Of a stretch of 40,801 bases of DNA, positions 1-40,801 are shown piece by piece. The notes under the pieces are model-generated. The model saw only the letters and a list, made by a program, of their open reading frames with translations. It had not been told where the DNA came from and made no database searches. Each line of letters opens with the position of its first letter. Position 1 is the first letter of the stretch. Origin of the DNA: Chloroflexota bacterium (GTDB lineage: Bacteria; Chloroflexota; Dehalococcoidia; E44-bin15). A program made the translations under genes and the position numbers. The DNA lies in contig DAOUOW010000006.1 of the NCBI GenBank assembly GCA_030626475.1, positions 1-40,801 of the forward strand, read 5' to 3'.

Positions 1-86
1 GGAGAGATAATGCCCCAAAATAGCATGGCAAGGAAGGAGCTGAAAAAGAAGCCGCCAACTGCCGTGGGGATGGCCAAATAACCCAT
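1..86 (-). CDS. Small membrane protein, N-terminal fragment cut by window edge
   Basis: This reading frame is not in the ORF track because it runs off the left edge. An ATG at 86 on the minus strand is preceded by a near-perfect Shine-Dalgarno AAGGAGGT (plus coordinates 92-99) with a 5-nt spacer. The 28 visible codons read MGYLAIPTAVGGFFFSSFLAML and so on: glycine, phenylalanine and leucine rich with no charged residue, so they probably begin a transmembrane segment. It lies 54 nt downstream of the PAC2 gene on the same strand and is probably the last visible member of that operon. Function cannot be assigned. The start is well supported; the identity is unknown. Confidence 0.6.
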   Translation of the reverse strand, partial: MGYLAIPTAVGGFFFSSFLAMLFWGIIS

Positions 87-140
87 TCTCTACCTCCTTT
101 CTCTACAATAATGGCTAATCAAACATCGCGAGGTCAAAAA

Positions 141-1019
141 TTAATTGCCTTTCTCCCACTCCCTTTTGAGGAATCGCTCCACATCGCCCAAGAGCTCCTC
201 GGTGCTGAGCTCAAGCAGCTCTTGAATCCCCTCCTCAGCGCTCGCCTGTTCCAGTTGGTCAAAATAGTCGAGAAGCCTTTTCGCCTCCTCAGCATGTGAC
301 TCCCTGAGCGCCGCGATATTCCTCCCCATTTCCTCTTCCTCCCGCTTCGCCCACTCATCGAGCTCAGCGAGGTCGAGCTCAATACCCAACAACTTAATGA
401 GAACTTCGAGAACGGCTTTAGAGGACTTGGGGTTTGGTATTGGAGTGGTATAGATTGGTATCTCGCCCAGGAGACAAATGCCCTCCATATTCCTTCTCTT
501 GGCAACGCCCAGCAGTAGGCCGTTCAAGCCACTGATGGTGCCGGCAGCCATGGGTGTCACGTCCATCCCTTTAAGCTCTTCGGCTAGCCTGGGCTCGGTG
601 GCCGCCCCCAGGATCTTCGGCCTGCTCGTGTGATAGATATGGCTGGGGGCTGCGGCGAAGGTGTACACCCCTTTAGTCTTGAACCTCTGAGCTACATCCA
701 AGACAAGATTGGCCAATTGATATCCCCTCGCTACGGGCTGAGCCTCGCCGAGGAAGATTATGAGGTCTTTTTCCCCCCCACTTCTCCAAAAATAGAATTT
801 GCTCTCAGGGAATTCTGGCTCTCCCACCACCTGATCGTGAACCGAAACTGCGCCCAGATCGAAGAAGTTGTACGGCTCGATGGTTGCCAGTTCTTCAGCG
901 CCCAATTTATCCCTTAAATATCTGGCGGCTATTATGGCCACCCCCCCCATCCCAGGCCAGGCGGCAATCAGGGATGGATTTCTAAGCTCAGGCTCGCTAT
1001 GAAATGTGATCCCTTCCAT
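141..1019 (-). CDS. PAC2 family protein (proteasome assembly chaperone 2-like), paralogue A
   Basis: 292 aa, matching the PAC2 (former DUF75) fold family. The family includes archaeal and eukaryotic proteasome assembly chaperones and many uncharacterised bacterial proteins. The typical N-terminal stretch is visible (NPSLIAAWPGMGGVAIIAARYL, residues about 14-34), followed by an alternating beta/alpha core and the glycine-rich GTISGLNGLLLG near residue 162. The C-terminal 80 residues are strongly charged and probably helical or coiled (EEEEMGRNIAALRESHAEEAKRL). It shares the core (YLRDKLGA.E, IEPY.FFD, FP.SKFY.W) with the gene just upstream, so the two are paralogues. Its ATG at 1019 lies 15 nt after the upstream stop. 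The bacterial role is unknown; a homo- or heterodimeric scaffold is an inference from family architecture. Confidence 0.85.
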   Translation of the reverse strand: MEGITFHSEPELRNPSLIAAWPGMGGVAIIAARYLRDKLGAEELATIEPYNFFDLGAVSVHDQVVGEPEFPESKFYFWRSGGEKDLIIFLGEAQPVARGYQLANLVLDVAQRFKTKGVYTFAAAPSHIYHTSRPKILGAATEPRLAEELKGMDVTPMAAGTISGLNGLLLGVAKRRNMEGICLLGEIPIYTTPIPNPKSSKAVLEVLIKLLGIELDLAELDEWAKREEEEMGRNIAALRESHAEEAKRLLDYFDQLEQASAEEGIQELLELSTEELLGDVERFLKREWEKGN

Positions 1020-1034
1020 GATACGCCCCCGCTC

Positions 1035-1814
1035 CTATTGCTCCTCCTTAAAGAAGTCGCCGTAATCGATAGTGAAGTCCTCGAGGAAGGCCCAGGAGGC
1101 CTTCTTCACTATTTCGTCCATCTCCTCTTCAGCTTGCTCAATCAACGGGTCGAACTCATCAAGAGCAATCCCGATGCCCAGCATAGTGGTCAAAACCCGG
1201 AGCACAGCCCGACACGATTTGTGATAGGTTCCGGTAGCATAGTGCGGCGCTTCTGACAGCAGGTAGACGCCCTGAAATCCTCTCTCCCGAGCCAGGCTGA
1301 GAACAACGCCATTCATGCTGATAAGGTTTCTCTCCTGGATGGGGATTACCGGATATTGCTCCAGGTATGGCACGAGCTTGGCATCGTTTACCACCCCGAA
1401 GACCCTGGGCTCCGCAGTGTGAGAAACAAGCGAAGGAAAGGCCCAAATGGTATATATCCTGGGCACATGGAATCGCTGCCCAACCTCGAGCAGGAGACTA
1501 GCGTATTCATAGCGTCCCACTTGCGGTTCGTAATCGGCAATAAAAAGGATGAGGTCATCGCCATCGCCATTTTTCCAGTAATAGAACTTGCTCTGGGGGA
1601 ATTCCAGTTCCTCGACCACCCCATTTCCCACTTCAATAGAGGGGTCAAAGAAATCATAGGGCTCGATGTGCCCAAACTCCTGGGCCCCTAGCTTGTCCCT
1701 CAAGTAGGCAACAGCCTCTGTCCCCACATCGCCAATAGAACCCCAGGCCAAAATCAGGCGGGGATTCTTCAACTGCGGCTCTCTATCAATCTTTAGCTGG
1801 GCTCTAGCTGGCAA
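1035..1814 (-). CDS. PAC2 family protein, paralogue B
   Basis: 259 aa, second PAC2-family protein of the operon. The N-terminal motif NPRLILAWGSIGDVGTEAVAYLRDKLGA aligns with paralogue A, as do HIEPYDFFDP and FPQSKFYYWKNGDGDDLILF. Where A has the flexible PGMGG element, this copy has GSIGD, so the two have diverged in the loop that often differs between PAC2 subunits. The start is TTG at 1814, preceded by AGGAGG with a 10-nt spacer; no better in-frame start is visible. The C-terminal tail is acidic but about 35 residues shorter than in paralogue A. It sits between the cupin gene and paralogue A. That the pair form a heterodimer is inference. Confidence 0.82.
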   Translation of the reverse strand: MPARAQLKIDREPQLKNPRLILAWGSIGDVGTEAVAYLRDKLGAQEFGHIEPYDFFDPSIEVGNGVVEELEFPQSKFYYWKNGDGDDLILFIADYEPQVGRYEYASLLLEVGQRFHVPRIYTIWAFPSLVSHTAEPRVFGVVNDAKLVPYLEQYPVIPIQERNLISMNGVVLSLARERGFQGVYLLSEAPHYATGTYHKSCRAVLRVLTTMLGIGIALDEFDPLIEQAEEEMDEIVKKASWAFLEDFTIDYGDFFKEEQ

Positions 1815-1837
1815 GGCTTGTCCACCTCCTCATAAAG

Positions 1838-2182
1838 CTAGTTCTTGCTTATCCTGATCCGATAATTCGGCGGCAGGGCCTGGCCTTCCTTACCCACAGC
1901 CACGCTGACGGTGATAACCCTGAGAGGCGCCCTGCCCTTTGACCTTATGAAATGAACGCTCTTAGGCGGGATGTAAACAATATCGCCCGCCTTTACTTCC
2001 CGTGCTTCCCCGGAAAGGAACATCTCACCCTTGCCTTCAACGATATAATAAGCCTCCTCAATCCCATCATGAGCATGGGGCTTAAATCCCTCCCCCATGT
2101 CGAGCACGGTGTCCCAAATACCCAGCAAGCGAAGCGTGCCATCTTGAGGCCCTATGCCTTGTGCAATATCCCTGATAATCAT
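1838..2182 (-). CDS. Cupin-domain protein
   Basis: 114 aa, a single small cupin beta-barrel. Cupin motif 1 is visible as PHAHDGIEEAYYIVEGKG, with the two metal-binding histidines and the glutamate, and motif 2 as GDIVYIPPKSVHFIRS, with the third histidine. A divalent metal site is therefore expected. Proteins of this size are often isomerases, dioxygenases or ligand sensors; the substrate cannot be read from sequence. It is first in the minus-strand operon with the two PAC2 genes (23 nt to the next start), behind a plausible promoter at 2229-2258. ATG at 2182 has a modest GAGAGGT Shine-Dalgarno. Confidence 0.85.
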   Translation of the reverse strand: MIIRDIAQGIGPQDGTLRLLGIWDTVLDMGEGFKPHAHDGIEEAYYIVEGKGEMFLSGEAREVKAGDIVYIPPKSVHFIRSKGRAPLRVITVSVAVGKEGQALPPNYRIRISKN

Positions 2183-2228
2183 GACCTCTCACCCCTCGTG
2201 CGCCCTTAAGTGTGATTCCCTATGCTCT

Positions 2229-2258
2229 ATTGTAATTTATCATCCAACAAGAAATCAA
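2229..2258 (-). promoter_or_regulatory. Putative sigma-70 promoter of the cupin-PAC2 operon
   Basis: On the minus strand TTGATT (2253-2258) is followed after 18 nt by TACAAT (2229-2234), about 45 nt upstream of the cupin ATG. The match is moderate; no experimental support is implied. Confidence 0.45.
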
Positions 2259-2288
2259 TCGCCCTGTTGTCAAAGGGATTCCAGGGCA

Positions 2289-2316
2289 AGCCTCACCTCA
2301 AGAGGCCGCTTAGGAG
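2289..2316. repeat. 28-bp perfect direct repeat, copy 1
   Basis: The sequence beginning AGCCTCACCTCAAGAGGCCG is repeated without mismatch at 2697-2724. It contains a short inverted repeat, GCCTC-(7 nt)-GAGGC. This copy lies about 80 nt downstream of the small gene's stop codon. Confidence 0.95.
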
Positions 2317-2396
2317 GCGTTAAGGCCCAATGAAGTCAATGCGGAGGACATGGAGCGACAACTGAGCATTGAAGGTTTGCCCACTGGCTTGAGAAA

Positions 2397-2612
2397 TCAA
2401 CGGGTTTCTGAGAGCTGTTGGGCAATTCGCTTGTTATTCTCGTCCAAGACGTCGAGCAATGCTTCAAGCGCAATACTAAGGTGGTGGCCGATAGTTTTCT
2501 CAACCCAATCGTACACATCAGGGGTATGAGGTGGCTCCTGAAGTTCTTTCTGGGTGATCTTCTCATCAAGGAGATTTAGAAGCTCATCATGAGTTAGTCC
2601 AATAGTTTCCAT
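2397..2612 (-). CDS. Small hypothetical protein
   Basis: 71 aa from ATG at 2612 (METIGLTHDELLNLLDEKITQKEL and so on). The ORF track starts three codons earlier at a GTG, but the AGGGGG Shine-Dalgarno is correctly spaced only for the ATG. The protein is acidic and predicted largely helical, with no Cys, signal peptide or membrane segment. The C-terminal half (SIALEALLDVLDENNKRIAQQL) could form an amphipathic or coiled-coil helix suited to dimerisation. A convincing promoter at 2657-2685 supports real expression. I do not recognise a family. The promoter and gene together are bracketed by the 28-bp direct repeats. Confidence 0.6.
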   Translation of the reverse strand: METIGLTHDELLNLLDEKITQKELQEPPHTPDVYDWVEKTIGHHLSIALEALLDVLDENNKRIAQQLSETR

Positions 2613-2656
2613 AGCGGCCACCCCCTAATAAGTGAATGACTCATTACGCAGATGAG

Positions 2657-2685
2657 AGTATAAAACTTTGAGGTGAAGAAGGCAA
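2657..2685 (-). promoter_or_regulatory. Sigma-70-like promoter for the small hypothetical gene
   Basis: On the minus strand TTGCCT (2680-2685), a 17-nt spacer and TATACT (2657-2662) lie about 45 nt upstream of the ATG at 2612. Repeat copy 2 begins 12 nt upstream of the -35 element. Confidence 0.6.
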
Positions 2686-2696
2686 GATGGTCATCG

Positions 2697-2724
2697 AGCC
2701 TCACCTCAAGAGGCCGCTTAGGAG
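2697..2724. repeat. 28-bp perfect direct repeat, copy 2
   Basis: Identical over 28 bp to 2289-2316, offset by 408 bp. It lies just upstream of the promoter of the small minus-strand gene and about 165 nt upstream of the divergent SDR gene. Confidence 0.95.
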
Positions 2725-2889
2725 ATGATAAGCTTATGCCTTCAGGTTGACAAGCACCTAAGTTTGGTGTAGCCTTCTCGCTCGGTAGCCGGGCAAAAAC
2801 TCTGGTTCATTCACAAAGACCAACTGGAGTAGTTTTCAGTCGCTGCCGAAAGGGATGAATATTTACGCATCTCAGTCGAGGAGAGAACT

Positions 2890-3747
2890 ATGAAGGAGTT
2901 CAAAGATAGAGTGGCGGTCATCACTGGCGCTGCCAGTGGCATAGGACGCGGTTTAGCCGAACGCTGTGCCCAAGAGGGCATGAAGGTTGTTCTAGCCGAT
3001 ATTGAGGAGAAAGCGCTAACCGAAACCGAAAAAGAGATGAAAGCGGCAGGAGCATCTGTGCTGGCTGTACTGACCGATGTCTCAAAAGCCAGCGATATCG
3101 AAGCGCTAGCCCGGAAGACACTCGATGCCTTTGGGGCGGTACACCTCCTGTGCAACAATGCCGGCGTCGGTCCGGGTGCCGCCTACATCTGGGAACGGAC
3201 CGTAGCTGACTGGAAATGGGTCATGGGGGTAAATCTATGGGGCGTTATTCATGGCGTTCGGGTTTTTGTCCCCATCATGCTTGAGCAAGATACTGAGTGT
3301 CACATTGTCAACACAGCCTCTGTAGGGGGGTTGATATCTAGTCCACATCTGGGGGTGTACAAGGTGACCAAGCATGGCGTAGTAACCCTCTCCGAGACGC
3401 TATACCATGAACTGGCACAGAGCGGTGCCAAAATCAATGTCTCTGTTCTGTGTCCGGCGTATGTCAACACTCAAATTATGGACGCAGAGCGAAATCGTCC
3501 CGCCGAGCTACAGAATGACCCCGCTGTGGAGAAGAAGGTGAATCCCGAAGGCCAGGCCGTACACCAAGCTATGCGCGAAGCTGTGCAGGCAGCAATGTCT
3601 CCCCAGCAGGTAGCCGATCGTGTCTTCAACGCCATCAGGGAGGAAAAGTTCTATATCTTCACCGACCCTGAGTGGAAACCCGTGATGCAAATGCGGATGG
3701 AAGACATTCTCCAAGAGCGCAATCCAACAAATCCACTGCCATTTTAG
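2890..3747 (+). CDS. Short-chain dehydrogenase/reductase (SDR family)
   Basis: 285 aa, a classical SDR with a Rossmann fold for NAD(P)(H)-dependent alcohol/ketone oxidoreduction. The cofactor motif TGAASGIG is at residues about 12-19, NNAG near 89-92, the catalytic Ser in NTASVGG and the catalytic pair in YKVTK (YxxxK). An acidic residue in VVLADIEE after the second strand suggests preference for NAD(H). The C-terminal region (PQQVADRVFNAIREEKFYIFTDPEWKPVMQMRMEDI) resembles SDRs annotated for hydrophobic or steroid-like substrates, but the substrate is not determinable. ATG at 2890 follows GAGGAGAG. It appears monocistronic, divergent from the small hypothetical gene. Confidence 0.9.
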   Translation: MKEFKDRVAVITGAASGIGRGLAERCAQEGMKVVLADIEEKALTETEKEMKAAGASVLAVLTDVSKASDIEALARKTLDAFGAVHLLCNNAGVGPGAAYIWERTVADWKWVMGVNLWGVIHGVRVFVPIMLEQDTECHIVNTASVGGLISSPHLGVYKVTKHGVVTLSETLYHELAQSGAKINVSVLCPAYVNTQIMDAERNRPAELQNDPAVEKKVNPEGQAVHQAMREAVQAAMSPQQVADRVFNAIREEKFYIFTDPEWKPVMQMRMEDILQERNPTNPLPF

Positions 3748-3824
3748 GCCCTCAATGTTCCAGCCCACAGCTTGACAAGCAGCAGAGCTCAGCTAAACTG
3801 GCTCGAAGATACCACGCCTCTAAC

Positions 3825-3853
3825 TTGACAAGCTTGTAATCTTTCTGTATAGT
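3825..3853 (+). promoter_or_regulatory. Strong sigma-70 promoter for the duplicated-domain lipoprotein
   Basis: TTGACA (3825-3830), an exact 17-nt spacer and TATAGT (3848-3853). Transcription should start near 3860, leaving a leader of about 140 nt before ATG 4003. A second weaker candidate, TTGACA-N16-TAAACT, lies at 3772-3799; both -35 boxes sit in the same decamer CTTGACAAGC. Confidence 0.7.
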
Positions 3854-3912
3854 GTCCGCACACGAAGACCGATTACGACTCCAATAGTTCACACCTAATC
3901 ATCGTGGAATGT

Positions 3913-3988
3913 TCCCTCTTAGAGGGACCCTCGTGCCGGGTGTTTGACCCGCCTCGAAAGACGTTCGTTGGCCCAAGTGCTGGCGACG
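3913..3988 (+). promoter_or_regulatory. Structured 5' leader with three consecutive hairpins
   Basis: Three inverted repeats follow the promoter: TCCCTC-TTA-GAGGGA (3913-3927), CGGGT-GTTTG-ACCCG (3937-3951), and a bulged stem CGTTG.CC/GGCGACG (3966-3988) that ends right against the Shine-Dalgarno AAAGGAG (3989-3995). No known riboswitch consensus was recognised. A role in translation control of the lipoprotein gene is inference. Confidence 0.4.
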
Positions 3989-4002
3989 AAAGGAGATGAC
4001 GG

Positions 4003-5028
4003 ATGAAAGCCAAGAAACTCATTGTATTGACTCTCTGCGCCATCCTGCTGGGGTCAACGTTCGCCTGTGGCAGTGGCGGCGGCGAGGGCGAAGAATACTT
4101 GCTCTACACTGACGAAGACAACAGATTCTCCATCTTGTATCCCGAGGACTGGGTCAAATACCCAGAGGAACTATTGGAGGAGTTCGTTCTCGTTTCTTTT
4201 TGGTCCACCTCACTTTGCGGAGAGGAAGGACCAAGCTTTCGGGTTAGGACAGACGAGGTGCCTCCCGCTACCAGTATTCAGACATTTTTTGAAGCAGTGA
4301 AGCGCGCGCTGGGGGATTGGCCGGAATACACACCGATATCTGAAGAGGAACTGAGCGTCGGCGGCAGACCGGCAATTAAACATGTGTACACCTACGTTGC
4401 ACAAGCGGGAACCATAAGCGTAATGCTACTTATCTTAGTGGAAGGCACCACAGGCTGGAGTATATTCTGCTTCAGCCCATCCGCCTGCTGGAGCCAATAC
4501 GAGTCCAGCTTCGACAAGATAGTGGACAGTTTCCAGCTTCTACAGCAAGTAACTCCCACACCGACCCCGATGTCATACTCGATCTACACAGACGAGGACA
4601 ACGGCTTCTCCATCTCCTATCCAGAGGAGTGGGACATACTGCCAGAGGAACTGTGGGGCCCACTCCTCGTCCGTATTCAGGCTCCTTCATCTTGCGCAGG
4701 CGACATCCCATGCTTCAATGTGCTGAACGTGGCGCTACACTATCCTATGAGTGTTCAGACATTCAATGAAGCAAACACTCGACAGTTGTCGGCAAATGTA
4801 CCGGGATACACACTTATATCTGAAGAGGAACTCACCGTGGGCGGCAGGCCGGCTATCAAGCATGTGTATACCGATTTCTTTGAAGAGGAAAGCGGCATTA
4901 CAATGCAAGTTAGCCTGGTGGAGGGCACAAAGGCGTGGGTAATCAGCTGTTTCAGCGTGCCCGTCTGCTGGAGCCAATATGAATCCATCTTTGACACGAT
5001 AGCCGCCAGCTTTCAACTCCTGGAGTAG
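4003..5028 (+). CDS. Secreted lipoprotein with a tandemly duplicated domain
   Basis: 341 aa. The N-terminus is a lipoprotein signal (MKAKKLIVLTLCAILLGSTFAC) with lipobox STFAC, so export and lipidation at the Cys are expected. Two homologous domains of about 150 residues follow. Each starts YTDEDN.FSI.YPE.W and ends CWSQYES.FD.I..SFQLL, and they are joined by a short TPTPTP linker. Both contain SEEEL.VGGRPAIKHVYT and a pair of Cys near the C-terminus. The opening YTDEDNGFSISYPE.W resembles the PsbP-like/DUF1795 fold seen in many bacterial lipoproteins; this is an inference from pattern. The duplication is still evident in DNA (for example tctgctggagccaata in both). Function unknown, probably cell-surface. 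Confidence 0.8.
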   Translation: MKAKKLIVLTLCAILLGSTFACGSGGGEGEEYLLYTDEDNRFSILYPEDWVKYPEELLEEFVLVSFWSTSLCGEEGPSFRVRTDEVPPATSIQTFFEAVKRALGDWPEYTPISEEELSVGGRPAIKHVYTYVAQAGTISVMLLILVEGTTGWSIFCFSPSACWSQYESSFDKIVDSFQLLQQVTPTPTPMSYSIYTDEDNGFSISYPEEWDILPEELWGPLLVRIQAPSSCAGDIPCFNVLNVALHYPMSVQTFNEANTRQLSANVPGYTLISEEELTVGGRPAIKHVYTDFFEEESGITMQVSLVEGTKAWVISCFSVPVCWSQYESIFDTIAASFQLLE

Positions 5029-5051
5029 CGCTGCGGCGAGAGGAAGTTTTG

Positions 5052-5537
5052 CTATCCCCTTTCGCTGGCGAGATGCTCCTTGAGCAGGATGAGAGCCGCC
5101 TCGGCGGCGCTTTTCTTGTTTTGAAGTCGATCCCCGCTGAAGACGTGCTCAGCAGCCCTGGTGCCAAGAGCAGATGAGATTCCAATATAGAACAGCCCCA
5201 CCGGCTTTTCCGCAGTAGCGCCAGCGGGGCCGGCAATGCCGGTAGTCGATAATCCAATACTTGCGTTCATCAGCTTCCTGACGCCATCAGCCATCTCGTC
5301 AGCGGTCTGATAGCTAACGGCACCATGCCGTTCCAGGGTCTCCCCGCTCACCCCCAGAACCCCCACCTTAATCTCGTTATCGTAAGCCACCACAGAGCCT
5401 TTAAAGTAATCAGAGCTTCCGGGAACGTTGGTTATCAGATCAGATACCAGGCCTCCCGTGGCCGATTCAGCGACGGCAATGGTCAAACCGCGCTCCCGAA
5501 GCAGAACAGCGAGCTCCTGCGCTAAACCTGGTTCCAT
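5052..5537 (-). CDS. pncC: Nicotinamide-nucleotide amidohydrolase (PncC/CinA C-terminal domain)
   Basis: 161 aa from ATG at 5537. Stand-alone CinA-C/PncC enzymes deamidate nicotinamide mononucleotide to nicotinic acid mononucleotide, recycling NAD breakdown products. Family signatures are plain: TIAVAESATGGLVSDLIT, the following SSDYFKGSVVAYDNEIKVGVLGV, and STTGIAGPAGATAEKPVGLFYIGI. The ORF track starts ten codons upstream, but those codons overlap the preceding gene. AGGAGG directly before ATG 5537 decides the start. It is the last gene of the DUF1015-phosphatase-MBL-pncC operon, 7 nt after the MBL stop. No N-terminal COG1058 domain is present, as is normal for PncC. Confidence 0.92.
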   Translation of the reverse strand: MEPGLAQELAVLLRERGLTIAVAESATGGLVSDLITNVPGSSDYFKGSVVAYDNEIKVGVLGVSGETLERHGAVSYQTADEMADGVRKLMNASIGLSTTGIAGPAGATAEKPVGLFYIGISSALGTRAAEHVFSGDRLQNKKSAAEAALILLKEHLASERG

Positions 5538-5544
5538 ATTCCTC

Positions 5545-6318
5545 CTAGTCAAGCTCGGCCAGATCAAACTTCATTCCATCACGGGCAGCGATGACGCGAA
5601 CGCCGGTCTCCTCCGAGAGCCTCTTTGCCACCTCCCAGGGCTTGGCCCGCCACATGGTCATGCCGAAATGGGTCAGGATCGCCACCTTAGGCTTGAGCTC
5701 CTTAATGATCTCGCCTGCCTCAGGCACCGAGAGGTGGTCGAAGGGATGACCTGACTCCAGCCTGACCACGCTCACAATAACAAGGTCGCCCTGATAGTGA
5801 GAACATAGCTCCGGGAAAAAGCGGGTGTCCACGATGCAGGAGATGGTATGCCTCGGGCTGGCGAAAATCACCCCATAGGTCTCCACGGCGTGGTGGTGCC
5901 TGATGGGGGTCTTAAGAGTGACCTCACCGATGTTGTAGCTCTTCCCCGCCTCTAGAATTTCGATATTGTCGAGGTAAGAGCGCAGGTAATGCAGGACGAC
6001 GGGGTCGTCTTCCAGGGCATCGCGGGGGGCAAAGAGCGTCCCCCTCCTCCGCAGCCCACCATCGGTCATGGCCTCGATCATGACGTTAGCATCCGCCGAG
6101 TGATCGAGATGGCGGTGAGAGAGGACGATGGCATCAAGCTTTGAAGCCCTGAGCTTCCTCTTAGTTGCCTGGACAAGAGTGCCGGGACCGGGATCAAGGA
6201 GTATCTGTGTCCCACCAAGCTCAAGCCATAGCCCCCCCGAGGCCAGGATCTGGCTCGCCACCATCAACCGCGCCCCAGCGGTGCCGAGAAAGGTGAGCAT
6301 ATCCGTTGCTGGACTCAT
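5545..6318 (-). CDS. MBL-fold metallo-hydrolase
   Basis: 257 aa from ATG at 6318; the ORF track uses GTG 6333, five codons earlier, but GAGG is well spaced for the ATG. Metallo-beta-lactamase fold: HxHxDH appears as SHRHLDHSAD, further metal ligands are probably the His in IRHHHAVET, the Asp in CIVDTRFF and the late His in LTHFGMT. The opening LTFLGTAGAR resembles small beta-CASP-less hydrolases of the RNase Z or phosphodiesterase-like type. The substrate is unknown. It is third in a four-gene operon: the GTG alternative would leave 5 nt after the phosphatase stop, and pncC starts 7 nt after its own stop. Confidence 0.85.
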   Translation of the reverse strand: MSPATDMLTFLGTAGARLMVASQILASGGLWLELGGTQILLDPGPGTLVQATKRKLRASKLDAIVLSHRHLDHSADANVMIEAMTDGGLRRRGTLFAPRDALEDDPVVLHYLRSYLDNIEILEAGKSYNIGEVTLKTPIRHHHAVETYGVIFASPRHTISCIVDTRFFPELCSHYQGDLVIVSVVRLESGHPFDHLSVPEAGEIIKELKPKVAILTHFGMTMWRAKPWEVAKRLSEETGVRVIAARDGMKFDLAELD

Positions 6319-6338
6319 CTCTCCCTCATCCACCTGTC

Positions 6339-7172
6339 CTAGAACGACTCCACAATCACATCCTCCACCGTATTCACCCTTTTCTCCAGGTCAATGATGG
6401 CTATCGTTCTTACGGCGACATAGGCGCAAGAGGTAAATATTGTCAGGCACCGACCTCCGAACATGCTCTGCGGAGTTGTGGGCTGATGCGACCTGATCAA
6501 AAGGTCTTTCCCAAACCTGGTCATCATCTCCTGGAAATAGTCCTCCCCGAATTGAGGTCTCCCGGTGAACAGGTCGTCGCCAAGAAAGCCCCCGCTCACC
6601 TGCTGCCAATCGCCCCATGCTATCTGGCGCCACGCTTCGCTGCCAGCCCTGATTTCATCTATGGCTTCTAGATTTGCCACCTCTGGCAGCGCTCCATGCA
6701 AAGCGATGACCCCATTTTCGGTGCTCACCGCCAACGGGAGCCTGGCCAGCACCGAGGCGTATCGCTGGCGCAACTCCTGATCCAGTCGCTCCCAGAAATC
6801 GGCGGGATAAAATGGGGTCACGGCGTAGGCTTCATGATTACCCATGAGCAGGAAAACGCTCTCGGGATAAGCCAATTTCAATGAAAGTAGGTAGTTGATA
6901 TTCTCTAAAGATTGTGGCCCTCGATCGACATAATCGCCCAGGAATATCACCCTGTTCTCAGGCGTTAGATAGCTGGCGATAACCTTTTTACTGGCATCGA
7001 AATCGCCGTGGGTATCGCCAACAAAAATGGCGCGCCCAGAGCTCAGCCGAATCAAGTTGGGATCAAGCGCAAACCTCTTCTCCGCTTCCTCAAGCAGCCT
7101 TTCTATTTCATCCCTGGTTAATGCTGATACCCGGTCGGGGTCGTCAAGCATCCTTTCATATTGCTGGGACAT
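6339..7172 (-). CDS. PPP-family serine/threonine phosphatase or related metallophosphoesterase
   Basis: 277 aa with the complete PPP phosphatase signature set: GDTHGD (residues about 52-57), GDYVDRG, GNHE, then the later metal histidines in ALHGALP and RSHQP. These motifs bind the dinuclear metal centre of PP1/PP2A-like protein phosphatases, so phosphoprotein dephosphorylation is the likely activity, though bacterial relatives can also cleave nucleotides. No signal peptide or membrane segment is visible, so it is cytoplasmic. The ATG at 7172 lies 2 nt after the DUF1015 stop, indicating translational coupling. No partner Ser/Thr kinase is found in this window. Confidence 0.88.
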   Translation of the reverse strand: MSQQYERMLDDPDRVSALTRDEIERLLEEAEKRFALDPNLIRLSSGRAIFVGDTHGDFDASKKVIASYLTPENRVIFLGDYVDRGPQSLENINYLLSLKLAYPESVFLLMGNHEAYAVTPFYPADFWERLDQELRQRYASVLARLPLAVSTENGVIALHGALPEVANLEAIDEIRAGSEAWRQIAWGDWQQVSGGFLGDDLFTGRPQFGEDYFQEMMTRFGKDLLIRSHQPTTPQSMFGGRCLTIFTSCAYVAVRTIAIIDLEKRVNTVEDVIVESF

Positions 7173-7174
7173 TT

Positions 7175-8512
7175 CTATTCATCATCCCAAAGAGGATTTA
7201 TCACCAGGCCGGTAGGCGTCTTGGGATAGAAATAGGTCGATTTCGGGGGCATCCTGAGCCCGGCATCAGCCACAGCCAGGACACTGGAGATCGGGGCCGG
7301 GGCGAGGAGAAAGGCTAGCTGATAGGCCCCTGAATCTACCCCCGAGATGGCTTCCACCCCGTCACGGGTATATTCCACGTAGCTCTCCTCCTTTTCAGCA
7401 CTATCAATACCCAGCATCCAAGGTAAAATCATCCCATGGAGCAGGCTGACATCCAAATCCTTGACCGGACTGGGCCAGTCAAGCAGCACCGTATCACGCA
7501 AAGTTACCTCGTCCCGGGGCATAAGCAGGCACAGTTGTTGCCCACGCAAGCCATAGAGGCCAAGGATTGTCCCCCTTTCTCTTCTCCTCTCCAGAATATC
7601 GAGCCAGCTTGCCACAGTTTCGCCGGGGGTATTTAGGGGAGGAAGCAGCTCCCCAGAATAGAAATAGGTGCTCAGCCCCTCCTCTAGCCTGGCTGTCCAT
7701 TCCCCATGGAGACCGCGCACCAAGCGGTGGGTGGGAAACATGACCAATTCGGGATCCTCGGCATCGGTGAGGGTCATCATCACGAAATTGAAACCCTCAT
7801 CCCCTTTATAAGCAGAGTGAGCAGAGCGCTGTTCCTTCTGATATGCCAAAGCAGTCTCATAGCGATGGTGTCCATCAGCGATATAGACAGTCTTGTCAGC
7901 GAAGAACTGCGTTACCCGGGCAGTGGTTTTTTCATCGCTTACCACCCAGACATGATAAGCCACCCCGCTGTCATCGACGGCGCTCAAGGCAGGCCTATCA
8001 AGTGGCACCTCCCCAAGGAGCGCCCGAACCCCCCGCCCTTCAGAGCGAAACAGTCCCATTACCGGGCTGAAGTTGGCGCGGCAGGACTGGAGAAGGTGGA
8101 AGCGATCGATGGCAGGGCCTCTCATGGTCATCTCGTGAGGGCGAATTTGACCGTTATTCAATTCCTCGAGTCGGATGCAGGCGATGAGACTAAAGCGACT
8201 TCTGAGCCCATTTTGAAATGGAAAGCAGTGCTCCACAAGATAGAATGCCGGACGTTTCTCCCGGATTAAAATGGAATCTTGGAGCCAACTCTCCATAGTG
8301 GTGGCAGCCCGAGTGTATTGATTGTTCTCAGCAGAGTCAGTAGCTAGCTCTTGTCCGAACTCAAGCCTGATGACATTATACTGGCTCTTGCTGTAATACA
8401 GGCGCTGCTGCTCAAGGGAAATCACATCGTAAGGAGGAGTGATCACAGTGGAAAGATCGCCAATTCGCTCCAGATTATAACGAAGACCGCGAAAGGGTTG
8501 CACATCGGCCAC
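7175..8512 (-). CDS. DUF1015 family protein
   Basis: 445 aa from GTG at 8512, belonging to the DUF1015/COG4198 family. Typical stretches are PFRGLRYNLERIGDLSTVITPPYDVIS, YNVIRLEFGQE, ADGHHRYETALAY and FPTHRLVRGL. The family is widespread in anaerobes and some members have been linked to SAM-dependent or kinase-like roles, but the reaction is not settled, so none is claimed here. The ORF-track start at 8566 cannot be right: it falls inside the spacer of the promoter at 8548-8576. GGAGG with an 8-nt spacer decides GTG 8512. It is first gene of the four-gene operon. Confidence 0.9.
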   Translation of the reverse strand: MADVQPFRGLRYNLERIGDLSTVITPPYDVISLEQQRLYYSKSQYNVIRLEFGQELATDSAENNQYTRAATTMESWLQDSILIREKRPAFYLVEHCFPFQNGLRSRFSLIACIRLEELNNGQIRPHEMTMRGPAIDRFHLLQSCRANFSPVMGLFRSEGRGVRALLGEVPLDRPALSAVDDSGVAYHVWVVSDEKTTARVTQFFADKTVYIADGHHRYETALAYQKEQRSAHSAYKGDEGFNFVMMTLTDAEDPELVMFPTHRLVRGLHGEWTARLEEGLSTYFYSGELLPPLNTPGETVASWLDILERRRERGTILGLYGLRGQQLCLLMPRDEVTLRDTVLLDWPSPVKDLDVSLLHGMILPWMLGIDSAEKEESYVEYTRDGVEAISGVDSGAYQLAFLLAPAPISSVLAVADAGLRMPPKSTYFYPKTPTGLVINPLWDDE

Positions 8513-8547
8513 GAAGTCGCCCTCCGTGAAATGAGGTAAGCAAAAGG

Positions 8548-8576
8548 AGTATAGCAAGACCACCAATAAAGGTCAA
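8548..8576 (-). promoter_or_regulatory. Sigma-70 promoter of the DUF1015-phosphatase-MBL-pncC operon
   Basis: Minus-strand TTGACC (8571-8576), 17-nt spacer, TATACT (8548-8553). The expected transcription start is near 8541, just upstream of the Shine-Dalgarno of GTG 8512. Confidence 0.7.
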
Positions 8577-8610
8577 TGAGCGGAAGCTCACAGGGTTGTG
8601 GTTCGGTGTC

Positions 8611-8639
8611 TTGACTTGGTCCACTATTGTTGGTATCCT
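8611..8639 (+). promoter_or_regulatory. Putative promoter of the tandem flavoprotein genes
   Basis: TTGACT (8611-8616), 17-nt spacer, TATCCT (8634-8639), about 65 nt upstream of ATG 8706 and divergent from the DUF1015 promoter. Confidence 0.5.
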
Positions 8640-8705
8640 TTGCCTCGCCGAGAGCAGCTTTTCAGGAGATAGCTATAATTTTGCCAACGAGAAAGGAGAC
8701 CAAGA

Positions 8706-9743
8706 ATGCAGACAAAAATGACCGAGTTATTGGGAATAGAGTATCCCATTATGCTAGCGGGAATGGCTTACGTGGCGGTACCCAAGCTGGTGGCTGCCGT
8801 TTCCAATGCCGGTGGATTGGGCATGTTGAATCCCGTTATCTATACTCCTGAGGGAGCGAGGGAAGCCATCAGAGAGGTTAGGTCGCTCACCGATAAGCCG
8901 TTCGCGGTAAATATTACGCTTCTTCTTCCCGGAGCTAGGGAGAATGCAGTGGTGGCCCTGGAGGAGAAGGTCCCGGTGATAAATTACTCTTTGGGCAGAG
9001 CCGACTGGATTATTAACGCAGCCCACGAGTACGGCGGTAAGGTTTTGGGTACCATAGTCATGCAGAGACATGCGCGCCGCTCAGAGCTAGACGGAGCTGA
9101 CTTTCTCATCGTCACCGGACATGAGGCAGCAGCGCATGGAGGCGACATTAGTTCACTGGTATTATTACCCCTGGCCCGCACCTGGGTAAATATTCCCATC
9201 ATAGCCGCCGGTGGTTTCTCCGATGGCAAGGGGCTGGCAGCAGCTCTGGCCTTAGGTGCCGAGGGCATATCCATGGGCACCAGATTTATGCTCTCTCAGG
9301 AGAGCCCCACCCATGACGACTTCAAGCAGCTCTGTCTTCAGGCCGCTGCGGAGGATACGATATACTCTGATCGCGTTGACGGTCTGCCTGGCAGGTTCCT
9401 CAAGACTAAGATGGCTGAAATTATGAGTAGGCAGACCATGGTCTCACCTATAAAAGCCCTGTCCGAGGCCAGAGAGATAAGCCGGATGCTAAAGGTCCCG
9501 ATGTGGAAGCTTTTCTTTAGCGGCTTGAAAACAAGGAGCGTTACAGGCTTAGCCAGGCAAGCGGTAGGCACCGGTAGCCTCGAGACGGCTGTAGAGCACG
9601 GTGACGTTGCCCGTGGGATCTTACCTGTGGGGCAGGTTACTGGCATAATCAACGAGCTACCTACTTGTAAGGAAGTGATTGACCTAACCGTTGCCGAAGC
9701 CGAGAAGGTGCTGGAGGAAATGGTGGCAAAACTCCGTTCCTAA
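8706..9743 (+). CDS. Nitronate monooxygenase / FabK-like FMN protein, copy 1
   Basis: 345 aa TIM-barrel flavoprotein of the 2-nitropropane dioxygenase family, which includes nitronate monooxygenases and FabK-type enoyl-ACP reductases. Visible signatures: TELLGIEYPIMLAGM at the start, VSNAGGLGMLNP, DKPFAVNITLLLP, the HEAAAHGGD loop near the active site, and IIAAGGFSDGKGLAAALALGAEGISMGTRFM, which forms the phosphate-binding part of the FMN site. AAAGGAG precedes ATG 8706. The next gene is a paralogue 24 nt downstream, and a third copy lies at 19351. Substrate specificity cannot be decided; oxygen-dependent nitronate oxidation seems unlikely to be the main role if the organism is anaerobic. Confidence 0.87.
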   Translation: MQTKMTELLGIEYPIMLAGMAYVAVPKLVAAVSNAGGLGMLNPVIYTPEGAREAIREVRSLTDKPFAVNITLLLPGARENAVVALEEKVPVINYSLGRADWIINAAHEYGGKVLGTIVMQRHARRSELDGADFLIVTGHEAAAHGGDISSLVLLPLARTWVNIPIIAAGGFSDGKGLAAALALGAEGISMGTRFMLSQESPTHDDFKQLCLQAAAEDTIYSDRVDGLPGRFLKTKMAEIMSRQTMVSPIKALSEAREISRMLKVPMWKLFFSGLKTRSVTGLARQAVGTGSLETAVEHGDVARGILPVGQVTGIINELPTCKEVIDLTVAEAEKVLEEMVAKLRS

Positions 9744-9767
9744 CACCGATACTAAGGGAGGTGCGCT

Positions 9768-10733
9768 ATTTTCAAGACCAGAGTGACGGAATTGCTGGGG
9801 ACTGAGTATCCCCTGATCATGGGCACGATGCAGGCCTTTTCCCGGGCAGAGCTGGTAGCAGCGGCGGCCAACGCTGGAGCCTTCGGTATCATCTCCTCAG
9901 CCACCTTCGATACCAAGGAGGCACTGCGGGAGGAGATCAGAAAGACCAGGAGCCTTACCGATAAGCCCTTCGGAGTGAACATCAACCTTTTCCCCACGTC
10001 GAGGCCGGTAAGCACTGAAGAGTATATCGATGCCGTGATCGAAGAAGGGGTGAGGGTGATCGAAACCTCAGGGCGAAGCCCCGCGCCCCATGCCAAGCAA
10101 ATAAAGAGCGGCGGCGTTGTGTTTATGCATAAGTGCGCCCGGGTGCGCGATGCTCGAACTGCAGAGCGAGTGGGAGCCGACATTGTGGAGATCGTTGGCG
10201 TTGAGTGCGGCGGTCATCCCAGCATGGAGGAGGTTGCCACCCTCGTTCTCCTCCCTCAGACGGTGGATGCAGTGAACATACCCGTGGTCGGGGGAGGTGG
10301 CTTTGGCGATGGCCGCGGATTTATCGCCTGCCTCGTCCTGGGAGCCGAAGGGGTGCTCATGGGCACCCGCTTCATGGTGACCAAGGAGTGTCCCCTGCAT
10401 GACAATTTCAAACAGGCTTTCGTCGAGGCAACGGAAACCGCCACCGTGTTGGCCCAGAGATCCCTCGACGAGCCGTCTCGGGTGCTCCTAAATGAGACCG
10501 TGGAGAAGGTCCTGGAGATGGAGAAGAGGGGGACTACCCTTGACGAGCTCATGCCCTTCATCTCAGGCACAGTGGGCCGCGAGGCGATGGAAAAAGGCGA
10601 CGTTAGCACTGGGATGATGTCTTGCGGACAAGTGGTGGGGCTGATCCACGATGTGCCCACGGTGAAGGAGGTAGTGGACAGGATCATCAGCGAGGCTAAG
10701 GAGATCATGGATCGCCTGTGCCGTCTTGGCTGA
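9768..10733 (+). CDS. Nitronate monooxygenase / FabK-like FMN protein, copy 2, probable ATT start
   Basis: 321 aa if translation starts at ATT 9768. The ORF track begins at GTG 9783, 21 nt beyond the GGGAGG Shine-Dalgarno (9756-9761), which is too far. ATT 9768 lies 6 nt after it and adds FKTR before VTELLGTEYP, matching copy 3 (QWKTRVTELLGCEYP). Family motifs: NAGAFGIISS, DKPFGVNINLFP, VECGGHPSMEE in place of the usual HGG loop, and VVGGGGFGDGRGFIACLVLGAEGVLMGTRFM for FMN phosphate. It follows copy 1 by 24 nt and is presumably co-transcribed. The physiological substrate is unknown. Confidence 0.82.
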   Translation: MFKTRVTELLGTEYPLIMGTMQAFSRAELVAAAANAGAFGIISSATFDTKEALREEIRKTRSLTDKPFGVNINLFPTSRPVSTEEYIDAVIEEGVRVIETSGRSPAPHAKQIKSGGVVFMHKCARVRDARTAERVGADIVEIVGVECGGHPSMEEVATLVLLPQTVDAVNIPVVGGGGFGDGRGFIACLVLGAEGVLMGTRFMVTKECPLHDNFKQAFVEATETATVLAQRSLDEPSRVLLNETVEKVLEMEKRGTTLDELMPFISGTVGREAMEKGDVSTGMMSCGQVVGLIHDVPTVKEVVDRIISEAKEIMDRLCRLG

Positions 10734-10983
10734 GCAATAAGGTCATCACCTCATCACCGCCATAAATAGCATCCCCCTTGACAGCGTGGGGCGCAATCGA
10801 GCCGCTTCACTGTTGATCATGCCACGCGCAGTAGCCCACCTGTAACACCGGGCGTAGGACTAAACTACCATCGTATTTGGTTCCAAAGTACCATTGCCCT
10901 GGCGAAAAGCATGAGCTAAAATCAGAAACAGGATGATCTCGCACTAATCCCAGCCATCTGTCTGAAAGTTAGGAGCGGAGCAC

Positions 10984-11082
10984 ATGTCTAAAGGTGGTAG
11001 CGAGCAGAATATGAGGGACAAGGCATTAACCAGCGTAACTACTATTTCGGTTACAAAATTAGATAATATTGAACGGTATTGA
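10984..11082 (+). CDS. Candidate 32-aa small ORF upstream of pilT
   Basis: Too short for the ORF track. ATG 10984 is preceded by AGGAGCGGAG, and the frame runs 32 codons (MSKGGSEQNMRDKALTSVTT and so on) to TGA at 11080-11082. The stop overlaps the TTGACA -35 box of the pilT promoter. The peptide is polar with no recognisable motif. It could be an upstream peptide coupled to pilT or a chance frame. The rest of the 345-nt gap (10734-10983) shows nothing else I can support. Confidence 0.28.
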   Translation: MSKGGSEQNMRDKALTSVTTISVTKLDNIERY

Positions 11083-11107
11083 CAAAATTTAATAAAAATG
11101 CTACTGT
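11079..11107 (+). promoter_or_regulatory. Sigma-70 promoter of pilT
   Basis: TTGACA (11079-11084), 17-nt spacer, TACTGT (11102-11107). The TTG of this -35 box is what the ORF track took as the pilT start codon. The expected transcript start near 11114 leaves a leader of about 16 nt before ATG 11130. Confidence 0.55.
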
Positions 11108-11129
11108 GGCTACTGGTGGGGTTAACGGC

Positions 11130-12194
11130 ATGAATATCATTGAGACGCTTAAACTTTTAGTAGAGTCCGGTGCTTCAGACCTTCACTTAAACGCTTTGAG
11201 CCCTCCGGTGCTGCGCATCGATGGCGACCTGGGGACCCGGAACAGTATGGAACCGCTTACCGCCGAAGATGTAACCCAGGTCTTTATCGATATCACCTCT
11301 GAGGAACAGAGGGAGATTTTCGCCCGTGAACTGGAGCTGGACTTCGCCATCGCTATCCACCAAGTTGGGCGCTTCCGAGTCAACGCCTCCGTACAAAAGG
11401 GCACCGTGAGCCTCGCCTTCCGCATCGTTCGCACTAAAATCCCGACCGTCGATGAGCTTGTACTGCCAGAGATATGCAAAGACCTAGCCCTTAGGAACCA
11501 CGGTCTGGTTTTAGTCACCGGTCCCGCCGGCAGTGGCAAGTCCACCACCTTGGCCGCCATGATCGAGCATCTTAATACTACGAGACGGCGGCGCGTTATC
11601 ACCATCGAGGACCCGGTAGAGTTTATGCATGAGAATAAAGAATGCTTCATCTCACAACGAGAAGTAGGCACAGATACCAGGTCATTCACTAATGCCCTAA
11701 AGCATGCCCTGCGTCAAGACCCTGATGTCATCCTGGTCGGAGAGATGCGAGATCTGGACACCATTGCCACCGCTCTCACTGCGGCCGAAACAGGGCACCT
11801 CATCCTCACCACCCTCCATACGCCCAGTGCCCCTCTGGCCATCGACCGCATGATCGACGTCTTCCCCCCTTACCAGCAGCAACAGGCACGAATCCAGCTC
11901 TCCACCACCCTCCAGGGAGTGATATATCAAACATTGATCCCCAAGGCTAATGGTGACGGACGCATCGTCGCCGTGGAAGTGATGATTGCCAACGACGCCA
12001 TCAGGAACCTTATCCGAGAAGGAAAGACCCCCCAGATGTTAAATGTGATGCAAACAGGGGCCCAAGCCGGGATGCAGACCCTGGACCACACCCTCATCGA
12101 TCTTTATCGCCGCGGGCTCATCACCCTCGATGATGCCATATACCGCTCTCGGGACCCAGAGGTGGCAAAGAGGACTATCTACCGCTTTAGCTGA
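11130..12194 (+). CDS. pilT: Type IV pilus retraction ATPase PilT family
   Basis: 354 aa from ATG 11130, giving the usual PilT opening (MNIIETLKLLVESGASDLHL); the longer TTG frame runs over the promoter. Walker A GPAGSGKST is at residues 131-139, the Asp box region at DPVEF, Walker B as DVILVGEMRDLDT near 199-211, the His box as HLILTTLHT near 223-231, and the PilT-specific AIRNLIREGK near the C-terminus. It is a cytoplasmic hexameric ATPase expected to drive pilus retraction or related secretion. No other pilus gene lies in the window, so its partners must be elsewhere. Two surface lipoproteins follow on the same strand. Confidence 0.92.
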   Translation: MNIIETLKLLVESGASDLHLNALSPPVLRIDGDLGTRNSMEPLTAEDVTQVFIDITSEEQREIFARELELDFAIAIHQVGRFRVNASVQKGTVSLAFRIVRTKIPTVDELVLPEICKDLALRNHGLVLVTGPAGSGKSTTLAAMIEHLNTTRRRRVITIEDPVEFMHENKECFISQREVGTDTRSFTNALKHALRQDPDVILVGEMRDLDTIATALTAAETGHLILTTLHTPSAPLAIDRMIDVFPPYQQQQARIQLSTTLQGVIYQTLIPKANGDGRIVAVEVMIANDAIRNLIREGKTPQMLNVMQTGAQAGMQTLDHTLIDLYRRGLITLDDAIYRSRDPEVAKRTIYRFS

Positions 12195-12220
12195 CAGGCC
12201 AATATCCCCACCATCCATTG

Positions 12221-12249
12221 TTGCATCTGAGCTTGCCGCGGAGTAAAAT
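12221..12249 (+). promoter_or_regulatory. Promoter of propeller lipoprotein 1, possibly giving a leaderless transcript
   Basis: TTGCAT (12221-12226), 17-nt spacer, TAAAAT (12244-12249). A start 7-8 nt after the -10 box would coincide with the ATG at 12257, where no convincing Shine-Dalgarno is seen. Confidence 0.45.
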
Positions 12250-12256
12250 AGGCCCA

Positions 12257-13225
12257 ATGAGGCGCGCTCTACTTCTTCTGCTCATCATCGTGGTCCTCGC
12301 TACTCCCTTCTCTGGCTGTGGTAGAGAGGGATCGCCTACGCCCACCCCTACCCCAAGCCCCTCACCAACACCTTCGCCCACCGCTGAGCCCACCCTCACC
12401 TTCAACGTCGGCGATGGTCCGCGGGGCATCTGCTTCGATGGGGAAAATATCTGGGTGGCTAACAGTCATGAGGGCACCGTGACCAAGCTCAGGGCCAGCG
12501 ATGGCGAGATCCTGGGCACCTTCGATGTCGATGAGGGTTCCCGTCGCCTGTGCTTCGATGGGGAGAATATCTGGGTGGCAAACTATGAGGGCGACAGCGC
12601 GAGCAAGCTCAGGGCCAGCGATGGTGAGGTCCTGGCTACCTTTCACATGGGCACCCGTCCCCGTGGTATCTGCTTCGATGGGACCTCCATCTGGGTGACA
12701 AGCCACGGAGGTTGTTCGGTAACCAAGCTCAGGCCCAGCGATGGCCAAGTCCTGGGCCGCTTCCTCGTCGGCCGTTATCCCCAGGGCGTTTGCTTCGATG
12801 GGGAAAACATCTGGGTGGCGAATGTCGGCGGCCTCAGCGTGACCAAGCTAAGACCCAGCGATGGTGAGGTCTTGGGCACCTTCGATGTCGGCAAAAGCCC
12901 CAGGTTCCTCACCTTTGACGGGGAAAATATCTGGGTCACAGACACCGATAGCGGCAGTGTATTCAAGCTCAGGGCTAGTGATGGCGAAATCCTGGGCAAC
13001 TTTAGCGGCGGCAAAGCTCCGTATGACATCTGCTTTGATGGGGAAAATATCTGGGTGTCAGACCTCAGTCAGCATTATGTGCACAAGCTCAGCACCAGCG
13101 ATGGCGAAATCCTAGAAAGTTACGAAGTCGGCGGTGCTCCTTTTGGCATCTGCTGCGATGGAGAAAATATCTGGGCGACTAACTATGTCTATGACACCAT
13201 CACCAAGCTATATCCTGAAAGGTAG
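12257..13225 (+). CDS. Lipoprotein with seven 40-aa beta-propeller repeats, copy 1
   Basis: 322 aa from ATG 12257; the 13 extra residues in the ORF track lie across the promoter. A signal peptide (MRRALLLLLIIVVLATPFSGC) ends in lipobox FSGC, followed by a 25-residue Pro/Thr/Ser linker. The rest is seven repeats of 40 residues with consensus F.VG..P.GICFDGENIWVAN....TVTKLRASDGEILGT. This is the pattern of a seven-bladed propeller of the NHL/YVTN/Vgb-like type, and the repeat number fits one closed ring. Most repeats carry a Cys before FDG (the fifth has Thr). Probably an extracellular binding scaffold or sensor; no catalytic motif is seen. Its paralogue starts 9 nt after its stop. Confidence 0.85.
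   Translation: MRRALLLLLIIVVLATPFSGCGREGSPTPTPTPSPSPTPSPTAEPTLTFNVGDGPRGICFDGENIWVANSHEGTVTKLRASDGEILGTFDVDEGSRRLCFDGENIWVANYEGDSASKLRASDGEVLATFHMGTRPRGICFDGTSIWVTSHGGCSVTKLRPSDGQVLGRFLVGRYPQGVCFDGENIWVANVGGLSVTKLRPSDGEVLGTFDVGKSPRFLTFDGENIWVTDTDSGSVFKLRASDGEILGNFSGGKAPYDICFDGENIWVSDLSQHYVHKLSTSDGEILESYEVGGAPFGICCDGENIWATNYVYDTITKLYPER
12401..13225 (+). repeat. Seven in-frame 120-bp coding repeats, propeller gene 1
   Basis: The units begin at TTCAACGTCG (12401) and recur every 120 bp. The core tgcttcgatggggaaaatat is almost unchanged at DNA level in most units, which indicates recent expansion or gene conversion. Confidence 0.85.
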
Positions 13226-13234
13226 TTTGGTAAC

Positions 13235-14152
13235 ATGAGGTTAGCTTTATACTTTTTGCTGGCGATGGTGGTCCTCCTTATCTTCCTCTCTGGGTGCGCC
13301 ACTTCTCAGCCTCAAGTCCAAAACTTCAGCGCTGGGGACGGGCCTTGGGGTATCTGCTTCGATGGGGAGAATATCTGGGCGGCTAACTATTGGAGCGACA
13401 CCGTAACCAAGATTAGCGCCAGCGATGGCCAAATTCTGGATAGCATCAGCGTGGGCAGAGCTCCCCGTGAAGTCTGCTTCGATGGGGAAAACATCTGGGT
13501 GTCGAAGCACCTGACCGATACCGTGACCAAGCTCAGAGCCAGTGATGGCGAGATCCTGGGCACCTTCGATGTCGGTCATTACCCCGGGTGTATCTGCTTC
13601 GATGGGGAGAATATTTGGGTGGTAAACCACGGAGACAACAACGTGGCCAAGCTTAGAGCCAGCGATGGTGAGGTCTTGGGCACCTTCGATGTCGGCAGTG
13701 CACCCGAGGGCATATACTGCGATGGGCAATACATCTGGGTGGCAAATTGTGCCGATGACACCATCATCAAGCTGAGGCCCACCGATGGCGAAATCCTGGC
13801 CACCTTTAACCTGGGCAAATATACTTCCCCGTTTAAACTCTGCTTTGACGACGAAAACAATATCTGGGTAACAAACGCTGGCAGGGACACCGTGACCAAG
13901 CTCAGGGCCAGCGATGGCGAGATCCTGGGCATCTTTGCCGTGGGCGATGCCCCCCATGGCGTCTGCTTTGATGGAGAGAATATCTGGGTGGTAAATGACT
14001 GGAGCGATGACGTGACCAAGCTCAGGGCCAGCGATGGCCTGGTCCTAGACACCTTCGCAGTCGAAGATTATCCCCAGAGTGTATGCTTTGATGGGCAATA
14101 CATCTGGGTGACAAATGCCTGGGGCGACAGCGTAGCCAAGATTCACCCCTGA
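13235..14152 (+). CDS. Lipoprotein with seven beta-propeller repeats, copy 2
   Basis: 305 aa paralogue of the preceding gene. The signal peptide MRLALYFLLAMVVLLIFLSGC has lipobox LSGC; the linker to the propeller is only about 9 residues (ATSQPQVQN), much shorter than in copy 1. Seven repeats of about 40 residues follow, again FDGENIWV.N....TVTKLRASDGEILGT; the fifth unit has a two-residue insertion (CFDDENNIWV) and the fourth reads IYCDGQYIW. It begins 9 nt after copy 1 and is presumably co-transcribed. Cell-surface location is inferred from the lipobox; ligand unknown. A virginiamycin-B-lyase-like fold is possible, but no lyase residues could be identified. Confidence 0.85.
   Translation: MRLALYFLLAMVVLLIFLSGCATSQPQVQNFSAGDGPWGICFDGENIWAANYWSDTVTKISASDGQILDSISVGRAPREVCFDGENIWVSKHLTDTVTKLRASDGEILGTFDVGHYPGCICFDGENIWVVNHGDNNVAKLRASDGEVLGTFDVGSAPEGIYCDGQYIWVANCADDTIIKLRPTDGEILATFNLGKYTSPFKLCFDDENNIWVTNAGRDTVTKLRASDGEILGIFAVGDAPHGVCFDGENIWVVNDWSDDVTKLRASDGLVLDTFAVEDYPQSVCFDGQYIWVTNAWGDSVAKIHP
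13325..14149 (+). repeat. Seven in-frame coding repeats, propeller gene 2
   Basis: These are 120-bp units (the fifth 126 bp) homologous to the array in the preceding gene. The same DNA cores (gaccaagctcagggccagcgatgg and variants) occur in both genes. Confidence 0.82.
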
Positions 14153-14201
14153 AGCTGAAAGCGGGGCTGCCTCATACCCAGTCCAGCCTTACTATGGTAT
14201 A

Positions 14202-14210
14202 TGGTATAAT
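14202..14210 (+). promoter_or_regulatory. Extended -10 promoter of the NuoEF/FdhA-like operon
   Basis: TGGTATAAT is an extended -10 element (TGn plus consensus TATAAT at 14205-14210). No good -35 box is seen, as is usual for this class. The predicted start is near 14217. Confidence 0.45.
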
Positions 14211-14257
14211 GAATATGGAATTTGGGCACTCTTGCCGGTGAAGGCTATTTCCCTAAT

Positions 14258-14806
14258 ATGACCAAGAAGCGACCCTCAAGAAAACAAAACGTGAGGCCAG
14301 ATGCATCGGTAGCCAAGGAAGCAGAACAGATAAAAGTGCACACCCTGGACATACTGAGAGCATACCATGGGGAAAGGAGAAATCTTATCCCCATTTTGCA
14401 AGATATCCAAGCTAAGTTTGGTTACCTGCCCCGGGAGGCAATCAAGCAGGTAGCCAAATCGATGCGGATCAGGGAATTAGAGGTTTTCGGCGTTGCCAGC
14501 TTCTATAACCAATTCCGCCTCAACCCACCGGGAAAGCACCCGGTTAAGGTCTGCCTGGGAACTGCCTGCCACATAAAAGGGGGGAGAATAATTCTCGAGG
14601 CCTGGGAAAGGCGATTGGGCATCAAAGTGGGAGAAACAACCACAGACCGCGAGTTCAGCCTAGAGCGGGTGGCCTGTGTTGGCTGTTGCGCCATGGCCCC
14701 AGTGAGCGTGGTAGAAGAGAAGATCGAGGGCAAGGTATCGCCGACAAGGGTTGACGGCATTCTACTATCCTTCGAGCTTGAGAAAGAAAAGGGTACGGAT
14801 AAATAG
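14258..14806 (+). CDS. nuoE: NuoE/HydA-gamma-like [2Fe-2S] thioredoxin-fold subunit
   Basis: 182 aa from ATG 14258; an upstream in-frame TTG at 14222 (ORF track) would begin only about 5 nt after the predicted transcript start. The protein has the helical N-terminal part typical of the 24-kDa subunit (LIPILQDIQAKFGYLPREAIKQVAKSM..) and a thioredoxin-like domain. Its four [2Fe-2S] ligands are in VCLGTACHIKG (CxxxxC) and ACVGCCAMAP (CxxxC). Such subunits partner NuoF-type flavoproteins in complex I, bifurcating hydrogenases and NAD-linked formate dehydrogenases. The neighbouring genes and absence of membrane Nuo genes indicate a soluble complex. The NuoF-like gene starts 3 nt after its stop. 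Confidence 0.87.
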   Translation: MTKKRPSRKQNVRPDASVAKEAEQIKVHTLDILRAYHGERRNLIPILQDIQAKFGYLPREAIKQVAKSMRIRELEVFGVASFYNQFRLNPPGKHPVKVCLGTACHIKGGRIILEAWERRLGIKVGETTTDREFSLERVACVGCCAMAPVSVVEEKIEGKVSPTRVDGILLSFELEKEKGTDK

Positions 14807-14809
14807 CAA

Positions 14810-16726
14810 GTGGCAGTTAATGCTCGGCAACGAACCCTGAAGGCTTTTGAAAAGATTAGAGCTCACGCGGTCTCACAGTGGGAAGCACTAAAACAAAGCC
14901 AGGAGCCGCGCATCCTCATCGGCACCGCCACCTGCGGCAGGGCAGCCGGCGCCCTCGATGTGGTGAAAGCCTTCCAAGATGAGCTGGCACAGCAAGACAT
15001 CAAGGCTAAAGTGACCGAGGTTGGGTGCATGGGGTATTGCTACGCCGAGCCAATGGTCATCATAGAAAAGCCGGGCTGGCCCCCTATTTGCTACGGCTAT
15101 GTCACCCCCGGAATTGCATCGCGGCTGGTGCAGGACTTCATCATCGGCGATGACCCCTGCCTCGAATTCATCCTCGGTGCCCTAGAGGAAAATGAACTTG
15201 TCCCCACCATATTTGATCACCCCCGGTTCAAGTATGAAACCCGCATCCTGCTTAAGAACTGTGGCTTTATCGACCCCGAGGACATAAACCAATCCATCGC
15301 CAACGGTGGCTATAGCGGGCTGGCTAAGGCCTTGGGCATGAAGCCGCAAAGGGTGATCGATGAGGTAAAAAAGTCAGCGCTCAGGGGTCGTGGCGGAGCC
15401 GGGTTTCCCACGGGAGAGAAGTGGCAGATATGCCGCGAGGTGGCAGGGGAGCCAAAATACGTCATCTGCAATGCCGATGAGGGAGACCCCGGCGCCTTTA
15501 TGGACCGAGCCATCCTTGAGAGCGACCCACAATCGGTTATCGAAGGGATGACCATCGCTGCCTATGCCATTGGCGCTGCTCACGGCTATGTCTACGTTCG
15601 CACAGAGTATCCCCTGGCCGTGGAGCGCGCCCATACCGCCATCAACCAAGCCGAAGGCTCAGGGCTGCTCGGCGATAACATCCTGGGCAGCGATTTCAGC
15701 TTCCACATCGAAGTGATGAGAGGTTCTGGAGCCTTTGTCTGCGGCGAGGAGACAGCGATGATGAGGTCGATAGAGGGCAGGCGGGGCATGCCCCATCATC
15801 GCCCCCCCTTCCCCGCCACCCACGGCCTATGGGGCAAGCCAACCGTGATCAATAATGTCAAGACCTTCGCCTGCGTGCCCCAGATTATCCAGCGTGGAAA
15901 CCAGTGGTTCGCTTCCATCGGCAGCGATGGCAGCAAAGGCACCGCGATTTTCGCCCTGGCAGGCAAGGTGTTAAACACAGGCCTAGTAGAGGTTCCCATG
16001 GGCACCACCCTGCGCCAGCTCATCTTTGAGGTCGGAGGCGGAATTCCGAAGGGTAAGCGTTTCAAAGCGGTGCAAATCGGAGGCCCATCGGGGGGCTGCC
16101 TGCCTGAAAGCTTGCTCGATACCCCCATCGATTTCACCTCGCTCACCGAGGCCGGGGCGATGATGGGCTCCGGCGGTATGGTGGTCATGGATGAGGACAA
16201 CTGCATGGTGGATGCTGCTCTCTACTTCCTGGACTTCACCTGCAAGGAATCCTGCGGCAAATGCACCATGTGCCGGCTGGGAACCAAGCAGATGCTAGAC
16301 ATACTGGAGGACATCACTAAAGGTCAAGGAAAGATAGAGGAAATCGACCTGCTGGTTGAACTAGGCCAAGATATGAAAAAAGGCTCGCTCTGCGGCTTGG
16401 GCAGGACGGCGCCAAACCCCATTCTCACCACCATCCGCTATTTCCGCGACGAATATGAGGCCCACATCCTCGAGAAGCGCTGCCCGGCGCTAGCCTGCGA
16501 AGAGCTTATCGCTTACTACATCCTGCCCGAAAAATGCGAACGGTCCTGCGATGCCTGTGTCGGCAGCTGCTCCGTGGAGGCAATATACACCGGGAAGAGA
16601 AGGATAAAGGTCATCGATCAAGAGAAATGCGTCAAGTGCGGAACCTGCCTTGAATCCTGTCCCCCGCAATACGATGCAGTTATAAGATTGTCGCCTCCCA
16701 GCCTGGTGCCGCCTTCAAAGAAATAA
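14810..16726 (+). CDS. nuoF: NuoF-like NAD(H)-binding FMN/Fe-S subunit (HydB/HndC type)
   Basis: 638 aa from GTG 14810, longer than complex I NuoF because it has extra domains at both ends. In order: an N-terminal thioredoxin-like domain (residues about 34-110) with Cys in TATCGRAAG and VGCMGYCYAEP; the FMN/NADH domain with GRGGAGFPTGEKW (193-205) and NADEGDPGAF (221-230); an SLBB domain; an NADH_4Fe-4S domain with ESCGKCTMCRLG and a later Cys in SLCGLG; and a C-terminal bacterial ferredoxin pair, CERSCDACVGSC and CVKCGTCLESC. This is the electron-input architecture of bifurcating hydrogenases and NAD-dependent formate dehydrogenases. The next gene starts 1 nt after its stop. Confidence 0.9.
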   Translation: MAVNARQRTLKAFEKIRAHAVSQWEALKQSQEPRILIGTATCGRAAGALDVVKAFQDELAQQDIKAKVTEVGCMGYCYAEPMVIIEKPGWPPICYGYVTPGIASRLVQDFIIGDDPCLEFILGALEENELVPTIFDHPRFKYETRILLKNCGFIDPEDINQSIANGGYSGLAKALGMKPQRVIDEVKKSALRGRGGAGFPTGEKWQICREVAGEPKYVICNADEGDPGAFMDRAILESDPQSVIEGMTIAAYAIGAAHGYVYVRTEYPLAVERAHTAINQAEGSGLLGDNILGSDFSFHIEVMRGSGAFVCGEETAMMRSIEGRRGMPHHRPPFPATHGLWGKPTVINNVKTFACVPQIIQRGNQWFASIGSDGSKGTAIFALAGKVLNTGLVEVPMGTTLRQLIFEVGGGIPKGKRFKAVQIGGPSGGCLPESLLDTPIDFTSLTEAGAMMGSGGMVVMDEDNCMVDAALYFLDFTCKESCGKCTMCRLGTKQMLDILEDITKGQGKIEEIDLLVELGQDMKKGSLCGLGRTAPNPILTTIRYFRDEYEAHILEKRCPALACEELIAYYILPEKCERSCDACVGSCSVEAIYTGKRRIKVIDQEKCVKCGTCLESCPPQYDAVIRLSPPSLVPPSKK

Positions 16727-16727
16727 A

Positions 16728-19334
16728 ATGGATACCGTTAATCTAACCATAGACGGAATACCCATCAAAGCTCGAAAAAGCGAAAAGGTGCTGTGGGCGG
16801 CGCTGGATAATGGCATCTACATCCCTAACCTTTGTGCCATTCGCCGTGCCGAGGAGCCCCACGCTGGCTGCCGACTTTGCTTCGTTGACATCGAAGGGCG
16901 ACCCGATCCTGTGACCGCCTGCACCGAGTCGGTGTCTGAGGGGATGGTGGTTCACACCGATACACCCGAGGTCAAGCGGCTGCGCCGCACTGCCGCCGAG
17001 CTACTCATTGCCGTTGAGTGCCCCGACTGCCGAACATGTACCAAGAACCGCCACTGCGAGCTGCAGAGGGTGGCGGCACACGCGAGGGTTAAGCTCAAGC
17101 CGCAGCGCTTGAGAAAAAGCCCCAAGTCCCTGGCCATAGACTCCAGCAATCCTTTCTTTATCCTTGACCCCAATAAATGCATTCTGTGCGGCAAATGTGT
17201 CTGGGTTTGCAGTGAAATCGTAGGTGCCGATGCTATCAACTTCACCTCTCGCGGCTTCGACGCTACGCCTATGTTTGATGAAAGCTGTGAGTCCGATGGG
17301 GAGTGCGTTGCCATCTGCCCCGTGGGTGCCCTGGTAGAGAAGGACCTCAGGTGGCCCAAGCAGGAGGTGAAGACCATTTGCCCCTACTGTGCCGTGGGCT
17401 GTGGCATATATCTTGGACTGGACAACGGCGCTATCGTGAGTGTCCGCGGCGATGAAGAAAACCTGGTGAATAGGGGCAGCCTGTGCGCCAGGGGTCGTTT
17501 CGGCATCACCGAGTTTGTTCACCACCCAGATCGCCTCACCACACCCCTAGTGAAGAAGGGAAGGGGATTTGTGGAGATATCCTGGGAGGAGGCCATCGAA
17601 CTTGTTGCCCAGAGATTAGCCCAATATAAGGGCGAAAAATTCGGCCTCATCTCCTCGGTCAAGGGCACCAACGAGGACAACTATATCCTTCAGAAATTTG
17701 CCCGCGTCGTGATGGGCAGCAACAACATCGACAGTAGCGCTCGCCTCCGCGATGCCCCAACCATCGTAGCCCTGGACCAAAGCTTTGGCGCCGGCGCTAT
17801 GTCCAACCCCATGGATGACATCGAGAGTGCGGCATGCATCTTTGCCATCGGAACCAACCCCACATCCTCTCACCCCATCCTGGGGCAGCGGATAAGGCGG
17901 GCGGCAAGAAATGGAGCCACACTCATCATCGCTAACCCCAGAGAGATTGATCTCTGCCGCCACGCCAGCCTGTGGCTCAGAAATCGCCCCGGAAGCGACC
18001 TCGCCCTGCTCATGGGCATGATGCGCATTATTGTCGATGAAGGGCTGGCTGACCTGTCCTTTATTGAGGCGCAATGTGAGAATTTTGATGCCCTAAAAGA
18101 GTCGTTATCCCAATTCGACCTGAAGCTTGCGGAGGAGGTCAGCGGCGTATCCCAGCAACTGATAACGGATGCAGCACACACCTACGCCGGGCTTAAACCG
18201 GCCACCATTCTCTTTGGCTCTGGGCTCACTCAGCACATACACGGCACCGAAAATGTTTACGCCCTCGCCAACTTGGCCATGCTCACAGGAAACATCGGCC
18301 AAGCCTCAAGCGGGGTGAACCCCCTCAAAGGGGACAGCAACGCTCAGGGTGCCTCTGACATGGGAGTTTTGCCCGATCTCCTTCCCGGCTATCAGCCGCT
18401 CAGCGACCCCAATATCAGAAAGAAATTCGAGGCTGCCTGGGGCTGTCCCCTGAACCCTGACCCAGGGCTGAGTCTTGGCGAAATGCTGGAGGCTGCCGAT
18501 GAAGGGAAAGTAAAGGCGCTCTATATTGTGGGTGCTGACCCGGCGCTGGACATGGCCAACATAAAGCAGGTTCGTCAGGCGCTGAAGAGACTAAAATTCC
18601 TCGTGGTTCAGGATATTTTCCTCACCCAAACTGCGCGCCTGGCTGATTTGGTGTTGCCGGCAGCGAGCTTCGCCGAGAAGGATGGAACCTTCACCAATAC
18701 CGAGCGCAGGGTGCAGCTGGTGCGGCAGGCTATCGAGCCCATAGGTGATTCCAGACCCGATTGGCAGATTGCGTGCCAGATTGCCCAGAAGATGGGGGGC
18801 AGGGGGTTCGATTTCGAGCACCCGTCCCAAATTATGGACGAGATCGTCCGCCTTGATCCCAGCTATGGTGGCATCTCTCATGAGCGCCTGGAGGATAGAG
18901 GAATACACCTCCACGCCGAGACCTTCACCCGAGGAAAAGGCCACTTTATGCCTTTAGTTTATCAACCACCAGCGGAGGTACCCGATGATGAGTATCCCCT
19001 GATGCTCACCATTGAGCGCAGCCTGTATCACCAGGGCAACATGAGCCGAAAAGTGAAAGGGCTTAACACACTGCGGCCCGAGGAGCTGGTGGAGATCAAT
19101 CCCCTGGATGCTGCCAATCTCGGGGTTGCCGATGGTGAATTGGTGCGGGTAATCTCACGGCGGGGTGAGGTCAAGGTCAAAGCAAAGATAACAGAGGCTT
19201 CACTTTCGGGGATAGTATGCATGAGCTCGAACTTCGCCGAGAAGCCGGTGAACCTGCTCACCAATTCAATGCTGGATCCATCGTCCAAAACCCCTGAACT
19301 GAAGGTATCTGCGGTAAGAATAGAAAAAATCTGA
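16728..19334 (+). CDS. FdhA/NuoG-like molybdopterin oxidoreductase lacking the formate dehydrogenase catalytic residues
   Basis: 868 aa. Domains in order: [2Fe-2S] ferredoxin (C36, C48, C51, C65); a Cys-rich box (C98, C101, C104, C110) where the usual His ligand is not seen; a ferredoxin domain with C151/C154/C157/C161 and then C187-x2-D190-x2-C193-x3-C197, where Asp replaces one Cys; a molybdopterin Fe4S4 domain (C218, C221, C225, C253); the bis-MGD domain; and a C-terminal dinucleotide-binding domain. Where formate dehydrogenases have Sec/Cys-His (ARxU/C-H-xPT), this protein has R341-D342 (SSARLRDAPT); the codon is CGC, so there is no Sec. Annotation pipelines will probably call it formate dehydrogenase alpha, but that activity is doubtful. 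It may be an electron-transfer subunit or act on another substrate. Confidence 0.85.
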   Translation: MDTVNLTIDGIPIKARKSEKVLWAALDNGIYIPNLCAIRRAEEPHAGCRLCFVDIEGRPDPVTACTESVSEGMVVHTDTPEVKRLRRTAAELLIAVECPDCRTCTKNRHCELQRVAAHARVKLKPQRLRKSPKSLAIDSSNPFFILDPNKCILCGKCVWVCSEIVGADAINFTSRGFDATPMFDESCESDGECVAICPVGALVEKDLRWPKQEVKTICPYCAVGCGIYLGLDNGAIVSVRGDEENLVNRGSLCARGRFGITEFVHHPDRLTTPLVKKGRGFVEISWEEAIELVAQRLAQYKGEKFGLISSVKGTNEDNYILQKFARVVMGSNNIDSSARLRDAPTIVALDQSFGAGAMSNPMDDIESAACIFAIGTNPTSSHPILGQRIRRAARNGATLIIANPREIDLCRHASLWLRNRPGSDLALLMGMMRIIVDEGLADLSFIEAQCENFDALKESLSQFDLKLAEEVSGVSQQLITDAAHTYAGLKPATILFGSGLTQHIHGTENVYALANLAMLTGNIGQASSGVNPLKGDSNAQGASDMGVLPDLLPGYQPLSDPNIRKKFEAAWGCPLNPDPGLSLGEMLEAADEGKVKALYIVGADPALDMANIKQVRQALKRLKFLVVQDIFLTQTARLADLVLPAASFAEKDGTFTNTERRVQLVRQAIEPIGDSRPDWQIACQIAQKMGGRGFDFEHPSQIMDEIVRLDPSYGGISHERLEDRGIHLHAETFTRGKGHFMPLVYQPPAEVPDDEYPLMLTIERSLYHQGNMSRKVKGLNTLRPEELVEINPLDAANLGVADGELVRVISRRGEVKVKAKITEASLSGIVCMSSNFAEKPVNLLTNSMLDPSSKTPELKVSAVRIEKI

Positions 19335-19350
19335 GAGGGAGGGACAACCT

Positions 19351-20331
19351 TTGCAGTGGAAGACCAGGGTAACAGAGCTTCTGGGCTGCGAATACCCCAT
19401 AATTCAAGGAGCGTTTGGCGGCTTTGGAACCTCAGCCATTGCTGCCCCTGTTTCCGCAGCCGGGGGATTCGGCATCATCACTGCTGGAGCGCTACGTACC
19501 CCAGAAAGGCTGCGGCAGGATATCGCCAAAGCTCGCTCGATGACCGATAAACCCTTCGGAGTAAACCTTTCAATAGGGATATGCCCCCATATCGACGAGA
19601 TGAGGGAGGTGGCTATCGAAGAAAGGGTGCCAGTGATTTTCACCGCCGCCTATCGAGCCGATGACCATGGGAAGAGGGTGCAGCAGGCTGGGCTTAAGTG
19701 GGTTCATAAGGTAGCCACTATCAAGCACGCTCTGGCCGCAGAGCGCCAGCGGGCAGATGCTGTGGTCATCGTTGGGCTGGAAGGCGCAGGATTTAAGAAC
19801 ATCACCCAACTCCCGACCCTCATCACCATCACCACAGCGGTCAGGCTGCTGCGGATACCGGTGATTGCCGCTGGGGGCATCGGAGACGCCCGTGGGTTCC
19901 TGGCAGCATTGGGCATGGGCGCTGAGGGCATCTATATGGGCACCAGCTTCATGGCGACCAAGGAATGCCCCATCTCCGACCGCTATAAGCAGGCCTTGGT
20001 GGCGGCCCAGCCCTGGGATCCTGAATACCGCGACCGTGCCCTCGCCCCTCCTCGGCCTGAGGAATACCAGAGAGTGATGCGGGAGAGAGAATCATTGCCT
20101 CTGGGGCAATGGCTAATGAATCTGGAAAGAGTGCTTCTCAAAGAGACCCCGGACACTCCCATTGATTGGGAAAGCGACTATCAGGAATGGGATCCTGAGG
20201 TGGCGCTGAGAATAAGCGGGGGTTCGCTAGCAGTGGGCGTTATCGATAAAGTGGTTACCGCCAAGGAGCTCATCGACAGCATAATAGGGGAGGCGGAAAA
20301 AATTCTCTCCAGCGGTGGTTGTATCAGCTAG
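19351..20331 (+). CDS. Nitronate monooxygenase / FabK-like FMN protein, copy 3
   Basis: 326 aa from TTG 19351, which follows GAGGGAGG at good spacing. N-terminus QWKTRVTELLGCEYPIIQGAFGGFG, then AAGGFGIITAGAL, DKPFGVNLSIG, GLEGAGFKNI at the substrate loop, and VIAAGGIGDARGFLAALGMGAEGIYMGTSFM for FMN binding. It lies 16 nt after the FdhA/NuoG-like stop, so it is probably in the same operon, unlike copies 1 and 2. The C-terminal part (PIDWESDYQEWDPEVALRISGGSLAVG) differs from the other copies, suggesting a distinct substrate. Its 3' end overlaps the convergent ROK gene by 8 bp. Confidence 0.87.
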   Translation: MQWKTRVTELLGCEYPIIQGAFGGFGTSAIAAPVSAAGGFGIITAGALRTPERLRQDIAKARSMTDKPFGVNLSIGICPHIDEMREVAIEERVPVIFTAAYRADDHGKRVQQAGLKWVHKVATIKHALAAERQRADAVVIVGLEGAGFKNITQLPTLITITTAVRLLRIPVIAAGGIGDARGFLAALGMGAEGIYMGTSFMATKECPISDRYKQALVAAQPWDPEYRDRALAPPRPEEYQRVMRERESLPLGQWLMNLERVLLKETPDTPIDWESDYQEWDPEVALRISGGSLAVGVIDKVVTAKELIDSIIGEAEKILSSGGCIS

Positions 20332-21322
20332 AAGGTCTTGACATCTTCTCCAGTACCAGAGCTACAGCACCCAAAACACCAGCATCAGTCCCCAGCCGGG
20401 CTAACTCAATGCGCACAGCCCGGGCTGGCAGCTCAAAGGCGCGCTCCTTGACCACCTCCGCCGCCGGGGCTAAAAGTAGCTGGCCCATCTGAGATACTCC
20501 GCCCCCGATCAAGATGAGCTCAGGGTTGAAGATATTGACCAGGTTGACCAGACCCACCCCCAGATAGTAGCCAGTGAGCCGGATCAAGTCGCTGGCTAAT
20601 CTATCGCCCTGCTCAGCAGCCAAGAAGACGGTCTCGGCGCTTACCTTGTTGAGATCGCCGTCAGCAAAGCTCAAAATGGTGGTTTGAGCCCCGGCCTCGA
20701 TCTGTCTCACCGCTGCTGCGGTCAGGGCCGTCCCCGAGGCGAAAGCCTCCCAGCAGCCGATGTTGCCACACTTACAGCGAGGTCCCTGGACATCGATGAT
20801 CATGTGTCCTATCTCGCCAGCCGCGCCCGATATGCCATGATAAAGCTGGCCATTGACTATTATCCCGCCGCCGATCCCTGTGCCCAAGCCGACATAAATG
20901 AGATTATCAATGCCTACCCCTGCCCCAAAGCAATGCTCGCCCAAGGCAGCGACATTAGTATCGTTATCCAAGTAGATAGGAAAGCCGAATTCCCGCTGAA
21001 TGATATCTCTTAGCGGGACATTGACCCAACCAGGGAGGTTTGGAGCGGCGGTAATCACGCCGCTGGCGGCCTCACAGACACCGGCAGCGCCAATCCCGAT
21101 GCCGGCAATGTCAGCTGGCGATGTCACTCGGGGGGAGGCCATCACCTGTTTGATAGACTGAATGACCCGCGCTATGACTTCCTCGGGCCCCTGCTCAGCG
21201 CAGGTATCCCTATCGTCGCGGGCCTTAATGTTGGCCTTAGCGTCCGCCGCAATAGCACTGATCTTGCTCCCACCGAGATCAACCCCCAAAATCAATTGCC
21301 CCTGCTTATTTGAAGACTTCAT
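20324..21322 (-). CDS. ROK-family sugar kinase (glucokinase-like)
   Basis: 332 aa. Bacterial ROK glucokinases phosphorylate glucose or related hexoses with ATP in the cytoplasm. Seen here: N-terminal phosphate loop GVDLGGSKISA, the catalytic-region Asp in YLDNDTNVAALGE, the GLGTGIGGGIIVNGQLYHG segment, and the ROK zinc signature GHMIIDVQGPRCKCGNIGCWEAFASG with its three clustered Cys plus His. There is no N-terminal helix-turn-helix, so it is a kinase and not a ROK repressor. GAGGAGGT precedes ATG 21322. It stands alone on the minus strand. Specificity for glucose is inferred from family, not proven. Confidence 0.9.
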   Translation of the reverse strand: MKSSNKQGQLILGVDLGGSKISAIAADAKANIKARDDRDTCAEQGPEEVIARVIQSIKQVMASPRVTSPADIAGIGIGAAGVCEAASGVITAAPNLPGWVNVPLRDIIQREFGFPIYLDNDTNVAALGEHCFGAGVGIDNLIYVGLGTGIGGGIIVNGQLYHGISGAAGEIGHMIIDVQGPRCKCGNIGCWEAFASGTALTAAAVRQIEAGAQTTILSFADGDLNKVSAETVFLAAEQGDRLASDLIRLTGYYLGVGLVNLVNIFNPELILIGGGVSQMGQLLLAPAAEVVKERAFELPARAVRIELARLGTDAGVLGAVALVLEKMSRPSS

Positions 21323-21499
21323 ATAACCTCCTCAATGAGTCCATACCTCTAGATGTGGCACAGAACATAAGTATAATACATGGGTAGCTGGTTAATCCAG
21401 TTCCAGGGGAGAAGTATAGGTGATGTTGCTCGACAGGGCAAGTTGAAGGTGCTGACTCAGGACTGAAGAGGCCTGATCAAGGTCAGTTAAAGTTCGAAA

Positions 21500-22735
21500 T
21501 TAGAGGAGTTCTTTCTCGCTGAGTTCTACAGCGCGCTGGAGCTCGGCCTCAAGCTGCGGCGGCAGACCCTCGATGTCAACGCTTAAGAATCCCCTGACGA
21601 TGGCGGCTATCGCCTGGTCACGAGAAAGCCCCCGCGCCATAAGGTACTCTATCTCCTCCTCAGCGATCTTCCCCACCGCAGCCTCGTGAGATAGGTCCAC
21701 CCCCTCTACCAATCCCTCAAGCTCAGGGATGGCGTGAATGCTTCCCTTCTCTGACAGGATCAGCCCCCGACATTCCAGATGCCCCTTGACCGGCGCAACT
21801 TGCCCCACCAAGTGACCGCGAGCGATGATGGTGCCCCCGGTGGTAATCGCCCGTGCCACAACCTCAGTCCTGCTTCCCCTGGCGGCGAGGATCACCCGAG
21901 AACCGACATCCATTATTGTGCCTGGAGGGGCAACGAGCACGCTGTTGAACCGCACCAAGGCATTCTCCCCAACACATTGCGCCGTAGGGTACATCTGCAA
22001 GGTGCGCACCGGCTTGAGGCAGATATAATTGCTTAAGAACACGCCGCCTTCCTCAACAATTATCCCGCTGCGAGGGCGCACCGCCATCTTGGGCGCCCAA
22101 TTGTGGATCATGGTGAAGGTCAGCTTAGCCCCCTTCTTGACATAGAACTCCGAAATGCCGATGTGAAGGCCCTCCTGCTCAATCGGTGCGGTGGCACAGC
22201 CGGTGATGATATGAAGCTCCGAGCCCTCCTCAGCAATGATCAGGTTATGCACGTTCTGAGCTAAACCATGCTGGGAGAGGTAAAGACAGGCCTGAATCGG
22301 CTGGATAGCCTTTACCCCAGGAAGTGCCCTTATGAAATAGCCATGAGTCTGATGGAGCTCCGCCTGGGCAGTGAATTTATCGGCGTCAACAGCTACCGCT
22401 CGCCACCAGTAATCCTTGAGCCAGGGATATTCCTCCAGGGCCGTGACGGTGCTCATCACCTCCAGTCCATCCTGCCCCGCTTTGCTATGAACCACCGAGT
22501 GGTCTACCTGGAGGAAGGTGCCCGACCGCTGGGAAGCGTCATCCAGTACCACCCCCGTCTCCAGCATGCGCTGCTTGGTTTCCAGCGGGAGGCGAGAGGG
22601 GTCATCTTGATAGGGATGCTCCTCCGCCACCTGGGAGTAGGCATCGAGATCGATGTCATCCCCCAGAGGAGCGGCCTTTTCCCGTGCCTTTTCCGCCTTC
22701 TCCCTGGCTGCTTTAGATCTCGTTATTTCTGACAT
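21500..22735 (-). CDS. SufB/SufD-family Fe-S cluster scaffold protein
   Basis: 411 aa from ATG 22735, chosen because GAGGGG is 8 nt upstream; the ORF track begins three codons earlier at GTG. The protein has the right-handed beta-helix body of SufB/SufD proteins. The conserved C-terminal part contains HLECRGLILSEKGSIHAIPELEG and DLSHEAAVGKIAEEEIEYLMARGL, equivalent to the SufB region carrying the assembly Cys and the conserved His-Glu. It lacks the long N-terminal region of E. coli SufB. Paired with SufC alone it resembles the minimal two-gene SUF (SmsCB-like) system of archaea and anaerobic bacteria. It overlaps sufC by 13 nt, indicating tight coupling. No SufS or SufU is in the window. Confidence 0.9.
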   Translation of the reverse strand: MSEITRSKAAREKAEKAREKAAPLGDDIDLDAYSQVAEEHPYQDDPSRLPLETKQRMLETGVVLDDASQRSGTFLQVDHSVVHSKAGQDGLEVMSTVTALEEYPWLKDYWWRAVAVDADKFTAQAELHQTHGYFIRALPGVKAIQPIQACLYLSQHGLAQNVHNLIIAEEGSELHIITGCATAPIEQEGLHIGISEFYVKKGAKLTFTMIHNWAPKMAVRPRSGIIVEEGGVFLSNYICLKPVRTLQMYPTAQCVGENALVRFNSVLVAPPGTIMDVGSRVILAARGSRTEVVARAITTGGTIIARGHLVGQVAPVKGHLECRGLILSEKGSIHAIPELEGLVEGVDLSHEAAVGKIAEEEIEYLMARGLSRDQAIAAIVRGFLSVDIEGLPPQLEAELQRAVELSEKELL

Positions 22736-23454
22736 ACTGCGCACCCCTCATAGCCATGACTCTTTATGCTGACCAAAATCTCCCTCGGATTCCCGCGACA
22801 CCAAATGCCGCCATAGAGAAGGACACAAGCCCTATCGGCATCGACATAATCCAGGATGTGTCCGGTGTGGGTGATGAGCAAGCCAGAGTTGGTTCTACTG
22901 CGTAGCCGATCCTTCTGCAAAAGCTCGTTGATCATCTCCCCGACCAAAGAAATGTTGACCAGATCGACCCCTGAATCGGGCTCATCGAGGAGGACGAACT
23001 CCGGGCTCTGGGCCATCAGTTGCAGAAGCTCAGAGCGCTTGACCTCGCCGCCGGAAAACCCATAATTCACCTCGCGATCCAGGATCTCAACCATATTTGC
23101 CTTCTGAGCCAGTTGCTCGATGACAGCACCATCTTCCCTGCCGCCGAGGCAAGCCCGCACTATCTCCCTCATCTTCACGCCTCGCACCACCGGGGGGCGC
23201 TGAAAGAGGATGCCAATGCCCATCTTAGCCCGTTCATCCACAGGCAGCTGGGTTATATCCTGGCCCTTGAAAACAATCCTGCCTCTGGTCACTCGATAGC
23301 GGGGTAAGCCCATAATCGCCATCAGCAGCGTAGTCTTGCCGCTGCCGTTGGGACCGAAGAGAACAAGGGTCTCACCAATGTCGACGTTGAAGCTAATGTC
23401 ATGAACTATCTCCTTGCCTTCTACTTCCACAGTCAGGTCTTCAACTTCTAACAT
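22723..23454 (-). CDS. sufC: Fe-S cluster assembly ATPase SufC
   Basis: 243 aa from ATG 23454 (MLEVEDLTVEVEGKEIVHDISF), preceded by GGAGGTGGGG; the ORF-track start is 21 codons too early. ABC ATPase of the SUF system. Walker A is FGPNGSGKTTLL, the signature FSGGEVKRSELLQL, Walker B FVLLDEPDSGVDLV, and the family-specific DSGVD and DYVDADRACVLLYGG are present. It powers conformational changes of the SufB/D scaffold during Fe-S assembly. It overlaps the downstream scaffold gene and is divergent from cysK, across a 154-nt intergenic region. Closeness to the sulfide/cysteine genes fits sulfur supply for cluster building. Confidence 0.94.
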   Translation of the reverse strand: MLEVEDLTVEVEGKEIVHDISFNVDIGETLVLFGPNGSGKTTLLMAIMGLPRYRVTRGRIVFKGQDITQLPVDERAKMGIGILFQRPPVVRGVKMREIVRACLGGREDGAVIEQLAQKANMVEILDREVNYGFSGGEVKRSELLQLMAQSPEFVLLDEPDSGVDLVNISLVGEMINELLQKDRLRSRTNSGLLITHTGHILDYVDADRACVLLYGGIWCRGNPREILVSIKSHGYEGCAVCQK

Positions 23455-23547
23455 ATCCCCACCTCCAACAAAGATTAGCCTAACCAGCGCCGATTGTAAT
23501 TGTAATTCCTCCTCCATCTTTATGCAATGTCCTGAAGGGGATAGCCC

Positions 23548-23576
23548 TTGGCAAAGTTGCTATTATGTGGTATTTT
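23548..23576 (+). promoter_or_regulatory. Putative promoter of the cysK-cysE-homocysteine operon
   Basis: TTGGCA (23548-23553), 17-nt spacer, TATTTT (23571-23576), about 33 nt upstream of the cysK ATG. No T-box or SAM riboswitch pattern was recognised in the short leader. Confidence 0.45.
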
Positions 23577-23608
23577 GGCTAGGATAACTCAATATATCGG
23601 GAGTGCAA

Positions 23609-24535
23609 ATGTCGCGGATTGCCCAGGATATTACCAAGGTGGTGGGAAATACCCCCCTTGTCAGACTGAAGAAAATGAGCCGAGGTCTGGGGGCGGAAGT
23701 CGTGGCCAAGCTCGAGTTTTTCAATCCCTGTGCCAGCGTCAAGGATAGGATCGGGGTCTCCATGATCACAGCTGCGGAAAGGATGGGAGCGATCAAGGAA
23801 GGCACAGTAATCATCGAGCCTACCAGCGGAAACACAGGGATCGCTCTCGCCTTTGTCTGCGCCGCTCGGGGCTATCGATTGATCCTCACCATGCCCGAAA
23901 ATATGTCCCTGGAGCGGAGAAGGCTCCTGGCTGCCTTCGGTGCTGAACTGGTGTTGACCCCTGCGGAGGAGGGGATGAGAGGGGCACTGAGAACGGCAGA
24001 GAGACTGGTTGCCAGTACGCCAAATTCCTTCATGCCGCAACAGTTCAGAAACCCAGCCAATCCCCAGATACACCGGGCAACCACGGCCAGGGAGATCTTG
24101 AGAGACACAGAGGGCAAGGTGGATATCCTGGTTTGTGGTGTCGGCACCGGGGGAACGATCACCGGGGTGGCCGAGGCGATAAAGGGGCGAAAATCAAGCT
24201 TTCGAGCCATCGCCGTCGAGCCGGCGGATTCCCCCGTTCTCTCCGGAGGCATGCCTGGCCGACACCAAATCGAAGGCATCGGCGCCGGATTCATACCGCA
24301 GGTGCTGAGGACGAACCTGATTGATGAGGTGATCACCGTTACCACTGAAGATGCGATCGCCACCACACGGAGGTTGGCTAAAGAGGAGGGGATATTGGGC
24401 GGCATATCCTCAGGAGCAGCAACCTGGGCCGCACTGGAGGTGGCGAGCAGACCTGAGAACAAGGGTAAGCTCATCGTCGTAATTCTCCCTGATGCCGGGG
24501 AGCGCTACTTAACCACCTCGCTTTCCCAGGAGTAA
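23609..24535 (+). CDS. cysK: Cysteine synthase (O-acetylserine sulfhydrylase)
   Basis: 308 aa from ATG 23609 (GGGAG upstream); the ORF track starts two codons earlier at GTG. PLP enzyme that joins O-acetylserine and sulfide to give cysteine. The PLP lysine is in [11 protein letters not shown], the substrate loop in [12 protein letters not shown], the phosphate-binding loop is [15 protein letters not shown], and the late serine motif is [13 protein letters not shown]. The segment [24 protein letters not shown] is typical of CysK and not of cystathionine beta-synthase. The serine acetyltransferase gene is 18 nt downstream, so both steps of cysteine synthesis are together. It is first gene of a five-gene sulfur assimilation operon. 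Confidence 0.95.
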
Positions 24536-24553
24536 ATAGCTAAGGGCGGGATA

Positions 24554-25276
24554 ATGTTCAAGATTTTAAGAGAGGACCTCCGGACCGTCTTTACCAAAGA
24601 CCCAGCAGCGAAGAGTACCTGGGAAGTCCTCTGTTGCTATCCGGGACTTCATGCCTTGTGGGTTCATCGCCTGGCCCATTTCCTGTGGCGGCATAGGCTC
24701 CGCTTTCTGGGTCGCCTGCTCTCTCAACTAAGTCGCCACGCCACTGGAATCGAGATTCACCCTGGGGCCAGCATTAGCCGCCGCTTCTTCATCGACCATG
24801 GAATGGGGGTGGTCATCGGGGAGACTGCCGAGATCGGGGATGATGTGCTTCTCTACCAGGGGGTAGTCCTGGGGGGAACCACCCTGGAGAAGAAGAAGCG
24901 CCACCCCACCATCGGCAACAATGTGGTTATCGGAGCTGGGGCAACGCTCCTTGGCCCCATTACCATTGGGGATGGGGCTAGAATCGGTGCCGGCTCGGTC
25001 GTGGTGCAGTCAGTGCCGCCAGAGACTACCGTGGTCGGGGTTCCAGGGCGTGTAGTGGCCGAGGAAAGAAGGCCAGTATTGGACCTGGAACATGGGAGAT
25101 TGCCCGACCCAGTAAGTGAGGCAATCAAGCACGTTCTTGAGGAGCAAGAGCATTTAGCCCAGCGCCTGAAAACGCTGGAACAATCGCTCAAGGTTCATGG
25201 TGCCCCGGCGGAGGACGAGCCCGGTGAAGAGCGGCCCGATAAGCCAGGCAAGGGGCAAAGCATGGCTCATGGATAG
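24554..25276 (+). CDS. cysE: Serine O-acetyltransferase
   Basis: 240 aa. Makes O-acetylserine from serine and acetyl-CoA for CysK. It is of the short EpsC/CysE type: an N-terminal helical part ([28 protein letters not shown]), then a left-handed beta-helix of hexapeptide repeats with [44 protein letters not shown], including the catalytic His-Asp/His pair. The C-terminus is longer than usual: after VPGRVV it has a predicted coiled helix ([25 protein letters not shown]) and a charged Pro/Gly/Glu tail of about 25 residues. Whether the tail replaces the usual CysK-binding C-terminus is unknown; it does not end in Ile as classical CysE does. Confidence 0.94.
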
Positions 25277-25325
25277 CAGGCGAAGGCAGGATAATGGAAT
25301 TTAAGATCTGTGGAGGTGGAGAGAG

Positions 25326-26534
25326 TTGACAAAAACCATTGCCGAAATCAATGAAAAGATTCGCAAGGGGCAGGCTGTGGTGGTGACAGCCGAGGAAGTG
25401 ATCGACATAGTGGAGAAGAAGGGCGTGGAGAAGACCGCTCAAGAGGTGGACGTGGTAACCACGGGAACCTTTGGTCCCATGTGTTCCTCGGGCGCCTACT
25501 TCAACCTGGGGCACTCCAAGCCAAAGATAAAAGTCGGCGGTGGCAGAGCCTACCTCAACGACGTCCCCGTTTATACCGGCTTTGCCGCAGTGGACATCTT
25601 TCTCGGCGCTACTGCCATTCCCGACGATGATCCCAGGAACAGGATTCACCCCGGCCCCTTCAACTATGGTGGCGGGCATGTCATAGAGGAGCTGGTGGCA
25701 GGGAAGGACGTGAGGTTGGCTATAACCGCCTACGGAACGGATTGCTACCCGAGGAAGAGACTTGAAACCTGGATCAGGCTGGAAGACATGAATGAGGCGG
25801 TGCTGTTCAACATCAGGAACGCCTACCAGAACTACAACGTGGCAGTGAACCTCTCCGACAGGACCCTTTACACCTATATGGGGGTGCTGAAGCCCAACAT
25901 GGGGAACGCCAACTACTCCACAGCAGGCCAGCTCTCTCCGCTATTCAATGACCCCTATTATAAGACCATCGGCATCGGGACCAAGATATTCCTCGGCGGT
26001 GGAATTGGTTACGTGGCCTGGCATGGAACCCAGCATAACCCCAGCGTGCCCCGCTCAGATAAGGGGGTGCCGAGAGCGGGGGCGGGGACTCTGGCAGTGA
26101 TCGGCGACCTGAAGCAGATGGAGCCTGCTTGGCTGGTGGGAACCAGCATGCTTGGCTATGGTTGCACCTTGACCGTAGGGATCGGAGTGCCGATACCCAT
26201 CCTCTCCGAGGAGATACTGCGCTATACCGCGGTGAAGGATGAGGATATCTTCGCTACCATCGTGGATTACTCTGAGGCCTACCCTCAGCGAAGCCCGGAC
26301 ATCCTGAGGGAAGTGAGCTACGGCGAGCTGAAGGGGGGAAGGATAACAATTCAAGGGCAGGAGGTGCCCACCGCCTCTCTTTCCAGCTATCCCAAGGCGG
26401 TGGAGATTGCCAACACACTGAAAGAGTGGATACAAAAGGGAGAATTCCTGCTCACTGAGCCAGTGGCACCACTGCCCGGGGTGGAGGCGGGAATAACCTT
26501 CAAGCCGTTGCAGGAGCGTCCCATAGAGGAGTAA
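25326..26534 (+). CDS. Homocysteine biosynthesis protein, COG1900/DUF39 (aspartate-semialdehyde sulfurtransferase type)
   Basis: 402 aa from TTG 25326, preceded by GGAGG with a 9-nt spacer. It matches the HcyBio/DUF39 family, which in Methanosarcina acetivorans (MA1821) is needed, with a NIL-ferredoxin partner, to form homocysteine from aspartate semialdehyde and sulfide. Conserved stretches include VVTTGTFGPMCSSGAYFNLGH with a Cys at residue 53, AITAYGTDCYPRK with a Cys at 140, FLGGGIGYVAWHGTQHNP, and GVPIPILSEEILRYTAVKDEDI. The partner gene follows 15 nt downstream, so the functional pair is preserved. Both Cys residues are candidates for persulfide handling; this is inference from the family. 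Confidence 0.92.
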   Translation: MTKTIAEINEKIRKGQAVVVTAEEVIDIVEKKGVEKTAQEVDVVTTGTFGPMCSSGAYFNLGHSKPKIKVGGGRAYLNDVPVYTGFAAVDIFLGATAIPDDDPRNRIHPGPFNYGGGHVIEELVAGKDVRLAITAYGTDCYPRKRLETWIRLEDMNEAVLFNIRNAYQNYNVAVNLSDRTLYTYMGVLKPNMGNANYSTAGQLSPLFNDPYYKTIGIGTKIFLGGGIGYVAWHGTQHNPSVPRSDKGVPRAGAGTLAVIGDLKQMEPAWLVGTSMLGYGCTLTVGIGVPIPILSEEILRYTAVKDEDIFATIVDYSEAYPQRSPDILREVSYGELKGGRITIQGQEVPTASLSSYPKAVEIANTLKEWIQKGEFLLTEPVAPLPGVEAGITFKPLQERPIEE

Positions 26535-26549
26535 CGGAGGTCGGAAAAA

Positions 26550-26960
26550 ATGACTGTTGCTAAAAGGGTAGTGTTACATTTTCCCCCTCGTTTGGTGGAT
26601 GAACCGATAATCTATCGCCTGGTTAAGGATCATAACCTGGTGCTCAATATCCTCAAGGCATCGGTGACACCTAAGGAGGAGGGGCTTCTGGTCCTGGAAC
26701 TAAGCGGTGCCCAAAAGGACTACGATAAGGGCATCCGCTATCTCACGGAAGCAGGGGTCAGGATTCAATCCCTGGGTCAGGACGTCATTCGCAACGAGGC
26801 TAGGTGCACTCACTGTGGGGCTTGTGTCGTTATCTGCCCTACAGGTGCCCTGGCCCTCGAGCCTACCACCAGACTGGTGGATTTCTATCCCGATAAGTGC
26901 ACCGCCTGCGAACTCTGTGTGCTAGCCTGCCCCCCGAGGGCAATGGAGGTTCACTTCTAG
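26550..26960 (+). CDS. NIL-domain ferredoxin, homocysteine biosynthesis partner
   Basis: 136 aa. Residues about 1-75 form a NIL domain (RVVLHFPPRLVDEPIIYRLVKDHNLVLNILKASVTPKEEGLLVLELSG), the ACT-like fold also found in methionine transporter ATPases. Residues about 85-136 form a two-cluster ferredoxin with CTHCGACVVICPTGAL and CTACELCVLACPPRAM. This is the layout of MA1822, the partner of COG1900 in sulfide-dependent homocysteine synthesis, where it is thought to supply electrons or reduce the sulfur intermediate. GGAGG precedes ATG 26550. The COG2122 gene follows only 3 nt after its stop. Confidence 0.93.
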   Translation: MTVAKRVVLHFPPRLVDEPIIYRLVKDHNLVLNILKASVTPKEEGLLVLELSGAQKDYDKGIRYLTEAGVRIQSLGQDVIRNEARCTHCGACVVICPTGALALEPTTRLVDFYPDKCTACELCVLACPPRAMEVHF

Positions 26961-26963
26961 TCC

Positions 26964-27710
26964 ATGTATCAGCCCAGGACCTATCACCATTGGATCAAGG
27001 ATAAGGACCTAGTTTCCTTCCATGTAGTGCTAAAGGAGACCGACCTCCACCTTCGAGCGCAAAGCAACCTCAGAAGAGAGGCGCTGCGGGCAATCCAAAA
27101 ATGTCGCACCCCGTTGGAGCGATATATTGAGCGCCATCCCTCTTTTCTCACCGCCCTGGAGCCTGTTCCCGTGGCCGAAGATGCCCCCAAAATGGTGCGG
27201 GAGATGGCTGAAGCGGCACAAAAGGCGGGCGTCGGCCCCATGGCAGCAGTGGCAGGGGCAATTGCCGAGGAGGTAGGGAGAGAGCTGATGAAATTATCCG
27301 CCGAGGTGATCGTGGAAAATGGGGGGGACATCTTCCTCAACACCCTGAAGCAGAGACTGGTGGGGATTTATGCTTCACAGTCCCCGTTTACGGGAAAGAT
27401 TGCGCTCCAGATCGAGCCCCAGGAAACGCCTCTCGGTATCTGCACCTCTTCAGGAACGGTGGGGCACTCCTTGAGCTTGGGCAGGGCAGACGCTGTTATC
27501 GTGCTCTCGCCCTCTGCTGCTCTGGCAGATGCTGCTGCTACCGCTATCGGCAACCTGATCAAAGATGCCGCCGATATCCCCGGGGGGATAGACTGTGCCC
27601 AGGGCATCGATGGAGTTAAGGGAATTTTGATCATCAAGGATGACAAGATCGGGATCTGGGGCAAGGTAAAAATCGGTGCCTTGGAAGAGGAAGTTTCGCC
27701 CCGTGGCTGA
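26964..27710 (+). CDS. UPF0280/COG2122 family protein, sulfide assimilation
   Basis: 248 aa, UPF0280 family (COG2122), related in fold to ApbE flavin transferases. Typical sequence: YQPRTYHHWIKDKDLVSFHVVLKETDLHLRA at the start, VGPMAAVAGAIAEEVGRELM, VIVENGGDIFLN, and GICTSSGTVGHSLSLGRADAV. The Methanosarcina homologue MA1715 improves growth on sulfide and is needed for efficient sulfide incorporation at low concentrations. The position here, 3 nt after the NIL ferredoxin, is strong contextual support for the same job. No signal peptide is visible. Biochemical activity is not established for the family. Confidence 0.92.
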   Translation: MYQPRTYHHWIKDKDLVSFHVVLKETDLHLRAQSNLRREALRAIQKCRTPLERYIERHPSFLTALEPVPVAEDAPKMVREMAEAAQKAGVGPMAAVAGAIAEEVGRELMKLSAEVIVENGGDIFLNTLKQRLVGIYASQSPFTGKIALQIEPQETPLGICTSSGTVGHSLSLGRADAVIVLSPSAALADAAATAIGNLIKDAADIPGGIDCAQGIDGVKGILIIKDDKIGIWGKVKIGALEEEVSPRG

Positions 27711-27861
27711 ACACGTCATCGTAGCCCATTCTACGCCACACCAGGCAGAGAAAAGGGCTTAAAACGGCTGAAATTGCGATTTTTACGCCTGAGGACAGGA
27801 CAGGATACACATAGCATTATATTGTCCCTAGTGATAGCAAATTTTTGGCAATTTGAACGCC

Positions 27862-28869
27862 TTAGCCAAACCTCCCCGGTATCGTGGCGTGGCAAAAGCG
27901 GCAGCTCCCCTGTTTCAGGTTGTACTCCACAATATCAAAGCCATACCTGCTGATCAGGAGGCGGCCACACTGGTGGCAATAGGTATTTTCTCCAGAATGC
28001 CCCGGGACATTGCCCGCATATACATAATGTAACCCTTCCTCCAGAGCAATCTGCCTCGCTCTTTCCAAGTTGTCCACGGGTGTGGGTTTGAGGTGGGATA
28101 GCTGGAGGTGAGGGAAGAAGCGGGTAATGTGCCACGGGGTGTAAGCTCCCAGTTCTTCTGTTATCCAGCGTGCGATCCCTCTTATCTCACCTTCATCATC
28201 ATTGTATCCTGGGGTGAGGTTGGTCACCAGCTCTACGTGCATCCCCCACCTTTTTTGCGCCCGTTTGGCCGCCTCCAAGATGGGTGCAAAGTCCGGTATG
28301 TGAGCAATGCTGGCGTAAGAAGCTCTCGAGAACCCTTTTATATCCACCCGGTAGACATCGAGGTAGGGCCCAATGGCATCCAGAGCTTCCTCGGTGATAT
28401 AGCCATTGGTCACATAATTGGTATAAAGACCCTCTTCTTTTGCCAGTTTGGCGCCATCCACGGTGTATTCCAGCCAGATAGTGGGTTCGTTAAAGGTCCA
28501 GGAGATGCCGAGGCAATGGTATCTTTTAGCCAGTGAAATCAACTCCTCTGGTGACAGGTAGCTAGCGGCTCCACCCCTGGAGTGAGAAAGCTCCCAGTTC
28601 TGGCAGCCGGGACAGCGGAAGTTGCACCCCAGCGCCCCCAGGGAGAGCCAGCGGCTGCCGGGATAGAAGTGAAACACCGGCTTTTTCTCTATCGGGTTTA
28701 TGGACAGGGAAGCGACTTCACCATAGATCAAGGTGAAAAGCTTCCCCCCTTGGTTCTGGCGGGTGAAACAAAAACCCCGCTTCCCTTCACTGAGGACACA
28801 GTGGCGGGGGCAGGTATTGCACTTCACCTTTTCGTCCTCTAGCTTATGATAAAGAAGTGCTTCCTTTTT
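27862..28869 (-). CDS. amrS: AmmeMemoRadiSam-system radical SAM enzyme AmrS
   Basis: About 336 aa from the GTG that overlaps the upstream stop (track start 28872). Radical SAM cluster ligands are in ALGCNFRCPGCQNW (CxxxCxxC). An extra N-terminal Cys set (CNTCPRHCVLSEGKRGFC) and a C-terminal zinc-ribbon-like part (NTYCHQCGRLLI, CRFCHATIPGRFG) match AmrS/COG1180 proteins. The usual partners Memo and AMMECR1 are not in this window, so only one part of the system is seen. The reaction is not firmly known. It is the last gene of a long minus-strand cluster and is coupled to the Mut7-C gene by a GTGA overlap. Confidence 0.9.
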   Translation of the reverse strand, partial: KKEALLYHKLEDEKVKCNTCPRHCVLSEGKRGFCFTRQNQGGKLFTLIYGEVASLSINPIEKKPVFHFYPGSRWLSLGALGCNFRCPGCQNWELSHSRGGAASYLSPEELISLAKRYHCLGISWTFNEPTIWLEYTVDGAKLAKEEGLYTNYVTNGYITEEALDAIGPYLDVYRVDIKGFSRASYASIAHIPDFAPILEAAKRAQKRWGMHVELVTNLTPGYNDDEGEIRGIARWITEELGAYTPWHITRFFPHLQLSHLKPTPVDNLERARQIALEEGLHYVYAGNVPGHSGENTYCHQCGRLLISRYGFDIVEYNLKQGSCRFCHATIPGRFG

Positions 28870-29348
28870 CACTCCTCCGCACCTTCCATTAGCGTCTCAA
28901 GCTCTCTTTTCATTCTCTGCCAGTGGGTGCCCCGCCAGTAGATTCGATGGCAGGAGGGGCATTCCACATACCGAGACTGTGTCTGGAAAACATAGGGCGG
29001 CACCAGGTCTTTGACCTCCGCCTTCCTTTTGCTGACTAGAGGCTGGTTGCACTCCAGGCACCGGGTGAATTTTCGTTCTTGATCTAGCTTCATCGTCCGC
29101 ACTACCTGGCGCAGTTGATCCTTGACTTCATCCCCCTCGATTAGAAGGGCCTTCAGCTTGCCACTGGTGACCACCCGCCGCATCATGATCTGGGTGTCCT
29201 TGGTCAGCACCACCCTTTTCTCCTTGAGGCCGATAGAGACCAGCCCCCAATCGTCGATGTAATTGATAAAAGCGGCGTCATAGCCCATTATTCTCAGCCA
29301 CCGCGCCAACCTGCCGACATTGGTGTCCACTATAAACTTAGGTCTCAT
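28869..29348 (-). CDS. Mut7-C RNase-domain protein
   Basis: 159 aa from ATG 29348; the ORF track uses a GTG four codons upstream with no better ribosome site. PIN-like Mut7-C domain: KFIVDTNVGRLARWLRIMGYDAAF at the N-terminus with the acidic residue after VDT, VVLTKDTQIMMRR in the middle, then a zinc ribbon with CLECNQPL and CPSCHRIYWRGTHWQRM. The family is a predicted ribonuclease related to the C-terminus of animal Mut-7. There is no N-terminal ubiquitin-like domain, which some members have. The gene ends overlapping amrS by 4 nt and follows the queuosine transporter by about 75 nt. Confidence 0.9.
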   Translation of the reverse strand: MRPKFIVDTNVGRLARWLRIMGYDAAFINYIDDWGLVSIGLKEKRVVLTKDTQIMMRRVVTSGKLKALLIEGDEVKDQLRQVVRTMKLDQERKFTRCLECNQPLVSKRKAEVKDLVPPYVFQTQSRYVECPSCHRIYWRGTHWQRMKRELETLMEGAEE

Positions 29349-29422
29349 CAATATCCACACTCTCTAAAAGAGGATCTTCATCCCTCATAGCCCAGGGTTA
29401 TCTCCTGATCTCGCTTTCCATC

Positions 29423-30034
29423 CTACACCACCCTTTCCACTTCCACCCTTAATCGCCTTGCCCGCACCAGATAGATCAAGGGGATGCTCACCATGGTGAT
29501 ACCCATCTTAACTACGTACTGCCCCCCAATCAAGTCTGGCACATCGTAGCCGGAGACACCACCAAAGGCGATGGTGATAAAGATGATACTATCAACGAAA
29601 GTGGAAACGGCATTGCTCACCAGCACCCTGGCCCATCTATATCTGCCTATTCGCTGCCGCCACCAGGCGAAGATCTCGACATCGATGAGAGAGGCAATCA
29701 GATAGGCGGTGAGGCTAGCGGTAACGATGCGCCAGGTGGGGCCCAGCACCCCGGCAAAGGCCTCCTGATCCGGGTAACCGGAGGCTTCAGGCAGGGCGAT
29801 GGCAAACTGGCAATAAATGGCAAGCAGAACATTGGCCGCAAACGCAGCATAGATCACCTGCCGCGCCCGCTGCTTGCCTAACCTCTCATTGATGAGGTCA
29901 ACCAAAGTGAAGGTCAGGGCGTAGATGAAAACAGCAGCGGGCACCACAATGCTGCCCAGCTCTACCGGCTTGGTGGCAGTAACATTGGCAATTACCTGGC
30001 AGGCGATGTAAAGGCCAATAAGCAGGATGACCAC
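29423..30034 (-). CDS. yhhQ: Queuosine precursor transporter (VUT/YhhQ family)
   Basis: 203 aa from GTG 30034, with AAGGA 8 nt upstream. Inner membrane protein with about six hydrophobic segments (for example MVILLIGLYIACQVIANVTATKPVEL, AAVFIYALTFTLVDLINERLG, IVTASLTAYLIASLIDVEIFAWW, VSNAVSTFVDSIIFITIAFGG). The conserved FTLVDLINERLG and SNAVSTFVDSIIFI motifs belong to the VUT family, which imports preQ0/preQ1. This implies that the cell may salvage queuine precursors for tRNA. No queuosine biosynthesis gene or preQ1 riboswitch was found nearby. It lies 39 nt after the corA stop. Confidence 0.9.
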   Translation of the reverse strand: MVILLIGLYIACQVIANVTATKPVELGSIVVPAAVFIYALTFTLVDLINERLGKQRARQVIYAAFAANVLLAIYCQFAIALPEASGYPDQEAFAGVLGPTWRIVTASLTAYLIASLIDVEIFAWWRQRIGRYRWARVLVSNAVSTFVDSIIFITIAFGGVSGYDVPDLIGGQYVVKMGITMVSIPLIYLVRARRLRVEVERVV

Positions 30035-30073
30035 CGATATTTTCCTTGGTCAGGTGGCGATAAGGGGCTTCCT

Positions 30074-31024
30074 TCATATCCAGCGTTTGAGCCGGAAGTA
30101 GGCCAGCATGCCCCCGGAGATAGCGAACGATATCAGTATGATGAAGGTAAAGGCAAGGGAGCTGTCCTCAAAGGGGAGGGAGACATTCATGCCGTAAAGA
30201 CTGGCAACCAGCAGCAGGGGGAGGAGAATGGTGCCCAGAATGGTGAGCATCTTCATTACCTCGCTGGTGCGGTGGGAGGAGAGGGAATCGCCGGTGTCAA
30301 ACAGCCCCTCTACTATCTCTTTATATTCCTCCAACGTCTCCATGAGCTTGCCAACGTGGTCGCCGATGTCGCCATAGTAGACGTCGAGGTCTTCCCTGAG
30401 GAAGGGATAATCCTTCTCCTCCAGGGATTTGAGGATGGCAGGCTGGTGACGAATGATACGGCGATAGGCCATGATATCGCGCCTGAGGACCGAGATCTCC
30501 CGCACCGTGTCCCGAGCCTGCTCGCTAAAGAGCCGCTCCTCAGCCGCCTCCACATTGGCGATGATCTTGTTCATGATAGGAAAGCAATAGTCCACCAGCC
30601 GGTCGAGGATGCGGTAAAGGAGATAGCCAGAGCTGCGGGCCATGTTATCCTCCCGCGCCCGCTCATTCTGCTGGCAATCCTTAAACAGTTTCACCAGCGG
30701 CTTGAGGTCGCCGCTATGAACCGTAACCACAAAGTCCGCCCCAATAAAGACGGAGACCTGGCTGGGTATGGTTACCCGGGCCTTTTTATGGAATACGGGG
30801 AAGTGGAGCACCGAGAAGAGGTAGTTCTCATACTCGTCGATCTTGGGCAGCTCAATCCTCGAGAGGCAGTCCTCCAGGTCCAAGGGGTGAAAAAGGTAAT
30901 TCTTAGCCAGATAGTCAATATCCTTAGTCGTGGGCTTTTCAACGTTGACCCAGGTGATCTTGCCCCACTTGATCCACTCTATATTTAGTTCCTCTTCCCT
31001 TTTGGTTATCGGGGCTACAGTCAT
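30074..31024 (-). CDS. corA: CorA-family magnesium/cobalt transporter
   Basis: 316 aa. Large cytoplasmic N-terminal domain with long helices (residues 1-250), then two C-terminal transmembrane segments, MLTILGTILLPLLLVASLYGMNV and FTFIILISFAISGGMLAYF. The selectivity motif GMN is present in YGMNVSLPFE, here followed by an unusually short periplasmic loop. The protein ends in a basic tail (RLKRWI), as in CorA. It forms a pentameric divalent cation channel at the inner membrane. GGTGGAG precedes ATG 31024. No Mg riboswitch was recognised in the 76 nt upstream. Mg versus Co preference cannot be told. Confidence 0.94.
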   Translation of the reverse strand: MTVAPITKREEELNIEWIKWGKITWVNVEKPTTKDIDYLAKNYLFHPLDLEDCLSRIELPKIDEYENYLFSVLHFPVFHKKARVTIPSQVSVFIGADFVVTVHSGDLKPLVKLFKDCQQNERAREDNMARSSGYLLYRILDRLVDYCFPIMNKIIANVEAAEERLFSEQARDTVREISVLRRDIMAYRRIIRHQPAILKSLEEKDYPFLREDLDVYYGDIGDHVGKLMETLEEYKEIVEGLFDTGDSLSSHRTSEVMKMLTILGTILLPLLLVASLYGMNVSLPFEDSSLAFTFIILISFAISGGMLAYFRLKRWI

Positions 31025-31100
31025 ATCTCCACCACCCCCTTTGTCTGCTTGCCTCAGGAAATACCCATCTATTTTACCATAATCTCAGAAACTGGCAACC

Positions 31101-33377
31101 TTACCCCAGAAGGTCATCAAGGATTAGCTTTGCCGCCCCTTTGTCCAGGGGTTCATTGTTGTTGCCACACTTGGGCGATTGGATGCAACTGGGACAGCCG
31201 TCCTCACAGGGGCACTCCGAGATAACGCTTAGCGTTGCTCGCCACAGCTCGGTCACCAGCTCGAAGCCCTTATGGGCAATGCCGATGCCGCCGGGATAAG
31301 CGTCATAGATAAATATCTGAGCTCTTCCGGTGTCGGCGTGGAGCGGGGTGGAAAGACCACCAATATCGTTCCGATGGCAAAGGGCGAAAAGGGGAAGCAA
31401 GGCGATGGCAGCATGCTCTACTGCATGGAGCCCTCCAGCGAAATCAAGGTCCTTCACCGCCAGCCGCCCGGCGGTCTCCTGCGGTATATCGAACCACAGG
31501 GCGACGGTAGGGAAGGTCTGAGATGGCAAGTCCAAGGGCTCCTCCCCAATGACCTCTTCTGTGAACTGCCTCTTCTTTTTGAAGCCCAGCACCCTGGTGG
31601 TGACCTCCACCTCGCCCAGATATACCTTTACCGCCCCCGCTTGTTTCACTTGATTCTGCTTGAGAATTCTTACATCGGTGATATCCTTTGTCTGGGTGTA
31701 ATAATCGGCATCTATCGGCACCACAGAGGCGGTGCGCGCTCCGAGGTCAAGCTCGGTAACAAGATAGGCTTCGCCCTGATGAAGGTAGATGGCGCCGGGA
31801 TGAACCTGAAAGAAGGCGACCGCCGCCTCGACCGTCTCCAGCTCCCGATATCCCTGAGAGGCATCGACCACAGTGTAGCGCTCCGATGAGGTGGTGCGGA
31901 TATTCACCTCCTCAGCAGGGTAGGATATGCCAGGTGAGGGATACCACCTTACCTGCCGCTCCCGGAGCAAACCCTGCGCCTCGAGCTCCGCCCTCGCCTG
32001 GGTGAAGCTCTGGCCGAAAAGCTCGCCGTCTTCATCATCTAACGGGTGCTCCCAGGCAGCACACAGCAGATGGGGCTTGAGGATGTAAGGGTTCTCTGGA
32101 TTGATGAGGGCATTTTCAAAGCTTTTGCCGAAGAAGGCCTGAGGATAGCGCATGAAATACTGGTCCAGGGGATTATCCAGGCTGATGAGGAAGCTAAGTG
32201 ACCTCTCCCCCCTCCTCCCGCTCCGCCCCGCCTGCTGCCAGGTGCTGGTGATGCTCCCCGGATAGCCGGTGAGCACCGTGGCATCAAGGTCCCCGATATC
32301 AATCCCCAATTCCAGGGCGGTGGTCGCCGTCGCCCCCAGAAGCTCTCCGGCGAAGAGCTGGCGCTCGATCTGGCGTCGGTCCTCGGGGAGATAGCCAGCG
32401 CGATAAGGCTTTATCCTGGAGGTGAGCGCCGGCTCTTCCTTGGCCAACTGGTCTCTGGCGTAGATATAGATTAGCTCGGTGAGCTTTCTCGACCGAGCGA
32501 AGGTGATGGTGCGCAACCCCCCCATTATCAGCTCGGTGAACAGGAAGGTTGCCTCGCTGTTGGCGCTGCGCCGTGCCGACCTTGCCCGGTCAATAGTGGG
32601 TGGATTCCAGAAGACAAAGTCCTTCCCCCCATAGGGAGAGCCATCGTCATCGATGACCTCAAAGGGGAGACCCACCAGCTTCTCGATATGCTCCCCTGGG
32701 TTAGCAATGGTGGCCGATGAGGAGATGAATTGAGGGTTTGAGCCGTAGAGGGCACAGAGCCGCCTCAGCCGACGCAGTACATTGGCAACGTGAGAGCCAA
32801 AGACACCGCAATAAATGTGGGCTTCATCCACCACCACGTACTTCAGCCGCCGCAGAAACCGAGACCAGGACTGATGATTGGGGAGGATGCCGAGGTTGAG
32901 CATATCGGGGTTGGTGAGCACAATCTGGGCTGACCTCTTTATTTCGCCCCGCTCCTGGGGCGGGGTATCGCCATCGAAAGTGGCGCACCATATCCCCAGG
33001 GGCGCAGCCAGTTCCTCTAGTCCCCGGAGTTGGTCCTGCGCCAGTGCCTTGGTCGGGAAAATGTAGAGCGCACAACTCCGTTTCTCCCTCAACATCCTAT
33101 CCAATATGGGAACATTGTAGCACAGGGTCTTGCCACTGGCGGCCGGGGTGACGACGAAGATATTCTTCCCCGAGCGGGCAGCGTTTATCGCCTGCGCCTG
33201 ATGGCTGTAGAGGGGAAATAAACTCAATGACTCAAGGCGGCTCTGGAGCACCTCATGAAGGGGCTCCTTCAGCTCCGCATATCTTGCCTCACGGCTTGGC
33301 ACCTGCTCCACGTGGACAATCTGGCCCCTATAGGGAGGAAGCGTGGCAACATGGTTCAAAAAGGCTCGGGTATCCAT
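31101..33377 (-). CDS. mrfA: MrfA/YprA-type DEAD/DEAH helicase with DUF1998 zinc domain
   Basis: 758 aa superfamily 2 helicase. Motif I is TPAASGKT, motif II DEAH in YVVVDEAHIYCGVFGSH, motif III SSATIANP, motif VI QQAGRSGRRG. The C-terminus has the four-Cys DUF1998 site CPCEDGCPSCIQSPKCGNNN, which is diagnostic of MrfA. In Bacillus subtilis MrfA works with the exonuclease MrfB in repair of mitomycin C adducts, independently of UvrABC. No mrfB is in the window, but uvrA lies divergently about 1 kb away. The gene starts 11 nt after the DUF503 stop, so the two are co-transcribed. Length is typical. Confidence 0.92.
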   Translation of the reverse strand: MDTRAFLNHVATLPPYRGQIVHVEQVPSREARYAELKEPLHEVLQSRLESLSLFPLYSHQAQAINAARSGKNIFVVTPAASGKTLCYNVPILDRMLREKRSCALYIFPTKALAQDQLRGLEELAAPLGIWCATFDGDTPPQERGEIKRSAQIVLTNPDMLNLGILPNHQSWSRFLRRLKYVVVDEAHIYCGVFGSHVANVLRRLRRLCALYGSNPQFISSSATIANPGEHIEKLVGLPFEVIDDDGSPYGGKDFVFWNPPTIDRARSARRSANSEATFLFTELIMGGLRTITFARSRKLTELIYIYARDQLAKEEPALTSRIKPYRAGYLPEDRRQIERQLFAGELLGATATTALELGIDIGDLDATVLTGYPGSITSTWQQAGRSGRRGERSLSFLISLDNPLDQYFMRYPQAFFGKSFENALINPENPYILKPHLLCAAWEHPLDDEDGELFGQSFTQARAELEAQGLLRERQVRWYPSPGISYPAEEVNIRTTSSERYTVVDASQGYRELETVEAAVAFFQVHPGAIYLHQGEAYLVTELDLGARTASVVPIDADYYTQTKDITDVRILKQNQVKQAGAVKVYLGEVEVTTRVLGFKKKRQFTEEVIGEEPLDLPSQTFPTVALWFDIPQETAGRLAVKDLDFAGGLHAVEHAAIALLPLFALCHRNDIGGLSTPLHADTGRAQIFIYDAYPGGIGIAHKGFELVTELWRATLSVISECPCEDGCPSCIQSPKCGNNNEPLDKGAAKLILDDLLG

Positions 33378-33388
33378 TTTAGCCCTTT

Positions 33389-33682
33389 CTAAAGGGCGTG
33401 GAGGATTTCTACCTCATAGTCGAGCATCTCGACATCAAATCTGCACTTCTCTATGAAGGCCACCACCTTTGATAGCACCTCGTTGGCATGTTGAGAGCTG
33501 GTGCTGACACAGGTTATACCCAGGGCCACCATTTGCCACAAGTCGTGGTCATCAACTTCGGCTATGGAGACATTGAACCGGTTCTTCACCCGCTCGGTGA
33601 TCGACTTCAAGGTCTGTCGCTTACCCTTCAGGGTTTCATTCTCCGGCAGGCGCAGCCTAACCTTGCACACTCCAACATTCAT
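33389..33682 (-). CDS. DUF503 family protein (YlxP-like)
   Basis: 97 aa, full-length DUF503 family: VGVCKVRLRLPENETLKGKRQTLKSITERVKNRFNVSIAEVDDHDLWQMVALGITCVS and the closing DVEMLDYEVEIL. The family is a small ferredoxin-like alpha/beta protein often encoded near ribosome-maturation or repair genes. Its function is not firmly known. GGAGG five nt before ATG 33682 is a good ribosome site. It sits between the zinc-ribbon gene and the helicase, with an 11-nt gap to the latter. Confidence 0.93.
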   Translation of the reverse strand: MNVGVCKVRLRLPENETLKGKRQTLKSITERVKNRFNVSIAEVDDHDLWQMVALGITCVSTSSQHANEVLSKVVAFIEKCRFDVEMLDYEVEILHAL

Positions 33683-33764
33683 GGCATCCTCCAGGCAAAG
33701 AGAAACCGAGACGTCACGACCAAAGGTGACAAACGGCGTCTCGGCTTCTCAAGGAATGCAAGCG

Positions 33765-34064
33765 CTAACGACGATCTCTCATCTGGGCAAAGCATTCTCT
33801 GCAATACACCGGGCGCCCACTCCTGGGCTCAAAGGGAACTTCACACTCCTTGCCGCAAGAAGCACAAACTGCAGTGTGCATCTGGCGAGGTGCTCCGTAC
33901 CCGCTCCCGCTATAGCGACTTTGGCGCTTTGCCGCTCGACACTCCGGACAGCGATTGGGCTCGTTTTGCAGCCCGCGAGCCTGATAAAATTCCTGCTCAC
34001 CAGCAGTGAATGTGAACTCTTGGCCGCAATCACGACACACCAGAGTCTTGTCCGCAAAAGCCAT
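33765..34064 (-). CDS. Double zinc-ribbon protein (zf-trcl plus CxxC-x17-CxxC)
   Basis: 99 aa with two Cys-pair modules. The first (residues about 6-45) is DKTLVCRDCGQEFTFTAGEQEFYQARGLQNEPNRCPECRAAK, typical of the probable zinc-ribbon zf-trcl family. The second is CASCGKECEVPFEPRSGRPVYCRECF, the CxxC-x17-CxxC type, common in Chloroflexota and candidate phyla. A basic linker (QSRYSGSGYGAPRQ) joins them. Zinc binding and nucleic-acid binding are plausible but unproven. GAGGAGG with a 6-nt spacer precedes ATG 34064. A promoter candidate lies about 190 nt upstream. Confidence 0.9.
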   Translation of the reverse strand: MAFADKTLVCRDCGQEFTFTAGEQEFYQARGLQNEPNRCPECRAAKRQSRYSGSGYGAPRQMHTAVCASCGKECEVPFEPRSGRPVYCRECFAQMRDRR

Positions 34065-34253
34065 ATCGGACCTCCTCTTCCATTAGGTGGTTGTCCCTTG
34101 CCGATCGACCTTGCGCCTCAAGACCCTGTTCTATCCAATTGCCAGCGCCTAAAAGGGGTAGAGAAACCTAACACCCCAGCAAACCACTAAGCCACTTTAC
34201 CTAGACTGTCATCCTGAAACACGGCACCTAATTCAGACACCACCTCGGCCATC

Positions 34254-34282
34254 AGTATATACTAATGACCCGCCAAAAGCAA
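34254..34282 (-). promoter_or_regulatory. Putative promoter of the zinc-ribbon/DUF503/mrfA cluster
   Basis: Minus-strand TTGCTT (34277-34282), 17-nt spacer, TATACT (34254-34259). It implies a leader of about 180 nt before ATG 34064; apart from this promoter and the uvrA promoter I see no gene in the gap 34065-34364. Confidence 0.5.
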
Positions 34283-34298
34283 TCCCTCTATACCACCC

Positions 34299-34327
34299 TT
34301 GTTTGGCTTCCCATTTAGTGCTAAAAT
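34299..34327 (+). promoter_or_regulatory. Putative promoter of uvrA
   Basis: TTGTTT (34299-34304), 17-nt spacer, TAAAAT (34322-34327), with the expected start near 34334 and a GGGAG ribosome site before ATG 34365. No clear LexA box was recognised. Confidence 0.55.
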
Positions 34328-34364
34328 GAAATGTTACCCAGGCGACACATAGAGGGAGCAGGCA

Positions 34365-37241
34365 ATGCCTCTGGATGCCATAATTGTCAAAGGGGCGAGA
34401 GAGCATAACCTGAAAAACATAGATGTGGTCATCCCCAGGGATAAGCTGGTGGTGATCACCGGCGTTTCCGGTTCAGGCAAAAGCTCTCTGGCCTTTGATA
34501 CCATCTACGCTGAGGGGCAGCGTCGTTATGTCGAGTCCTTGTCCGCTTATGCCCGCCAGTTCCTGGGGCAGATAGAGAAGCCCGATGTTGACTATATCGA
34601 GGGGCTGAGCCCTGCCATCTCCATCGACCAGAAGGGGCCGGGCAGAAATCCCCGCTCCACGGTGGGCACAGTAACCGAGATCTATGACTATCTACGCCTC
34701 CTCTTTGCCCGAGTTGGTCACCCCCATTGCCCCAAGTGCGGGCGGGAGATCTCGCAACAAACGGTGCAACAGATCATAGATGCCCTCCTCGAACTCCCCC
34801 AGGGAACAAGGATCATAATCATGGCACCCCTGATCAAGGACCGCAAGGGGGAGCATCAGGGGATTTTCGAGGACCTGAGAAAAGCAGGCTATGTCAGGGT
34901 CAGGGTCGATGGGCGCATCCATGACCTCGCCGAGGAGTTCGACCTGGACAAGAATAAGAGGCACACCCTTGAGGCAGTGATCGATAGGCTGATCATCGAG
35001 GATAAGGAGCAACAAGGCCGCCTTGCCGATTCTGTGGAGACTGCCTTGAAGTTAGGCGCCGGGGTGGTGCTGGTCTCCATCGTTGACGGAGAGGAGCTTC
35101 TGTTCTCGGAGCACTTCGCCTGCGTTCATTGCGGCATCAGCCTGGGGGAGCTAGCCCCCAGGACCTTCAGCTTCAATAGCCCCCACGGAGCGTGCCGCAC
35201 CTGCACCGGACTGGGGATAAAGATGGAGATCGACCCCGACCTGCTCATCTCCAACAAGGAGCTCTCTCTGGCTGAGGGTGCCATCAGACCCTGGGGGTGG
35301 TACTCCTGGCACGCCTATGAACTGGAAAGGCTGGCCCGGGAGCATGGCTTTTCAGTCCATAGCCCGATCAAATCCCTAACTGCGGCACAAATGGGACTCA
35401 TTCTCTATGGCGAAAGGGGGGAGCTGGTCCGCTATCGCAACCGCTTTGGCCGAATTCGGGAATACTTCACCAACTACGAAGGGGTAATACCCTACCTGGA
35501 GCGCATCCATCGCGACACCGAATCGGAGCACACTCGCTCCGAGATCGAGCGCTACATGACCACCCACCCGTGCCCCGCATGCAACGGGCAGCGACTGAAA
35601 CCAGAATCGCTGGCGGTGACCATCGACGGCAAGAACATCGCTGAGGTAACAGTCATGTCCGTGGATCAGGCGCTGGAGTGGATAACGCGTCTGGGGGGTG
35701 ATGGCAGGAAGAGGGTGCTCAGCCAGCGCGAGCTTACCATCGCCCACCAGATCCTGAAGGAGATTAGCGCCAGATTGAGCTTCCTCAAGAACGTGGGCCT
35801 CGATTACCTCAGCGTGGATCGCCGCTCGAGCACCCTTTCCGGCGGTGAGGCGCAGCGGATTCGCCTCGCCACCCAGATTGGCACCGGCCTCATGGGGGTG
35901 TTCTATATCTGCGATGAGCCCACAGTGGGCCTGCACCCCGCCGATGACTACCGCCTCATCGACACCCTGAAGAAGCTCAGGGACCTGGGAAATACCATCC
36001 TGGTGGTGGAGCACGACGAAGCAATGATGAGGGCCGCCGACCACATCATCGACATGGGTCCTGGCGCTGGTGAGCACGGGGGAGAGATCGTGGTCACGGG
36101 GACAATAGAAGACATCATGGCCTGTGCCGATTCCATAACCGGTCAGTATCTGAGCGGAGCCAAGCAGATCCCCGTTCCCCAGAGGCGCCGCCCCGGCTCA
36201 GGGGATGAACTGGTGATAAAAGGGGCGCGCCAGAATAATCTGAAGAACATCGACGTTCATATCCCTCTGGGCAAGTTCGTTTGCATCACCGGCGTCTCCG
36301 GCAGCGGCAAGAGCACGCTGATCAATGAAATTCTGTATAAGAAGATGGCCCAGATATTCTACAAGGCCAGGGAGCGCCCTGGCGATTGCGATGGCATCGA
36401 GGGCTTGGAGCAAATCGATAAGGTAGTCAATATTGACCAGTCTCCCATCGGGCGCACCCCGCGCTCAAACCCCGCCACCTATACCGGCACCTTCACCCCC
36501 ATCCGCGAGTTCTTTGCCACCGTCCCTGAAGCGCGGATGCGGGGTTATCCTCCGGGGCGCTTCTCCTTCAATGTTAAGGGGGGAAGATGTGAGGCCTGCC
36601 GCGGCGAGGGCTATATCCAGATCGAGATGCAATTTTTGCCCGATGTCACCGTCCCCTGCGAGGTGTGTCAGGGGAAACGCTATAATCGCGAAGCCCTGGA
36701 GATAAGATTCAAGGGCAAAAATATCGCCGAGATCCTGGATATGAGCGTTGAGGAAGCTTTTTCATTCTTTGAGCACTTTCCAAAGGTGAAAAGCAAGCTG
36801 GCAACACTGAAGGATGTTGGCTTAGGCTACATCAAGCTGGGACAGCCGGCAACCACGCTCTCGGGCGGCGAAGCGCAGCGGGTTAAGCTCTCCACCGAAC
36901 TCTCCAAGAGGGCCACAGGAAGGACGCTCTACATCCTTGATGAGCCCACCACCGGGCTCTCGTTCGCTGATGCCGCAGCCCTGCTTCAGGTGCTGCATCG
37001 CCTGGTCGATGCCGGCAATACGGTGATCCTCATCGAGCACCACCTTGACCTGATCAAGAATACCGATTACATTATCGACCTCGGTCCCGGCGCTGGCGAT
37101 AAGGGGGGATACATTGTCGCCACCGGAACCCCCGAGGAGGTGACTGAGATCGAAGGCTCTCTCACCGGGCAATACCTCAAGGTGAAGCTGGCAAAAGCAG
37201 GAGCGGTTAACGTTGCCCATTCAATGGTGAAACCCGCTTAA
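34365..37241 (+). CDS. uvrA: Excinuclease ABC subunit A
   Basis: 958 aa, full length for UvrA. Damage-sensing ATPase of nucleotide excision repair. The first ABC module has Walker [36 protein letters not shown], zinc ligands in CVHCGISL and CRTCTGLG, and signature [18 protein letters not shown]. The second has [16 protein letters not shown], the zinc module [33 protein letters not shown], signature [17 protein letters not shown] and Walker [17 protein letters not shown], where the usual His after GL is Ser. uvrB and uvrC are not in the window. It stands alone on the plus strand, divergent from the mrfA cluster. Confidence 0.97.
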
Positions 37242-37286
37242 AGGCTGGGCACTATACACTAATACTGAAATACTGAACTGGCGCAA

Positions 37287-38597
37287 TCACGGGATCTCAG
37301 GGGCAAAATCGGTGCCGATATGCCCCCCCTTCTCCAGCTCCTGATATTCCTCATCGGAGACCCCGATAACCTGCTTATAGACATGCTCATTGTGTCCCCC
37401 AAGTGCAACCGGCGGCAAGCGTAATTGATTAGGCGTCTTGGACATCCTCCAAGCCAGCCCGGGATACATGTGGGTGCCGCAGTCAGCATGGGTGAGCTCG
37501 TTAAAGAATTCCCGCTCCCTGACATGGGGGTCGGTGTAGGCATCCCTCTCGTCCATCACCAGCCCTGCAGGAACCCCTTCAGCCTGGAGGATGTGCATCA
37601 CCTCGCACTTGCCAAGCCGCCCGGTCCATTCCTCGATATGCATATCAAGCTCATCGTGATTCTTAAGGCGACTTTGATGATCGGCAAATTTCTCATCCCT
37701 GGTCCACTCCGGGTCGCCCAGCGCACGGCAGAAGCCCCGCCACTCCTCTTCGCTGCCGATGGTGATATTAACCCAATCGTCGCGCCCCCAGCAGCGATAG
37801 CAGCCTTGCACCGCCCCGTGATAATCACGATTTCCCAGCCGCTCGGTGATGCGCTGGTTCATGGTGTAGTCCATCACCGCCTCCCCTAAATGGGGGATGG
37901 TAGCCTCAGACTGAGCCATGTCAATATACTGACCCTTTCCGGTGCGGCGGCGGCGGTAGAGCGCCATCAATGCGGCAAAAGCAGCGTGGGCGCCTGCGGC
38001 CTCATCGGTATGATAGAGCGTGGTACTAGCGGTGAAGTCCATATCGGTATAGCCCCTGATATAGGTATGACCGACAAATCCCTCCTGGTGAGCGCCCAAG
38101 ACCCGGTAGTACTTATAGGGGCCAGACTGGCCGAAGCCGGAGAGGGAGAGCATGATCAGGTCCGGCTTTACTTCCTTGAGCACATCATAGGTCAGCCCCA
38201 GTTCCTCCATGACACGGGGTGAGTTACTCTCAATGAAAATGTCGCTTACCCCGATCAGCCGCTTGAAGATCTCCTTGCCCTCAGGCCTCCTCAGGTCCAC
38301 GGTCATGCCCAGCTTGTTTCGGGCATGGGAATTAAACAAGGTAAACCGATTCCATGGTGTAGCCGAGGGATCGTAGCCCCGCAACATATAGGCTGCATAG
38401 CTGCTCCACACCTGGTTAACCTGCATCAGCGGTGGCCTGACCATCGAAGTGCCCCTGGTATAGACGGGGAAATGATGCCGGGACTCAACCCTGATCACCT
38501 CAGCCCCCCAGTCAGCGAGCAGCATGCAGCAGAAGGGTCCTGCCCAAATGGGGCAAAGCTCAACCACCCTTACCCCTTCCAATGGTAACTTAGCCAT
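37287..38597 (-). CDS. CaiB/BaiF (family III) CoA-transferase, subunit with catalytic Asp
   Basis: 436 aa from ATG 38597; AGGAGGG is 6 nt upstream, while the ORF-track ATG 38603 would abut it. Family III CoA-transferase: LEGVRVVELCPIWAGPFCCMLLADWGAEVIRVE at the N-terminus, NKLGMTVDLRRPEGKEIFKRL, SNSPRVMEELGLTYD, SLSGFGQSGPY, and TGKGQYIDMAQSEA. The catalytic Asp that forms the acyl/CoA anhydride fits D198 in YHTDEAAGAH, four residues before the conserved Gly. It starts 11 nt after the stop of the second CaiB gene, so the pair are co-expressed. The acid substrate is unknown. Confidence 0.9.
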   Translation of the reverse strand: MAKLPLEGVRVVELCPIWAGPFCCMLLADWGAEVIRVESRHHFPVYTRGTSMVRPPLMQVNQVWSSYAAYMLRGYDPSATPWNRFTLFNSHARNKLGMTVDLRRPEGKEIFKRLIGVSDIFIESNSPRVMEELGLTYDVLKEVKPDLIMLSLSGFGQSGPYKYYRVLGAHQEGFVGHTYIRGYTDMDFTASTTLYHTDEAAGAHAAFAALMALYRRRRTGKGQYIDMAQSEATIPHLGEAVMDYTMNQRITERLGNRDYHGAVQGCYRCWGRDDWVNITIGSEEEWRGFCRALGDPEWTRDEKFADHQSRLKNHDELDMHIEEWTGRLGKCEVMHILQAEGVPAGLVMDERDAYTDPHVREREFFNELTHADCGTHMYPGLAWRMSKTPNQLRLPPVALGGHNEHVYKQVIGVSDEEYQELEKGGHIGTDFAPEIP

Positions 38598-38608
38598 TTC
38601 CATCCCTC

Positions 38609-39823
38609 CTAAATGAGCCCATTCTCCTTGAGCCTCACCAGTTCCTTTTTGGTGTAACCCAGCTTGCCATAGACCTCCTCGTTGTGCTGACCAAGGAGGG
38701 GAGCAGGCCTCCTAATCACCCACGGCATTTGCTCCGCCTTGCTCGGTGCCCCGGGGTAGGTGAGCTTTCCTGTCACGGGATGCTCGATCTGGACCCAAAA
38801 TTCCCTCTGCCACCAGTGGGGATCATCGAGCACCTCCTCCATGTTGTTAATCGGTCCACAAAGAACCCCTGACGCCTGCCCCTTGGCAACGATCTCCTTC
38901 TTGGTGCGCTCCATGATCCAGGGATACCAGATCTCCTCGAACTGCTCCTTATGACCTGGCATCTGCTGCGCCAGAACGGTCGAGAACCGGGGGTCATTTT
39001 CCAGCTCGGGCATGTCCAGCATCTTAGCCACGCTGGGCCAGAGCATGCCTACAGCGGCGAGTTCAAAATAGCCATCGGCGCAGGGCCAGATGCCGCCGGG
39101 GTATGCTCTTCGATCCCGAGGGTCTGCCCTCGCGGTTGTTGCCTTATTGTACTGGTAGGCTAGAAGCTGGGCCATCCTGCGATCAATGGTGCCGAGCTGG
39201 GTTTCCATCAGGGAGACATCGACGTGTTGCCCCACTCCCTCCTCGCTGGCAACGAGGAAGGCCATCATGGTGGCTATCCCCGCCATGGTTCCTCCCTGAT
39301 ACTGAATTACGTTTCCCCCCTTCTTCAGCGGCTCCCGTTCCGGAAGCCCGATTTGATTCATAGCACCGCCCATGCCATAGATGATCAGTTCAGAAGCTTT
39401 GAAATCGCGGTAAGGGCCAGTCTGACCGAAGTTGGAGATCGAGGTCACCACCAGCTTAGGGTTGACCTTCTCCAGGGCCTCGTAGTCCAAGCCGAGGCTG
39501 GGCATCACCCGAGGGCTGAAGCTCTCAACAAGGATGTCCACATCCCTCACCAGCTCCTTGATCACCCCCTGTCCCCACTCGCTTTTCAGGTTCAGGGTAA
39601 TACCCCTCTTATTGGTATTGAGATGAAGAAAGAGTCCGCTCTTTTCAGGATGGGGATCATCCCTAAAGAAGGGCCCCATTTTGCGGGCTGGGTCACCGTC
39701 GGGTGGCCTCTCCACCTTGATCACATCGGCACCGTAGTCAGCGAGAAGCTTGGTGCAGTAGGGGCCAGCAATATACCAGGTGAGATCCAGCACCCTGACA
39801 TCAGATAAAACTTGTTCCGCCAC
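38609..39823 (-). CDS. CaiB/BaiF (family III) CoA-transferase paralogue, catalytic Asp apparently missing
   Basis: 404 aa from GTG 39823 (GAGGAGGG just upstream); the ORF track extends 36 codons too far and crosses the promoter -10 at 39884. Motifs: VLSDVRVLDLTWYIAGPYCTKLLADYGADVIKVE, NTNKRGITLNLKSEWG, ESFSPRVMPSLGLDYE, SISNFGQTGPYRD, GVGQHVDVSLMET. At the catalytic position it reads IQYQGGTMAG, with Gly178 where the partner has Asp198, so this subunit is probably inactive alone. Two-gene CaiB pairs such as BbsEF act as heteromers. Substrate unknown. Confidence 0.87.
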   Translation of the reverse strand: MAEQVLSDVRVLDLTWYIAGPYCTKLLADYGADVIKVERPPDGDPARKMGPFFRDDPHPEKSGLFLHLNTNKRGITLNLKSEWGQGVIKELVRDVDILVESFSPRVMPSLGLDYEALEKVNPKLVVTSISNFGQTGPYRDFKASELIIYGMGGAMNQIGLPEREPLKKGGNVIQYQGGTMAGIATMMAFLVASEEGVGQHVDVSLMETQLGTIDRRMAQLLAYQYNKATTARADPRDRRAYPGGIWPCADGYFELAAVGMLWPSVAKMLDMPELENDPRFSTVLAQQMPGHKEQFEEIWYPWIMERTKKEIVAKGQASGVLCGPINNMEEVLDDPHWWQREFWVQIEHPVTGKLTYPGAPSKAEQMPWVIRRPAPLLGQHNEEVYGKLGYTKKELVRLKENGLI

Positions 39824-39883
39824 GGTTCCCTCCTCTGATGAAGTTCCTCGTCGAAGCTCGACCCTGCAGGAAAACTGGCACCC

Positions 39884-39912
39884 ATTATAATGAAGTTCGC
39901 AGGACGTTTCCA
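39884..39912 (-). promoter_or_regulatory. Putative promoter of the CaiB/BaiF pair
   Basis: Minus-strand TGGAAA (39907-39912), 17-nt spacer, consensus TATAAT (39884-39889), about 60 nt upstream of GTG 39823. Confidence 0.45.
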
Positions 39913-39953
39913 CCCGTAGCGACAATGCCACCCAAAGTTGAGTGAAATTTTGA

Positions 39954-39983
39954 TTGACAAGCCTGAGATTGCGCTTCTATAAT
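39954..39983 (+). promoter_or_regulatory. Consensus sigma-70 promoter of the SIR2 gene
   Basis: TTGACA (39954-39959), 18-nt spacer, TATAAT (39978-39983), both boxes consensus; it is the best promoter in the window. The expected transcript start near 39990 gives a leader of about 54 nt. Confidence 0.72.
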
Positions 39984-40043
39984 ATTGCTTACTTTGGCAC
40001 ACGACGACAAGATTGGGCCAAGCACGGCCTATCGAGGTGTGAT

Positions 40044-40801
40044 ATGGGAAATCTCAGGGAAGATTTAATTGAAAGCGCAGCTAAGGATTTGATAAATAGC
40101 AGCTACGCAATTGCCCTAACTGGCGCTGGAATTTCAACCGAGTCAGGAATCCCTGACTTCCGAGGGCCATCGGGAATTTGGACCAAAGATCCCAAAGCAG
40201 AAAGAAGAGCTTACCGAAGCTATCAAAGATTCCAAGAGGATCCCAAAGGATGGTGGGAGGAAAGATTATCCACCCCTGTTAGTCTATTTGGGGACTTGGA
40301 AAAGGTGATGCCAAATCCTGGGCACCTTGCTTTGGCTGAACTAGAAAGAATGGGTATCTTGAAATGGGTAATCACTCAAAACGTTGATGGTCTTCATGAA
40401 AAGGCGGGCTCCGAAAATGTTTTGGAATACCATGGCTGCGCTTTTAAGCTAAGGTGTGTTGCTTGCGGTTCAAGATTTAAGCGAGATGAATTTGACTTGG
40501 AAAAATTAAAGACAGAAAATCAATTGCCGCCTCGCTGTCCAAAATGTGGAGGAGTAATAAAGAGCGATACCGTTGCTTTTGGAGAGCCAATTCCCTCAGA
40601 TGTCGCCCATCAAAGTTTAGCCGAGGCCTGGAAATGTGATTTGATGCTAATTTGCGGAACTTCAGCCGTGGTTTATCCTTTCGCTAATTTACCGATAACA
40701 GCTCGGGAAAGGAGAATTGAAAAAGAAAAGGCAACTGAAACCGGCCTATATGTGGCAGAAAGAATCCCGGCTGTGATCATAATTGAGATAAATGCCGAGC
40801 C
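40044..40801 (+). CDS. SIR2-family NAD-dependent protein deacylase, C-terminus cut by window edge
   Basis: Not in the ORF track because no stop occurs before the window end. 252 codons are visible from ATG 40044 (GAGGTG upstream). Sirtuin signatures: NAD-binding ALTGAGISTESGIPDFRG, TQNVDGLHEKAG, catalytic His in EYHGCAF, a zinc site of two Cys pairs (CVACG and CPKCGG), VAFGEPIP, and CGTSAVVYPFANLP. The segment after that (TARERRIEKEKATETGLYVAERIPAVIIEINAEP) is longer than usual between GTS and the final strand, so there may be an insertion. Likely a protein-lysine deacylase in the cytoplasm. Base composition looks more AT-rich than its neighbours, which could indicate separate origin. Confidence 0.92.
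   Translation, partial: MGNLREDLIESAAKDLINSSYAIALTGAGISTESGIPDFRGPSGIWTKDPKAERRAYRSYQRFQEDPKGWWEERLSTPVSLFGDLEKVMPNPGHLALAELERMGILKWVITQNVDGLHEKAGSENVLEYHGCAFKLRCVACGSRFKRDEFDLEKLKTENQLPPRCPKCGGVIKSDTVAFGEPIPSDVAHQSLAEAWKCDLMLICGTSAVVYPFANLPITARERRIEKEKATETGLYVAERIPAVIIIEINAE

Follow-up and report, generated by a model that had tools for sequence, protein, structure and literature searches.

The entry of small orphan genes without mobility functions of their own into chromosomes is poorly documented, and one such gene raises the question here: by what route did a 71-aa ORF, together with its promoter, come to lie between two identical 28-bp sequences beside a cupin gene? The window (the whole 40,801-nt stretch analyzed, i.e., the whole contig C37) belonged to genome G000, a 1.12-Mb assembly of 60 contigs that was about 68% complete and was derived from a Chloroflexota bacterium, a metagenome-only organism; G001 was the only congeneric genome compared. 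The preliminary description of this DNA had proposed either a small insertion cassette or a self-regulated gene with paired sites.

Repeat pair and enclosed promoter-gene unit

A repeat search of the window confirmed the perfect 28-bp direct repeat AGCCTCACCTCAAGAGGCCGCTTAGGAG (Table 1), which displayed a start-to-start distance of 408, extended to 36 nt at 92% identity (33/36), and contained the GCCTC/GAGGC dyad already described, now located at 2290-2294/2302-2306. At ≤3 mismatches, the 28-mer was found at two places only in the window and at none in 100 shuffles, so chance was excluded as the origin of the pair; as searched with its 26-bp core, it was confined to those two places in the G000 assembly and was absent at ≤3 mismatches from 14 family/order genomes, and it was thus not the generic dispersed repeat considered earlier. 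Also rejected were (i) an integron cassette, because no attC core RYYYAAC/GTTRRRY was present on either repeat strand, and (ii) a XerCD pdif module, because the two strands gave 4/28 and 3/28 matches to the E. coli dif, from which that of the host may differ.

Table 1. Coordinates of the features at the cupin locus of the window
Feature	Position	Strand	Basis or comparison
Cupin gene, conserved anchor beside the left repeat	1838..2182	-	91% aa identity in G001
Left repeat copy, the conserved one	2289..2316 (to 2324 extended)		~107 bp upstream of the cupin gene start; orthologous to G001 L008 8122-8153
Stretch of 72 bp between left repeat and unit 3' end	2317..2388		No relative detected among the compared loci or in 60 relatives
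Promoter-gene unit, 301 bp	2389..2689	-	83%-identical counterpart behind gltA in G001 (L007 3984-4277)
Gene for 71-aa acidic protein, predicted helical (with stop)	2397..2612	-	No Pfam match; one homolog, 76% identical
Predicted promoter TTGCCT-N17-TATACT	2657..2685	-	Sequence; G001 counterpart TTGCCT-N17-TATATT
Seven bases from unit to right repeat	2690..2696		Sequence; putative illegitimate junction at 2696/2697 from comparison with G001
Right repeat copy, probably displaced cupin-upstream sequence (scar)	2697..2724 (36 bp at 92%, to 2732)		Repeat search and comparison with G001
Right-hand neighbors: SDR gene (2890-3747) and PsbP-like lipoprotein gene (4003-5028)	2725..5051		Absent at the G001 locus

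The promoter, the SD, and the minus-strand ORF reported between the repeats were all recovered in the sequence, in the minus-strand order TTGCCT (2685-2680), N17, TATACT (2662-2657), AGGGGG (2626-2621), ATG (2612), and stop codon (2399-2397). The encoded protein was acidic, as described (15 D/E versus 6 K/R), and its helical nature was borne out by a model of moderate confidence, which predicted two helices, H8-25 and H31-70 (mean pLDDT 81.5 and pTM 0.48, from a two-sequence alignment). Besides the lack of a Pfam family, a PDB fold search with this model gave no convincing match (best E 2.5), relatives in 197 class genomes plus genome, viral, phage, and plasmid collections were limited to G001, and Rfam returned no match in the window. 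Between G000 and G001, the ORF displayed a dN/dS of ~0.84 with 17 aa changes, where random mutation would give 18, and neither copy contained a stop (chance probability 0.39); constraint is thus not demonstrated, and the ORF may be a gene that evolves fast or is only weakly selected.

Two further repeat structures were observed in G000: (i) a 99-bp exact repeat in contig C11 (L025 14736-14834 and 15473-15571), which reached the contig end and was probably an assembly k-mer artefact, suggesting that the assembly k-mer was far above 28; and (ii) the palindromic GATGCTGAAACAAGTTCAGCATGACAA in contig C20 (L034 486-2427), which occurred with several exact repeats and looked like a REP-type dispersed repeat.

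Reciprocal sites at the cupin and gltA loci

The comparison of loci with and without the unit, as the preliminary description had suggested, was made with G001, which kept a single repeat where the unit was absent. G001 C37 aligned with window positions 6-2319 and then again from 5071, and on the cupin side of the G000 insert, collinearity with G001 extended for 2.3 kb and reached the repeat. The G001 cupin locus harbored one repeat copy, about 77-81% identical and at the same position as the left copy, and lacked the unit, the right copy, the SDR gene, and the PsbP-like gene; an unrelated 83-aa gene lay where G000 had the latter two. Since G001 had a single repeat and no unit at this locus, the unit beside the cupin gene is, on this comparison, an insertion. 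The empty site was that of another species with other changes in between and was not a strain-level one for G000; a strain with the cupin gene, a single repeat, and then directly ATGATAAGCTTATG... would represent the resident state before insertion. Three different sequences (the unit side, the SDR side, and that in G001) took over from the repeat at nearly the same position (2316-2319).

Several side features were observed in the right-hand part of the locus and beyond it. A promoter-like sequence, CAGGTTGACAAGCA..., flanked the SDR gene on both sides (window 2733-2779 and 3762-3793) and had a counterpart in G001 (L009 9777-9823) that was contiguous with a lipoprotein-gene leader; this pair is possibly a second scar, judging from a 16/19 match reached in about 1 in 1000 shuffles. 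The leader of the PsbP-like lipoprotein gene (window 3883-4003) was shared with another lipoprotein/transport gene (L009 9855-10077), matched in part the reverse strand of L007 4980-5019, and contained a short hairpin-like GAGGGA/TCCCTC stretch with no Rfam match. The PsbP-like gene itself (window 4003-5028) displayed an internal duplication with 480-bp spacing and 71-85% identity, and window 12218-14152 held two adjacent ORFs built of 120-bp (40-aa) repeats that were 60-80% alike and propeller-like by period.

The single counterpart of the unit in G001 was located on contig C217 behind gltA. It began at the -35 box, ran to the eighth base after the stop codon (301 bp at 83% identity), and lay between two gltA 3'-end copies of about 108 bp, c1 (3818-3925) and c2 (4287-4391), which were 92.6% identical; a second small gene (gene2, 85 aa) and a third gltA 3'-end copy followed. 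The promoter spacing was 17 bp in both genomes, and the TTGCCT-N17-TATA boxes recurred at the G001 locus, so the promoter moves with the gene. Each genome contained one copy of the unit, and both unit edges were tight: of the four sides, three lay 0-10 bp away from the 301-bp minimum. G000 gltA had a single 3' end with gene2 directly after it and no unit. The gltA-side anchor of G001 was collinear with G000 gltA, and the G001 block from c2 to gene2 was collinear with the native gltA end-to-gene2 block of G000 (83% over 576 bp), so c2 would be the resident gltA end, and c1 (with its own terminator) plus the unit would be the arrival. At the G001 joint, the donor proxy GTGGGCAAACC, the product GTGGTCAAGCCC, and the recipient proxy CCAAGCCC had CAA/CC letters in common, a hint of microhomology; no crossover was visible in windowed gltA divergence.

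By this sequence comparison, each genome provides the empty site that corresponds to the insertion in the other: the unit at G001 gltA had no 28-mer, and the G001 cupin locus had the 28-mer counterpart without the gene. One promoter-gene unit occupied a different locus in each of the two sister species; the site filled in one was empty in the other, and a truncated copy of the neighboring sequence stood at each filled site. Because the unit at gltA was bracketed by gltA copies instead, the repeat is local chromosomal sequence and does not belong to the unit. Of the cassette proposal, insertion of the unit and travel of the promoter with the gene were upheld, whereas the 28-bp repeat as a cassette end was discarded, the G001 unit being without it. 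The other proposal, a self-regulated gene with paired operators, drew on the two identical 28-bp copies, each with an internal dyad, on either side of a gene, but in G001 the two elements occurred apart, the site at the cupin locus and the gene at gltA; together with a chance repeat and an assembly repeat, the latter opposed by the apparent k-mer far above 28, it is extremely unlikely.

Non-autonomous MITE-like transposition with target-site duplication would agree with the nearly constant extent of the unit at its two loci and with the presence of duplicated targets and empty sites. It was nevertheless largely refuted by the same comparison and is very unlikely: (i) the duplications measured 28-36 bp at one locus and about 108 bp at the other for one unit, i.e., there was no fixed target-site length; (ii) no terminal inverted repeats were found, the end-to-end alignment score of the unit equaling the shuffled mean; (iii) there was one unit copy per genome; and (iv) c1 and c2 differed by ~7% and had different downstream sequences.

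As to age, dS between G000 and G001 was 0.159 for the unit gene and 0.154 for the cupin gene. The two versions of the unit would thus have parted about when the species did, and the match gives no sign of recent transposition between the two copies. The two 28-mers of the window were identical and the G001 counterpart was ~20% different, so the duplication appears younger than the species split; the same identity suggests that the insertion at the cupin locus was more recent and that its donor was close kin of G000.

Gene-end copies in the purB-purC gap and in the class

Comparable duplications were found in the purB-purC gap, with truncated purB/purC ends in 5/10 family genomes, and this gap was an insertion hot spot of small genes. 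In G001 (contig C17, L051 1474-4541), the order was purB|NTase|purB3'|ORF|purC5'|lipoprotein|purC5'|ExoD|purC5'|purC: four inserts (a nucleotidyltransferase-like gene, a 212-aa ORF, a lipoprotein gene, and an ExoD-family gene) were separated by one purB 3'-end copy and three purC 5'-end copies of 45-87 bp. The purC copies all began at ATG and had variable ends, and the purB copy ended at the stop codon. The same gap held purB-end or purC-end copies in G002, G005, G007, and G009 as well (loci L152, L153, L154, and L157, L152 being that of G005 and L157 that of G007). The purC scar behind the ExoD gene was common to G001 and another genus (G005 L064/L152) and was therefore not an assembly artefact; with other scars being imperfect, this also counts against an assembly origin of the repeats. 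In this gap, G007 also encoded 19 residues (L157 4420-4476) that were identical to the end of the G001 nucleotidyltransferase. Elsewhere, L051 11996-14372 displayed a junction duplication without an added gene, between two adjacent genes (5' end of the second gene at 13300-13337 and 3' end of the first gene at 13453-13593).

Strict same-strand gene-end copies outside genes were then counted by simple ORF calls in 140-400 kb sampled per genome. In G001, 9/9 fell where predicted, i.e., downstream for 3' copies and upstream for 5' copies, these nine not all being independent events. The strict right-side copies per 100 kb numbered 4.9 in G001, 1.6 and 1.1 in the class controls G041 and G043, 0.8 in G000, 0.3 in G004, and 0 in the closed control genome G027 (400 kb). 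The class controls carried wrong-side copies too, and G001 had none on the same strand. The idea that scars were special to this lineage was dropped because G041 and G043 also had them; such scars are widespread in the class, and G001 is simply rich in them.

Island-type site-specific integration, in which a recombinase encoded elsewhere would place small circles into fixed attachment sites and the repeats would be attL/attR, would produce the same geometry (the carried gene end restores the gene, and the old end is displaced); tyrosine recombinases were encoded in all genomes tested, including G000 and G001, and the edge of the cupin homology was nearly constant in three contexts. It is still unlikely, since repeat sequence and length tracked the locus (28-36 bp at cupin, about 108 bp at gltA, and 45-87 bp at purB/purC), the purB 3' end and the purC 5' end were both used in one gap, no recombinase was found by Pfam in the inserts examined, and recombinase counts were no higher than in G027. 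An island of the Dehalococcoides ssrA type was likewise rejected, the repeats here being cupin-upstream, gltA, purB, and purC sequence and the inserts examined having no recombinase by Pfam.

Local tandem duplication or template switching in one lineage, with the block of repeat and unit doubled and one copy decayed without any import, would also be expected to give direct repeats, and nonsynonymous scar differences were many (31/82). This is quite unlikely, because the unit was single with no tandem pair and had a homolog elsewhere in G001, and unrelated genes lay between successive gltA and purC copies. The ratio of synonymous to nonsynonymous scar differences, 51:31 (82 in total), is a weak test, since in-place duplication beside a native gene that keeps evolving would yield a similar mix.

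Putative displacement by one-sided recombination and known systems

What has to be explained comprises the repeat, the unit, the empty site, a second locus with a different local duplicate, and several comparable scars. The repeat pair is, on balance, probably the displacement scar of one-sided homologous recombination, i.e., homology-facilitated illegitimate recombination or single-crossover integration of a circle. In the direction of events that we infer, a fragment with cupin-upstream sequence plus the promoter-gene unit would have arrived from a donor that was presumably a close relative; the cupin side would have been joined by homologous recombination and the other side by a putatively illegitimate joint that would fall near 2696/2697, slightly within the cupin-upstream sequence of the resident, so that the resident 28-36 bp remnant would have been displaced to the right of the new gene, with the 71-aa protein carried as accessory cargo. 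A variant with the same geometry would be single-crossover integration of a circle carrying cupin-upstream homology; the linear one-sided and circle versions give the same picture here and cannot be told apart.

One homologous plus one non-homologous joint would account for a repeat that is local sequence, for its varying length, and for old gene ends that are displaced and not lost, and purC and purB copies with one natural and one variable edge are as expected if homology ends naturally on one side and the joint is random on the other. ComEC was found in G000 and in relatives, which makes DNA uptake possible; the presence of ComEC and of tyrosine recombinases decides neither way, because the recombinases were also encoded in the scar-free control. 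Against displacement by one-sided recombination, (i) the near-constant repeat edge (2316-2319) is not predicted by a random illegitimate joint, as it would be by a preferred site; (ii) illegitimate joining leaves the tight unit edges unexplained; and (iii) the 51:31 synonymous bias is compatible with duplication in place followed by divergence. The first two of these keep a site-specific process alive at lower probability. A dedicated, previously undescribed process that inserts single small promoter-gene units beside conserved genes in these Chloroflexota, each time duplicating a variable neighboring stretch, is decidedly improbable; if it did exist, the tight unit edges and the near-constant cupin edge would reflect it, and the scars would be a readable record of gene-by-gene acquisition.

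Gene uptake by imprecise recombination is known but seldom documented in bacteria. The mechanism has precedents, and the value of the present locus is that of a clear testable case outside toxin loci, not that of a new kind of element. The scars are mechanically searchable and could serve to order gene-acquisition events and to trace donors, e.g., in the purB-purC gap.

Among the precedents, sequential displacement by homology-facilitated illegitimate recombination was proposed for the T6SS effector/immunity arrays of Vibrio cholerae (Kirchberger et al. 2017, PMC5361080), which resemble the loci described here in their one-sided homology anchor, in a non-homologous opposite joint (a putative one here), in the displacement of gene ends, and in the build-up of small genes in arrays; the mechanism is proposed in both, here from sequence. 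Those arrays are toxin/immunity clusters under selection, whereas the scars here lay at the housekeeping loci gltA, purB-purC, and cupin with assorted small-gene cargo. A similar process was proposed for displacement of Rhs C-terminal tips (Jackson et al. 2009, PMC2935791), but Rhs genes are large and polymorphic with highly identical cores, and the homology here was 28-150 bp of a neighboring gene end or non-coding flank. The Dehalococcoides ssrA genomic islands (McMurdie et al. 2011, PMC3146451) belong to the same phylum and likewise display tandem inserts parted by copies of the 3' end of a gene; they carry a serine recombinase module and a 20-bp ssrA repeat that is always the same, whereas the repeat differed per locus here and no recombinase was found in the insert. 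Dimorphic small variable segments, which have been ascribed to homology-assisted illegitimate recombination (PMC2884548), likewise consist of short non-mobile stretches that strains exchange at a shared position; they were described within species from complete genomes, whereas the present exchange would have occurred across species, with the displaced remnant as its marker.
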